Shown here: positions 1 to 64,000 of the stretch, piece after piece
Layout: each line of letters begins with the position of its first letter
Position numbering within the stretch: position 1 is the first letter of the stretch
NCBI GenBank assembly: GCA_009773185.1
Contig: WPIF01000002.1
Coordinates: 62,001-126,000 of the forward strand
Direction of reading: 5' to 3'
DNA: 64,000 nt
From: Nitrospirota bacterium
GTDB taxonomy: Bacteria; Nitrospirota; Thermodesulfovibrionia; Thermodesulfovibrionales; UBA1546
Translations under genes and position numbers: made by a program
Notes under the pieces: generated by a model
The model's input: only the letters and a program-made list of their open reading frames with translations
Told to the model about the DNA's origin: nothing
Database searches by the model: none

Positions 1-259
1 AAGAATCAATAACAGGCACGACTTCTTCTATGTATCTTCCAACGCTGTATGTTTCAGATGGCTCGACAATGTCAATCATGTGATGCCTTACTTCTTCGCG
101 CTGCTTTACTGAAGGCTTTGCAGTTCCGATATCCATGCCCTTATATATCTGCATGGAATCAGCGCTGATTATCTCTGTGTCAAGGGCCTTTGCAAGGAGA
201 ATGGATGCCCCTGTCTTTCCGACGCCGGTCGGGCCTAATAATATAATTACTTTATTCAT
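1..259 (-). CDS. miaA: tRNA dimethylallyltransferase, N-terminal part (runs off window start)
   Basis: Reverse-strand translation from ATG at 259: MNKVIILLGPTGVGKTGASILLAKALDTEIISADSMQIYKGMDIGTAKP..., P-loop and DSMQ(I/V)Y motif of MiaA. Confidence 0.9.
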   Translation of the reverse strand, partial: MNKVIILLGPTGVGKTGASILLAKALDTEIISADSMQIYKGMDIGTAKPSVKQREEVRHHMIDIVEPSETYSVGRYIEEVVPVIDS

Positions 260-270
260 GGTTTTTTAAA

Positions 271-432
271 AATAAGCCGGGGATTGTCTTTGAGCGGTTT
301 TATTTTGACGATATTCCGAAAACTACCCCTCTTAAATTCCCCCCTTGGCAAGGGGGGAACAAAGGGGGGTGAGGCAAAATACCTCGGAGGGCAAGGCCCG
401 AGAATGAGCGAAAAGATTATCTCCGGCTTATT
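271..432 (-). repeat. Dispersed three-stem palindromic element, copy A
   Basis: Complementary outer arms aataagccggggattgtc / gattatctccggcttatt enclose conserved boxes TTTGAGCGGTTTTATTTTG and GGCAAAATacCTCGGAGG...CCGAGAATGAGCGAAA. Confidence 0.85.
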
Positions 433-443
433 CTCCTCCGGAT

Positions 444-1484
444 TCATTTATATCCTGCCTTCAGCTGCCCGCACGCAGCAAGGATATCCTGCCCCTTGCT
501 TTTTCTTATGAATGCGTTTATCCCTGCATTAATGAGAACCTTCTGGAATGCAAAGACTTTTTCATCAGACGGCCTTTTGAATTTGCTTCCCTCGTAAGGG
601 TTGAAAGGTATGAGATTCACCTTTGAGGGGATTCCCCTGAGAATCCTTACAAGGTTTTGCGCATCAGAAGGCCTGTCATTTACCCCATCGAGCATTACAT
701 ACTCAAATGTAATACTGCTTCTTGTCGGAAGCGGGATTTTCCTGCAGGCGGAAAGCAGATGTTCAATAGGATATTTCCTGTTTACAGGCATAAGCATGTC
801 TCTTGTCCTGTTATCCGCTGCATTCAGCGATATTGCCAGGTTAACATGAGGGGCTTTTTTGTAAAGCTCAGAAATTTTCGGAGCAATACCGCACGTTGAA
901 AGAGTTATCCTTCTTTTTGAAATACCCATAAACTCGGTTATGCGTTTAAGCGCTTCTACAACTTCATCAAAATTCAGCAGAGGTTCTCCCATTCCCATGA
1001 AGACAATGTTCGTAATCCCTTGACCCATGCCCCTTGACCCATGCCCCTTGATTCTCATCACTGCAATTATCTGGTCAACAATCTCATGCGCCTTAAGATT
1101 TCTCTTGAACCCGATTTTTCCTGTAAGGCAAAATCCGCATCCCATTGTGCAGCCGGCCTGTGATGATATGCAGAGTGTAAGGCGGTCCTTGTCAGGGATA
1201 AGGACGCTTTCTATTGATTCTCCATCCTCTAATCCAAAGAGGAATTTTTCAGTCCCGTCTTTTGAGGCCTGCCTGCTGAGTAAGTTAAGATTGCTGATAT
1301 AGGCCGGGTCCGAAAGTTTTTCTCTTGTTTCTTTTGATAACTCAGTAATCCGGCCTATGGACTCTGCCTTTTTTTCGTATATCCAGTGGATGAGCTGTTT
1401 CGCCCTGTAAGCAGGCAGCCCCTCAGCTTTCACAAATTCCTTCATTTTGTCTTTGCCGAGGGACTTGAGGTTGATTTTTGACAT
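444..1484 (-). CDS. rlmN: 23S rRNA (adenine2503-C2)-methyltransferase, radical SAM
   Basis: CTMGCGFCLTG radical-SAM cluster, ITNIVFMGMGEPLLN, STCGIAP motifs. Confidence 0.95.
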   Translation of the reverse strand: MSKINLKSLGKDKMKEFVKAEGLPAYRAKQLIHWIYEKKAESIGRITELSKETREKLSDPAYISNLNLLSRQASKDGTEKFLFGLEDGESIESVLIPDKDRLTLCISSQAGCTMGCGFCLTGKIGFKRNLKAHEIVDQIIAVMRIKGHGSRGMGQGITNIVFMGMGEPLLNFDEVVEALKRITEFMGISKRRITLSTCGIAPKISELYKKAPHVNLAISLNAADNRTRDMLMPVNRKYPIEHLLSACRKIPLPTRSSITFEYVMLDGVNDRPSDAQNLVRILRGIPSKVNLIPFNPYEGSKFKRPSDEKVFAFQKVLINAGINAFIRKSKGQDILAACGQLKAGYK

Positions 1485-1512
1485 GGTTAATTATAACTGA
1501 ATGAATGGGTTG

Positions 1513-1553
1513 TGAGGCAAAATAAAGCCGCTCGAAGACAATTCCCTCCTGTA
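1513..1553 (+). repeat. Truncated (one-ended) copy B of the dispersed palindromic element
   Basis: gaggcaaaataaagccgctcgaagacaattccctcct matches the right end of other copies (ggcaaaataaaaccgctcaaagacagttccctcct); no left half seen. Confidence 0.6.
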
Positions 1554-1670
1554 CTTTACACGCCCTTTGTGCAACAAAGGTTGCTTTTTCAGCCCTTTTA
1601 TTTTATTCTTAAAGTATAAGGTTTCACGACGATAGCAAGATTTTTATGTGGAACAAACAAGGAGGTTAGT

Positions 1671-1994
1671 GTGATAACAATAACAGATGTAGCAGCAGAA
1701 AAGGCAAAACAACTACTTACTGCTGAAGGAAAGGCAGAGTGGGGACTTCGCGTATATTCGGCAGAGGGCGGCTGTTGCGGCCCATCCTATGGCATGGATA
1801 TAGATGAGAAGCCCGGTGAGGGCGATGAAGTCATAGAGAAGAACGGCCTCAAAGTCTTTATAGACAAGAACACATGCCAGAAACTCGATGGTATGGGTAT
1901 TGACTTTGTTGACGATGGAGAAAGACAGGGTTTTGTCCTCACAGGCGGCAAGGCGCCGTCATGCAGCAGTTCCGGCTGCAGCAGCTGCGGATAA
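1671..1994 (+). CDS. HesB/IscA-family iron-sulfur assembly scaffold-like protein
   Basis: GTG start; MITITDVAAEKAKQLL...GCCGPSYGMDI...CSSSGCSSCG; HesB-like fold with Cys-rich tail. Confidence 0.8.
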   Translation: MITITDVAAEKAKQLLTAEGKAEWGLRVYSAEGGCCGPSYGMDIDEKPGEGDEVIEKNGLKVFIDKNTCQKLDGMGIDFVDDGERQGFVLTGGKAPSCSSSGCSSCG

Positions 1995-2097
1995 AACAGT
2001 TCATGGCGTTATAGCGCCGAGGGTTTGTATTGTTTGCTGATTAGACCTGAAAATGCTATAACCCGATAAACGCTATAGACGCTATATATAAACGTAT

Positions 2098-3069
2098 ATG
2101 TTTCCTTTTCACAGGCCAAGAAGAATAAGAAAGAATGAAGTCATCAGGAGAATGGTGAGGGAGACCTCATTGTCTCCTGATGACTTTATATATCCGCTTT
2201 TTGCAACCTTTGGCAAGAATATCCGCAAGGAAATAAAATCAATGCCCGGATGTTTTCAGGAATCTGTTGACAGGATTGTAAAGCATGCAAAAGAGGTTCA
2301 TTCCCTCGGCATACCTTCTGTTTTGTTATTCGGGATACCGGAGCATAAGGATGAAACCGGCTCAAGCGCTTATGACCCTCACGGCGTTGTACAAAAAGCA
2401 ATTAAAGCAATAAAAGATAAAGTTCCTCAGCTTTATGTAATTACCGATGTCTGCATGTGCGAATACACAAGCCATGGCCACTGCGGGATAATTGAAAAGG
2501 GCGATGTAAAAAATGACCCGACCCTCGAACTGCTGGCCAGAGAGGCTGTGTCTCATGCAAAGGCAGGCGCTGACATGGTTGCGCCTTCTGATATGATGGA
2601 CGGAAGGGTTGAGGCAATAAGAATTGCTCTTGATGAAGAAGGCTTTTCAGAGACTCCCATAATGAGTTATGCAGCAAAATATGCATCTGCATTTTACGGG
2701 CCTTTCAGGGAGGCTGCTGAATCAACTCCTCGGTTTGGTGACAGGCGCTCATATCAGATGGACCCTGCAAACAGGAGAGAGGCATTAAAAGAAGTTAGCC
2801 TTGATATTGAAGAGGGCGCGGATATTGTGATGGTCAAGCCTGCGATGACATACCTTGACATAATCTCCGACGTGAAAGATGCCTTTGATGTGCCTGTCGC
2901 TGCCTATAACGTAAGCGGAGAATATTCATTGATTAAGGCAGGGGCAAAGCTCGGATGGATTGATGAAAAGCGCGCGATGATGGAGGTTCTCACATCTATA
3001 AAACGCGCAGGCGCTGATTTGATACTCACCTATTTTGCCAAAGACGCAGCAAAGGTTTTGAATAAGTAA
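2098..3069 (+). CDS. hemB: delta-aminolevulinic acid dehydratase (porphobilinogen synthase)
   Basis: [47 protein letters not shown] motifs. Confidence 0.96.
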
Positions 3070-3094
3070 TTCGAAGAAATATCCTGCCCTGATT

Positions 3095-3823
3095 TTATTT
3101 TTTAATCGCGGTTTTCAGCGTTCTTATCCTTGCCAGTTCTTCCTGATAGCCGTAGATATGGGCGCCGGCGCTGTAGGCATAGATAGGGCCGTTTTTGAGG
3201 TTTGTTTCGCTTGCAACATAAGTTTTCAGAATTTCTATTCCTCCGAGGTTTGTCGGGAAACCTGCCCAGAGGTCCCATGAACGGAAATAGCAGCTTACAG
3301 TCAGAGCAAATTCATCTCCAACAGGAACAGCCTTGAAATCAAGAAGCCTCAGGCAGGGCGGGTCAAGTTTTCCGTCATTGCCCATACATACGTCATGGTC
3401 TTCAGGAGAACCTATTTCGATTATGGCCTGATTTGTAAGGGGGGTTTCTTTAAGTACCTCGATAACCCTTTCAAGCTGTGTTCCGCCTTTTGGCATCGGA
3501 TGATGAATCCTGCTTGCGTATTTATAAGTTTCGTTTTCAGAGAGTTCCGGGTCCATAAGATAATTAGCAAAATAATCTTCAATGTATTCCATTGTTGTCG
3601 GGGCCGGTATATTAAGTCCAGGAGGCATTACTGGTATCATATCCTCTCCAGGATGTTCTATGAATACGGCAATGCCCGGATACTGAAGGCGGTATTGCTC
3701 ATTCTCAAACGAACCTCTCTGTATCTTCTGCATATACGAATGGTCGAATATGTTATATATAAGCTGAAACCATGCATCTGATATTGTCTTGGCATGCAAA
3801 CAAAATGGGAGCATAATATTCAT
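3095..3823 (-). CDS. Thymidylate synthase, divergent archaeal-like ThyA family
   Basis: DPPCLRLLDF (catalytic Cys region), FRSWDLWAGFPTNLGGIEILKTY, SAGAHIYGYQEELA resemble archaeal-type ThyA. Confidence 0.7.
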   Translation of the reverse strand: MNIMLPFCLHAKTISDAWFQLIYNIFDHSYMQKIQRGSFENEQYRLQYPGIAVFIEHPGEDMIPVMPPGLNIPAPTTMEYIEDYFANYLMDPELSENETYKYASRIHHPMPKGGTQLERVIEVLKETPLTNQAIIEIGSPEDHDVCMGNDGKLDPPCLRLLDFKAVPVGDEFALTVSCYFRSWDLWAGFPTNLGGIEILKTYVASETNLKNGPIYAYSAGAHIYGYQEELARIRTLKTAIKK

Positions 3824-3853
3824 TCACCTCTTTTAATTAAAAACTTTTAAAGA

Positions 3854-3907
3854 TGTCACCCTGAATTTATTTCAGGGTCTAAGATGCTGAAACACGTTCA
3901 GCATGAC
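3854..3907. repeat. Small inverted-repeat (MITE-like) element
   Basis: gtcaccctgaatttatttcagggtctaagatgctgaaacacgttcagcatgac: two hairpins bounded by gtca...tgac. Confidence 0.65.
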
Positions 3908-3973
3908 AAATTATAATGCCCTATTGGTTTTTGAATAAATTTTATTATACTATGCCGCAGATATTATTTGAAA

Positions 3974-4007
3974 ACAAAAAGACGCTGAATCCAAACAGCG
4001 TCTTTTG
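3974..4007 (-). terminator. Rho-independent terminator downstream of the tRNA pair
   Basis: Reverse strand AAAAGACGCTGTTTGGATTCAGCGTCTTTTTGTTTT. Confidence 0.75.
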
Positions 4008-4014
4008 AGTTCAA

Positions 4015-4092
4015 TGGCGTCCCCAATGGGATTCGAACCCATGTTACCGCCTTGAAAGGGCGATGTCCTAGGCCGGACTAGACGATGGGGAC
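4015..4092 (-). tRNA. tRNA-Glu (TTC)
   Basis: Reverse strand GTCCCCATCGTCTAGTCCGGCCTAGGACATCGCCCTTTCAAGGCGGTAACATGGGTTCGAATCCCATTGGGGACGCCA; cloverleaf with encoded CCA. Confidence 0.95.
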
Positions 4093-4093
4093 A

Positions 4094-4169
4094 TGGTGAG
4101 CCGCGAAGGATTCGAACCTTCGACCCACGCCTTAAAAGGGCGTTGCTCTACCAACTGAGCTAGCGGCCC
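4094..4169 (-). tRNA. tRNA-Lys (TTT)
   Basis: Reverse strand GGGCCGCTAGCTCAGTTGGTAGAGCAACGCCCTTTTAAGGCGTGGGTCGAAGGTTCGAATCCTTCGCGGCTCACCA. Confidence 0.95.
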
Positions 4170-4309
4170 GGAATAAAAATAGACTTATAGAATAAAATTA
4201 ATTTGATTTTGTTGTCAACCTTCAGAAATACAAAGCGCCTTGCTTTATAAGTCCGGATGTGATTTCACGCATCTATTTTTTAAATAATGTAAAATATCTT
4301 AGGTAAAAA

Positions 4310-5383
4310 ATGAGAATCTATACAATACATAGGGAAATGCTTAAAGAGCTGGCGCTTACTTTTTTTTTGAGCCTGATATCCCTTAATTTCATTCTTATAA
4401 CGGAAAAGATTCTGAGATTGAGCAGAATCCTTTCTGTTGTCGGAGCGTCCATGCTTGACATGATAAAGATAATCCTGTATCTGCAGCCGCCGATGCTGGT
4501 TCTTACGCTGCCGATGTCTTTGTTGGTGGCAACTCTGATCACCTATGGCAGGATGAATGCTGACAATGAACTGGTGATACTCAGGGCAAGCGGCATGCCG
4601 TTTAAGACAATGGTTAGGCCTGTCTTTATGATAGGGACAACCTGTTTTTTGGCGGGTCTGCTTGTGAGTTTTTATCTTGGGCCCCGGAGCATGGTAAAAC
4701 TGAGAGAGACTATCTCCGGCGTAATAACGCAGAGGGCGCCGGCAGCTATAGAAGAAGGCGTATTCGCCACATTGTTCAAGGATATCGTCCTGTTTGTAAA
4801 GGAAAAGCCGGATGTAAACAGAATGAAAGAAATATTTATATATGATGAGAGAAATAAGAAGGAGCCAAAGGTTTTGATGGCAAAGGAAGGCAAGATTTCC
4901 AACGTAGATACATCGGATATCTCTTTTTATCTGAAGGATGGGTATATGCACATCGCAAACGTGAATAGCTCGACAGAGATCTTTTTCGAAGGTTATCATC
5001 TGGCCTTAAACCTTGTTGCAGACCAGCCGGCCAGGAAGAACAGTGAACTGACGCCCTTTGCCTTGTTCCGTGATGCGAGGAAGACATCTCTTCCTGATGC
5101 TGTGCCATTATACCTTGAACTGCACAGGAGGCTGTCATTGCCGTCTGTCTGCCTTATACTTATGCTGCTCGGCCCTTCCCTGTCATTGGTGGCAGGGAAA
5201 ACCGGAAGGCTCGGCGGGCTTACAATAGGGCTATTCGTATTTGCTGCATTTTATATAATGTTGATTTATGGTGAGAATCTTGCAAGGACAGGAAAGATTG
5301 CCCACTATATCGGCGCATGGAGCCCCACGGTTATACTAGGGTTTTTTGCGGTATGGATGTTCAGGGAGGAAAGTAAAAGGTAG
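4310..5383 (+). CDS. lptF: LptF/LptG (YjgP/YjgQ) family LPS export permease
   Basis: N-terminal MRIYTIHREMLKELALTFFLSL, TM architecture and RMNADNELVILRASG motif of YjgP/YjgQ family; adjacent to a second family member. Confidence 0.85.
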   Translation: MRIYTIHREMLKELALTFFLSLISLNFILITEKILRLSRILSVVGASMLDMIKIILYLQPPMLVLTLPMSLLVATLITYGRMNADNELVILRASGMPFKTMVRPVFMIGTTCFLAGLLVSFYLGPRSMVKLRETISGVITQRAPAAIEEGVFATLFKDIVLFVKEKPDVNRMKEIFIYDERNKKEPKVLMAKEGKISNVDTSDISFYLKDGYMHIANVNSSTEIFFEGYHLALNLVADQPARKNSELTPFALFRDARKTSLPDAVPLYLELHRRLSLPSVCLILMLLGPSLSLVAGKTGRLGGLTIGLFVFAAFYIMLIYGENLARTGKIAHYIGAWSPTVILGFFAVWMFREESKR

Positions 5384-5385
5384 CA

Positions 5386-6465
5386 ATGCTGATAATACAA
5401 CGGTATTACCTGAAAGAATTTTTCAAAGTTTTATTTGTAATTGCCATCGGGCTTGCCTCTATATTCAGCCTTCTGGACCTTATTGATAAGATAGATGATT
5501 TTCTGCCATATAAACCATCTCTGAAAAGTCTTTTGCTTTATGCCCTCTTTAATTTCCCCCGCTACCTTCTTTATCTGCTTCCGATGGCAATACTTCTCTG
5601 CAGTTTATTTGTTTTCAGCCAGGCAAAAAAAAGGGAGGAGATAACGGCAATTAAAGCGGCAGGAGGCCGCCTAAAGACGATTATGAGGCCTTTTTTGGTT
5701 GGAGGATTATTTTTGAGCCTTTGTGGTTTTATCCTCGGAGAATTTATAGTGCCCGAGTTTTCAAAAAAGGCACATGAACTTAAAGAGGCAATTGTAAAAA
5801 AGGGCAAAAAGTTTTCATTCAGGGAAGGCACTGTATGGCTGAGGACATCGGATGGTTCAATAGTAAAAATAGGGTTGTATGTGCCTGGGAAAAAGATTTC
5901 AAGGAATATCAGCATATTCAAGGTTAGCAATGGCTCTCTAAAAGAGAGGATAGAGGCTGAGGAAGCAGAATGGATTGAGGTTAAAGGGTCAGAGGGCAAG
6001 TGGAAACTGAAAAATATAGTTTTATATAATATACCGGATGCATCAATAAACAGGTACGAAGAACTGGAATATCCTTTTATAGAGTCTCCTGCTGTTTTTG
6101 CAGAGGATATTCAAAAGCCCGAAGAGATGGGGATAAGAGAGCTTTTCAGATACACAAAGAAACTCGAGGAAGCAGGGTTTAAGAACCTAAAGCTCATAGT
6201 TGATCTGAATTCGAAAATCTCATATCCTTTTATCGATTTTTTCATGGTATTGCTCGGAATATCCCTGCCCATGGGGCGGAGAACAGGAGGGGGGCTTGTC
6301 ACAACTGCAATCGGTATTTTTATAAGCCTTCTTTACTGGTTTGGCCATGCAATGTTTTTATCGCTGGGATATGCCGGAATACTGCCGGCTGTGGTGGCCA
6401 CATGGGTTGTGCCTCTTGTGTTCGGGATTATAGCAATCAACCTTTTCACAAGGATTCAGGAATAA
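5386..6465 (+). CDS. lptG: LptG/LptF (YjgP/YjgQ) family LPS export permease
   Basis: IIQRYYLKEFFKVLFVIAIGLASIFSLLDLIDKIDDF; KKREEITAIKAAGGRLKTIMRP. Confidence 0.87.
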   Translation: MLIIQRYYLKEFFKVLFVIAIGLASIFSLLDLIDKIDDFLPYKPSLKSLLLYALFNFPRYLLYLLPMAILLCSLFVFSQAKKREEITAIKAAGGRLKTIMRPFLVGGLFLSLCGFILGEFIVPEFSKKAHELKEAIVKKGKKFSFREGTVWLRTSDGSIVKIGLYVPGKKISRNISIFKVSNGSLKERIEAEEAEWIEVKGSEGKWKLKNIVLYNIPDASINRYEELEYPFIESPAVFAEDIQKPEEMGIRELFRYTKKLEEAGFKNLKLIVDLNSKISYPFIDFFMVLLGISLPMGRRTGGGLVTTAIGIFISLLYWFGHAMFLSLGYAGILPAVVATWVVPLVFGIIAINLFTRIQE

Positions 6466-6638
6466 ACAGCTGTCCGCTTTAACGCCTTTCTGAATTGGTA
6501 ACAAGAGGACATTCCTTGGCGTAACAAAAACTCAAATTTCTCTTGACACAAAGATTTACCGAATGCTATAAAACAGCATCTTTTTCTGAAGAGAGGCTGA
6601 TTAAAATTTGCCTGTAAAAAATCAAAGGAGGGATTAAC

Positions 6639-8085
6639 ATGAAAAGATTGCGTAATTTGATGAGATTGTTTTCTGCTACTCGAAACTTTTCGTTAATGAA
6701 ACATGGATCACGGAACTTGCGACTATTGTTTTTACTGCTTTTCTGTTCTGTTGTTATTTTTGTTGCCTTGCCTTCAGAAGCGGCTACCCCGCAGCAGACA
6801 GGAACCGATAACACTTGGGTTTCAATTGCAGCAGGTTCTATCATACCATAGCCCTGAAATCAGACGGGACCTTATGGGCCTGGGGATGGAACTGGGCGGG
6901 TCAGTTAGGAGACGGCACAAATAATACTACTAGAAACACCCCGCAGCAGATAGGCGCTGATAACACCTGGGCTTCAATTTCAGGAGGAGGGGGGCATACC
7001 ATAGCCTTGAAATCAGACGGGACCTTATGGGCCTGGGGATTTAATCCGCAGGGTCAATTAGGAGACTGCACATTGGATAATAGGTGGATCCCTGTTCAAA
7101 TAACAGGGATATGTGACACAACGCCGCCAACAACCGCTGCCTTACCATCAGGCGGGACGTACAATTCCTCAAAGAGTGTTATGCTTTACTGTAATGATGG
7201 AGCAGGCAGTGGCTGTGCAACAACTTATTACTGTACAGTAGGCGGATGCACGCCAACGATTCAGTACACTGGAACCCCTATTAATATATCTGCTTCAACA
7301 GTGCTGAGGTTTTATTCAAAGGATATTGCAGGGAATAGTGAGGCTGTGAAGACAGAGACATATACGATGATACAATACCGCCTGAGATAATAGCAACAAC
7401 AAACCCTGCTCCTAATGTAAACGGCTGGAATAATACGGATGTCGCAGTTACATTTATGTGTAGTGATTCAGGGTCAGGTATTGCGTTATGCCTATCTTCT
7501 GTAAATGTTACAAATGAGGGCGCCAATCAGGTGATCACAGGCACAGCAGTTGATAAAGCTGGGAACAGTGCGAGTGCCTCTGTAACATTGAATATCGACA
7601 AAACACCTCCTGTAATCACCATAAGCGGAGTTTCTAACGGGGCAACCTATGCACTTGGTTTAGCGCCAACTGCAAGTTATACTGTAACAGACGCACTGTC
7701 AGGTGTTGCCACAAGCAGTGATAGCCTTACTGGAGGGGACGGTCTTGGCCTTGGCGCTTTTACCTACAGCGTAACAGCCTCAGATAATGCAGGAAATGCA
7801 ATAACTGTGAGTGCGGCATATAGTGTAATCGCAACAACAAATGGACTCAATTCATTGATTCAACAGATACTTGCATCGGGTCAGATAGACAATGCAGGCA
7901 TAGCCAATAGTTTGCTTTCAAAAGTTCTTAATGCAGCAGATGCTGCTGCAATTGGCAATGGGCAGGCATCGGATAATATAATGCAGGCGTTTATCAATCA
8001 GGTTGAAGCACAGACAGGGCAGCATATAAGTGCAGATGCAGCGGCCATACTGATAAACGCTGCAACCTATATTATCAATAATTAG
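6639..8085 (+). pseudogene. Secreted RCC1-repeat / Ig-like domain protein interrupted by two apparent frameshifts (ORFs 6639-6851, 6815-7390, 7456-8085)
   Basis: Reading continues across three ORFs: signal peptide + ...TDNTWVSIAAG | HTIALKSDGTLWAWG... | YDDTIPPEIIATTNPAPNVNGWNNTDVAVTFMCSDSGSG...; breaks near 6834 and 7365-7372. Confidence 0.75.
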
Positions 8086-8134
8086 ATAAGTAGGGCGGGT
8101 GGCAGCGACATTTTCTGCCACCCGCCCTACTTAT
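8086..8134. terminator. 20-bp perfect hairpin between convergent genes (candidate bidirectional terminator or repeat)
   Basis: ATAAGTAGGGCGGGTGGCAG-cgacatttt-CTGCCACCCGCCCTACTTAT. Confidence 0.6.
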
Positions 8135-10109
8135 TTCTTTGAATCTGAAGAATTCTATTTCTTGTTATCTTATCTTCTGGATTAAGTCTTAATGCTATCT
8201 GATATTCTTTTATTGCCTTATCCAACAGTCCTCTTATCTCATAAGTGACTCCAAGATTATAATGTGCATCTGCGTAATCCGGGTAAAGTTTTAATGCAAT
8301 CTGATAATGTTCTATGCCCTTATCTGTCAAGCTTTTATTATAGTAGGCTGCACCAAGGTTATTATATGCCTCTGCGTAATTCGGGTTTATTCTCAATGCA
8401 ATCTGATAATGTTCTATGGCCATATCTGTCAAGCCTTTATTATAGTAGGCTGCACCAAGGTTATTATATGCCTCTACATAATCCGGGTTTATTCTCAAGG
8501 CAATCTGATAATGTTCTATGGCCTTGTCTGTCAAGCCTTTATCTTTGTAGGCTATACCAAGGTTATTATGCCCTCTTGCCTTCTGAGGACTCTTTCTCAC
8601 CACATCCTCCCACAAACTCATCTCATCCTGCCAGACGATGTTTCTCTGATAAGCAGCAATTGAAAGAACAATAACAGCAGTAGCAAGTAGTGAGCAGCAA
8701 GCAATAAGGGAACGTCTTGGATTTTGAATCATAGCCTGAAGGATATAAAACGTGGCTGATACAAAAACAATAATAATGCCTATAATAGGCAGATACAACC
8801 TGTGTTCAAAGATTACGTCTCGGATAGGAATAATTGATGATTCAACAGATAAAGTGATAAAGAACCAGAAAATACCGAAAGAAATAAGGCGAAAGTCAGG
8901 GAATCCCCCCATCCCCCCTTTGTCAAAGGGGGGTGAGGGGGGATTTGTAAAGGAAGTCGCCGTGAGGTTATGCCTTGAACGGTAAAAAAGATAAACACCA
9001 AGCCCACAGATAGATAAAAGAAACAGAAATGACAGAAATACCTGCGGATTTGAAAATGAATGATATATCGGATAGTCATAATCGAGGTTCTGGTTTATCG
9101 GTAAAAACAAGAGTCTTATATAGGTAACAATCACCCTGAATTGTGTAAGCAGATAACCCCATCTTGAAATCGCTTCTGTCTCCTGTGCTGCCTCTCTTAT
9201 CTCACCGATTGCATCTCCGATTGGCTTATCTATTCCTATCAGGCTTAAAGGGATAACAAGTAAGGTAAGGAGAAAAGGGATGAGGTAGAGAAGTCTTTTG
9301 TAACCGCCTTCCATCCTGTTATTCCTGCGGAAGCAGGAATCCATCTCATTCTTATCCTGGATTCCCGTTTTCACGGGAATGACAAATTGGTTGTTGCCAA
9401 AGAACATAAATTCATAAAGGGCAACAATAATCGGCAGTGTAAATGCAATCTCCTTTGTCTTCATGGCAAGGACAGCGGAGATGAGAGAGACAGCGTATAG
9501 CGTATAGCGTGCAGCGGGTAGTTTTTGCTGACTACTGATAGCTGATTGCCCGATACGGGTCTCCGCTGAGGGTCGCTCCGACTGATTTCTGAATTTTATA
9601 TACATGACAAGCGAAAGCAGATAAAACATGGCTGCAAGGGAAGTGAATCTCTGGACGATGTATGTTACTGCCTGTGTCTGGATGGGATGGGCTACAAAGA
9701 GCAGGGCAGAAAAAAGGGCAACCAAAGAAGTGTCAGAGTGTCCAAGTATCATAGTGTCAGAGACTTCGGAACTTTGATACTCTGATACTATGACCCTTTG
9801 ATACTTTACTACTCGGAGCGTCAGCACCACCAGCCAATAAATTAGGATTGCATTGAAGATATGGATAACAAGGTTAGCAATGTGATAACCAATGGTATTC
9901 AGTCCTCCGAAATAATAATTCAGAGCAAATGTTAAAAAGCCGACCCACCTTGAACCTGACGGCGGCCAGGAGTTACTTAAATCCCTTAATTTATAGTTTT
10001 CAACGATATTATTTCTGTCATCGAAATGAAATGGCACATTGAAGGTGTTGGAGTAAACAAGAAAGCCAACTACTATAATTAACAGGATATGAAAAATGCG
10101 TTTACTCAT
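8127..10109 (-). CDS. TMTC/PMT-like multi-pass membrane glycosyltransferase with C-terminal TPR repeats
   Basis: NTFNVPFHFDDRNNIVEN, LFVAHPIQTQAVTYIVQR, EHRLYLP motifs followed by four TPR units. Confidence 0.8.
   Translation of the reverse strand: MSKRIFHILLIIVVGFLVYSNTFNVPFHFDDRNNIVENYKLRDLSNSWPPSGSRWVGFLTFALNYYFGGLNTIGYHIANLVIHIFNAILIYWLVVLTLRVVKYQRVIVSEYQSSEVSDTMILGHSDTSLVALFSALLFVAHPIQTQAVTYIVQRFTSLAAMFYLLSLVMYIKFRNQSERPSAETRIGQSAISSQQKLPAARYTLYAVSLISAVLAMKTKEIAFTLPIIVALYEFMFFGNNQFVIPVKTGIQDKNEMDSCFRRNNRMEGGYKRLLYLIPFLLTLLVIPLSLIGIDKPIGDAIGEIREAAQETEAISRWGYLLTQFRVIVTYIRLLFLPINQNLDYDYPIYHSFSNPQVFLSFLFLLSICGLGVYLFYRSRHNLTATSFTNPPSPPFDKGGMGGFPDFRLISFGIFWFFITLSVESSIIPIRDVIFEHRLYLPIIGIIIVFVSATFYILQAMIQNPRRSLIACCSLLATAVIVLSIAAYQRNIVWQDEMSLWEDVVRKSPQKARGHNNLGIAYKDKGLTDKAIEHYQIALRINPDYVEAYNNLGAAYYNKGLTDMAIEHYQIALRINPNYAEAYNNLGAAYYNKSLTDKGIEHYQIALKLYPDYADAHYNLGVTYEIRGLLDKAIKEYQIALRLNPEDKITRNRILQIQRNK
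8264..8570 (-). repeat. Tandem ~102 bp DNA repeats encoding TPR units
   Basis: Near-identical blocks 'caatctgataatgttctatggcc..atctgtcaagcctttattatagtaggctgcaccaaggttattatatgcctc'. Confidence 0.9.
9312..9384. repeat. Palindromic repeat (GTCATTCCCG...CGGGAATCCAGG class) inside the TMTC-like CDS
   Basis: cctgttattcctgcggaagcaggaatccatctcattcttatcctggattcccgttttcacgggaatgacaa; same class as 46175-46259. Confidence 0.8.
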
Positions 10110-10237
10110 GAATAAATATAACAGTTCTTGCTCCGGTTGTTCAATGAAGCGAAGGTTATGAGAGTCCGGATGGCTCTGTTAATTTTCATGCCGGAATTTT
10201 CCTTGACTTATTGATTATCAACCCATAGAATTTAACC

Positions 10238-10672
10238 ATGTCAACGGGTGATAAGGTTGTTATAAGGTTCAATCATGGCAAGTTGCTGAAGGGGTATCTT
10301 AAAAAATTTTCTCAGGATTCCCGGACAATCCTGTTCGAAGAACCGGGAATGGACAGCGTTCAGGAGATATCTGTGCAGGAACTGAAGGCAATACTCTTTG
10401 TCAGGACTTTTGAGGGCGACAAAAAGTACAGAGAGAGAAAAAAGTATGAGCATAGGCAGAGGAAAGGCAGGAAGATGTTTGTCAGGTTTAAGGATGGGGA
10501 ATCAATGATTGGATATCTTGAAGGAGATATGCCATGGGAAAAGGGCTTTTTTATTTCCAAGCCTGATGAAAAGAAGGCTGGTTTTTTTCTGATGCCGGCG
10601 GATGAGGGGAGTAATAATATCAAGGTGTTTGTTATAGGGGCCTCTGTAAAAGACATTACGGCTGTTCCCTGA
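10238..10672 (+). CDS. Conserved hypothetical protein, duplicated VRF(x)DG(x)xxGYL beta-domain
   Basis: VIRFNHGKLLKGYLKKF and FVRFKDGESMIGYLEGD internal duplication. Confidence 0.6.
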   Translation: MSTGDKVVIRFNHGKLLKGYLKKFSQDSRTILFEEPGMDSVQEISVQELKAILFVRTFEGDKKYRERKKYEHRQRKGRKMFVRFKDGESMIGYLEGDMPWEKGFFISKPDEKKAGFFLMPADEGSNNIKVFVIGASVKDITAVP

Positions 10673-10762
10673 GCAGTCAGCCCCGCTGCAAGTACTCAGT
10701 TTTCAAGCTTAGCCCGGATGTGAAATTAATAAGAGCATGGCAGAAATAAGGGAGTAAAATTT

Positions 10763-11197
10763 ATGAAATATCAGACTGGGAAGACAGGGCGGGTTGTTGT
10801 AGCACGGTTTGAAGACCATGAAGATGTGCTTGCTAATCTTGTGAATATTGCAAAAAAGGAAAATATAAGAGCAGGCATTTTTTATATTATCGGCGGCATG
10901 CGCGAAGGCAGTATTGTTGTCGGTCCCGAGAAGGATGTCATTCCTCCTGCTCCTGTATGGAAAGAACTCAAAGAGAGCCACGAGGTTGTTGGGCTGGGTA
11001 CTATATTTTATCAGGGTGACGACCCCAAGGTCCATTTCCATGGTGCCTTTGGGAAAAAGGATATGGTGAAGGTTGGATGTTTGCGGGAAAAGTCAGAGAC
11101 ATTCCTGGTCCTTGAGGCAGTTATTATTGAGCTTGAGGGGATTAATGCCGTAAGAGAGCTTGACCCTGTTTCAGGGCTTACGCTGCTGAAACTTTAA
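10763..11197 (+). CDS. PPC/DUF296-domain protein
   Basis: VVVARFEDHEDVLANLVNIAKKENIRAGIFYIIGGMREGSI...HFHGAFG...LEAVIIEL. Confidence 0.8.
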   Translation: MKYQTGKTGRVVVARFEDHEDVLANLVNIAKKENIRAGIFYIIGGMREGSIVVGPEKDVIPPAPVWKELKESHEVVGLGTIFYQGDDPKVHFHGAFGKKDMVKVGCLREKSETFLVLEAVIIELEGINAVRELDPVSGLTLLKL

Positions 11198-11208
11198 GAC
11201 AGTCAAAT

Positions 11209-12270
11209 TTATGGGTCCGGAATATTATTTTCACGCGGCCTTTCATAACTCAAGCGGGATTTAAGATTCCTGAGCTTCGGGGTAGTTTCTAATTTTTCAT
11301 ACTTGTTGTTTAATATATTGTATGTAGCTGCCTGAACATCTAATTTATTATCTGGGCCGAGCAGGTCTTTCATCCTTCTGTTCATGTCATCCGGCGAAAC
11401 AGGCGAAAGCTCAGGGACAATAAAAACAGGGATAGCGGCGCCGGTTGCTCTTGACAGATGTTTGTAAAAATCTTCTTCACACCTGCCTAAATATTCTCCG
11501 CCGAGCATTACCGAGGTTGCACCTGTTTTCTGTAAAAACTCGATAAGGGTGTTCAGATCCTCCTCCAGAAGCTGCCCGCGATTTGGCTTTTTTGATTCCA
11601 GATAAAGCACAGATTCAGACAGGTTTGTTACCTCATTTAGATATCTGGCATATTCATCGTTGCCATTTTTATAGGTGTAGTTTGAATATTTTTTATAATT
11701 TCCTGGCACTATAATAATAACCAGCTTTTGTTCAGTGGATTTAAACTCCAGAAAATTACTTTCTATCCTTTCGAATTCTTTCATTATTCTTATGAACTCT
11801 TTGTTATATCTGTTTGCGCCGCCTTTTTCAGGAGAATTTTCCCAAAAAACATTTGTCCATGAAGCGCTGCCTTTCTCCAGAAATATATCCATTATGCCTT
11901 TTGCGGGGGAGTTGTCTTTTCCGCTTATCTTCGGGTGGTGGAAGAAGGTATAGTATCCAGGATGGTTGATTATATAAACTGTGCCGTTATCAAGAAATTT
12001 TTTATAGTCTGCATATTTACCTATAGGCAGAGTAGAGAGCGACCTGATATTTATCCCTGTGTATGAATTATCTATCCATTCAGCGTTATTTTCGACTGTC
12101 CTGCTTCGCTCTTCGATTTTTTGCCATATCTCTTTTGCCCTGAGTATCTCTTCCGGGGAATTCTGTGCTGCAGGTATCACAGGGATTATTTCTGTTGATG
12201 CGCATCCGCCGATAAGCAGCGCAATGAGTAAAGAGAATATCTTAGCTGAACCGGTTCTTATAAAAGCCAT
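11209..12270 (-). CDS. Hypothetical lipoprotein
   Basis: Lipobox LLIGGCAS after hydrophobic N-terminus; no recognised domain. Confidence 0.6.
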   Translation of the reverse strand: MAFIRTGSAKIFSLLIALLIGGCASTEIIPVIPAAQNSPEEILRAKEIWQKIEERSRTVENNAEWIDNSYTGINIRSLSTLPIGKYADYKKFLDNGTVYIINHPGYYTFFHHPKISGKDNSPAKGIMDIFLEKGSASWTNVFWENSPEKGGANRYNKEFIRIMKEFERIESNFLEFKSTEQKLVIIIVPGNYKKYSNYTYKNGNDEYARYLNEVTNLSESVLYLESKKPNRGQLLEEDLNTLIEFLQKTGATSVMLGGEYLGRCEEDFYKHLSRATGAAIPVFIVPELSPVSPDDMNRRMKDLLGPDNKLDVQAATYNILNNKYEKLETTPKLRNLKSRLSYERPRENNIPDP

Positions 12271-12387
12271 CTGCCTTGCCTCATTTTGATATTTTACCTA
12301 AAGTGAGAATATTAACGCAATGAATACGAAAGGAGATAAAAAAGAGGCAGTTGAGTTTAGATAGATAAAACTGATAGAATAGCTATC

Positions 12388-12450
12388 AGTTTTCAGGTGC
12401 CAGGTTTTAGTAACTAGCAGATGAGACCTAAAACCTAATGCCCGGTACCT
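12388..12450. repeat. Imperfect inverted repeat upstream of aroQ
   Basis: caggtgccaggttttag ... ctaaaacctaatgcccggtacctg. Confidence 0.6.
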
Positions 12451-12451
12451 G

Positions 12452-12895
12452 ATGGGAGGAATTGTGAAAGTTTTAGTTATACACGGGCCTAATTTAAATA
12501 TGCTTGGTAAAAGAGAGCCCGAAATTTACGGGACGTTCTCTCTTGATAAGATTAACAGAAAGATGATGGCCCTGGCCTCAGAACTTAAGCTGAAGCTCTC
12601 TATCATGCAGACAAACAGCGAGGCAGAGATAATTGATGCCATACAGAAAAAGGATTACGATGTGCTTATAATAAATCCTGCTGCCTATACTCATACGAGC
12701 ATTGCAATAAGAGATGCCATATCAGCAGTAGGCAAACCCGTGATCGAGGTGCATCTCTCCAATATTCATAAGCGCGAGGAGTTCAGAAAAAAGTCCTACA
12801 TAGCAGAGGTAGCAACAGGGCAGATAAGCGGCCTTGGCGCAGAGAGTTATCTCCTTGCCTTAAGGGCTTCAAAAAATATCCTCTCTTCCAACTAA
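12452..12895 (+). CDS. aroQ: 3-dehydroquinate dehydratase, type II
   Basis: [51 protein letters not shown]. Confidence 0.95.
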
Positions 12896-12903
12896 GAGTA
12901 AAG

Positions 12904-13959
12904 GTGACCTTACAACTTTCTGCGATAAGGAAGTCCTTTAAAGGAATTGACGGGTTACTTGTAACCGATGTGAATAATATCAGGTATCTTACGGGGTTTA
13001 GCGGCTCATCGGGGTTTTTATTAATTGCAAGGGAGAGAAATATTTTTGTTACTGACTTCAGGTACAGAGAACAGGCCGAGACAGGAATAAACGGGTGGGA
13101 CGTAGTGATAGAAAAAGGCGAGAGGGCCAGAACCATATTGAAGCTCTCAAGGATGCTTGGCATAAAAAGGCTTGGCTTTGAGGTGTCTGTATCATATGAA
13201 TTTTTCAGGAGGCTTTTGAAAAAGGGCCTTGTCATGAAGCCGTTTAAAAATGTTATAGAAAAACTGCGTGCCATAAAAGACGATGAGGAGATAGGCCTGA
13301 TAAAAATGGCGGTAAGACGCGCTGAAGCCGCCTTTCTCGATGTGAGGCCGTACATAAGAGAGGGGGTATCAGAGAATAAGCTTGCAAGAATGCTTGAGGA
13401 AAGGCTCAAGAAAAAAGGATGCAGTTGTATTCCATTTGGTATAATAGTCGCTTCCGGCAGAAATTCGTCAATGCCTCATGCGAGAGCCTCAGAAAAGAGG
13501 CTTAATGGCGGAGACCTTGTTGTTATAGACTGGGGAGGAGAGGCAGGAGGGTATTTTTCCGATATGACAAGGACCTTGCTTATTAAGGGAGTTGATATGG
13601 GCAAAAAAAAGGAGATTTATCAAACAGTATTAGAAGCGAATAAAAAAGCTGTCTCTGTTATTTCGCCCGGCATGGAAAGTAAAAAGGTTGACAATTCTGC
13701 CAGGTATGTTATAAAAAAGGCAGGATACGGAGAGTTCTTCGGGCATGGTACAGGGCACGGGGTGGGGCTTCAGATCCATGAATTGCCGAATATAGCACGG
13801 AACGGGAAAGGGACAATTAAAGAGAATATGGTCTTTACAATCGAGCCAGGCATTTACGTGCCGGGCCTCGGCGGAGTGAGGATAGAAGATATGGTGGCAG
13901 TTAATAAGAGGCGGGCTGTTTTACTTACGAAACTGCCAAGAGAGCTGGAAATAATTTAG
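12904..13959 (+). CDS. M24-family Xaa-Pro aminopeptidase/dipeptidase
   Basis: GLLVTDVNNIRYLTGFSGSSG; VIDWGGEAGGYFSDMTRT; GHGTGHGVGLQIHELPNI; TIEPGIYVPG. Confidence 0.92.
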   Translation: MTLQLSAIRKSFKGIDGLLVTDVNNIRYLTGFSGSSGFLLIARERNIFVTDFRYREQAETGINGWDVVIEKGERARTILKLSRMLGIKRLGFEVSVSYEFFRRLLKKGLVMKPFKNVIEKLRAIKDDEEIGLIKMAVRRAEAAFLDVRPYIREGVSENKLARMLEERLKKKGCSCIPFGIIVASGRNSSMPHARASEKRLNGGDLVVIDWGGEAGGYFSDMTRTLLIKGVDMGKKKEIYQTVLEANKKAVSVISPGMESKKVDNSARYVIKKAGYGEFFGHGTGHGVGLQIHELPNIARNGKGTIKENMVFTIEPGIYVPGLGGVRIEDMVAVNKRRAVLLTKLPRELEII

Positions 13960-13988
13960 TGATAGCATAAATGGATAGGGGGTAGTGA

Positions 13989-14552
13989 GTGATTTCAACG
14001 AGTGATTTCAGGAAAGGCCTAAAGGTTGAGTTTAAGGGAGAGCCTTGCGAGATAGTGGACTTTCAGCATGTCAAGATGGGCAGGGGCGGAGCTATTGTCA
14101 GGACAAAAATGAGGAATATCAAGACAGGGGCTGTCCTTGAGGAGACGTTCAGGTCAGGGGAAAAATTAGAGACCCCCGGGCTTGAAGATAAGACTATGCA
14201 GTATCTGTATGCTCAGGATGAGGTCTATTATTTTATGGATTCAGAGACGTATGAGCAGGTCCCGCTCACACACGACCATATTGGCGAGGCAAAGAAATTC
14301 CTTAAAGAAAATATGATGGTCAAAATACTGTATCATAAAGGCATGCCTATCAGCCTGGAGATCCCAACATTTGCGGAACTCAGGATTGTAAAGACAGACC
14401 CTGCAGGTTTCAAGGGAGATACGGCTTCAGGCGGCGGAAAGCCTGCAACTCTGGAAACAGGGGCAGTAGTCAGGGTCCCCTTTCATTTAAACGAGGGTGA
14501 TGTAATAAAGGTTGACACAAGGACATCAGAATATATAGAGAGAGTTAAGTAG
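13989..14552 (+). CDS. efp: Elongation factor P
   Basis: FRKGLKVEFKGEPCEIVDFQHVKMGRGGAIVRTKMRN; C-terminal GDVIKVDTRTSEYIERVK. Confidence 0.96.
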   Translation: MISTSDFRKGLKVEFKGEPCEIVDFQHVKMGRGGAIVRTKMRNIKTGAVLEETFRSGEKLETPGLEDKTMQYLYAQDEVYYFMDSETYEQVPLTHDHIGEAKKFLKENMMVKILYHKGMPISLEIPTFAELRIVKTDPAGFKGDTASGGGKPATLETGAVVRVPFHLNEGDVIKVDTRTSEYIERVK

Positions 14553-14597
14553 TATCAAAGGGTCAAAAGCTCTGATACTTTGATACTCTGACACTTA
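14549..14597. repeat. Short-word satellite related to the one at 9727-9815
   Basis: agtatcaaagggtcaaaagctctgatactttgatactctgacactt; shares tatcaaagggtca and tgatac(t)ctgata words. Confidence 0.6.
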
Positions 14598-14600
14598 ATT

Positions 14601-15041
14601 TTGGAGGGAAATATGGAACTTGAAGATTTAAAAGGACTTATAGAACTGCTTAAAGAAACGGATATTACGGAACTTCAGATAGAGAAAAACGGCAGCAAGG
14701 TCAAGATAAAAAGGGAAAAACTTCTGTCTTCCATAGAGATGTCAAAACCGGTAGTTGCGCAGGAGAAACCCTCATCTGAAATATCAGAGGAAACCCAGCG
14801 GCTTATAACAGTAACATCACCGATAGTAGGCACCTTCTACAGGGCCTCATCTCCTGAGGCAGAGCCGTTTGTGCAGGCAGGCTCCAGGGTCAAAAAAGGG
14901 CAGGTGTTGTGCATTATAGAGGCCATGAAACTTATGAATGAGATAGAGTGCGAGGCGGAAGGCGTGGTTGTCAGGGCGCTCGTTGAAAACGGGCAATCAG
15001 TAGAATATGGCGAACCGCTTTTCCTGATTGAGCCGGTGTAA
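14601..15041 (+). CDS. accB: Acetyl-CoA carboxylase biotin carboxyl carrier protein
   Basis: VTSPIVGTFYRASSPEAEPFVQAG...IIEAMKLMNEIE biotinylation motif. Confidence 0.95.
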   Translation: MEGNMELEDLKGLIELLKETDITELQIEKNGSKVKIKREKLLSSIEMSKPVVAQEKPSSEISEETQRLITVTSPIVGTFYRASSPEAEPFVQAGSRVKKGQVLCIIEAMKLMNEIECEAEGVVVRALVENGQSVEYGEPLFLIEPV

Positions 15042-15058
15042 GGAGAATGGAATGCTTA

Positions 15059-15215
15059 CAATAGCGGCATATAGCATTTTCGCTCATTCTCGGCCTGCGG
15101 CTTCCGAGGTATTTTGCCTCACAACCCCCTTAATCCCCCTTAACAAAATGGGACTCAGGGGGTTGTCAGACTATCGGCAAAATAAAACCGCTCAAATACC
15201 ATATGCCGCTATTGG
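15059..15215 (+). repeat. Dispersed three-stem palindromic element, copy C
   Basis: Arms acaatagcggcatatagcattt / aaataccatatgccgctattgg; TTTCGCTCATTCTCGG..CCGAGGTATTTTGCCTC...GACTATCGGCAAAATAAAACCGCTCAA. Confidence 0.88.
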
Positions 15216-15229
15216 CAGGTAATGGGACG

Positions 15230-16612
15230 ATGGAATTATTTAAAAAGATACTGATAGCAAATCGAAGCGAGATTGCTCTAAGGATTATACGCGCCTGCAA
15301 GGAACTCGGCATAAAAACAGTGGCTGTATACTCGGATGTAGAGAAAGAGGCCCTGCATGTCAGGCTTGCAGATGAAGCGGTCTGTATAGGCCCTGCAAAT
15401 TCTGCGCAGAGTTATCTGAATATCCCGGGTATTCTAAGCGCTGCTGAAATCACAGATTCTGAGGCAGTGCATCCGGGTTATGGTTTCCTCTCAGAGAATC
15501 CGCATTTTGCAGAGGCATGTGCCACATCAGGCATAACCTTTATTGGCCCCAGCCCGGAAAATATCAGGGTCGGCGGAGATAAGGCAAAGGCAAGGCAGAT
15601 AATGAAAAGACGGGGCATCCCTATTGTTCCCGGAAGCGACGGCCCTGTTATCTCTGAAGAACTTGCGATGAAGGTAGCAAAGAAAATTGGCTTCCCTGTT
15701 ATCATGAAGGCCTCTGCCGGCGGCGGCGGCAGGGGGATGAGGATTGTCAAGGAAGAGAGCGAACTTGAGCATGCATTTTATATGGCACAGCGCGAGGCCT
15801 TTGCCGCATTTGGAAACGGCGAGCTCTATGTTGAGCAATATATACCCGAGATGAGGCATATTGAAGTCCAGATAATGGCAGACAGCAAAGGCAATGTCAT
15901 ACACATCGGAGAAAGGGACTGTTCAATACAGCGGCGGCATCAGAAACTTATAGAGGAATCACCATCTCCTGTTTCAACAGAGAAATTCAGGAAAAAAATC
16001 GGAGAACTTGCGGTAAGGGCAGCAAGGGCCATCAAGTATAAGAACATCGGGACAATAGAGTTTATTGTAGATATGGAAGGGAATATATATTTCATGGAGA
16101 TAAATACAAGGGTCCAGGTTGAGCATCCTGTCACAGAGATGGTCAGCGGCATAGACCTGATAAAAGAGCAGATAAGGCTTGCTGCCGGATTTCCGATAGA
16201 ATATAAGCAGCACCAGATAAAGATATACGGCCATTCTATAGAATGCAGGATAAATGCCGAAGACCCCGAACGTTTTATCCCGTCTCCCGGCAAGATTACC
16301 TTTTTATCCCTGCCGGGCGGGCCAGGAGTGAGAGTTGACACCGCTGTTTATAACGGCTGGACAGTGCCGTCATACTATGACTCTTTAATAGCAAAGGTCA
16401 TAGTGCACGGTAAAACCAGGGAAGAGGCGATTTTACGGATGAAGCGGGCGCTTGATGAGTTTATCATCGAGGGCATAAAGACAACGATCCCATTTCACAA
16501 AAAAGTTATTGCACATCCTGACTTTATAAAAGGCGAGTTCAACACAGGGTTCCTTGAGAAATTAAATGGCGCGGCACAGCCGGGCCCGGCTCGCAGCGAG
16601 GTGAAGCAATGA
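15230..16612 (+). CDS. accC: Acetyl-CoA carboxylase biotin carboxylase subunit
   Basis: [58 protein letters not shown]. Start placed at ATG 15230 rather than ORF start 15203, which lies in the repeat. Confidence 0.96.
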
Positions 16613-16902
16613 ACGGGGAAAAAGACAGAAGGGCCAAGAGGTCATTAGTACAGAAGGACGTGGTAATTAACGGGATAATAAAAGCAGAGGCCCTGGACAT
16701 AAGCATGGAGGGAATGTATATTTACACGCAGGCCAATTTCATAACCGGGGCGATATTTGAGATAAGTTTTAAGGTTAACAATATGCCTGTTAAGGCAATG
16801 GCGCGTGTTCAGCATGCCCAGCCGAATGTTGGAATAGGGGTGCAGTTTGTTGATATGTCTGAAGAAGATGCCGCAAAAATAAAGCAATATATAGAAGGAT
16901 AG
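16609..16902 (+). CDS. PilZ-domain protein
   Basis: [32 protein letters not shown]...[22 protein letters not shown]. Confidence 0.75.
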
Positions 16903-16980
16903 GGTTTTAATTGAGCTGTTTTCTTGCCAAAATCAGATGAAATCTTTTATAATATATGAAATCATTAAAGGAGGCTTGAG

Positions 16981-17187
16981 TTGAAGGAAGGAATTCATCC
17001 GGAATATAAAGAGATAAAGGCAGTATGTGCCTGCGGCGAGACCTTTACTACAAGGTCAACTAAGCCAAAGCTTCATGTGGATATCTGCTCTATGTGCCAT
17101 CCGTTCTTTACAGGGAAACAGAAGATAATGGATGCAGAGGGCAGGGTAGAGAAGTTTAAGAAGAAATACGCAAAAAAGAATAAGTAG
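16981..17187 (+). CDS. rpmE: 50S ribosomal protein L31 (zinc-binding type)
   Basis: TTG start; [47 protein letters not shown]. Confidence 0.95.
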
Positions 17188-17202
17188 ATACGCTCGCAAT
17201 TT

Positions 17203-17241
17203 AAAGTCGTTAGTTCATTTTGAGGACTAACGGCTTTTTTA
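17203..17241 (+). terminator. Rho-independent terminator after rpmE
   Basis: agtcgttagttcattttgaggactaacggcttttttatt. Confidence 0.85.
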
Positions 17242-17262
17242 TTGTATGAAGGAAAAGTATGG

Positions 17263-17448
17263 ATTGAAAGCAGGGATTGCTTTCGCTTTTCGCGATATTT
17301 TTCGACAGTTCTAAGCTCTTTACGCTACAGCTTCGAAACTCACCCCGAAGGTTTTCGGGGTTCAGACAGCCGAAGCTGTTTAACGCTTCAATTTGCTAAG
17401 AACTGTTACCGAAAAATCTCGATGTCGCTCAAGCAACCCCGCTTTAAT
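17263..17448 (+). repeat. Variant copy D of the palindromic element (long nested cruciform)
   Basis: Arms attgaaagcagggattgc / gcaaccccgctttaat; inner cgatatttttcgacagttct / agaactgttaccgaaaaatctcg; cagcttcg / cgaagctg; accccgaa / ttcggggt; shares TTTCGC...CGCTCAAG edges with the other copies. Confidence 0.75.
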
Positions 17449-17467
17449 AATAGGCATAAGAGGATAG

Positions 17468-18346
17468 ATGAAAAACATAGGCGGACAGGCAGTAATAGAA
17501 GGTGTGATGATGAAGGCCCCTAAAGGCTGGACCGTGGCGGTCAGGGACATGAAGGGGGATATTCATGTAAAAAGGGAGCCGCTGCTTGAACTGCCGAAGA
17601 TACTAAGGATGCCGATGCTGAGAGGGGTTGTGGCCTTATTCCATGCGATGTTTCTCGGCATAAAGGCGATAGAGTTTTCAGCAAGCAAGGCGTACGACGA
17701 GGATGAAAAGCCCATGAGCCCGGTGGTTATCAGTCTGACAATCGGCCTTGCATTTGTCATAGGTGTCGGACTTTTCATATTACTCCCGTTATACGGGACA
17801 AAGCTTCTTGGTTTTGTGTTTAATTCTGTTGCCGTAAGTTCTTTTATTTTTAATCTCGTTGACGGGCTTATCAGGGTTTTTGTTTTTCTTATTTATGTTA
17901 CGGGAATCGGTCTCTGGAAAGAGATGCGGAGGATATTTGAATACCACGGAGCAGAGCATAAGGTAATACATGCTTATGAGGCAGGAGACGAACTTAATGT
18001 GGAAAATGTGAGGCATTTCAGCCCCCTTCATCCGAGATGCGGCACAAGCTTTCTTCTGATAGTCATGGTAACAAGCATTCTCGTGTTTTCTTTTATTCCG
18101 CAGGCATGGCCGTTTATTTACAAGTTTCTTGCAAGGCTTGTGCTTATTCCCTTGATAGCCGGGCTTTCCTATGAACTCCTGAGATTCTCATCAAGACTGA
18201 AAGACAATCCGGTTATGAATTTTATGATTATGCCGGGACTGCTTTTACAGAGGCTCACAACCAGGGAGCCTGATGACAGGCAGATAGAGGTTGCAATAAC
18301 AGCGTTAAAAGAGGTGCTGGAATTTGAGGTAAAAAATGCTTCTTGA
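17468..18346 (+). CDS. DUF1385 family membrane protein (YqhQ-like)
   Basis: [52 protein letters not shown]. Confidence 0.9.
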
Positions 18347-19400
18347 AAAACTTCATACAATAGAAGAAAGATATGAAAAGCTGACAGGGATGATGGTAGA
18401 CCCGAAGGTCTTGTCTGCGCCTCAGGAGTATCAGAAATATTCCAAGGAACAGTCTGATTTGCGGCCATTGGTTGAGAAGATCCGTGAATACATAAAGCTG
18501 TTATCTGATATGGAGGGTGCAGAGGAGATTCTGAAAGGCAGCGATAATGAAATGAGAGAGCTTGCACAGGCAGAGCTTAATGAACTCAAGGAGAAGAAAC
18601 CCGTGATTGAAGAAGAACTCAGGATTATGCTTTTGCCAAAAGACCCCAGGGATGATAAGAGCGTTATCCTTGAGATAAGGGCCGGCACAGGCGGTGATGA
18701 GGCATCTCTTTTTGCGGCAAGCCTGTTCAGAATGTACTCCAAGTATGCAGAGGCAAAGAGGTGGAAGGTTGATGTAATAGATTCCAGCCCGACAGGACTT
18801 GGCGGGTTAAAAGAGATAGTCGCAAATATTGCAGGGAAGGGCGCTTACAGCAGGCTTAAGTATGAAAGCGGAGTGCACAGGGTGCAGAGGGTCCCTGTTA
18901 CAGAGGCATCAGGAAGGATTCATACATCAGCTGCTACTGTTGCGGTTTTACCCGAGGCCGAAGACGTTGATATCAAGGTAGAGGAAAAAGACCTGAGGAT
19001 TGATACGTTCTGCTCATCAGGAGCAGGCGGGCAGAGCGTTAATACCACCTATTCGGCGGTGAGGATTACCCATGTGCCTACAGGCGTGGTAGTCCAGTGC
19101 CAGGATGAAAGGTCTCAGTTAAAAAACAGGGAAAAGGCCATGAAGGTATTGCGCTCAAGGCTTCTTGAACTCGAGATAGAGAAAAAGGACAAGGAACGCG
19201 CTGCCGATAGAAAGACCCAGGTCGGCACAGGTGACAGGAGCGAGAGGATAAGGACCTATAATTTCCCGCAGAACAGGGTTACGGACCACAGGATAGGGCT
19301 TACACTTTACAGGCTTGAAAACATTCTTGAAGGCAATATTGATGAGATAATAGATAATCTTATTGCCCATTATCAGGCAGAGAAGCTGAAAGAGCTGTAA
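18336..19400 (+). CDS. prfA: Peptide chain release factor 1
   Basis: [47 protein letters not shown]. Confidence 0.96.
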
Positions 19401-19512
19401 ATCGTAGCACTAAGCTGCGAGTGTCGCCTCAACACCTTATCCCCCTAAACGAAAGCCAATCGTCAGCTTCAGTGCCTGGGCGGACATATCGGATATGGTT
19501 GCCCAGCGTTGA

Positions 19513-20139
19513 TCATTTGCAATCTGATGCTTCTAATACATTAACTTTTGTCTTTCCAGATTTATAGTCATCGAGAGCTTGCCTAACTGATGCCAACCTT
19601 GAACTGACATAATCCTTTTCTTTGTTTTTATCTAAAGTCATCAGTCTAAGACTAGCGAGCCATCCACTTATTTTTTCCCAGTTTTTCATCCTTTCTTCGC
19701 TATCGTTTCTAGTAATCGGGTCTAGAATTACATCAGCTGGGTAAAATGGCGCTGCCCATACCCTTGTGATGATGAAATATTGCTTGCCAGGAGAAAGATT
19801 GGCCTTGACATAAGACCAACTGGTTCCCAACTTTGAAAGGAATACGTGTTCTCCTGGAGTAGTGAAATATTGAATATAGGAATTTATCTCTTGAGTGCCA
19901 ACAAGTTGCTCTCCATCCCATATTCCAGGAGCAACATCGTTTCCCCAGTTTGATGGCCTCATAAACGTAACGAGCGAGACATTTGACGATGGTTCTTTCT
20001 CAATAGTATTCACAGTTGTCATTATTGAGCCAGCACAGCCGACTATCATACTTATCAGTACGGCTATCAGCAGAGTCACGAAAATTCTACTTTGTTTGCC
20101 TAATTTTCTTGTTATGGAGAAATTGCTCTTCGCACTCAT
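19513..20139 (-). CDS. DUF2846-like lipoprotein
   Basis: Lipobox IVGCAGS; GIWDGEQLVGTQEINSYIQYFTTPGEHVFLS pattern. Confidence 0.55.
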   Translation of the reverse strand: MSAKSNFSITRKLGKQSRIFVTLLIAVLISMIVGCAGSIMTTVNTIEKEPSSNVSLVTFMRPSNWGNDVAPGIWDGEQLVGTQEINSYIQYFTTPGEHVFLSKLGTSWSYVKANLSPGKQYFIITRVWAAPFYPADVILDPITRNDSEERMKNWEKISGWLASLRLMTLDKNKEKDYVSSRLASVRQALDDYKSGKTKVNVLEASDCK

Positions 20140-20349
20140 GTTCAGATCCCTCCAATTGTTGTTTCTTCTCTGTCCAACATTCTTTTCTGTCCAACATATA
20201 ATATACGAACTGTCGTAATTTCCGAAAACTGACTAAAATATACTACATCCGAAATATTTTTTAAATAGAAAAATTTCGTAAAATCAAGAGCGGAATAACC
20301 CTGCAATAATTATATCCCCTGTATTTTAAATGCTATAGTAATAGATACC

Positions 20350-21207
20350 ATGACCGCCCTCGATAAGATAAAAGAAATAACAGCCCTTCTCCAAAGATGC
20401 GGCATTGAAGATGCGCATATAGAATCTGAAATTATTTTAACCCACAGCCTTGGCATGGACAAGACTGCGCTATACAGAGATGACCCAATCCTTTCAGAAA
20501 AAGATGTAAAAGAGATAGATAAGATTGTTGAAAGAAGGGCGAAGAGGGAACCGCTGCAGTATATTCTCGGATATGTGGAGTTTTACGGGTTAAAAATAAA
20601 GGTTGGAGAAGGTGTCCTCATACCAAGACCTGAGACGGAATTGATGGTGGAAGAAATTATTAAACTCTTCACTGTTCACCGTTCACCGTTCACTGTTTTA
20701 GACCTCTGCACCGGAAGCGGGTGCCTTGCACTGGCGCTCGCAAAGAATTTTCCTGATGCAAAGGTGTACGGGACTGATATTTCAGCAACAGCTATCAGAT
20801 ACGCTAAAGAAAATGCAGAGCTTAATAGCATAAGCAATGCGGTTTTCCTGAAGGGCTCGCTATATGAGCCGCTAAAGCAATTTATATCAGGGATGCCTCT
20901 TAAGTTTGACGTTATTGTTTCTAACCCTCCTTATATAAGAAGCAATGACATTGTAACTCTTCAGCCTGAGATTAAAAACTGGGAGCCCAGAAATGCGCTT
21001 GACGGAGGAGATGACGGCCTCAGATATTACAGGGAGATACTTGCAGAAGCTCCGAAATATCTGGCCATGGACGGGTTTGTCTTTCTTGAAGCCGGTGAAG
21101 GGCAGGCAGTGGATGTTATTAAGATTGCTGAAAATGCCGGTTTCAGAAAAAATTCCGCTATAAAAGATTACGCAGGCGTAAAAAGGATAATTGTCATAAT
21201 GTCCTAA
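20350..21207 (+). CDS. prmC: Peptide chain release factor N5-glutamine methyltransferase
   Basis: RREPLQYILGYVEFYGLKIKVGEGVLIPRPETELMVE; DLCTGSGCLALALA; VSNPPYIRS. Confidence 0.95.
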   Translation: MTALDKIKEITALLQRCGIEDAHIESEIILTHSLGMDKTALYRDDPILSEKDVKEIDKIVERRAKREPLQYILGYVEFYGLKIKVGEGVLIPRPETELMVEEIIKLFTVHRSPFTVLDLCTGSGCLALALAKNFPDAKVYGTDISATAIRYAKENAELNSISNAVFLKGSLYEPLKQFISGMPLKFDVIVSNPPYIRSNDIVTLQPEIKNWEPRNALDGGDDGLRYYREILAEAPKYLAMDGFVFLEAGEGQAVDVIKIAENAGFRKNSAIKDYAGVKRIIVIMS

Positions 21208-21354
21208 TCCTTATAAATTTTTTTAAAGTGTCATTATAGTTCCATAAGATTTTTATATAAGCAAATCCTGCCTAAACTCTTGACTTTAGATTCAGGTTTT
21301 AATTAACATAGCAACGATTTTTCCCTTAGTCTATGCTTAAGGAGGAGATTATTT

Positions 21355-22056
21355 ATGGGACCCGAAGTACTTTTAGTGGACGCTGTTGTTGGCCCGAATA
21401 AAATAATACCATACGATGTGCCGCATTATGTTTCTTATGCATTCCTTTCATCTGCCATGCTTATAACTATTGCAATTATCGTCAGAGGTTCAATGCGCAT
21501 GGTGCCGACCGGCATCCAGAATTCTGTTGAAGCAATTGTAGAGTCATTATTTAAATTGGTTGAGGATAATGTCGGGCATCACTGGTCCAGGCCCCTTTTC
21601 CCTCTTGTCGGTACCTTATTCTTGTACATACTTCTTTGCAATTTCATGGGCCTTGTTCCCGGGTTTGCATCTGCAACAGCCAACATTAATAATAATGCGG
21701 CAATGGCAATCCCTGTATTTCTGGCAACACATTTTTATGGGGTCAGGGTGCATGGATTCAAATATCTGTATCATTTCCTCGGGCCTGTGCGTTCCATATT
21801 TGCGCTGCCTCTGATGCTTCTGATGTTTATCATCGAAGGGATAGGACATCTTGTGAGGCCGGTTACTCTGTCAGTCAGGCTTTTCGGTAATATGCAGGCA
21901 AAACATATAATACTCGGGGTGCTTGCAACGCTTGCTCCTGCGTTTATTCCGATACTCATATTAGCATTGGGTACCCTTGTTAGTTTAATACAGGCATTTG
22001 TCTTTGTCCTTCTGACCACTTTATATCTTGCCGGCGCTGTAGAAGAAGGACATTAA
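21355..22056 (+). CDS. atpB: F0F1 ATP synthase subunit a
   Basis: NFMGLVPGFASATANINNN; SVRLFGNMQAKHIILGVLA; LIQAFVFVLLTTLYLAGA. Confidence 0.95.
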   Translation: MGPEVLLVDAVVGPNKIIPYDVPHYVSYAFLSSAMLITIAIIVRGSMRMVPTGIQNSVEAIVESLFKLVEDNVGHHWSRPLFPLVGTLFLYILLCNFMGLVPGFASATANINNNAAMAIPVFLATHFYGVRVHGFKYLYHFLGPVRSIFALPLMLLMFIIEGIGHLVRPVTLSVRLFGNMQAKHIILGVLATLAPAFIPILILALGTLVSLIQAFVFVLLTTLYLAGAVEEGH

Positions 22057-22083
22057 ATAAAAGATTTAAGGAAAGGAGGAAAA

Positions 22084-22446
22084 GTGATGAAAAAAATCAT
22101 CTCGGTAGTATTAATTACGCTTGCCCTTATTTGTTTGCTTGTTCCCTTTGCAATGGCAGAAGAAGCAGCTAAAGAAGCTGCGCCTGCTGCATCATCAGGT
22201 GATTCTTCTACCAAGTCAATGGCTGCTCTGGCTGCTGCACTGGCAATCGGTATAGCTGCTTTTGGCACAGGCATTGGTCAGGGTTTGGGTTTGAGCAAGG
22301 CCTGCGAGGGCGCAGCAAGGAACCCCGGCGCAGCCGGTAAGATCCAGCTCCTTCTCATCATCGGTCTGGCCATGATAGAGTCACTGGCTATCTATGCCCT
22401 GCTCGTAGCACTTGGTATTCTGATTAACCAGAAGATGTTCTTCTAA
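22084..22446 (+). CDS. atpE: F0F1 ATP synthase subunit c with N-terminal signal-like extension
   Basis: [50 protein letters not shown]. Confidence 0.95.
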
Positions 22447-22470
22447 ATCGGAAGGAAAAAAGGTTTTTCC

Positions 22471-22498
22471 AAAAGGGGTCGAAAGACCCCTTTTTTAT
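22471..22498 (+). terminator. Rho-independent terminator after atpE
   Basis: aaaaggggtcgaaagaccccttttttatttt. Confidence 0.9.
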
Positions 22499-22541
22499 TT
22501 TAATGATATATGGTCATTAGTTCCTTCAAGTGGGTATCCTA

Positions 22542-22642
22542 AACTCCCCTCCTTAGTTAAGGAGGGGTAGGGGTGGTTTGATTAGGATGAATCATTTACC
22601 ACCCTGTCCTTCGGACACCCCTCCTAAAATAGGAGGGGAGCT
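22542..22642. repeat. Palindromic repeat of the CTCCCCTCCT...AGGAGGGGAG type
   Basis: ctcccctccttagttaaggaggggtaggggtgg...ccaccctgtccttcggacacccctcctaaaataggaggggag. Confidence 0.8.
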
Positions 22643-22666
22643 ATAAGAAGCTTTTGCTTTACCTGC

Positions 22667-23074
22667 TTACTTCGCTTTTTTTCTGTAAAACGATGACTTG
22701 TATTTATCGGGCTTGTATGGCTTTAGGCGGACGACCTTGCAGTTTGGCAGTCTTTTTTGAATTGCTTCTTCGGAAACCCTCTGGTCATAGCCAAGCGCTA
22801 TGATATCAGGCTTAAGCTCGCTTAATATCAAGAAGATATCCTTATCAGTGTATCCTAAAATAACTTTGTCAGGGATACCTGTTTTTTCCACATTTTCCCT
22901 GCGCTCTGCTTCATTGTGCTCAGGCAATATATTTTTTATGCGCTTAACATTCTCATCCCGCGCAACAATAACGACGAGTTCATTTCCCAGCGCCTTTGCC
23001 TGTTTTAAGAAGTCGGCATGGCCCAAATGAAGATGATCAAATGTCCCTGCGCATACTACGCGAGTTTTTTTCAT
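22667..23074 (-). CDS. Cytidylyltransferase-superfamily nucleotidyltransferase (archaeal RibL/FAD synthetase-like)
   Basis: RVVCAGTFDHLHLGHADFLKQAKALGNELVVIVARDENV...ALGYDQRV...KSSFYRKK. Confidence 0.75.
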   Translation of the reverse strand: MKKTRVVCAGTFDHLHLGHADFLKQAKALGNELVVIVARDENVKRIKNILPEHNEAERRENVEKTGIPDKVILGYTDKDIFLILSELKPDIIALGYDQRVSEEAIQKRLPNCKVVRLKPYKPDKYKSSFYRKKAK

Positions 23075-23171
23075 TCATGCCTCTCTATTTAAAGTTATCT
23101 ATTATACTCTGAAAAATAAAATTGTGCCCCGCTGATGATATATATCTATGTTATAATTTTGGTTCAAACCC

Positions 23172-23783
23172 ATGAATATTGTTCTTGCAACGAGAAATAA
23201 AAAAAAGGTGGAAGAGATAAAGAGGATTGTGGCCGGGATGCCGATTTCTCTTTATACCCTCAATGACTTTCCTGACTGCCCGGAGGTAATCGAAGACGGC
23301 AAGACCTTTGAAGAAAATGCAGTTAAAAAGGCAAGGGCAGTGTCGAGTCATACAAATATGCCTGCATTGGCTGATGATTCTGGTCTTGAGGTTTACGCAT
23401 TGGATGGAGAGCCGGGAGTTTTATCTGCCAGATATGCAGGTGAGAATGCAGACGACAGAAAAAATACTGAGAAACTTTTAAATGAGATGCGTTCAGTTCC
23501 AGACGGGAAAAGAGGCGCTCGTTTTGCCTGCTGCATTGCCCTTGCATTTCCTGCCGGAGACCTGGCTCTGCGAGATGGGAAGGCAGAAACATTTACGGGA
23601 TATTCCGAAGGCAGTATTGGCAGAGAACCGAAAGGCTCAAATGGTTTTGGATATGACCCTGTTTTTTATCCTGCCGGCTGTAAAAGGACATTTGCCGAGA
23701 TGGATGATGAGGAAAAGGATAGCCTTAGTCACAGAGGTGCAGCATTAAAGAAACTGCACGAATATCTCACGGGGAGAAAATAA
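23172..23783 (+). CDS. rdgB: XTP/dITP diphosphatase (RdgB/HAM1)
   Basis: IVLATRNKKKVEEIKRI; ALADDSGLEVYALDGEPGVLSARYAG; SNGFGYDPVFYP; SHRGAALKKL. Confidence 0.96.
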   Translation: MNIVLATRNKKKVEEIKRIVAGMPISLYTLNDFPDCPEVIEDGKTFEENAVKKARAVSSHTNMPALADDSGLEVYALDGEPGVLSARYAGENADDRKNTEKLLNEMRSVPDGKRGARFACCIALAFPAGDLALRDGKAETFTGYSEGSIGREPKGSNGFGYDPVFYPAGCKRTFAEMDDEEKDSLSHRGAALKKLHEYLTGRK

Positions 23784-23803
23784 TATGACATATAGAATAT
23801 TGA

Positions 23804-23934
23804 AGGCAGGGGATATTATTTGAGCGGTTTTTTTGCCTGCAATTCATACAGCAATTATCAAAATATAGAAGCGGGCAAAACCTCGGAGGTCGCCAAAGGC
23901 GACCGAGAATGAGCGAAGATATTATCCCCTGTCT
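23804..23934 (-). repeat. Dispersed three-stem palindromic element, copy E
   Basis: Arms ggcaggggatattatt / gatattatcccctgtc; TGAGCGGTTTTTTTGCC...GGCAAAACCTCGGAGGTCGCCaaaGGCGACCGAGAATGAGCGAA. Confidence 0.88.
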
Positions 23935-24051
23935 ATAACTTCTACTTTATAACTTATACCTGAAAAATCTATAATTCCGCTTAAATTAACGGCTTATTAC
24001 AGGGTTCCGGCAATTATAAGAAAAATTAATATTACAATTTTAATTTTTTTC

Positions 24052-24080
24052 TTGAAAAAACTATATATTTGGAATAGTAT
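24052..24080 (+). promoter_or_regulatory. Candidate sigma70-type promoter upstream of adk-sat
   Basis: TTGAAA - 17 bp - TAGTAT in an AT-rich gap. Confidence 0.5.
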
Positions 24081-24215
24081 GTAACGCTTGTGGAGACTGT
24101 TTAGACTTATAAATAGTCCTGCTTTATAATTACAAGTTATTGATTTCGTGGTATTTATTTCTGTTTATACCGCTTTCAATATAGTGAGAACAGACAATTC
24201 AACAGGGGGTAAATT

Positions 24216-24860
24216 ATGAGATTAGTGTTGCTCGGCGCACCAGGTGCTGGTAAAGGTACTCAGGCAAAGAAGCTTATTGACAAGTACGGAATACCGCAGA
24301 TTTCAACAGGCGATATCTTAAGAAAGAATGTTGCTGACGGGACTCCGCTTGGAAAAGAGGCAAAAGTCATTATGGATGCCGGCGGGCTTGTGTCTGACAA
24401 GATTGTGCTTGGCCTGATAGAGGACAGATTGAAACAGTCTGACTGCAAAAAGGGGTTTATACTGGACGGATTCCCTCGCAATACTGCCCAGGCTCAATCA
24501 CTTGACGGTATTCTGAAGAATTTAGGCATGCCCATAGATTCGGCTTTAAGCGTTGATGTTCCCAAGGACGACCTCATGAAAAGGCTCACCGGCAGAAGGA
24601 CATGCAAGGGCTGTCAGCAGATGTACAATGTATATTTTTCCGCACCAAAGAAAGATGGAACATGCGACAAATGCGGCGGAGCGCTTTTCCAGAGAGATGA
24701 TGACAAGGAAGAGACAATAAAGAAGAGGCTTGATGTCTATGAAGCCCAGACAGCCCCTTTGTTTGATTATTATGGGAAGAAAGGGATTCTTAAGTCGGTT
24801 ATGGGCGTCGGCAGCATAGATGAGATATTCAGCAAGGTTTGCAAGATTCTTGGATCTTAA
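24216..24860 (+). CDS. adk: Adenylate kinase (zinc-lid form)
   Basis: LVLLGAPGAGKGTQAKKL; DGFPRN; CKGCQQMYNVYF...CDKCGG lid. Confidence 0.97.
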   Translation: MRLVLLGAPGAGKGTQAKKLIDKYGIPQISTGDILRKNVADGTPLGKEAKVIMDAGGLVSDKIVLGLIEDRLKQSDCKKGFILDGFPRNTAQAQSLDGILKNLGMPIDSALSVDVPKDDLMKRLTGRRTCKGCQQMYNVYFSAPKKDGTCDKCGGALFQRDDDKEETIKKRLDVYEAQTAPLFDYYGKKGILKSVMGVGSIDEIFSKVCKILGS

Positions 24861-24890
24861 TATAAATAAACATAACTTAAGGAGGAAGAA

Positions 24891-26090
24891 ATGTCATTAA
24901 TTAAACCGCATGGTTCAGACAAACTAAACCCGCTATATGTATATGACACGGCTGAAAATGAGGCCCTGCAGAAAGAAGCTAAAGGCCTGGCTTCTATTGT
25001 CGTGAGTTCAGCTACTGCAGCTAATGCAGTTATGATGGGTGGTGGTTACTTCAACCCATTAACAGGATACATGAATAAAGCTGATGCCCTGTCCGTTGCT
25101 AAAGATATGAAAACAACATCCGGTTTGTTCTGGCCTGTTCCAATTTTAAACCTGGTCAAAGATGCAGGCTCAATCAAGGCCGGCAGCCGCATTGCGCTTA
25201 AAGATCCGAATGTCGAAGGCAATCCTGTACTGGCTGTTATGGATGTAAAAGCAGTTGAAGAATTCAGCGATGCAGATATGGCGATGATGTCTGAAAAAAT
25301 TTACCGTCCGAAACCACCTGAGGCACATCCTGGTGTTGAAGCATTCAATGCTCAGGGTAAGGTTTGCCTGTCAGGTCCAATTAAAGTATTAAACTTCTCT
25401 TATTTCCAGGATGAATTTCCGGACACTTTCCGTACTGCAGTTGAAATCCGTAACGAAATCACTGAGCGCGGCTGGAAGAAAGTTGTTGCTTTCCAGACTC
25501 GCAACCCGATGCATCTGGCCCACGAAGAGCTTTGCCATATGGCAATGAAGCGCTTAGGCTGTGATGGCCTGGTTATTCATATGTTACTTGGTAAATTGAA
25601 AAAAGGAGATATCCCGGCGCCTGTTCGTGATGCTGCGATCCGTAAAATGGTTGAGCTGTACTTCAAGAAAAACAGCGCAATGATTACCGGTTACGGTTTT
25701 GATATGCTTTATGCCGGTCCGCGCGAAGCTGTATTGCACGCTGTATTCCGTCAGAACATGGGCGCAACTCACTTCATTGTTGGCCGTGACCATGCAGGTG
25801 TTGGTGATCACTACGGTTCATTCGATGCTCAAACCATCTTTGATAATGAGGTGCCTGCAGGTGCGCTTAAAATTGAAATATTCAAGGCTGACCACACTGC
25901 ATATTCGAAGAAACTGAACAAGGTTATGATGATGTGTGAAGCACCTGACCATAAAAAAGAAGACTTTGTTCTGCTTTCAGGCACAAAGGTTCGTGAAATG
26001 TTAGGCAAGGGCATTGCGCCACCTAAAGAATTCTCACGTCCTGAAGTGGCTGAAATTCTGATTAAATATTATCAGAGCCTTGAAAAGTAA
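24891..26090 (+). CDS. sat: Sulfate adenylyltransferase (dissimilatory Sat)
   Basis: GGGYFNPLTGYMNKADALSVA; FQTRNPMHLAHEELCH; GRDHAGVGDHYG; LLSGTKVREML. Confidence 0.97.
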   Translation: MSLIKPHGSDKLNPLYVYDTAENEALQKEAKGLASIVVSSATAANAVMMGGGYFNPLTGYMNKADALSVAKDMKTTSGLFWPVPILNLVKDAGSIKAGSRIALKDPNVEGNPVLAVMDVKAVEEFSDADMAMMSEKIYRPKPPEAHPGVEAFNAQGKVCLSGPIKVLNFSYFQDEFPDTFRTAVEIRNEITERGWKKVVAFQTRNPMHLAHEELCHMAMKRLGCDGLVIHMLLGKLKKGDIPAPVRDAAIRKMVELYFKKNSAMITGYGFDMLYAGPREAVLHAVFRQNMGATHFIVGRDHAGVGDHYGSFDAQTIFDNEVPAGALKIEIFKADHTAYSKKLNKVMMMCEAPDHKKEDFVLLSGTKVREMLGKGIAPPKEFSRPEVAEILIKYYQSLEK

Positions 26091-26250
26091 ATTGTCGAAA
26101 TTAAGGCTCATAAATATTCTGAAGGAGCATAAGAAAAATAGCTTATAGCTGAAGGCTAAGTTGAGAGGGGGTGAAGGTTTAAAAAGTTAAAGGTTACGGC
26201 CTTAAGTATTTAAGGCCGATTATTAAAACAATATCTCCAAGGAGGTTACA

Positions 26251-26670
26251 ATGCCAAGTTTTGTTATTACGGAAAAATGCGACGGTTGTAAGGCTCAGGA
26301 CAAGACTGCTTGTCAGTATATCTGTCCTCACGATTTAATGGCACTCGACAGAGAAAAGATGAAGGCCTATAATCAGGAACCGGAACAGTGCTGGGAGTGC
26401 TTTAATTGCGTAAAGATATGCCCTCAGCAGGCAATTGAGACCAGAGGTTATTCAGACTTCGTACCCCTCGGCTCTCAGACAATCCCCATGAGGGGAACAG
26501 ATTCCATTATGTGGACCATTAAGTTCAGAAACGGAATACTCAAGAGGTTCAAGTTCCCTATCAGAACAACCACAGAAGGTTCTGTTGATCCGTATGCCGG
26601 AAAGCCTGCACCGGATTTTGCAACAATTAAAAAGCCAGGGTTCTTTAACGGCCCGGCTAGAGCAGAATAG
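26251..26670 (+). CDS. aprB: Adenylylsulfate reductase subunit beta
   Basis: EKCDGCKAQDKTACQYICPHDLM; CWECFNCVKICPQQAI; DSIMWTIKFRNG. Confidence 0.97.
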   Translation: MPSFVITEKCDGCKAQDKTACQYICPHDLMALDREKMKAYNQEPEQCWECFNCVKICPQQAIETRGYSDFVPLGSQTIPMRGTDSIMWTIKFRNGILKRFKFPIRTTTEGSVDPYAGKPAPDFATIKKPGFFNGPARAE

Positions 26671-26683
26671 GAGGCGAATATAA

Positions 26684-28687
26684 ATGGAAAAAGAAACTTG
26701 TACGTTTTCATATTGCAAAAAACCAGAAGTAACAGAAGTTGAATGTGATCTCCTTATCATGGGCGGCGGTATGGCAGGATGCGGCGCAGCATATGAAGCA
26801 TGCCGTTGGGCAAATGAAAAAGGCCTGAAGGTTGTCTTGGTTGATAAGGCTGCAACAGACAGAAGCGGCGCAGTTGCAATGGGCCTTTCAGCTATCAACA
26901 CCTATATCGGCGAAAATAAGGTAGATGACTATGTAAGATACGTAAGAAATGACCTCATGGGCATTATCAGGGAAGACCTTGTGTTTGACCTCGGAAGGCA
27001 TGTTGACAATTCAGTCGAGCTCTTTGAGGAATGGGGACTTCCGATATGGAAGAAAGGCGATGACGGTTTCTCACTGGACGGTTTCCAGGCAAGGGATGCC
27101 GGTAAAAAGAGCCTCAAGGACGGCGGAACACCTGTTCGTTCAGGTAAATGGCAGATAATGATAAACGGTGAATCCTATAAGGTCATCGTGGCAGAGGCAG
27201 CAAAAATGGCACTCAAGACCAACAGGGAAAAAACCGGAATGGCTCAGAACCATTTTGAAAGAGTATTCATTGTTAAGGCTGTTATGGATAAAAATGGCAA
27301 AAACGTTGCAGCAGCCATTGGTTTCAGCACCAGAGAAAACAAGATTTACTCTTTTAAGGCAAAGGCAATGATATGTGCGACTGCCGGCGCAGTTAACTGC
27401 TTCAGGCCAAGGTCAGTCGGCGAGGGCATGGGAAGGACATGGTATCCAGTGTTCAGCGCTGGCTCAGGCTATGCCTTTGGAATGCAGGCAGGTGCCGAGC
27501 TAACCCTTATGGAAAACAGGTTTGTACCAGCACGTTTCAAGGACGGTTATGGTCCTGTCGGCGCATGGTTTCTGTTCTTCAAAGGAAAGGCCACTGACAG
27601 CTTTGGTGAGGACTATTGCACAAACAAGGAATATTTCGATGATGCTGTAGCCAGATACGGAGACTATGCAAAGGGTCTTGGTACTGCTATCAGAAACCAT
27701 CTTATGATGAGGGCTATGAAGGACGGTAAAGGCCCCATCCTTATGAACACCCATACTGCAATGGCAGCTTTGGGTGCAGCCTTCAAAGAAAAACTTGGCG
27801 ACAAAGAAGGCGCCAAGAAGATGAAGCACCTCGAGGCAGAGGCTTGGGAAGACTTTCTTGATATGGCTATTGGACAGGCTTCCATATGGGCAGCAACAAA
27901 TACAGAGCCTGACAAGACACCTTCAGAGATTATGCCGACAGAGCCGTATCTCCTTGGTTCACATGCAGGCTGTGCAGGGTTCTGGGTAAGCGGACCTGGC
28001 GATATCGCAGGCACGCCTGAGCACTACAGCTGGGGCTATAACAGAATGTCCACTGTTCCCGGTCTCTTCATGTCCGGCGACGTTGTCGGGGCATCAGGCC
28101 ACAAGTTCTCATCAGGTTCTCATGCAGAGGGCAGGTTGACAGCCAAGGCTGCAATAGCATATATCCTTGACCATCCTGACTATAAGGCGTCTCCGAAGAT
28201 GTCTCTTGATGAGATAGCAGCCGAACTATATCTGCCGTTTGAGATTTATGAGAAGCATAAAGTATACACAACAGATCCCATGATCAATCCGAACTATATC
28301 GGTCCGAAATCGCTTCAGCTCAGGCTCCAGAAGATTGCTGACGAGTACTTCGGTGGAGTAGCAACCTGGTATATGACTTCAAAGACCATGCTTGAGGCAG
28401 GCCTCCAGAAACTTGAACTTCTCAAGGAAGATGCAGCCAAAATGGCGGCAAAAGACCTCCATGAGCTCTTAAGGTGCTTTGAGAACTACCACAGAATTCT
28501 TTCAGTAGAGGCACATGCAAGGCATATCCTCTTCAGGGAAGAATCAAGGTATCCCGGCTACTACTACAGGGGCGACTTCAACAAGATTGATGACGCTAAC
28601 TGGAAGTGCTTCACAAATTCAAAGTACGATGCAGAGAAAAACACATGGGAATTCAAAAAGGTTCCTTATGTGCAGATGGTAAAATAA
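26684..28687 (+). CDS. aprA: Adenylylsulfate reductase subunit alpha
   Basis: ECDLLIMGGGMAGCGAAYEA; PTEPYLLGSHAGCAGFWVSGP; SRYPGYYYRGDF. Confidence 0.97.
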   Translation: MEKETCTFSYCKKPEVTEVECDLLIMGGGMAGCGAAYEACRWANEKGLKVVLVDKAATDRSGAVAMGLSAINTYIGENKVDDYVRYVRNDLMGIIREDLVFDLGRHVDNSVELFEEWGLPIWKKGDDGFSLDGFQARDAGKKSLKDGGTPVRSGKWQIMINGESYKVIVAEAAKMALKTNREKTGMAQNHFERVFIVKAVMDKNGKNVAAAIGFSTRENKIYSFKAKAMICATAGAVNCFRPRSVGEGMGRTWYPVFSAGSGYAFGMQAGAELTLMENRFVPARFKDGYGPVGAWFLFFKGKATDSFGEDYCTNKEYFDDAVARYGDYAKGLGTAIRNHLMMRAMKDGKGPILMNTHTAMAALGAAFKEKLGDKEGAKKMKHLEAEAWEDFLDMAIGQASIWAATNTEPDKTPSEIMPTEPYLLGSHAGCAGFWVSGPGDIAGTPEHYSWGYNRMSTVPGLFMSGDVVGASGHKFSSGSHAEGRLTAKAAIAYILDHPDYKASPKMSLDEIAAELYLPFEIYEKHKVYTTDPMINPNYIGPKSLQLRLQKIADEYFGGVATWYMTSKTMLEAGLQKLELLKEDAAKMAAKDLHELLRCFENYHRILSVEAHARHILFREESRYPGYYYRGDFNKIDDANWKCFTNSKYDAEKNTWEFKKVPYVQMVK

Positions 28688-28694
28688 TTGTTTT

Positions 28695-28728
28695 GAACAG
28701 GGGGGGCAATGCCCTCCCTGTTTTTTCT
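28695..28728 (+). terminator. Hairpin plus T-tract between aprA and qmoA
   Basis: aacaggg ggggcaatgcc ctccctgttttttc. Confidence 0.7.
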
Positions 28729-28734
28729 TCTGAA

Positions 28735-28780
28735 AGTGCATAGTATAAAATGCACGAATGTGCATTTTATAGTTTGCACT
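28735..28780. repeat. Perfect hairpin ATAAAATGCAC-gaat-GTGCATTTTAT with flanking agtgca/tgcact
   Basis: Direct reading of intergenic sequence between aprA and qmoA. Confidence 0.8.
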
Positions 28781-28818
28781 TTGCACTTAAATGTCAGAAT
28801 AGCTGCCGATAAGGAGGA

Positions 28819-30087
28819 TTGAAGATGGCAGAAAATAAAAAGGTTCTTGTAATAGGCGGAGGGTTCAGCGGTCTTACTGCAGCTGTAGAAACTGCTGAGG
28901 CCGGCGCTGAGGTTGTTATAGTGGAAAGGAAACCGTTCCTGGGCGGGAGGGTTACCCAGCTGAACAAATACTTTCCGAAGCTCTGTCCGCCCAACTGCGG
29001 TCTGGAGATCAATTTCAAAAGGATAAAGAACAATGGGGATATCTCCTTTCATACGCTTGCCGAGGTTGACAAGGTTTCAGGCCAGGAAGGCAATTATGAT
29101 GTGACGATCAAATTGAAGCCGCGGTTTGTAAATGACAAATGCGTAGGGTGTAATGCCTGCGCCGAGGCGTGTCCTGTTGAGATGCCGAATGAATTCAATT
29201 TCGGCCTTAACAACACAAAAGCCGCATATATAACCCATAATCAGGCTTTCCCTTTTCTGTATGCAATAGATGAAAAGCATTGCAAGGGAGCATCGTGCGG
29301 GAAATGCGCTGAAGCATGTAAATATAATGCGATTGACCTCTCGATGAAGGCCGAGACTTTAACTCTCAATGTTTCGTCTATTATTCTTGCTACCGGATGG
29401 GATTCATATGATGTCTCAAAGCTTGATATCCTGGGCGGCGGCAGGATTAAAAACGTCATTACCAATATGCAGATGGAGAGGCTTGCATCTCCAAATGGCC
29501 CGACAGCAGGAAAAATACTGAGGCCATCTGACGGCAAGGAAGTAAAAAGCATAGCATTTGTACAGTGCGCAGGAAGCAGGGATGAAAATCATCTGCCGTA
29601 CTGTTCATACATATGTTGTATGGCTTCGTTAAAACAGGTTACATATCTCAGAGATATATATCCTGATTCAAAAGCAACCGTGTTCTATATAGATATACGG
29701 ACGCCCGGAACGAGATATGAACAATTCTATACAAAAATCAAAGAGGACCCGAACGTGACGCTCACAAAGGGCAAGGTTGCAAAGATTACTGAAGATTCAG
29801 CGACAGGCGATGTTATCGTGGTTGCGGAAGATATCTTTGCAGGCAAGAAGGTAGAGGCAAAATTCGATATGGTAGTGCTTGCCGCGGGAATGGTACCTTC
29901 CACAAAAGGTTTGCCTGTACCTGCAGATATTTCTTATACGGCTGACGGTTTTGTGATTCCTTCTAAATTAAAGAAAGGCATATACGCAGTAGGAACTGCC
30001 AAAAGCCCGGTTGATGTATCAAGGTCAGTTCAGGATGCGACCGGAGTGGCAATCAAGAGCATCCAGAGTGCGAGGAGGGTGAAATAA
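28819..30087 (+). CDS. qmoA: QmoA, FAD/FeS HdrA-like subunit of quinone-interacting membrane oxidoreductase
   Basis: VLVIGGGFSGLTAAVETAEAGAEVVIVERKPFLGGRV; Fe-S CVGCNACAEACPVE; HdrA-like; gene order after aprBA. Confidence 0.94.
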   Translation: MKMAENKKVLVIGGGFSGLTAAVETAEAGAEVVIVERKPFLGGRVTQLNKYFPKLCPPNCGLEINFKRIKNNGDISFHTLAEVDKVSGQEGNYDVTIKLKPRFVNDKCVGCNACAEACPVEMPNEFNFGLNNTKAAYITHNQAFPFLYAIDEKHCKGASCGKCAEACKYNAIDLSMKAETLTLNVSSIILATGWDSYDVSKLDILGGGRIKNVITNMQMERLASPNGPTAGKILRPSDGKEVKSIAFVQCAGSRDENHLPYCSYICCMASLKQVTYLRDIYPDSKATVFYIDIRTPGTRYEQFYTKIKEDPNVTLTKGKVAKITEDSATGDVIVVAEDIFAGKKVEAKFDMVVLAAGMVPSTKGLPVPADISYTADGFVIPSKLKKGIYAVGTAKSPVDVSRSVQDATGVAIKSIQSARRVK

Positions 30088-30089
30088 AT

Positions 30090-32315
30090 ATGGAAAAGAA
30101 ATTCGGTGTATATATATGTACGGGCTGCAATATCGGAGAGTCCGTTAACATAGAGAAACTGAAAAAGAACACTGCCGGCGGCGGTGGCGTGCCTGCGGAT
30201 GTCATTAAAGAGCATCCGGTTCTGTGCAGTCCTGAGGGATTGGATATTATAAAAAATGATATTGCGGCAGGGACTAATACCATAATTATTGGTGCGTGTT
30301 CGCCACGCGTCAAATATGAAGAATTTGATTTTCCGGGAACCATAATAGAGCGTGTAAATCTGAGAGAGTTCGTTGCATGGAGCCTTGAGCCAAACACCGA
30401 GTCAACTCAGAGCGCTGCTGAAGATTATATGAAGATGGGTATAATCAAAACAAAAAAGGGAGAACTTCCTGCTCCCAATATCCTCGAGGACCTGAGCAAA
30501 AAACTGCTTGTAATTGGCGGAGGCATTACTGGCCTGACTGCCGCACTTGAGGCTGCCAATGCCGGTTATGAGGTTGTGCTTGTAGAGAAAGAAGCGGAGC
30601 TTGGGGGATGGGCAGCAAAGCTTTACAAGGAAGTCCCGAGGGAATATCCATTTGAAAAATTAGATGAACCTCTTGTTTTCAGCAAGATTAACGAAGCGGA
30701 ATCAAACCCGAATATAAAGGTATTTAAATCGGCGATAATCGAAAAGACAGACGGTCAGCCGGGTCTTTTTGATGTGACCATAAATACGAAAGGTACAAGT
30801 GAGACAATTAAGGTAGGCGCAATTATTATGGCTGCCGGATGGAAGCCCTATGATGCTACAAAACTCGGGCATCTTGGATATGGCAAGCCGAATGTAATAA
30901 CAAGTATTCAGATGGAAGAGATGGCAAAGAAGGGAAAGATAATACGCCCGTCTGACGGAAAAGAGGCCAAGAAGGTTGCTTTTATCCAGTGCGCGGGGTC
31001 AAGAGATCCAAATCATCTTCCATATTGCTCGTCATTCTGCTGTGCGACATCATTAAAGCAGGCAAAATATGTGAGAGAGAAAAACACCGATGCAATTGCC
31101 ATGATTTTCTATAAAGACATAAGAACACCGGGACAGGCTGAAATCTTCTATAAGAATATGCAGAATGACCCGGGTGTTATGCTTACGAAGGCTGATGTTA
31201 CCGGGATAAGCGATGGGGGAAGCGGCAATCTATATGTAGAGGCGGAAAATGCCCTTCTCGGAGATAAAATAAAAGTTGAGGCTGACCTTGTTGTCCTTGC
31301 AGTCGGAGTTGTTCCTGCAACACGCGCTCCTCAGGAATACCTTGACGGCCTTACAGAGGCAGGCAAAAAAGGTGATGATGCAAAAAATGCATACGTAACA
31401 GAAACTCCAAAACCTGAATTTATACTTAATCTTACATACAAACAGGGGCCTGAGATACCCTCGCTTGAGGGTTATTATGGGTTTGCGGATTCCAACTTTA
31501 TATGTTTCCAGTACGAGACCAGAAGGACAGGAATATATACGGCCGGCTGTGTAAGACAGCCTATGAATATGTCAGAGGCCCAGATGGATGCAGCAGGTGC
31601 AGCCCTTAAGGCAATCCAGTCTGTTGAGCACGTTGCAAAAGGCATGGCTGTTCATCCAAGGGCATGGGATACAACCTTCCCGGATCCTATGATGATAAAA
31701 TGCACTTCATGCAAAAGATGCACTGAAGAGTGTCCTTTTGGTGCCATTGACGAGGACGCCAAAGGCACACCGTTTTACAGGCTCAACCGTTGCAGGAGAT
31801 GCGGCACATGTATGGGTGCATGCCCTGAAAGAATAGTCTCTTTCAAGGATTTCAGCGTTGATATCATTGGGTCCATGATAAAAGGGATAGAGGTTACAGA
31901 GGATGAATTCAGGATAGTTGTGCTGGCATGCGAAAATGATGCCTATCCTGCCCTTGACAGCGCTGCAATAAAGCGTATTAAATTAAATGCCAATGTGAGA
32001 ATTATCCCTGTAAGATGCCTGGGATCCACAAATCTGGTTTGGGTTACTGATGCTTTTTCCAAGGGGATTGACGGAATGATTCTTCTGGGATGCAAGTATG
32101 GCGAGAATTATCAGTGCCATTTTGTTAAAGGCAGCGAACTTGCAAATTACCGTTTTAGCAAGGTAAAGGAGACGCTTGACAAACTCCAGTTGGAATCCGA
32201 CAGATGTTCGCTTATGCAGGTCTCGATATCCGAATACGACAAGCTCCCTGAAATGATCAACGACTTTGTTACAAGGGTCGAAGAAATCGGACCTAATCCG
32301 TTTAAGGAATTTTAA
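30090..32315 (+). CDS. qmoB: QmoB, HdrA-like with C-terminal MvhD-type domain
   Basis: GVYICTGCNIGESVNI; VIGGGITGLTAALEAANAGYEVVLVEKE; CTSCKRCTEECPFGAID; C-terminal IIPVRCLGSTNLVWVTDAF. Confidence 0.94.
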   Translation: MEKKFGVYICTGCNIGESVNIEKLKKNTAGGGGVPADVIKEHPVLCSPEGLDIIKNDIAAGTNTIIIGACSPRVKYEEFDFPGTIIERVNLREFVAWSLEPNTESTQSAAEDYMKMGIIKTKKGELPAPNILEDLSKKLLVIGGGITGLTAALEAANAGYEVVLVEKEAELGGWAAKLYKEVPREYPFEKLDEPLVFSKINEAESNPNIKVFKSAIIEKTDGQPGLFDVTINTKGTSETIKVGAIIMAAGWKPYDATKLGHLGYGKPNVITSIQMEEMAKKGKIIRPSDGKEAKKVAFIQCAGSRDPNHLPYCSSFCCATSLKQAKYVREKNTDAIAMIFYKDIRTPGQAEIFYKNMQNDPGVMLTKADVTGISDGGSGNLYVEAENALLGDKIKVEADLVVLAVGVVPATRAPQEYLDGLTEAGKKGDDAKNAYVTETPKPEFILNLTYKQGPEIPSLEGYYGFADSNFICFQYETRRTGIYTAGCVRQPMNMSEAQMDAAGAALKAIQSVEHVAKGMAVHPRAWDTTFPDPMMIKCTSCKRCTEECPFGAIDEDAKGTPFYRLNRCRRCGTCMGACPERIVSFKDFSVDIIGSMIKGIEVTEDEFRIVVLACENDAYPALDSAAIKRIKLNANVRIIPVRCLGSTNLVWVTDAFSKGIDGMILLGCKYGENYQCHFVKGSELANYRFSKVKETLDKLQLESDRCSLMQVSISEYDKLPEMINDFVTRVEEIGPNPFKEF

Positions 32316-32376
32316 AAAAAGCTGTTAGCTGTTAGTTTGCTGAAAGCTAACAACTATAAAAAATTAGGAGGAATGA

Positions 32377-33528
32377 ATGGCAGAGCAAGTAATTAAACCT
32401 GATTTGAATTTTATAAACGATGTTATCGCCTCAGGCGGCGAGTCGCTGAAAAAATGTTTTCAGTGCGCAACCTGCTCGGTTGTATGCAATGTAACCCCAG
32501 AGGACAAGCCCTTTCCAAGAAAAGAGATGCTTCAGGCACAATGGGGGCTGAAGGATAAACTTTTAGCCAACCCTGATATCTGGCTTTGCCATCAATGCAG
32601 CGATTGCACTGCCTATTGCCCGAGAGGCGCAAAGCCCGGAGAAGTGCTTGGTGCAATCAGAAAGATGAGCCTTCAGGAGTTTTCGGTCCCTGGCTTTATG
32701 GTGAAGATGGTAAATCAGCCTAAGTTTCTTCTGGTGCTTCTTGCAGTGCCTGCGCTGCTCTACATATTGATTATAGCCTCCCAGGGCTTTTTCGGAGACG
32801 TCAGCATACCTACTGAGGACGGAAAGATTGTATACGGGAAATTTCTTTTTTCCCTTTATTATGTTGACACGGTTTTTACAGCCATTGCCCTCTTTGCGGC
32901 ATTTAGTCTGTTACTTGGGATTACAAAATACTGGAGGGCCATGAGCGCTGCTGCCCCAAATGCAAAGGGGTCCTTCGGTAAGGCTCTCTCCGATACAATT
33001 CTGGAGATACTCGGCCATAACCGCTTCAGAAAGTGTGAAGTAACAAAGGGCAGGGCCACAGCGCATATGCTGGTGTTTTACAGCTTTATCGGCCTCTTCA
33101 TAACTACAATATTGGCCTTTGCAAAAGTCATCCCGGAGTATTTTGAACATTTCGGGACCCATTTGGGCATTGACCAGTCGCTCCTCGATGGTTTAACGGT
33201 TATATACAAAATACTCGGAAATATAAGTGCGGCTGCGCTGGTCCTCGGCATTTTGCTTGTGATATCTAACAGGTTCAAGAACCAGGAAAAGGCCGGGTTA
33301 GGGGGCTATTACGACTGGCTCTTTATCCTGCTTGTGGCAGGCGTAGGCGTTTCAGGGCTGCTGGCCCAGTTTCTGAGAATGGCCAACACAGTGGTTGCTT
33401 ACCCAACCTATGTAGTGCATCTCTGTCTGGTCTTTTTCCTTTTTGCATATGCCCCATTTTCCAAAATGGCTCATATGGCTTACAGGGCAACAGCAATGAT
33501 TTTTGCAAAACAGGCTGGAAGGGGATAA
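32377..33528 (+). CDS. qmoC: QmoC, HdrC/HdrE-like FeS and cytochrome b membrane subunit
   Basis: CFQCATCSVVCNVTPEDKPFPRKEM; WLCHQCSDCTAYCPRGAKPGEVLGAIR; multiple TM helices. Confidence 0.94.
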   Translation: MAEQVIKPDLNFINDVIASGGESLKKCFQCATCSVVCNVTPEDKPFPRKEMLQAQWGLKDKLLANPDIWLCHQCSDCTAYCPRGAKPGEVLGAIRKMSLQEFSVPGFMVKMVNQPKFLLVLLAVPALLYILIIASQGFFGDVSIPTEDGKIVYGKFLFSLYYVDTVFTAIALFAAFSLLLGITKYWRAMSAAAPNAKGSFGKALSDTILEILGHNRFRKCEVTKGRATAHMLVFYSFIGLFITTILAFAKVIPEYFEHFGTHLGIDQSLLDGLTVIYKILGNISAAALVLGILLVISNRFKNQEKAGLGGYYDWLFILLVAGVGVSGLLAQFLRMANTVVAYPTYVVHLCLVFFLFAYAPFSKMAHMAYRATAMIFAKQAGRG

Positions 33529-33538
33529 TGGTGTTCCA

Positions 33539-33967
33539 ATGAAGATAAGAGATTTGATAAGAGACAAAGGGCTTGAGTTTATCGCAGTTGACAGTAATGC
33601 AACTGTGGATATTGCAATCAACAAGATGGTAGACCGGAACATTGGCGCCATACTTGTAATGGAAGACGGCAAGCTGGCAGGGCTGTTTACTGAAAGAGAT
33701 GTTCTTAGATGCTGGGCAACCAAAGGAGAAAATTTCTGCAGAATCCCCATAAAAGAGGTTATGACAAAGGACCTCGTGATTGCAGAACCTGATGATGAAG
33801 TGAATTATGCAATGACAATCATGATAAACAAGAGAATCAGGCATCTGCCTGTTATAGAAAAAGGCAAGATAATAAGCGTAGTATCTATCCGCGATATGGT
33901 CAAGGCGCAGGTGAGCAATTTGCAGGCAGAGGTGCATTATCTGAAGGATTATATTACAGGGGGATAA
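33539..33967 (+). CDS. CBS-domain pair protein
   Basis: KIRDLIRDKGLEFIAVDSNATVDIAINKMVDRNIGAILVMEDGKLAGLFTERDVLR...VMTKDLVIAEPDDEVNYAMTIMINKRIRHLPVIEKGKIISVVSIRDMVK; ORF-track start 33503 overlaps qmoC, ATG at 33539 preferred. Confidence 0.9.
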   Translation: MKIRDLIRDKGLEFIAVDSNATVDIAINKMVDRNIGAILVMEDGKLAGLFTERDVLRCWATKGENFCRIPIKEVMTKDLVIAEPDDEVNYAMTIMINKRIRHLPVIEKGKIISVVSIRDMVKAQVSNLQAEVHYLKDYITGG

Positions 33968-34132
33968 TACCAAGTTAAGAAGTTAAAAGTTGAAAGTTGG
34001 ACTAAAACTGAAAACTGAAAACTGATTAAGGAGGTGAGGGGAAGTCTTAAAAGAGAAGTAAGGGGCGGCTGTAATAATTTTTGCGAAACCATTGGTTTTT
34101 AGATATGAAACTTTGTAAAAAGGAGGAGATGA

Positions 34133-36208
34133 ATGAGTAATACTATACTTTTTGCCTTAGGTTGCGGAGTATTAGGCATCATATACGCCGTGATAACCGC
34201 AATGTGGGTATCAAAGCAGGATGCAGGAAGCGCCAAGATGCAGGAGATTTCGAATGCGGTCAAAGAGGGCGCTTATGCGTTCCTTGCCCGTGAATATAAA
34301 ACAGTTGCAATCGTGGCCGTTGCTCTGGTTATTTTGATTGCTGTTATGGGACTTGGTATCTGGACCTCTATTGGTTTTCTTATTGGAACAGTGGGTTCTG
34401 CACTTGCCGGCTTTGTGGGTATGTGGGTTACGGTGCGTGCAAATGTTCGTACAACCCAGGCCGCGCATAAAGGGCTTCAGGCTGCACTCGGCCTTGCATT
34501 CAAGGGCGGTTCTGTGACAGGAGTCATGGTCGTTGGCCTCGGAATTATAGGCCTTGCGGGATTTTATTTTATAGCAAAGCAGGCAGCCCCTGAGATGGCA
34601 TTCCATGCACTCGTGGGACTCGGTTTCGGATGCTCGCTCATGAGCGTGTTTGCCCGTATCGCAGGCGGTATCTATACAAAGGCAGCTGATGTTGGAGCTG
34701 ACCTTGTTGGAAAAGTTGAAGCAGGAATTCCTGAAGATGATCCCAGAAACCCCGCAGTTATCGCTGATAATGTTGGCGACAACGTAGGCGACTGCGCAGG
34801 CATGGCAGCCGACCTTTATGAAACATACACAGTTACACTCGTTGCGGCAATGCTCCTTGCCAAGACAGTTTTTGGCGCTGATAGCGCATGGGTGGAATTT
34901 CCGATGCTCCTCGGCGGAATATCAATCATTGCTTCCATTATCGGGACCTTTGCAGTAAGGCTCGGCAAAAGCCAGTATATCATGGGCGCCCTTTATAAGG
35001 GGCTTGCTGTTGCAGGCATTCTTGCGGCAATAACATTTTATATTGTAACAGGCAAGTTCCTGGAAGACGCATCAGCGCAGGCTTCATTAATTGCGCATCC
35101 GTCATTTACACAGATGAATGTTTTCCTTATGGCGCTTATCGGCCTTGCATTGACCGGGCTGATCGTGGTAATAACTGAGTACTTCACTGCTTCGAAGTAT
35201 CCCCCGGTGAAACACATTGCAAAGGCCAGCCTGACCGGTCACGGCACAAACGTTATAGCAGGCCTCGCAGTCAGCATGAAGTCAACAGCTGCGCCTGTTA
35301 TAGTTATTGTTGCCTCAATCCTTGGCGCCTATTATTTGGGCGGCGGATTTGACGGTGATGCAGCAGGCGGTCTTTTTGCAATTGCACTGTCAGCAGTTTC
35401 GATGCTTTCAATGACAGGAATTGTTGTTGCGATTGACTCATACGGCCCGATAACAGACAACGCAGGCGGCATCGCAGAGATGTCAGGACTGCCCGAAGAG
35501 ATCCGTAACATCACAGACCCGTTGGATGCAGTCGGAAACACAACAAAGGCTGTTACAAAGGGTTATGCTATAGGCTCGGCAGGCCTTGCAGCTCTGGTTC
35601 TTTTTGCGGAGTATTCAAGGTCCTTTAGCACGCAGCTTTATTTTGACCTTTCAAACCCAATGGTTCTGGCCGGTCTTTTCATCGGCGGTCTGCTCCCTTA
35701 TTATTACGGCTCACTTCTTATGGAGGCTGTTGGAAAGGCAGCAGGCAGCATTGTTGAGGAAGTCAGAAGACAGTTCAGGGAGATCCCCGGCATTATGGAA
35801 TATAAGGCAAAGCCGGAATACGGCAAGTGCGTTGACATTGTCACAAAAGGCGCTATCAAGCAGATGATGGTACCTGCTCTTATCCCTGTTGTTGTTCCTA
35901 TCGTAGTTGGCCTTACCCTTGGCAAGGAAGCACTCGGTGGAGTTCTTATCGGAAGCATACTGACCGGACTCTTCCAGGCCATCGCCATGACAAGCGGCGG
36001 CGGCGCATGGGACAACGCCAAGAAATCCTTTGAAGAAGGCGTTACCGATGACACAGGGAAAGTTCATAAGAAGGGAAGCGATGGGCACAAAGCCTCTGTT
36101 ACAGGCGACACAGTCGGCGACCCTTACAAGGACACAGCAGGCCCGGCAATTAACCCTATGATTAAGGTTATAAACATTGTCGCGCTTCTGATTGTTCCAT
36201 TGCTGTAA
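34133..36208 (+). CDS. hppA: Membrane-bound pyrophosphatase (K+-independent type signature)
   Basis: [110 protein letters not shown]. Confidence 0.97.
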
Positions 36209-36222
36209 TAAAAGGTAAGTTT

Positions 36223-36257
36223 AAAAGGCCGTCCCGATTTCCGGGACGGCCTTTTTT
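36223..36257 (+). terminator. Rho-independent terminator after hppA
   Basis: aaaaggccgtcccgatttccgggacggccttttttatt. Confidence 0.9.
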
Positions 36258-36271
36258 ATTTGCGCAAAGAA

Positions 36272-36664
36272 TTACAGTCCGAGTTCTTTTTTCAGCCAGT
36301 CCCGTATCTCATCAGTAATGGCGTACATGCCATGCGTAGGAGGGAGTGCCGGCTTGTCAATTGCAGTCCGGAGCATCTCAGCCGGTATCTCATCTATCTT
36401 GCCTATAGTAGTGGTGATGTCAGACCTTCCTATTCTCAGAAGCATCAGTCCAGGCGGTTCTGTTTCAGACTCGATGTAAAACATGTACCCGGTGATTTCT
36501 TTGAGTTTTTCGAGATCCTCGGGATGGGCCTGAAAACGGGGCTCCATCATAACCTGAGGTGTTACATTGAATTTGATCTCAGACAGAATGTCAGGACGTT
36601 TTTTTATATCGTTAAGCCCGAGTATGTCATAAATGTTCATATCATCCAATTCATTGCTGTTCAT
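36272..36664 (-). CDS. Hypothetical protein
   Basis: Complete 130 aa ORF convergent with hppA; no recognised motif. Confidence 0.55.
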   Translation of the reverse strand: MNSNELDDMNIYDILGLNDIKKRPDILSEIKFNVTPQVMMEPRFQAHPEDLEKLKEITGYMFYIESETEPPGLMLLRIGRSDITTTIGKIDEIPAEMLRTAIDKPALPPTHGMYAITDEIRDWLKKELGL

Positions 36665-36990
36665 ATTGGTACCTCTTTCCTGTTTGGTGGTTAGGAGAAT
36701 GCCTGCCGTGGAACATAATCCTAGTTTAATCGGTTTTGTGTTGTATTATATCATATAAGAGCAGTTGCAAGCTCTGACTATTGCCTGGTGTGCAGCTCTC
36801 AGAAAATGACTGTCAGATGGCATAGCTCCTCGCTGGTTTCAGAAGGCGCCTTTCTGCTATAATAGACCATCCTGCATTTACAGGCAATAAATGTGTCATT
36901 CCCGCTGGAACAGAAGAACTGAGGAGACTGCAAGCGCCTGGAATTTTTTACAGGATTTGTTCTTACAAAATAAAAGTAAAGGAAATCAAA

Positions 36991-37902
36991 ATGAATAGTG
37001 AGCAAAAAGGATTCGATGAGGGATTGTCAGAAGTAAAAAAAGATGTTGAGGCAAAAGTCAAGAAAAGCGTGGTTGTGCCTGAGTACCTGACCGGGCAATC
37101 AAAAATGCATTTCCGCTGTTATCCCGGCACCGGCTGCTTCACAAAATGCTGCAGCGGAACAAGGATACTCCTTTCGCCCTACGATATATACGCGCTGAAA
37201 AAAAGACTCGGCATGACATATAATGAGTTCCTTGCAACCCATACCCAGCAGTCATTCATTGACAATACCCCTCTTCCAATCACTATTCTTAAGATGAAGA
37301 ATGATGAGACAAAGTCATGCCCCTTTGTTACAGTTGAAGGGTGCACTGTATATGCCGACCGTCCTCTCACCTGCCGGTATTATCCGATAGGCATGGGCAT
37401 CATGAAGCAGTTTGACAAGGGAACCGGCACCAACTTTTTTATAAAGATAAAGGAAGACCATTGTCTGGGCCATAATGAAGATAAGGTCTGGACCATTGAC
37501 AAATGGCGGGCAGACCAGGGCTCGACCGTATATGATGAGATAAACAATGACTGGATGGAGGTAGTGCTCAAGGCAAAGACACTCGGAATGGTTGAGTTCA
37601 GCCAGAAGTCTCTGAGCCTGTTCTTCATGGTCAGTTCGAACCTTGATGCCTTCAGAAAGTTTGTTTTTGAAAGCAATTTTCTTAATGCGTATGATATCGA
37701 GCCGGAGGTTGTCAAGCGGATAAAGGAAGACGAAATTGAACTCCTGAAATTTTCTCTCTCGTGGCTCAGATTCACCATGTATGGCGAAGGGGATTTCAAG
37801 GTGAAGGAAGAAGCCAGGAAGACGGCCAGGGAAAGGCTGATTGCTGAACGCGAAGAGCAGTCCCGGCTGGAGCGGGAAAGAAGTCACAGGGAGCCGGACT
37901 GA
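36991..37902 (+). CDS. YkgJ-family cysteine-cluster protein
   Basis: FRCYPGTGCFTKCCSGTRILLSPYDIYALKKRLG...CPFVTVEGCTVYADRPLTCRYYPIG. Confidence 0.85.
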   Translation: MNSEQKGFDEGLSEVKKDVEAKVKKSVVVPEYLTGQSKMHFRCYPGTGCFTKCCSGTRILLSPYDIYALKKRLGMTYNEFLATHTQQSFIDNTPLPITILKMKNDETKSCPFVTVEGCTVYADRPLTCRYYPIGMGIMKQFDKGTGTNFFIKIKEDHCLGHNEDKVWTIDKWRADQGSTVYDEINNDWMEVVLKAKTLGMVEFSQKSLSLFFMVSSNLDAFRKFVFESNFLNAYDIEPEVVKRIKEDEIELLKFSLSWLRFTMYGEGDFKVKEEARKTARERLIAEREEQSRLERERSHREPD

Positions 37903-38023
37903 TACCGCAGATATTTCTTGCTAACATTGATTGTCTGATTAAGAACAAGAAAAGGGAATGTTGTGCTGGCTTACGAATCCGGTATTTTGCCTGAGTTTAT
38001 TTCACAAATAAGATTAACTGGGT

Positions 38024-38716
38024 GTGTTGAATTTTTCAGATGCCTATGTTATTTTCATCATTGTCATGAGCGATAGACATATAACTGATAATAAATGCCT
38101 GCCAAAGCGCGTGCAATTTCCGGATGACGAATCAAAATTCAGATGGATGCCGATGCTTCTCGATGCCTATGCAATAATTGATGAAGGCATTGCTATTGCC
38201 ATCAGCGAAGAAGATAAACGCGATATAAAACTGTCATGTAAAAAAGGCTGTGACAGCTGCTGCCGCACGCATAAAGATATCCCTGTTTATCCGTTGGAAC
38301 TGGTTGGAATCTACTGGTTTTCCACGGAAAAGGTAGTTCAGCCCGTGCGTGAAATTCTTAAGAGGCAACTATCAAGCCATATAAAAGGAGACCCCTGCCC
38401 TTTTCTTATAAACAGTTCCTGCTCGATACATCTTATCCGCCCCATAGCATGCAGGCAGTTTAATGTTTTCAACAGGCAGTGCGCTGAAGGTGAAGACCCG
38501 TTTTATACCAGAAGAGATGATGTCCTGACTCCGATAAAAGATTATACTGCTCAGGCTTTCTATACTATGCTCCCATTCTATGGGGTTACTGATGAGGATG
38601 ACAAAATTGATGCCATAGAAAATAATCTCATTCATTCCCTTGTTCGCATTCTGCAATCATGCAGTTGGAAAGAGCTGGCCGGAATAATGACTGATTTTGA
38701 TGCAAAAAAGCATTAA
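38024..38716 (+). CDS. YkgJ-family cysteine-cluster protein (second copy)
   Basis: SCKKGCDSCCRTHKDIPVYPLELVGI...CPFLINSSCSIHLIRPIACRQFNVF. Confidence 0.8.
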   Translation: MLNFSDAYVIFIIVMSDRHITDNKCLPKRVQFPDDESKFRWMPMLLDAYAIIDEGIAIAISEEDKRDIKLSCKKGCDSCCRTHKDIPVYPLELVGIYWFSTEKVVQPVREILKRQLSSHIKGDPCPFLINSSCSIHLIRPIACRQFNVFNRQCAEGEDPFYTRRDDVLTPIKDYTAQAFYTMLPFYGVTDEDDKIDAIENNLIHSLVRILQSCSWKELAGIMTDFDAKKH

Positions 38717-39085
38717 ACTTTCAGTTCATCCGGCAATCTGCTTGTAATGCAGGTTTAATTAGCTAACAGAGCACACACATGTAAATCAATGTAGTGCATG
38801 CGGAAATCATTGCTGTATAAGACTTTGGAGGGGTTTGGGCAGGCGCTCTTTCAGAAACCCCATGATTTAGATGTAACACGCTGATTTAATTGATTTTTTA
38901 TAATGCACATAAAATAGGCAAAATGGAGAAGATGAAGGCAAATAGAGGGAATGCGAAGCCTTATAACAACTTAATTAACAAGTTATGAACAATTGTTGAT
39001 AAGCTAAAGTTAAGATTTACAGATTGCATGCTTGTAATATATTTTTAATAGAAAATTAAACCGCACAAAAAAATAAATAAATTCT

Positions 39086-40045
39086 TTAAATCTTCTCAAT
39101 TAGCGCTGCAGCGAGGAGCGGGAACATTATCTCATGATGGCCGGTGAGGGCGTAGGAGCAGCCTTTCTTGTGCGTAGGGCGCTTGAGTACGTTCTGATGG
39201 GGCCTGTAGTGCTGGATAAAGTCCATATTTACAGTTGTAAAGTTTTCAACCTTGTTTCCTAAATTTCTTGCCACTGTCAATGCCTTTAAAAATACCTCGG
39301 GCATGATAACCGCAGAACCCAGGTTTATATAAACCCCGCCCTCCAGATCTGATACAACAGACGTGAAGAGTTTAAAATCCCTGTGGCTTCCCTCTCCGAG
39401 TGAGCTGCCGTCAGCCTGCGGGTGCATATGGATTATGTCTGTGCCGACAGCAACATGAACTGTTGAAGGAATATCAAGCTGATGCGCTGCTGCAAATATG
39501 CTGTTGTCCTTAAACTTAAACTTGCTTTTGTAAATCATCTCGCCGAGCGATTTCCCTATGCCCAGCCCTTTTTTTACCCCGGAATTTATAGCCTTATTGG
39601 TATATTCTCCTGTTTCTTTTGCCATTCCGAATGTGCCTTTGCACAATTCCTCTGCAACATCTTCGGAGGTCTGTCCCGTGAAGGAGAGTTCAAAGTCATG
39701 GACAATGCAGGCGCCGTTTGTTGCAATTGCAGTGACAATCCCTTTGTTCATCAAATCAATAATTATGGGCGAAAGCCCTACTTTTATAGGATGTGCGCCC
39801 ATGCCCAGGATGACAGGCCTTTTGTTTTTTCGTGCATTGATTACAGCGTGTATAACAGCCGTCAAGTCCCTGGCTGCCAGGATATCCGGAAGCCCATGAA
39901 TAAAGTTATCGAATGAATTCCCTGATATATGCGGAGTTGCTGCCGAGGCGAGTTCCACTTTGCTTTTTCTTCTGAGCAGAGGGTAAGTCTTTATTTTACT
40001 CAGCGATATGGGCTTATATTTCTTCATAGTGTCAAATTTTAACAT
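39086..40045 (-). CDS. Deoxyhypusine synthase-like family protein
   Basis: PVILGMGAHPIKVGLSPIIIDLMNKGIVTAIATNGACIVHDFELSFTGQTSEDV, NAD-binding DHS-like pattern. Confidence 0.55.
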   Translation of the reverse strand: MLKFDTMKKYKPISLSKIKTYPLLRRKSKVELASAATPHISGNSFDNFIHGLPDILAARDLTAVIHAVINARKNKRPVILGMGAHPIKVGLSPIIIDLMNKGIVTAIATNGACIVHDFELSFTGQTSEDVAEELCKGTFGMAKETGEYTNKAINSGVKKGLGIGKSLGEMIYKSKFKFKDNSIFAAAHQLDIPSTVHVAVGTDIIHMHPQADGSSLGEGSHRDFKLFTSVVSDLEGGVYINLGSAVIMPEVFLKALTVARNLGNKVENFTTVNMDFIQHYRPHQNVLKRPTHKKGCSYALTGHHEIMFPLLAAALIEKI

Positions 40046-40128
40046 AAAAAGATTGATTTTATAACTAAAATTATGTTATTAAATATAACCAAATTTTAAC
40101 GCGGTCTATGACCACAAGGAGGAAGGAA

Positions 40129-40425
40129 TTGCCAGCTAAAGCAGCAAAAAAGAAAAATCTTTCAGCAATAAAGAGGACAAGGCAGACAGAAAAACGCAAC
40201 CTGCGCAACAGCGCTGTCCGTTCAAGGATAAAGACGCTTTCAAAAAAAGTGGAAGAAGCAGCAGCCGGGAAAAATAAAGAGCAGATGGGGAAGCTGTTGG
40301 GAGAGACAGCAAAGGCAATACAGTCCGCTGTATCAAAAGGCGTGCTTCATAAAAATACAGCTTCAAGAAAGATATCAAGGCTCTCCAAATTGGCAAATAC
40401 TGTTCTTAAAGTTTCAGCAGCCTGA
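40129..40425 (+). CDS. rpsT: 30S ribosomal protein S20
   Basis: PAKAAKKKNLSAIKRTRQTEKRNLRNSAVRSRIKTLSKKV; TTG start preceded by AAGGAGG. Confidence 0.93.
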   Translation: MPAKAAKKKNLSAIKRTRQTEKRNLRNSAVRSRIKTLSKKVEEAAAGKNKEQMGKLLGETAKAIQSAVSKGVLHKNTASRKISRLSKLANTVLKVSAA

Positions 40426-41287
40426 CAAGCAGGTATTCCAACGGATAGGCGCCTCCGGAGCTTTTTATCCGGATGTCGGCATCATTCAGCAGCTCAAATA
40501 TCTTTTTGTAGTATTCGCCCCTGTTGCTTTGAGCGGCCAACCTGCTGTATTGCCAGTTAATTGCGCCCAGCAGACTGTAGGGTTCCGCTGTTTCTGAAAT
40601 TACCCTGTAGATTCTGAACACCTTTTCCGGGTTTTTTTCCCTGAGCGCGTTTGTCAGGTCAAAGACGCTGTATTCCCTGCTTCCCTCTACAATCTCTCTG
40701 ATATTGCTTATAGTGATTGTCTCATTCCCGATGCATGCAAGTTTTTCGACCTCTGAAGACAGAAGCCCTATATCTGTGCCAATGATGCCGATAAGGTATT
40801 CGATGGCGTCATCTTTAATTGAGAGGCCTTTCTGCCTTGCCTTGTCTTTTATCCAGAAGGGCAGGTCCTGCTCCCTTATATCAAGACAGATGGCCTTTAT
40901 CCCTTTGGTATTTTCTTTAAGTTCTTTTTTCATGGTTCCTCTGTGAAGCATTATAAGCGCTGCATCAGGGGAGGGATTGGCTATATAAGGCTGGAATTTT
41001 TTAAAATCCTTCCCTGGGAATTTCTGGAGATTTTTGACGATAACGTACCGCCTGCCGCCAAAAAAAGAAACCGTATTCAGTGTGCCTGTTATCTGCTCAG
41101 GCGTTGGGGTTTCATCTCCGGAGTCCATGTCAAAGACATTGATGTTAAAATCTGTTTCTGCCCCGGGTATGGTTTTCTTAACTGCAGAAAGCGCCTCTTC
41201 CAAAAGGTACTGGTTATTTGCATATAGAAGATATACAGGCGATGTTAATCCTTTATCTATTTCCTGCAAGAAGTTCTTGATGCTCAT
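40406..41287 (-). CDS. holA: DNA polymerase III subunit delta
   Basis: SPVYLLYANNQYLLEEALSAVKKTI...GTLNTVSFFGGRRYVIVKNLQKF...REYSVFDLTNALREKNPEKVFRIY. Confidence 0.88.
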   Translation of the reverse strand: MSIKNFLQEIDKGLTSPVYLLYANNQYLLEEALSAVKKTIPGAETDFNINVFDMDSGDETPTPEQITGTLNTVSFFGGRRYVIVKNLQKFPGKDFKKFQPYIANPSPDAALIMLHRGTMKKELKENTKGIKAICLDIREQDLPFWIKDKARQKGLSIKDDAIEYLIGIIGTDIGLLSSEVEKLACIGNETITISNIREIVEGSREYSVFDLTNALREKNPEKVFRIYRVISETAEPYSLLGAINWQYSRLAAQSNRGEYYKKIFELLNDADIRIKSSGGAYPLEYLLVRLLKL

Positions 41288-41476
41288 TTTAGTAAATATA
41301 TATTAGCATATATCAGTGATAACCGCCTTCCTGCCTGGGTATTGATAACCATAAATTAATGCTATACAATTAAATGCCAAAAGGTTTAAAATAGGGCGGT
41401 AAAAGGCAGAGGCATGGCGGCTAACTCTGCAAAATATACAGAGGCCGTAAGTCTTGTCAGGGTATATGAGGGATAA

Positions 41477-42943
41477 ATGATGGACGGCATTACGATAAGG
41501 GTGCTTGGTGACTATGGCCCGTTTTCAAGAATGGGCAAAAGCATAGGGTATCAGGTGACAATCGGGCAATCCAGTTATCTTGTTGACTGCGGTTCTCCCC
41601 TCTTCCAGCAGATCGGCGGCCATGGGCTTAAAACCATAAGCGGCATGATAATTACGCACTGCCATGATGACCACAAGAGATGGTTTTCCGACCTGGCCCT
41701 GTTTAATATGTATGCGCCGGATATCCCGCACAAGATTTATCTTATTACATCGGAAGGAATAAACGAAGAGCTTTTCAGGTCATCAGGTCCTGCCCTTGAC
41801 AGAAGCCTGTCTCCGGATTCAAAGAGAGTAGTGGATATTTCCTACGATGAATATATTGATTTTAAGGTGATAGGCCCGTTGCCAAAATACAGAATAGTCT
41901 GCAAGGATAAAGGGAACGGTGAATCACGTCTCTATGTATCTGACAGGAACGGCAATAGTATAGGGCCTGACAGTGCCAAGATAGTTATAAGCAAAAAAAC
42001 AGGGAGGCCCCGCCTGCTTTTTAAAGACCCCGATTATAAAGAATGGGTTGAACCCGACAGTTTCTATCCTTTTTCCTCTGAAGTGTTTTACGAGAAAGAC
42101 AAGAATATTTATAGAGACCCCGAAGGTTTTACTATCGAAGCAATCAATGCGCCTGTATGGCACGGGGTCCCGGGGATAGGACTGAAATTCAAGACAGATA
42201 AAGAGACCCTGATTTTTAGTTCAGATACCGTTCATGACCTGAGGCTGTGGAAGCAGCTTTACTCGGAGAAGAAGATTCAAAAATTTTCCATGTCAAAAAA
42301 AGAGTTTGAGTCAGCATCGGTTATCCATGATGATATCAATAATTATATTGAGCGGACATGGGGCGAGGAGAGGTTCAGGGAGGCGGATAAGGCCTTTGAT
42401 GATGGTGTTATTATACATGATATTTCATCAAGGAACAGTATTGTACACACAGATTACCAGCAGCTGAAGCATACTGCCTTGAAGAGAAATAATGTCATAT
42501 TGACCCATAGCCCTGACAAGATGACCTCCGAGTGGATGCTGAGCAAGGCAGATAAGGTTTTCATGGTTAAGGAGAATACTTTTTATGAGGTTGTCAGCGG
42601 GGAGCTTTTTCCCTTGAATGCTGATGTATACCATAAGGAAGAGGGCCGGTATTATGTAGGCTACAGGAGTGCAGAAGGGAAATATGCAGTCTATGAAAAA
42701 GATGAAAACCTGAGCCTTTCCTATCAGGGGAGGCCTGAGCTTGGGAAACAGCTTTACAGAATAGATTTATATGAGGACATATCAGGCAGGTATTTCCCGA
42801 GGCTGGAAAGCGTGGATTCGGCATATCAGGAGCGCATAGACGGTAGTGTTGAACTTGTGAAATTTTTTGTTGATGACAGCAGCGGAAAAGATGTAGAAAG
42901 CTGCAGAGACAAGATTCAGGTCAAAAATTTAGTTAAAAATTAA
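41477..42943 (+). CDS. Metallo-beta-lactamase-fold protein with C-terminal extension
   Basis: YLVDCGSPLFQQIGGHGLKTISGMIITHCHDDHKRWFSDL; LIFSSDTVHD; ILTHSPD. Confidence 0.75.
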   Translation: MMDGITIRVLGDYGPFSRMGKSIGYQVTIGQSSYLVDCGSPLFQQIGGHGLKTISGMIITHCHDDHKRWFSDLALFNMYAPDIPHKIYLITSEGINEELFRSSGPALDRSLSPDSKRVVDISYDEYIDFKVIGPLPKYRIVCKDKGNGESRLYVSDRNGNSIGPDSAKIVISKKTGRPRLLFKDPDYKEWVEPDSFYPFSSEVFYEKDKNIYRDPEGFTIEAINAPVWHGVPGIGLKFKTDKETLIFSSDTVHDLRLWKQLYSEKKIQKFSMSKKEFESASVIHDDINNYIERTWGEERFREADKAFDDGVIIHDISSRNSIVHTDYQQLKHTALKRNNVILTHSPDKMTSEWMLSKADKVFMVKENTFYEVVSGELFPLNADVYHKEEGRYYVGYRSAEGKYAVYEKDENLSLSYQGRPELGKQLYRIDLYEDISGRYFPRLESVDSAYQERIDGSVELVKFFVDDSSGKDVESCRDKIQVKNLVKN

Positions 42944-42995
42944 GTTATCACTTCTCGTTTAAATATGTTTACTTTTGCCTTTTTAGATATTTCCA

Positions 42996-43577
42996 TCAGG
43001 GCTTGTTGCTATCTTCTTTTTTGAGTGGTCTTACAGGCGTATTGTCCGGTTTTGTATATACTATCCCGGCCCTTATCTCCGAAGACAGGTTTTTCAGGGC
43101 AGTTTCGATTGCCGGTTCTTTTGAGGCCACTAATGCCTGCAGGCTGGTCTCATTGTAGAACGATACAATAAAAACTCCGCTGTTTCTGAGTTCTGTAACC
43201 TTTCCTTCAGGCGAGGTGAGGAAGAACTCTCCCTTTATAATCACCTCATACTCAACTGCCAGTCCTTCTTTTTCCGTTAAGGGCTTAAGTTCAAATTTTG
43301 TTATGACGCCGGTAATTACATACCCGGAATTTCTGGAAATCATAATGCCGTTTTTAATCAGTTCATCTGCAAGGGCCTTCTGAAGTTTGTCCTCAAGTTT
43401 CGGCTCAAAGGTCCTGTTTTCTATCCTGCCTATCCTGACAGAATCAAACGGCAGGGTCTCTCGTCCCTGAAATTTATAACCGCAGCCGGTTAAAAAGCAG
43501 AGAGCAGAGAGCAGAGAGCAGAGAGCAAAAAGCAGCATGGGCCTTTCAATTTTTAACTTTAAACTTTTAACTTTCAT
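42996..43577 (-). CDS. LptE-like LPS assembly lipoprotein
   Basis: Lipobox LTGCGYKFQGRETLPFDSVRIGRIENRTFEPKLEDKLQKALADELIKNGIM. Confidence 0.8.
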   Translation of the reverse strand: MKVKSLKLKIERPMLLFALCSLLSALCFLTGCGYKFQGRETLPFDSVRIGRIENRTFEPKLEDKLQKALADELIKNGIMISRNSGYVITGVITKFELKPLTEKEGLAVEYEVIIKGEFFLTSPEGKVTELRNSGVFIVSFYNETSLQALVASKEPAIETALKNLSSEIRAGIVYTKPDNTPVRPLKKEDSNKP

Positions 43578-46220
43578 CTAATCTCCAATGACTATATTAA
43601 CAAGTTTGCCTTTAACAACAAAGACTTTTTTTATTGCCTTATGCCCTGTTGCCTCTTTTATCTTTGGTTCCTCAAGTGCCTTCTGTTTAATATCCTCATC
43701 AGAAAGTCCGGTTGGCATCAAGAGTTTTGCCTTTACCTTCCCGTTAACCTGTATTACAAGCTCAATCTCATCTTCCTTTGTTATATCTTCATCCCATGAA
43801 GGCCATCGCTGTTCAAGGATGCTTGCTTTGTTCCCGATTGTTTCCCATAGTTCTTCTGCAATATGAGGAGAAAATGGCGAAAGAAGCAGCAACAAGGCCT
43901 CTATACTGAATCTGAATACCTTCCAGTCTTCATCTGTCTTTGGTTCAAAGGATGTTATATCATTCACAAGTTCCATCAAGGCTGCAATTGCAGTATTGAA
44001 ATGATATTCCCGCTCTATGTCATTTGTTACGCGCTTAATGGTCTGGTGGGTTTTTCTTAGAAGCAGTGACGAGTGACGAGTGACAAGTGACGAGTTAGGT
44101 TTTAACTTCTGACACCTGTATTTATAAACTATTCCCCAAATCCTGTTTAAAAATCTGTAAGAGCCGTCAACTCCCTGGTCAGACCATTCAAGGTCTCTTT
44201 CCGGCGGCGCAGCAAAGAGTGAAAACAGCCTTGATGTATCAGCTCCGTATCTGTTTATGAGATGGTCAGGGTCGAGCACATTTTTTTTGGATTTTGACAT
44301 CTTCTCAACCCTTCCTCTTTCAACCGGCTTTCCGCATCTTGTGCATTTATCTTCCTTAACTTCTTCGGGGAAGAGCCATCCATGTTCAGGGCATTTAAGC
44401 GTTTCTTTGCATACCATCCCCTGTGTGAGGAGGTTTGTGAAAGGCTCGTCAAAGCCCATTATGCCGATATCTTTTATGACCCGAGTGAAAAATCTTGAAT
44501 AAAGAAGGTGCAGTACCGCATGTTCCACTCCGCCTATATACTGGTCAACAGGCATCCAGTAATCTATGGGTTTAGGGTTTAGGGGTTGGGGGTTAGCATT
44601 TTTTTTGTTACCAATCCCAAATCCCCAGTCCCCAGTCCCATTTTTTAAGCAATACGCGATGAAATACCATGATGAATCAACAAATGTATCCATTGTGTCT
44701 GTCTCGCGCCTGGCTTTGCCTTTGCATTTCGGGCAGGGCACATTCAGAAATTTCTCGGACTCTTTCAATGGCGAGCCTCCTGTACCTGTGAACTTTACGT
44801 CTTCAGGAAGTATTACAGGGAGTTCATTTTCAGGAACAGGCACAGCCCCGCATTTGGCGCAATAGATTATAGGGATAGGAGTGCCCCAGTATCTCTGCCT
44901 CGAAATTCCCCAATCGCGGAGCTTATAGTTTACTACCTTTTTGCCAAGCCCCTTTTTCTCTATGAACTTTGCTATCTCTGCCCTTGCGACATCACTTCTC
45001 AGCCTGCTGTATGAGCTTGAGTTGGCGAGTATGCCATCCTCTTCGAAAGCCTCTGTAAGCTCATGGCTCGTGGCTCGTGGCTCATTGCTTGCTGGAATAA
45101 TTACCTCCCTTATCGGCAAATCATATTTCTTTGCAAATTCAAAATCCCTCTGGTCATGAGCCGGCACTGACATTATCGCTCCTGTGCCGTATTCCATCAG
45201 CACAAAGTTAGCTATATATATAGGAATCTTTTCGTCATTTGCAGGATTTATCGCATAATGCCCTGTGAAAAGCCCTATCTTTTCATCTTCCTTGCCGTAT
45301 TGCTCTTTGATTTTATTAAGCGCTTTTTTGTCAGAAACAAGTTTCTCGGCAAGTTCATGCGCAGGAGCAATGCAGACAAATGTTGCGCCGAATAAGGTGT
45401 CAGCCCTTGTCGTGAATATTCTTATTTTGTCATTTGTGCCGTCTACCCTGAAGTCTGCTTCAAGCCCCTCGCTTTTACCAATCCAGTGCTTCTGCATGAG
45501 AACTACTTTTTCAGGCCATCCTTTAAGCCCATCGCACGCTCTGAGCAGGTCTTCTGCATAATTGGTTATCCTGAAGAACCATTGCTCAAGCTGTTTCTGG
45601 ATGACTGCTGTATCGCAGCGCCAGCATGCTCCGTCAATTACCTGCTCGTTGGCAAGGACTGTTGCGCATGAAGGGCACCAGTTTACAAATGATGATTTCC
45701 TGTATGCAAGCCCTTTTTCATACATCTTTAGAAAGAACCACTGGTTCCACTTGTAATATTCAGGGCTGCATGTTGTGACTTCCCTGTCCCAGTCATAGCT
45801 TAGGCCCATCCGGTTGAGCTGTTTCTTCATGTAGGCGATATTTTCATAAGTCCATTTTGCAGGATGTATGCCCTCTTTGATTGCTGCGTTTTCAGCAGGC
45901 ATCCCGAATGCGTCCCATCCCATTGGGTGAATGACATTAAAGCCCCGCATCCTTTTATACCTTGCTATAACATCGCCGATGGCATAGTTGCGGACATGCC
46001 CCATGTGGATTTTGCCTGAAGGATAGGGGAACATCTCAAGGCAGTAGAATTTTTTCTTTGCAGGGTCAGCCTCTGTCCTGAAAAGGTTTCTTTCAGCCCA
46101 GCGCTTCTGCCACTTTAGTTCAACTGTTTGCGGGTCGTATCTTTCGTCCAAGATGTCTGCTCCTATTTTTGTTCTGTCATTCCCATGTAAATGGGAATCC
46201 AGATTTATTTCTGAGAACAA
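43578..46220 (-). CDS. leuS: Leucyl-tRNA synthetase (true start probably TTG at 46151)
   Basis: [78 protein letters not shown] upstream of TTG at 46151. Confidence 0.95.
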
Positions 46221-46259
46221 TAAAACATATCCTGGATTCCCGCCTTCGCGGGAATGACA
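46175..46259. repeat. Inverted-repeat element TGTCATTCCC...GGGAATGACA, abutting/overlapping the leuS 5' end
   Basis: tgtcattcccatgtaaatgggaatccag...cctggattcccgccttcgcgggaatgaca. Confidence 0.85.
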
Positions 46260-46402
46260 ACCGATAGTCCAAGATTCAGGTATTTATTATATCTGTGCAG
46301 AGAGGGGATTGACAAGGGCAGGGGCGAGCTGCACTATTACTCTTCTGACTATGGCACTATGGACTTTGGAACTTTTGAACTTGCAGTATGCCTGCAAAGG
46401 CG

Positions 46403-46434
46403 CAGTTGTCCGAAATTAACCCAGTTGCGGAATA
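46403..46434. repeat. Direct repeat, left copy
   Basis: cagttgtccgaaattaacccagttgcggaata; right copy at 47575-47606. Confidence 0.75.
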
Positions 46435-46546
46435 TGTGTAGGAAAATGCATCTTGTATTATTTAAATTGAGGCACTTCTGGGCTTTTGCGGTATGGAACT
46501 ATCGAAAACCGGCCGCTGCCCCTTTTCCGTCTCACCGAAATATACC

Positions 46547-46609
46547 TTGACAGGGGCATAGGTATTTATATACCATATTACATGGTAATATTACCAAACA
46601 TTATGGTAA
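46547..46609 (+). promoter_or_regulatory. Candidate promoter with two tandem operator palindromes upstream of wHTH gene
   Basis: TTGACA (46547-46552); TACCATattacATGGTA (46571-46587); TTACCAaacattaTGGTAA (46591-46609). Confidence 0.6.
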
Positions 46610-46621
46610 GAGAGGCTTGAA

Positions 46622-46951
46622 ATGCTGGAAGGATTGTTCGGGAATATCATAATCGAGAAAATCCTGTTTTTCCTTTTTGTATATGGCGAGGGATATCCCC
46701 TGGGCATGGCAAGGGTCTTCGGAGTGCCGGTAAACAGAATTCAGCAGCAGCTCAAAAGGCTCGAAAACAGCGGAATAGTTGCAAGCCGCCTTACAGGCAA
46801 TGTAAGGCTATATACCTTCAACCCGAGATTCCCATTTCTGAAGGAATTAAAGGAGCTTGTGGCAAAGGCTTATGAATTCGTCCCTGAAAAGGAAAAGGAC
46901 GTGTACTACAGAATGCGCAAAAGACCCAGAAGAGCAGGAAAGCCTCTATGA
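46622..46951 (+). CDS. Winged-helix (ArsR-like) DNA-binding protein
   Basis: GNIIIEKILFFLFVYGEGYPLGMARVFGVPVNRIQQQLKRLENSGIVASRLTGNVRLYTFNPRFPFLKELKELV. Confidence 0.75.
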   Translation: MLEGLFGNIIIEKILFFLFVYGEGYPLGMARVFGVPVNRIQQQLKRLENSGIVASRLTGNVRLYTFNPRFPFLKELKELVAKAYEFVPEKEKDVYYRMRKRPRRAGKPL

Positions 46952-47487
46952 AAATCAAATGGAAAAGCATCGGCATCAAGGAACTCGCTGCAATCGTATC
47001 TGATAAACTCACTGAAAGCGGAATAGACGCAATTCTGGTGGGCGGAGCATGTGTTTCCATCTATACAAAGAACAAGTACCTGTCGAGCGATCTCGATTTT
47101 GTGTCCTCCACCTCCATAAAGGAAATTTCCCCTGTGCTGTTGAAACTGGGATTTGAGAGAAAAAGCTCACGTCATTTTGAGAGAAAAGACTGCCCTTTTT
47201 ATATAGAATTTGTTCCTCCCCCTGCTGCCCTGGGGAGTGAACCAGTTGTTGAGACAAACGTTTTGAAAACAAGGCTCGGGGATATTATATTACTTACACC
47301 AACCGACAGCGTCAAAGACAGGCTTGCTGCATATTATCATTGGACTGATCCTCAGGCGCTGGAGCAGGCCCTGCTTATTGCGCGGTCGCAAAAAATCAAT
47401 CTGCAAGAAGTAAAACGCTGGTCAGAGAAAGAAGGGCAGAAAGGAAAATATAATTTTTTCCTGAAGGCGATGAAGAGAAGCAAATAA
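46948..47487 (+). CDS. Nucleotidyltransferase-fold protein (MNT/AbiEii-like)
   Basis: AILVGGACVSIYTKNKYLSSDLDFVSSTS (GGxxxx, SxDxD-type), overlaps upstream ORF by 4 nt (ATGA). Confidence 0.75.
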   Translation: MKIKWKSIGIKELAAIVSDKLTESGIDAILVGGACVSIYTKNKYLSSDLDFVSSTSIKEISPVLLKLGFERKSSRHFERKDCPFYIEFVPPPAALGSEPVVETNVLKTRLGDIILLTPTDSVKDRLAAYYHWTDPQALEQALLIARSQKINLQEVKRWSEKEGQKGKYNFFLKAMKRSK

Positions 47488-47574
47488 TTTTTCTGCACTT
47501 GCTTACTTGCCGACTTGCCCGCTTGTCGAAGCGCAGCGTAGAGTCGCCCGGGGCGACCCCGCTTCCTCACGACT

Positions 47575-47606
47575 CAGTTGTCCGAAATTAAAACAGTTGC
47601 GGAGTA
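47575..47606. repeat. Direct repeat, right copy
   Basis: cagttgtccgaaattaaaacagttgcggagta. Confidence 0.75.
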
Positions 47607-47659
47607 GGTGAAGGAGGGCCTACTAAAAAACTGGGATGTGATTATTCTGCTAATTATTC

Positions 47660-48676
47660 CTAACGCTTGTTAGCTGCTTTTATCATAGGTCTGCAGCTTC
47701 TAATCATATTCCTTACTGCATCACTAGCGTGCTTTTCCTCAACAACACGCTCTTTAAACGCAATCAGATTGATCGGCGGTTTATTGTGAATAGCTTGAAC
47801 CATTAATTTCCCGAGCAAGAAAGCTGCCTTATTATTTTCCTTAAACCCTCCACGCAGACACCGCCTTACACCAGAGGCAAGGAGGTCGGCTATCTGAATC
47901 CCCACGCTGCGTTTCGAGTCCTCAAATTTCAAATTTTTACGTAAGACCTTTTGGATGTTCAGACCTGAATTTACCTCCAACCCATAGAGTTCCTTTAGAT
48001 AGGTAGGGGCTTGACCTTTTTCATACATATATGGTGCTAGTGGGCTATAGTCAAACCCTTCGATCATAATTAAAGGTTTATCTATCGACATAGTTTGTAA
48101 CAACGCTGGCGTTATTTTTTCAAATGCATCTTCAAACTCTGTCTTTGATACATTTTTCTGATCGATTTTCCAGCGAAAGATGCTTAGCGCATTTGGATTT
48201 CTCTGAACAAAATACGGTATCAAGCGGCCTACCACATCAAATATAAGATTAACCTGGCAGTAAAGCTGGACATAAAGCTGTGGAGAAAGGCTTCGTAATT
48301 GTTCTGCAAGTATTCTTACTCCCTTCTTACCACTCTCATATTTCACTTTGTCGATATGAACAAGGACGGCTTCAGCCTGATGGTATTGATGATCCTTTAC
48401 TGCATCCAAATCATTACAGCCCGCATCTGTTGCCGTACAAAACAGTACCCCATTTAACAACCCTATATCTTGTATAAAATCAAGGTAATCATGTTCTTGA
48501 ACATGTTTAAGCTTTATTTCGGCAAAAACATTAGCATTGCATTTTCTCTTCAGTTTGTTTAAGGCAGTCTCAATCTTTCTTTCAGACTCTGGGGTGGCGT
48601 AAGCAGCGACTGAATTCCATGTACCATGCTGTGAAGCATTTACAAAGGAGCCTGACTCATCTATAAAAATATTCAT
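47660..48676 (-). CDS. DUF3800-domain protein (RNase H-like fold family)
   Basis: MNIFIDESGSF N-terminus and RSVGIQIADLLASGVRR C-terminal motif. Confidence 0.75.
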   Translation of the reverse strand: MNIFIDESGSFVNASQHGTWNSVAAYATPESERKIETALNKLKRKCNANVFAEIKLKHVQEHDYLDFIQDIGLLNGVLFCTATDAGCNDLDAVKDHQYHQAEAVLVHIDKVKYESGKKGVRILAEQLRSLSPQLYVQLYCQVNLIFDVVGRLIPYFVQRNPNALSIFRWKIDQKNVSKTEFEDAFEKITPALLQTMSIDKPLIMIEGFDYSPLAPYMYEKGQAPTYLKELYGLEVNSGLNIQKVLRKNLKFEDSKRSVGIQIADLLASGVRRCLRGGFKENNKAAFLLGKLMVQAIHNKPPINLIAFKERVVEEKHASDAVRNMIRSCRPMIKAANKR

Positions 48677-48815
48677 GAATGCCCCTTGTTTAGAGAGCTA
48701 TGTTGCATGCGGCTGTTTGTGATGATTTTAGGGGGAAATTATGGGTTCTGTCAAGAAGAATCTCTAGAAAAATATCTATGCTGTGAATGCTTAACTCAAA
48801 AGCAAAAAAAGATTT

Positions 48816-50615
48816 CTACTCTACCGGCACATCAGTCTTTATATGAAGTTCTTTGAGTTGTTTGGGCTCGACTGTTGAAGGCGCTCCTGACATCATGCAG
48901 AATGCCTTCTGGGTTTTTGGGAATGCTATAACGTCTCTTATTGAAGTTGCGCCGACCATTATCATCACGAGCCTGTCAAGGCCGAGAGCTATTCCTCCAT
49001 GCGGAGGCGCGCCGTACTGGAGCGCATCAAGAAGGAATCCGAACTTCATCTTTGCATCTTCTTCAGAGATATCTAAAACCTCGAACATCTTCTTTTGCAC
49101 ATCCTGCCTGTGGATACGAATGCTTCCGCCGCCTATCTCATAGCCGTTAAGGACAATGTCATAAGCCTTTGCCTTAAGGGATGAAAGCATGTCTTTGTCA
49201 TTAATATTTCCCGAAAGCATTTTTTCTATATCATCATCCATCGGGGATGTGAACGGATGGTGCATTGCCTGAAACCTTGATTCTTCCTCGTCCCACTCAA
49301 GCAATGGGAAATCCAGAATCCATGCGAATTTATATCCGGGCTTAATCAGGTTTAATCTTTCACCCAGTGCAAGCCTCATCCTGCTTAATACATCATATGT
49401 CACCTTTGGCTTGTCAGCTACAAACATCATCAAATCGCCTTCTTTCGCCTCAAGCCTCTCAGCCATCTTTTTTAAGACATCTTCCGGGAAGAACTTTGCT
49501 ATGGGAGATTCAAAACCATTCTTGACCTTTATCCATGCAAGGCCTTTTGCGCCGAATGACTGCGCCTCTGCTGTAAGCATGTCTATCTCTTTTCTTGAAA
49601 GAGCTGCCATTCCTTTTCCATTTATGGCCTTTACCATTCCCCTGTTATTTATTGCATCGAGGAAAACCTTGAACGTGCCCTTCAAAGCGAGGTCTGCCAT
49701 GTCTTTAAGTTCAAGGCCGAATCTTAAATCAGGCTTGTCATTTCCAAACCTCTCCATTGACTCGTGAAAACTCAGCCTCTGAAACGGGGTTTCGACATCT
49801 ATATTCATAACATCCTTGAAGAGTTTTTTCATCATGCCTTCCATGAGAGAAAGCACATTTTCCCTGTCAACAAATGACATCTCCAAATCCACCTGAGTAA
49901 ATTCAGGCTGGCGGTCGGCACGCAGGTCTTCATCCCTGAAACATTTCACTATCTGAAAATATTTTTCCATTCCTGCAACCATCAATATCTGCTTAAACAA
50001 CTGCGGCGATTGCGGAAGCGCATAGAAATGTCCGGGATTTAATCTGCTCGGCACAAGATAATCCCTTGCGCCTTCAGGAGTTGATTTTGTGAGCATCGGA
50101 GTCTCGATTTCAAGAAATCCTTTTTCATCGAGATAATCCCGCATTACCTTTGAGATTCTATGCCGCATTATAAGGTTCTGCTGCATCTCAGGCCGCCTGA
50201 GGTCAAGGTATCTGTGTTTTAACCTGAGCGCCTCTCCTGCGTCAGCTGCCTCTTCCATGTTATAGGGCAAAGGTGAAGCCTCGTTCAGGACTTCCAGCTT
50301 GTTTACGTACAGCTCTGCCATGCCGGTAGGGATATTCGGATTTTCTGTTCCTTCAGGCCTTTTTCTTATTTCGCCTGATACTGCTATAACATATTCAGCG
50401 CGGAGGTCATGGGCCTTTGTATGCGCATCTCCTGCGATATCCGGGCTGAATACAATCTGGCAGAGGCCGCTCCTGTCACGCAGGTCTATGAAAATGAGCC
50501 CTCCGTGGTCTCTTCTCCTGAAGACCCATCCTGCAATGCTTATGCTTGAGCCTATGTCGGTTTCTCTAATCTCTCCGCAATTTTTATCTCTTCTCATCGT
50601 TTCTCCGGCCAACAA
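48816..50615 (-). CDS. aspS: Aspartyl-tRNA synthetase
   Basis: [41 protein letters not shown]-type motif; [16 protein letters not shown]. Confidence 0.96.
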
Positions 50616-51324
50616 CTTCCTTTTTTATCTTACTTACTTCTTCAGGCGTCAGATATCTTATCTCACCCGGAGGAAGCTTCCCAAGTTCTATCCCATTAAT
50701 ACGCACTCTTTTAAGTTTCAGGACCGAATGCCCTACTTTTTGGAACATCCTTCTTACCTGTCTTTTTTTCCCCTCATATATTGTAATTTCTATCCAGGAA
50801 TTTTCCTCGGTCTTCCTGAGCTTTTTTAACCTGGCCGGCGAGGTCATTCCGTCTTCAAGTTTTACCCCTCTTTTCAGTTTTTCTATTTTATCGTCCTCTA
50901 TAAGGCCCTTTATTTTAACATGATATGTCTTTGGAATCTTCTTTGACGGATGCAGAATGGCATGCGTAAAATCTCCGTCATTTGTCAGAAGCAGAAGCCC
51001 TTCTGAATCATAATCAAGCCTTCCCACAGGGAATACCCTGTATTTTATTTTTCTCAGGTAATCCCTTATGGACGGCCTTTCCTCTGCTTCCGAGAGCGTT
51101 GTAATCACGCCTCTGGGTTTGTTAATCATGAGGTATACTTTTGGCTCGGGCCTTGTAAGAAGTTTACCGTCGAGCTTTATATGGTCTTTTGTCATGTCTG
51201 CCTTCATTCCGAGGGCAGCAACTTGCCCGTTAACAGTGACCCTTCCTTCGAGGATTATCTCTTCTGCGCCTCTTCTTGAGGCAATTCCCATCTTTGCGAG
51301 TATCTTCTGCAGCCGTTCTTCCAT
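50584..51324 (-). CDS. RsuA/RluB-family 23S/16S rRNA pseudouridine synthase
   Basis: [68 protein letters not shown]. Confidence 0.93.
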
Positions 51325-51400
51325 AGTTTATGATGATAACATAAAGATATATGCTACTGGCAATTTTAAGGACATTCTTAAATTATAGATAGAAAAAATA

Positions 51401-51525
51401 GTAACAGGATAAATCTTTCGCTCATTCTCGGTCGAATCGACCTCCGAGGATTTTGCCTCTTTATATTTTCATTTTATGCTGTAGGACTATCGGCAAAATA
51501 AGCCGCTCAAGACCAATCCTGTTAC
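51401..51525 (+). repeat. Dispersed three-stem palindromic element, copy F
   Basis: Arms gtaacaggataaatc / gaccaatcctgttac; TTTCGCTCATTCTCGGTCGaaTCGACCTCCGAGGATTTTGCC...GACTATCGGCAAAATAAGCCGCTCAAG. Confidence 0.9.
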
Positions 51526-51622
51526 TAGCTGAAAGGTCAACCTTATGCCGTTCCTATTTAAAATGTCTGAAAATTAGTATATATTTATAGCAACCGGTGG
51601 ATTCATTATTTAAGGGGTAAAT

Positions 51623-54152
<2,530 letters not shown>

Positions 54153-54204
54153 TAAGGCTTAAGACTTTATTATATTAGTTGAAAATGCAGAGAAGGAGAA
54201 GGTT

Positions 54205-54696
54205 ATGAGAAGTTGGCTTATTTTTTTAACAGCAATCATTCTGTTGTCAATTTTTATATCTCCTGCATCATCCGAGATTTACAAATGGAAAGATAAGGAT
54301 GGAAATATTTTTTACTCTGATTCCCCTCCGGCTGGCATTGATGTGCAAAAAAAGAAATTCAGGGAGGACAGAATCGAAAGGCAGGAAACAAAAGAGAGCA
54401 GTCATAAGTCAGAAAACAATACATTAAAAGAGAACAAACCATACAGTGATGTAGAGGTCGTCATGTATATGACGTCGTGGTGCGGATATTGCAAAAAGGC
54501 AAGAGAGTATATCAATTCTCTCGGCGTAAGATTAACCGAATATGATGTGGAGCGGGATAAAAGTAAAAATAGCGAAATGCTGAGTAAAAGCGGGGGATAT
54601 AAAGGAGTTCCGCTTATTGATGTCGAAGGCGTAATAATAAGGGGGTATGTGCCGGATGCTATCAAAACAGCAGTAGAAAAAAGTAGGAGTCTATGA
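54205..54696 (+). CDS. DUF4124 + glutaredoxin-domain secreted protein
   Basis: SSEIYKWKDKDGNIFYSDSPP; VVMYMTSWCGYCKKAREYINSLGVRLTEYDVERD...GVPLIDVEG. Confidence 0.85.
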   Translation: MRSWLIFLTAIILLSIFISPASSEIYKWKDKDGNIFYSDSPPAGIDVQKKKFREDRIERQETKESSHKSENNTLKENKPYSDVEVVMYMTSWCGYCKKAREYINSLGVRLTEYDVERDKSKNSEMLSKSGGYKGVPLIDVEGVIIRGYVPDAIKTAVEKSRSL

Positions 54697-55043
54697 AGAT
54701 AAATGGTTATTCCTTCGGCAAGATTACTGTTGACGGAAAGACCTATACCTCTGATGTGGTTATCTATCCTGAAAGGGTTGATTCGTCATGGTGGCGGAAG
54801 GAAGGGCATTATCTCCAGCCGGTTGATTTGGAGGAGATATTTAAAGCGAAGCCTGATATTTTGATAATAGGTGCTGGCCATGATGGAGTAATGAGGGTTC
54901 CGGATGAGACATTAAATTTTATTAAGGCAAAGAGAATTAATGTTTATGCCGATAAAACCGGCAGGGCGGTTGAAGAATATAATAGACTTCAGGCTGAAAA
55001 AACTAAAAAGATAGTGGTCGCCGCTCTACATCTTACGTGTTGA
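54693..55043 (+). CDS. Mth938/DUF498-domain protein
   Basis: INGYSFGKITVDGKTYTSDVVIYPERVDSSWWRKEGHYLQPVDLEEIFKAKPDILIIGAGHDGVMRV. Confidence 0.85.
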   Translation: MKINGYSFGKITVDGKTYTSDVVIYPERVDSSWWRKEGHYLQPVDLEEIFKAKPDILIIGAGHDGVMRVPDETLNFIKAKRINVYADKTGRAVEEYNRLQAEKTKKIVVAALHLTC

Positions 55044-55049
55044 GCATAA

Positions 55050-55175
55050 TATGCGGGAGGGAATTGTCTTGAGCGGTTTTTTTGCCTGCCTCTATGCAGA
55101 ATGCATGGACAGGCAAAACCTCGGAGGTCGCCGGAGGCGACTGAGAATGAGCGAAAGATTGTTCCCTCCCGCATA
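55050..55175 (-). repeat. Dispersed three-stem palindromic element, copy G
   Basis: Arms tatgcgggagggaattgtc / gattgttccctcccgcata; TTGAGCGGTTTTTTTGCCTG...CAGGCAAAACCTCGGAGGTCGCCggaGGCGACTGAGAATGAGCGAAA. Confidence 0.92.
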
Positions 55176-55199
55176 CTATAGAGTTATTAGATTATAAAG

Positions 55200-55835
55200 A
55201 TGAAAAATAAGAAACTTCTCCAAATCTACCATAAACTCTTTAAAACCTTTGGCCCCCAGCACTGGTGGCCCGGGGACACGCCTTTTGAGGTTGCGGTCGG
55301 CGCGATACTCACCCAGAACACGAACTGGGGAAATGTTGAGAAGGCAATTAATAATTTAAAAAAAGAGAAAGTCCTGAGTGCAAAAGCGATACATGATATG
55401 CCCATAAAAAAACTTGCTGCACTTATACAGCCATCCGGTTATTTTAATATCAAAGCTAAAAGGCTGAAGTCATTTATTAATTTCCTCATGAATGATTATC
55501 ACGGGAGCATGCAGAGATTAAAAAAAGAAGAGATGCATTCTCTCAGGCATAAGCTGCTCAGCGTTAACGGCATTGGGCCTGAGACAGCAGATTCGATTTT
55601 GCTTTATGCCCTTGATAAGCCAATATTTGTGATAGATGCTTATACAAAAAGAGTCCTCTCAAGGCATAAGATACTCGGGCATGACGATTCTTACGAAAGA
55701 TATCAGGCGCTTTTTCATTCGGAGCTAAAGAAAGATGTTAAGCTTTTTAATGAATATCATGCATTGTTTGTGAGAGTAGCTAAAGAGTTTTGCAAGACAA
55801 AACCTGTTTGTGAAATGTGCCCTTTAAATATATGA
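55200..55835 (+). CDS. HhH-GPD endonuclease III-family DNA glycosylase with 4Fe-4S cluster
   Basis: VGAILTQNTNWGNVEKAINNL; LLSVNGIGPETADSILLYALDKPIFVIDAYTKRVLSRH; CKTKPVCEMCPL. Confidence 0.9.
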   Translation: MKNKKLLQIYHKLFKTFGPQHWWPGDTPFEVAVGAILTQNTNWGNVEKAINNLKKEKVLSAKAIHDMPIKKLAALIQPSGYFNIKAKRLKSFINFLMNDYHGSMQRLKKEEMHSLRHKLLSVNGIGPETADSILLYALDKPIFVIDAYTKRVLSRHKILGHDDSYERYQALFHSELKKDVKLFNEYHALFVRVAKEFCKTKPVCEMCPLNI

Positions 55836-55838
55836 TTT

Positions 55839-55969
55839 GAAGGCAGACATAATATTCTCGCTCTCGCAGAGTCGCAACGACATTCTCGCTCCGATAGGAT
55901 CGGGACTCTGAGGTTTTGTCCCGATGGCTATCGGGACAAAAAAACCGCTCGAATACAATGCCCGCCTTC
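55839..55969 (+). repeat. Dispersed palindromic element, divergent copy H
   Basis: Arms gaaggcagacataatattc / gaatacaatgcccgccttc; inner TTTTGTCCCGATggctATCGGGACAAAA then AACCGCTCGAA. Confidence 0.8.
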
Positions 55970-56001
55970 TTTTTTTGAATCAGAATGATTAGAATAGTGA
56001 T

Positions 56002-56835
56002 ATGAAAACCCTTTCACTTGGCTACTCACCTTGCCCGAATGACACGTTCATCTTCTATGCATTAGTGCATGGGAAGATTGATGCGGGTGATTTGAAATTC
56101 AAAGAAATACTTCTCGATGTCGAGGCATTAAATAAAAAAGCATTAAAAGGTGAATTGGATATTACAAAGGTCTCATATAGCGCATTTGCGAACCTGAGGG
56201 AGGATTACTGCCTTCTGCGCTCAGGAGGCGCGCTAGGAAGAGTGTGCGGGCCGCTCGTTGTATCAAAAAGAAATTACAGTATGAAAGATTTGAAGGGCAA
56301 AAGGATTGCAATTCCGGGTGAGCTTACAACAGCATATCTCCTTCTTCAATTGTATGACCCTGATTTGAAGAAAAATATTAAAGTGATGCCTTTCAACATG
56401 ATAATGGATGCTGTAAAAAGTGGTGATGTTGATGCGGGTTTGATTATCCATGAAAGCAGGTTTACATATCCATCATATGGCTTAAAAAAAGTTATTGACC
56501 TCGGTGAGTGGTGGGAAAAAGAGACAGGCCTTCCGATACCGTTGGGATGTATTATTGCAAAGAGAAGTATGGGGAAGGATTTGATACATAAAATTGACGG
56601 GCTGATTAAAAAAAGCATCCTTTATGCTATGAATAACAAAGGTGAGCCGAAGAGATATATAAAAGAACACTCGCAGGAACTCGAAGACTCAGTAATAGAG
56701 CAGCATATTAACCTGTACGTTAATGACTATTCGATAGATATAGGTGAAGAGGGGATTAACGCTGTAAAAAAGCTTTTTGATATGGCAGAGGAGAAAGGGA
56801 TAATAAAAAAATCATTGGTATCACTATTTGCTTAG
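56002..56835 (+). CDS. mqnD: 1,4-dihydroxy-6-naphthoate synthase (futalosine pathway)
   Basis: LSLGYSPCPNDTFIFYALVHGKI; DITKVSYSAFANL; GGALGRVCGPLVVSK; IPLGCIIAKR. Confidence 0.92.
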   Translation: MKTLSLGYSPCPNDTFIFYALVHGKIDAGDLKFKEILLDVEALNKKALKGELDITKVSYSAFANLREDYCLLRSGGALGRVCGPLVVSKRNYSMKDLKGKRIAIPGELTTAYLLLQLYDPDLKKNIKVMPFNMIMDAVKSGDVDAGLIIHESRFTYPSYGLKKVIDLGEWWEKETGLPIPLGCIIAKRSMGKDLIHKIDGLIKKSILYAMNNKGEPKRYIKEHSQELEDSVIEQHINLYVNDYSIDIGEEGINAVKKLFDMAEEKGIIKKSLVSLFA

Positions 56836-56853
56836 CGCGGATTTTTTATATAA

Positions 56854-57021
56854 ACAAAGGAGGGGACAATCTTTTCACTCATTCTCGGTCGCTGAAGCGA
56901 CCTCCGAGGTATTTTGCCTCACCCCCCTTCGTTCCCCCCTTGATAAGGGGGGAATTTAAGAGGGGTGGTTTTTGAACTATCGGCAAAATAAAACCGCTCA
57001 AAGACAGTTCCCTCCTTTGTT
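56854..57021 (+). repeat. Dispersed three-stem palindromic element, copy I
   Basis: Arms acaaaggaggggacaatc / gacagttccctcctttgt; CACTCATTCTCGGTCGCtgaaGCGACCTCCGAGGTATTTTGCCTC...GAACTATCGGCAAAATAAAACCGCTCAAA. Confidence 0.92.
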
Positions 57022-57042
57022 GGATTATATTGATAGTCTGTA

Positions 57043-58071
57043 ATGCGCAGAATCCTTCATATAGATATGGATGCATTTTTTGCAGCTGTGGAGCAGAAGC
57101 GCCATCCCGAGCTTATCGGCAAGCCTGTTGTCATAGGAGGAAGCGGGGACCCGACGCAGAGAGGGGTTGTTTCTACTGCATCTTACGAGGCAAGAAAATT
57201 TGGCATTCACTCTGCAATGCCGCTGAGGACCGCGTACAAACTCTGTCCTGAGGCTGTATTTTTGCCTGTTGATTACGAAGAGTATTCAAGGGTGTCAGCG
57301 GAAGTAAAAAATATTCTCAGGGAATTCAGCCCTGTTATGGAGGATGTTGGCATTGACGAGGCATTTCTTGATATTTCTGAATCAGCAGAGCCTTCTGAGG
57401 AAATATCAAAAAAGATTAAAGAGAAAATCAAGGCAGAACTTGATATTACCTGCTCGATAGGTATTGCCCCCAATAAACTCCTTGCAAAGATTGCATCAGA
57501 TTTAAATAAGCCTGACGGGCTGACAATAATAAATGAAACTGATATAGAAAAAATAATCTGGCCTCTCGCTGTCAGAAAACTGTGGGGCGTCGGGCCAAAG
57601 ACAGAGGCGCATCTTAAGAGTATTAACATAAATACAATAGGCGCTCTTGCAGTAATGCCATTGGAAAAGTTAACAGGGCATTTCGGCCCTTCCTACGGCA
57701 ATTATTTATATGAAGCGTCAAAGGGTGTTGATGAAAGCCCTTTGGTAACACACTGGGAACCGAAATCATCAAGCAGAGAAATAACTTTTCAGCGGGATAC
57801 AAATGACTGGCAGACGATTGCAAAAACACTTGCGGGATTAACAAAAGAAGTTTCAGAGGATTTGAAACAGTCGGGATATGCCGGTAAAACCGTGACAGTG
57901 AAAATAAGGTTTGATGATTTTAAGACATATACGCGCGCAAAGACAATGGCTGAGTTTACAGATTCTAATGAAGTAATAAGGAAGGCTGCTTTTGAGGCAT
58001 TGAACAGGATTAAGCTGGAGAAGAAGGTCAGGCTCATAGGGGTGAGGGTGAGCGGATTAAAAAAGAAATGA
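57043..58071 (+). CDS. dinB: DNA polymerase IV (Y-family)
   Basis: RILHIDMDAFFAAVEQKRHPELIGKPVVIGG; VSTASYEARKFGIHSAMP; EDVGIDEAFLDIS. Confidence 0.96.
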   Translation: MRRILHIDMDAFFAAVEQKRHPELIGKPVVIGGSGDPTQRGVVSTASYEARKFGIHSAMPLRTAYKLCPEAVFLPVDYEEYSRVSAEVKNILREFSPVMEDVGIDEAFLDISESAEPSEEISKKIKEKIKAELDITCSIGIAPNKLLAKIASDLNKPDGLTIINETDIEKIIWPLAVRKLWGVGPKTEAHLKSININTIGALAVMPLEKLTGHFGPSYGNYLYEASKGVDESPLVTHWEPKSSSREITFQRDTNDWQTIAKTLAGLTKEVSEDLKQSGYAGKTVTVKIRFDDFKTYTRAKTMAEFTDSNEVIRKAAFEALNRIKLEKKVRLIGVRVSGLKKK

Positions 58072-58098
58072 TTTGCGGGATGCTATAAAGTAATTTGG

Positions 58099-58256
58099 GG
58101 GCGAAGACCTAGTATTTTTTCGCCCCGGCGAATCCGCAGAGGCGGACACTCATTCTCGGGCTAAAGCCCTCCGAGGAATTTTGCTCTTTATTTTTTTATA
58201 TTTTAAACTTTGTGAATATCGCAAAATAAAACCGCTCAAATACTATGTCTTCGCCA
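58099..58256 (+). repeat. Dispersed three-stem palindromic element, copy J
   Basis: Arms ggcgaagacctagtattt / aaatactatgtcttcgcc; CACTCATTCTCGGGCTaaAGCCCTCCGAGGAATTTTGC...GCAAAATAAAACCGCTCAAA. Confidence 0.9.
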
Positions 58257-58360
58257 GAAATCCATCAGCTGAATTCCGAGTTTTCTATTGCCCAAACAGA
58301 GTTATTAGGTTATACTTTTAAAGCAGCAAATCCTTGAAAAATTTATGATGGAGAAGGATA

Positions 58361-59623
58361 ATGCCGTTTTTTGGTGAGCTTTTTGTAAGTGAAATATTAA
58401 AAAAGCCTGTGCTGGACCCAAAAGGCGAAGAACTCGGAAGGGTTAAAGACCTTGTGGTAGTGAAGGGCGAAGCATTGCCAAAGATTTCAAGCCTCATAGT
58501 TGAGAAGAAGAGAAAGCTTTTCAGTCTTCCATGGGCAGACCTGAACATATTCAATAAGAGAATAATCTCTGCGAATATTTACAGCGAAGGGCTTAAGGCA
58601 TATGAAATGAGCGAGGAAGCCCTTTTGTTAGTCAGGGATATTTTTGATAAGCAGATTGTTGATGCAAACGGCGCCAAGGTTGTAAGGGTGAATGATGTCA
58701 AGCTTGAAGGATTTAATACTGAGGCTGTACTTATAGCCGCTGATGTCGGTATGAGAGGCATAATGAGAAGGCTTGGAGTTGAAAGAGGCGGAGAAGACCT
58801 TATGAGGGTTTTGAGAGGGAACCTCCCGTATAACCTGATAAGCTGGGACTACATCCAGCCTTTGGAGCCGAAACTTACTGCAATATCCCTTACTATACCG
58901 AGACAGATGATGTCTGAACTGCATCCTGCAGACCTTGCAGCAATAATAAGCCAGGTCTCTCACAAAGAGGGCGCTACGTTTATTAAAGACCTTGATGTTG
59001 AGACCGCAGCCGAGATGCTTTCAGAGCTTGAACCTGATGCACAGGCAGCAATAATAACAGGGATGGACACTGAAAAGGCTGCCGACATCATAGAGGAAAT
59101 GCCTCCTGACGAGGCTGCTGACGTGCTCAGCGACCTCCCGGCAGGGAAGGCGCAGGAGATTCTGGGCAATCTTGAAAAAGAAGATGCCGAGGACATTCAG
59201 GAACTCCTGGGGCATGAGGAAGATACGGCAGGCGGTATTATGACAAACGAATATATTGCTTATTCGCCGGAGATGACTGTAAAAGAGGCCTCGGAAAGAT
59301 TCAGGGTTAATGCCAGAGAGGTTGAAACCGTATATTACATTTACGTGCTTGATAAAGACGAGAAATTGGTAGGCGTTACTTCACTGAGGGAACTGCTGCT
59401 TGCGGAGCCGGACAGTATACTTGCAGATATTATGGAGACGAACCTTAAGACCGTCTCGCCGGGAGAAGACGAAATGGTTGCCGCCGGAATTATATCCAAA
59501 TATAATCTGCTGGCCCTGCCTGTGGTAGATGAAGACGGTTATATGCACGGCATCGTAACCGTTGATGACATAATTGACATTCTCCTGCCTCCTTCGGCAA
59601 AACGTAAAAGGAGAAAGGTGTGA
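58361..59623 (+). CDS. PRC-barrel + MgtE_N + CBS-pair protein lacking the MgtE membrane domain
   Basis: N-terminal PRC-like repeats; MSELHPADLAAIISQVSHKEGATFIKDLDVETAAEMLSELEPDAQAAIITGMDTEKAADIIEEMPPDEAADVLSDLP; CBS pair GIMTNEYIAYSPEMTVKEA...LPVVDEDGYMHGIVTVDDIIDIL; ends before any TM helix. Confidence 0.9.
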   Translation: MPFFGELFVSEILKKPVLDPKGEELGRVKDLVVVKGEALPKISSLIVEKKRKLFSLPWADLNIFNKRIISANIYSEGLKAYEMSEEALLLVRDIFDKQIVDANGAKVVRVNDVKLEGFNTEAVLIAADVGMRGIMRRLGVERGGEDLMRVLRGNLPYNLISWDYIQPLEPKLTAISLTIPRQMMSELHPADLAAIISQVSHKEGATFIKDLDVETAAEMLSELEPDAQAAIITGMDTEKAADIIEEMPPDEAADVLSDLPAGKAQEILGNLEKEDAEDIQELLGHEEDTAGGIMTNEYIAYSPEMTVKEASERFRVNAREVETVYYIYVLDKDEKLVGVTSLRELLLAEPDSILADIMETNLKTVSPGEDEMVAAGIISKYNLLALPVVDEDGYMHGIVTVDDIIDILLPPSAKRKRRKV

Positions 59624-60861
59624 GCCTCTACAGGAAAATAGCCATGTTCCTTGCAGTTATGGGACCCGGGATAATCACCGCAAATATAGATAATGACGCA
59701 AGCGGCATTACAACATATTCTGTTGCAGGCGCGCGTTTTGGTTACGGATTATTGTGGACTTTAGTGCCAACAACAGTAGCCCTTGTTGTAATACAGGAGA
59801 TGATAGCCCGCATGGGCGTCATAACAGGGAAAGGGCTCTCCGACCTTATCAGGGAGAACTACGGAATAAAGGCCGCATTTTTCATGATGTTAGGCCTCCT
59901 TATAGCTAATTTCGGAAACACAGTTGCCAATCTTGCAGGCTGGGCAGCAAGCATGGAAATACTCGGGTTGAGTAAATATATAATGATACCTGTTGGCGCA
60001 ATTTCAATATGGATGCTTGTCACAAAAGGAAGTTACCGGTTTGTTGAAAAGATACTTTTATTTGCATGTCTTTTGTACTTTGGCTATGTTATTTCAGGGT
60101 TTATGGCAAAGCCTGAGTGGATGCCGGTACTTAAAAGCACCTTTGTACCGCAGATTAAATGGGATTCGGAATATGTTATGCTCAGCATAGCCATAATAGG
60201 AACAACCATAACACCGTGGATGCAGTTCTATCTTCAATCATCCATTGCTGAAAAGGGAATAAAAAAAGAGCAGTATAAGGCATCGCGCCTGGATGTTATT
60301 ATCGGGTGCTCCATAACCGATATAATCAGTTTTTTTGTAATAGTGACCTGCGGCGCATTGCTGTTTCCGCAGGGGGTCAGGATAAATGAGGCGTCAGAGG
60401 CAGCACTGGCCCTGAAACCATTGGCAGGTGATTATGCATATCTTATATTCTCTCTCTGCCTTGCCAATGCATCTCTGCTCGGGGCTATAATAGTGCCATT
60501 GGCAACCGCATACTATATATGCGAGGCAATGGGATGGGAGGCAGGGGTTAATAAGACATTTAAAGATGCCCCTCAGTTTATGTGGATCTATACATTGACG
60601 ATAGCGCTGGCTTCACTTGTGGTCATGATACCCGGAGCGCCGCTGGTCTTTCTGATGGTGCTGTCGGCTGTGATTAACGGGTTGTTGCTGCCGTTTGTCC
60701 TTGTTTATGCCTTATTGCTTGTAAATAATAAAAAATTAATGGGAGAATACACCAATCCAAAAAGTTACAATTACATTTCATGGGGAACAGTGGTTGTTAT
60801 AATAGGGCTTACAGCATTTCTGGTTTTTATAAATATTATTCCGGCAGGGGGAAAGATTTAA
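59620..60861 (+). CDS. Nramp-superfamily transporter, atypical (NRMT-like, possible Mg2+ transporter)
   Basis: [28 protein letters not shown] (TM1) and [18 protein letters not shown] (TM6) align with Nramp TM1/TM6 but lack canonical DPGN and MPH; GTG start overlaps upstream stop. Confidence 0.85.
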
Positions 60862-61919
60862 TGGTAAAGGCAATAGAATGGAAAGACGGCAAGGTAATAA
60901 TGCTCGACCAGAGCAGGCTTCCGGTAGAGGTAAAATTCATAGACTGCACCAATTATCATATTGTTGCAGAGGGAATTAAAAAACTATGGATAAGAGGGGC
61001 GCCTGCGATAGGGATTGCAGCAGCCATGGGCATAGCCCTTGGCGCGCAAGACATAACAGCAAAGAACTACAGGGAATTAATGAAAGGGCTTGAAGCTGTA
61101 TTTAGTGACCTTCTTTCAACAAGGCCTACGGCTGTAAATATAAAATGGGCGGTTGAGAGGATAAGAAAACTCCTGAAAGAAAATAAAGAAGAACCGGTTT
61201 CAAAACTTAAGATGCTGTTGATTGAAGAGGCACAGAAGATACACGCAGAAGATATAGAGGTTAATAAGGCAATAGGAAGATGGGGAGCGCAGTTTATAAA
61301 AGACGGCGACACAGTCCTTACTCACTGCAACGCAGGCGCTCTTGCAACAGGCGGATACGGCACAGCAACAGCGCCAATTCTTGTTGCAATAGAGCAGGGC
61401 AAAAAGATTCAGGTAATTGCTGATGAGACAAGGCCTGTTCTTCAGGGGGCGAGGCTCACTGCGTGGGAGCTTATGCAGGCAGGAGTTCCTGTTACATTGA
61501 TTACAGACAATTCCGCAGGAGCGATTATGAAAAAAGGCGAGATAAACCTTGCAATTGTCGGCACTGACAGAACTGTCAGGAACGGAGACGTTGCCAATAA
61601 GATAGGCACATATTCGGTTGCCGTGCTCTGCAAGGAGCACAGGATACCTTTTTATGTTGCAGCTCCTTTGAGCAGTATTGATTTTTCCATAACAACAGGC
61701 GATAAGATTCCTATAGAGGAAAGAGGGTCTGAAGAGGTCACTCATATATTCGGCACCTGCCAGATTGCTCCTGACAACGTAAAGGTCAGGAACATGGCCT
61801 TTGATGTTACGCCTGCAAAATATATAACGGCGATTATTACCGAGAAAGGCGCATTCAGGCCGAGGGACCTGAAAAGATTAATGAAGAAAGATGTTAACCT
61901 TGACGAGTTAAGGCTCTGA
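60861..61919 (+). CDS. mtnA: S-methyl-5-thioribose-1-phosphate isomerase
   Basis: [76 protein letters not shown]. Confidence 0.95.
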
Positions 61920-61930
61920 CATGAGATGAT

Positions 61931-62911
61931 ATGATTAAGACGACGGATATAAAAAAGGTTTTTGACGCCTATGACGCTGAGCTTCGCCTGGTTGAAGTCA
62001 GGCTGGAAGAACTTTTTAAGAGCGATGCTCCGCTCATACCGCTGGTAGGAAAATATCTGCTTGAGAGCGGAGGCAAGAGGCTGAGGCCGCTTTTTCTTCT
62101 TTCAGGCGCACGGCTTGCAGGATACAAGGGAACGGACCATATAATTCTTGCAGGCATTATAGAGCTGATACATATGGCGTCGCTGCTCCATGATGATGTT
62201 GTTGACGGCGCCAAACTAAGGAGGGGGAAGGCAGCTGCCCATTCCTTATGGGGCAATCAGGTTGTGATTCTGGTCGGAGATTTCCTTTATTCCAATGCCC
62301 TTAAAAAAGCAGTGTCTTTCAGGAGCCAGAGGATAATGGAGGCGCTCTCTGAGGCCACGACAAGCATGACTGAGGGAGAGATATTACAGCTTCAGAAAAC
62401 CTCGGATATCAGCATTACAGAGGAGGAGTATACAAGAATAATATCTGCCAAGACAGGCATACTCATATCTGCTGCGTGCAGGATTGGCGCGATATTAAGC
62501 CTTGGTTCAGGCGCCGAAGAAAACGCCCTTGCAAGGTTTGGCCTTAAGTCAGGCACGGCTTTTCAGATGGCAGATGACATACTCGACTATATGGCGGATG
62601 AGAGTGAACTTGGCAAAAAACTCGGTAAAGACATAGAAGAAGGCAAGATAACGCTGCCTCTGATTTATCTTTTTAAGAATGCCCTGGATAATGAAAAAGA
62701 AGAGATAAAACAGGTCATAGATAATTTTTCAGAGCAGGGGCTTCAGAGGGTACTTGCCCTGTTCAGGCAATATGATGTTCTGGAAAAGTCTCTCGCAAGG
62801 GCAGAGGGGATTGTGAATGAGGCAAAGGATGAGCTTTCGATATTCCCTGATTCCCCTGAAAGGGATTATATGCTCTGTATTGCTGATTACGCAATTTCCA
62901 GGGAGAAGTGA
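61931..62911 (+). CDS. Polyprenyl (trans-isoprenyl) diphosphate synthase
   Basis: [68 protein letters not shown]. Confidence 0.94.
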
Positions 62912-62912
62912 T

Positions 62913-63422
62913 ATGCATCCATTGGTAATGCTTGCCAGGCAGGCAATTGAGACCTATGTGAAAGAGGGCTGCGCAATCGAACCTCCGGCTGAACTTATAC
63001 CAGAGATGAAAGAGAAGGCAGGGGCCTTTGTATCCCTGAAAAAACACGGAGAGCTAAGGGGATGCATAGGCTCATTTATGCCGAGCTGTGACAATGTTGC
63101 ATCAGAGGTTATAAAAAATGCGATATATGCTGCAACGCAGGACCCGCGGTTTCATTGTGTCCGGCCGGAAGAACTGGATGACCTTGTATATTCTGTTGAT
63201 GTGCTGTCCTTGCCCGAAGAGGTCAGGGATATTAAAAAATTAAACCCTAAAAAATACGGGGTGATAGTCTCTAAGGGGCAGAGAAAGGGGCTGCTTCTGC
63301 CCGACCTTGAAGGGGTTGATACTGTTGAGGAGCAGCTTAGAATCGCAAAGATGAAGGCAGGGCTGTCTCCTGGTGATGAGGAAGTCAAAATCTTCAGGTT
63401 TGAGGTCAGGAGGTATCACTGA
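62913..63422 (+). CDS. AMMECR1-domain protein
   Basis: [49 protein letters not shown]. Confidence 0.88.
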
Positions 63423-63438
63423 TGAATAAGGGAAGGCA

Positions 63439-64000
63439 ATGGAAATACCTTTAAAAGGCAGCATCAGGGACTATAGTCTCCCAAAGGTACTTGTTCAGCT
63501 CAACAGGAAGCGTGCAACAGGGACCCTGTCGGTAAGCACGCCTAACTTTACCAAGAAGATATATCTGATAAAAGGGGATGCTGTATTTGCCTCTTCATCT
63601 TACGAGGATGACCGGCTCGGGGAGATGCTGCTTAAGGCCGGGAAGATTACTGTTGAACAATACGATAAATCCGTAGAGATATTAAAGGCAACCAAAAAAC
63701 GGCAGGGCGCGATACTTGTAGAACTCGGTTATCTTATTCCCAAAGACCTTTTCTGGGGAGTTAAATATCAGGTAAAAGAGATAATTTACAGCCTTTTCCA
63801 GCTTGAGGAAGGAGAATTTGAACTTGCAGAAGGAGATGTGCCGACCCAGGAGGTCATAACTCTTAAGATGAGCATGGGCAACCTTATATATGAGGGAGTG
63901 AAAAAAATAGAAAACTGGACCAGGATAAGGCAGGAGATGCCTGACACAGGGATAGTATTAAGGCTTTCTGAAGATCCGATTAGCCTGTTTCAGAATGTAG
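63439..64000 (+). CDS. DUF4388-domain protein (runs off window end)
   Basis: MEIPLKGSIRDYSLPKVLVQLNRKRATGTLSVSTPNFTKKIYLIKGDAVFASSSYEDDRLGEMLLKAGKITVEQYDKS. Confidence 0.8.
   Translation, partial: MEIPLKGSIRDYSLPKVLVQLNRKRATGTLSVSTPNFTKKIYLIKGDAVFASSSYEDDRLGEMLLKAGKITVEQYDKSVEILKATKKRQGAILVELGYLIPKDLFWGVKYQVKEIIYSLFQLEEGEFELAEGDVPTQEVITLKMSMGNLIYEGVKKIENWTRIRQEMPDTGIVLRLSEDPISLFQNV

Follow-up and report, generated by a model that had tools for sequence, protein, structure and literature searches.

Dispersed short repeats in frame in the loops of a TMTC-like membrane protein and of other proteins in a Nitrospirota lineage

The locus described here raises the question of how four unrelated short repeats can lie in frame inside one gene for a membrane protein. 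The gene resides in a 64-kb stretch of DNA (the window) of the genome of a groundwater Nitrospirota bacterium, with an assembly size of 2.79 Mb. The publicly recorded relatives of this genome are for the most part Nitrospirae MAGs from groundwater. The original prediction placed four repeat segments in frame within the 660-aa coding sequence, between transmembrane (TM) segments, and their coordinates and frame are confirmed on the minus strand (Table 1). It had also proposed checking whether the segments correspond to gaps in homologues; at precisely these places the homologues have either gaps or other fillings, and a gap-free alignment was not found. The explanation favored here is that dispersed short repeats spread widely and that selection has left the in-frame, stop-free copies in tolerant loops, which is very probably the case.

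The TMTC-like gene and its four repeat classes

The 660-aa protein is composed of a GT-C-type transmembrane domain (~aa 1-493) followed by TPR repeats. The C-terminal TPR repeats are matched by Pfam. The region of aa 1-493 has no Pfam match, to TMTC or another GT-C family, at E-values up to 0.1, and as the membrane part is without a Pfam match, the name is restricted to "TMTC-like". With the AlphaFold model of the protein (pLDDT 84.8) as the query, the top 16 Foldseek matches are chains of OST, PIG-U, ArnT, AglB and PMT, at a probability of 0.97-1.00 and an E-value of only ~0.016 to 0.15. TMTC proteins belong to the GT-C/PMT clan and likewise have a GT-C membrane domain and then TPRs, and full-length bacterial homologues are on record (PMC7801869). 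The earlier description of the protein as a TMTC-like glycosyltransferase has held for the fold and the TPRs, though not through any Pfam match in the membrane part. Based on the predicted fold and the literature, the label appears fair, and the protein is a putative glycosyltransferase. Variation is also found in the cytoplasmic loops of human TMTCs, but repeat inserts are not reported there (PMC7801869). The TMTC-like family is strongly multiplied; its matched stretches number 34 in the 2.79-Mb genome and are about as numerous in relatives. The genes beside the fetched homologues give only weak or single matches, so individual members of the family cannot be assigned as orthologues with certainty.

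Table 1. Positions of the TMTC-like gene and of repeat elements in the window.
Feature	Position	Strand	Description
TMTC-like gene	8127..10109	minus	660-aa ORF without internal stops
Class A palindrome AATCCCCCCTCACCCCCCTTTGACAAAGGGGGGATGGGGGGATTC	~8901..8945	minus	In frame as NPPSPPFDKGGMGGF, TM8-TM9 loop
Class B paired palindromes	~9315..9386	minus	In frame as FVIPVKTGIQDKNEMDSCFRRNN, TM6-TM7 loop
Class C 7-mer arrays	~9490..9580	minus	In frame as SAETRIGQSAISSQQKLPAARYTLYAV, TM4-TM5 loop
Class D 8-mer array	~9727..9815	minus	In frame as KYQRVIVSEYQSSEVSDTMILGHSDTS, TM2-TM3 loop
Second class B element	46180..46260		Upstream end of LeuRS gene
Class D intergenic copy	14543..14595	plus	No ORF of at least 90 aa spans the copy
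PrmC/HemK 7-mer array	20667..20697	plus	In frame (KLFTVHRSPFTV), ORF 20350-21207
LptE-like lipoprotein 7-mer array	43493..43529	minus	Part of signal peptide, ORF 42996-43577
LeuRS 7-mer array	44064..44091	minus	In frame, ORF 43578-46220
LeuRS second 7-mer array	45058..45083	minus	In frame (NEPRATSHE)
GCAAAATAAAACCGCTCAAATAC ... CCGAGAATGAGCGAAA family copies	274-390, 15063-15202, 23803-23944, 51390-51501, 55046-55179, 56861-57018, 58208-58246		In the window

The four classes, each in a loop of its own, are a CCCCCCTTTGTCAAAGGGGGG palindrome (class A), a GTCATTCCCG palindrome pair (class B), 7-mer arrays (class C) and an 8-mer array (class D). When tested for palindromes, A and B proved palindromic, D is a tandem array whose halves are inverted relative to each other, and C is not palindromic. 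A search of the gene against Rfam gave no match at the gathering score.

Class A is found as three near-identical copies of ~45 bp in three unrelated genes, in the same reading frame, all encoding NPPSPPFDKGG. The other two hosts are a GT9 gene and a UvrD/AddA-like gene, and all three copies seen lie within genes. The class A segment is a gap in homologues, with a pLDDT of 42-54. The palindromes of class B, at 9321-9340 and 9361-9380, are GTCATTCCCG...CGGGAATCC and GGATTCC...GGAATAAC. There are 10 strict copies of this class in the 2.79-Mb genome, compared with 0 for the controls, and the segment corresponds to a gap of ~28 aa in most homologues.

Class C is made up of an AGCGTAT array and a second, AGCTATC-like 7-mer type (CAGCTATCAGTAGTCAGC); searching the 2.79-Mb genome for its 7-mer pattern gives 61 matches, compared with one for the reversed control. 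The YTLYAV end of the segment coincides in part with the conserved start of TM5 (Y205 is conserved), and only the part before YTLYAV is therefore clearly insert-like. Class D consists of AGTATCAN 8-mer units followed by their reverse complement. It is weak in total, with 48 matches against 35 for the control at two mismatches, but the matches at 0-1 mismatch come from a small number of true arrays. The class also occurs in MoeA-like, TrpE-like and MobB-like genes, in loop 4 of one TMTC-like homologue (L053) and in intergenic DNA. The intergenic 8-mer copies, the one listed in Table 1 and two others, lie at the ends of genes, with two directly preceding apparent tRNA genes, and might act as terminators. 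A separate dispersed repeat family (GCAAAATAAAACCGCTCAAATAC ... CCGAGAATGAGCGAAA), up to ~117 nt long, has about seven copies in the 64 kb.

Arrays in other genes and their turnover in orthologues

The original prediction treated the matter as one of a single gene. The presence of several unrelated classes in one gene stands, but this framing is too narrow, as many genes of the genome and of its relatives are alike in this respect. In a survey of ~0.45 Mb (a 400-kb sample and the window, with simple open frames as the gene calls), there were 16 real period-7 arrays of at least 24 nt, with none in shuffled sequence. One further apparent array proved to be a stretch of masked N and is not included in the count. 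All but one of the 16 lie inside called genes. Since the coding fraction of the surveyed DNA is 0.89, this means that the arrays are not depleted from genes.

The hosts of 7-mer arrays include LeuRS (with two arrays), PrmC/HemK, ValRS, UbiD, the signal peptide of an LptE-like lipoprotein, a CobB/CbiA-like amidotransferase, a UvrA-like protein and an AddA/UvrD-like helicase. The helicase gene, covered by two recorded loci that belong to one gene, has a class A copy in addition to its 7-mer array. Signal peptides or N-terminal leaders of exported proteins consist in part of 7-mer arrays in the LptE-like protein, a PilY1-like protein, a secretin and a lipoprotein. UbiD has an 18-aa 7-mer insert relative to a solved bacterial UbiD. 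HisC at first appeared ungapped against solved structures; its relatives show that the 7-mer segment is lineage-specific, being present, absent or accompanied by a further insert. In the HisC of one relative (G002), a 19-aa insert lies within the 7-mer segment.

LeuRS and HemK, which were picked because their copies in the window bear arrays, have different repeats at the same place in related species, at three sites and one site, respectively. At one LeuRS site, the relatives have NPPLPPFAKGGRGGI, QSAISQQ or KSEVRSQKSGQ, and other repeats, e.g., NPPLPPFAKGGRGGI or LPPHPPLGKGGTKGG, occupy the array sites of LeuRS and PrmC/HemK. With LeuRS and HemK excluded and insertions merged, recognizable repeats account for 2 of 20 orthologue insertions, compared with 1 of 160 controls; the repeat effect is thus strong at particular loops and not everywhere. 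An earlier share of 32/89 was discarded, as it was inflated by double counting and by centering on LeuRS and HemK.

Such reuse of sites could mean that new repeats preferentially enter at or beside old ones, by recombination or nested insertion, as the differing repeats at the LeuRS and HemK sites and the insert within the HisC segment would suggest. However, the tolerance of the site accounts for reuse equally well, and preferential entry is considered unlikely.

Loops and core across the TMTC-like family

In the AlphaFold model, the repeat loops are TM2-3, TM4-5, TM6-7 and TM8-9, all of which run from an even to an odd segment and lie on the same side of the membrane; given the usual GT-C topology, this would be the cytoplasmic side. 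Among up to 111 homologues, four transmembrane spans and one span after TM11 each have a single length (sd 0.0), whereas the four loops each occur in 18-32 different lengths, with ranges of 19-64, 6-46 (the class C loop), 10-46 and 8-47 aa. In relatives, the same loops are short or occupied by other repeat classes. Ten kinds of repeat-type peptide were counted in the loops of homologues and none in the core. The pLDDT of the model drops at the four segments, with block means of 42-75, mostly below 66, compared with mostly above 85 in the rest of the membrane domain.

The core has a dN/dS of 0.15-0.21 against six relatives and is under purifying selection. The loops have values of 0.42-0.82 where defined, although their alignments are uncertain. 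The repeats might instead be retained for a role in the protein or the mRNA, e.g., translation pausing between transmembrane segments or tuning of the gene. In favor of such a role, the same loops are reused repeatedly, and some signal peptides are built in part of 7-mer arrays. Nonetheless, any class or none suffices at a given loop, and the dN/dS of the loops, uncertain as their alignments are, is much nearer to neutral than that of the core. Retention for such a role is accordingly judged improbable.

The DNA of the loops was also matched against 488 kb at a threshold of at least 36 bits. Matches outside the family were obtained for 30 of 232 loops, 4 of 232 reversed loops and none of 659 transmembrane and core spans. 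That the loop peptides represent ordinary disordered loops subject to drift, resembling repeats by chance through biased composition, agrees with their variability and weak constraint, but is largely refuted by the reversed loops, the transmembrane spans and the near-identity of class A over ~45 bp in three unrelated genes, and is very improbable indeed.

A proposed route for the inserts and its relation to known systems

The preferred explanation, in which widely spread repeats are filtered by selection, can be set out as a series of steps. Several unrelated short-repeat families (palindromes, tandem 7-mers and 8-mers) would spread across genomes within this Nitrospirota lineage, with copies entering genes as well as intergenic DNA. 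Copies that shift the frame, carry a stop or fall in the folded core would be lost, and open-frame copies in surface or cytoplasmic loops would persist as neutral or nearly neutral peptide inserts. Loops across the membrane from the presumed active site, as well as surface loops of soluble enzymes, may tolerate 10-30 extra residues. A resident copy could subsequently grow, give way to another copy or acquire one as a neighbor, and loops would thereby empty and refill. The TMTC-like gene, as a member of a many-copy membrane family with four tolerant loops, would in this manner have collected four classes.

The filter is taken to be passive, since no loop has a preferred repeat. Neutrality, the order of events and the mode of copy movement are presumed steps of this scheme; movement may involve slippage for the tandem arrays and MITE/REP-like transposition for the palindromes. 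A link to a REPtron was rejected, as three Y1_Tnp genes are present with no A-D repeats within the 2-3.3 kb examined around each, and no mobilizing enzyme was identified. There are probably fewer insertion events than copies, because paralogues may share inserts by descent.

In-frame palindromic repeats in proteins are already known from Rickettsia and from some REP-rich genomes. The palindromic elements of Rickettsia (RPE), like the repeats here, are found in intergenic DNA as well as in frame within genes for conserved proteins, and a host guanylate kinase, when tested, stayed active (PMC2229807). The likeness to these elements drawn in the original prediction survives as a mode of action; the sequences themselves differ, tandem arrays make up half of the classes here, and a single gene contains four classes. 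As with RPE and REPs, the repeats are multicopy and occur both inside genes and in intergenic DNA (class A in genes only), and the copies are in-frame insertions relative to homologues without the repeat.

REPs of the GTAG and CGTC types are in frame in many genes, sometimes with two insertions per gene; their hosts include uvrA and the UvrD/REP helicase, and recB has different REPs at about the same site (PMC3733652). In-frame hosts, multiple insertions per gene and different repeats at one site are thus shared with the present case, and DNA-repair genes, frequent REP hosts, are represented here by the AddA/UvrD-like helicase. In contrast, these REPs are mostly intergenic and form two palindrome superfamilies (PMC3733652), whereas palindromes occur here together with 7-mer and 8-mer arrays, and repeats turn over at fixed loops, both of a many-copy family and of LeuRS and HemK. 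The TAACTGA heptamer repeats of Beggiatoaceae and cyanobacteria are also 7-nt tandem units of sporadic spread, but are mostly located just upstream of start codons (PMC4679880); here, 15 of the 16 sampled arrays lie in called genes, though 7 is not a multiple of 3.

A literature search in a limited paper collection found no report of in-frame loop repeats in Nitrospirota. The novelty lies in how many unrelated classes there are, with several per gene, in the tandem 7-mers and 8-mers as coding inserts, and in the turnover at fixed loops across the lineage.

Judging from the sequences, "junk" repeats may add new peptide segments to working proteins. A broader and more tentative proposal, possible though still doubtful, is that certain tolerant loops of membrane and housekeeping proteins, fixed in position, serve as permanent landing sites at which unrelated repeats replace each other. 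Repeat turnover, and not just point mutation, would then rank as a leading origin of new loop sequence, with aminoacyl-tRNA synthetases among the proteins affected. In closely related species, the same loops of essential orthologues contain many unrelated classes, 7-mer arrays among them. This natural series of presence and absence allows both the movement of repeats and the tolerance of loops to new peptides to be measured. It also allows it to be asked whether repeat peptides ever become useful, e.g., as signal peptides.
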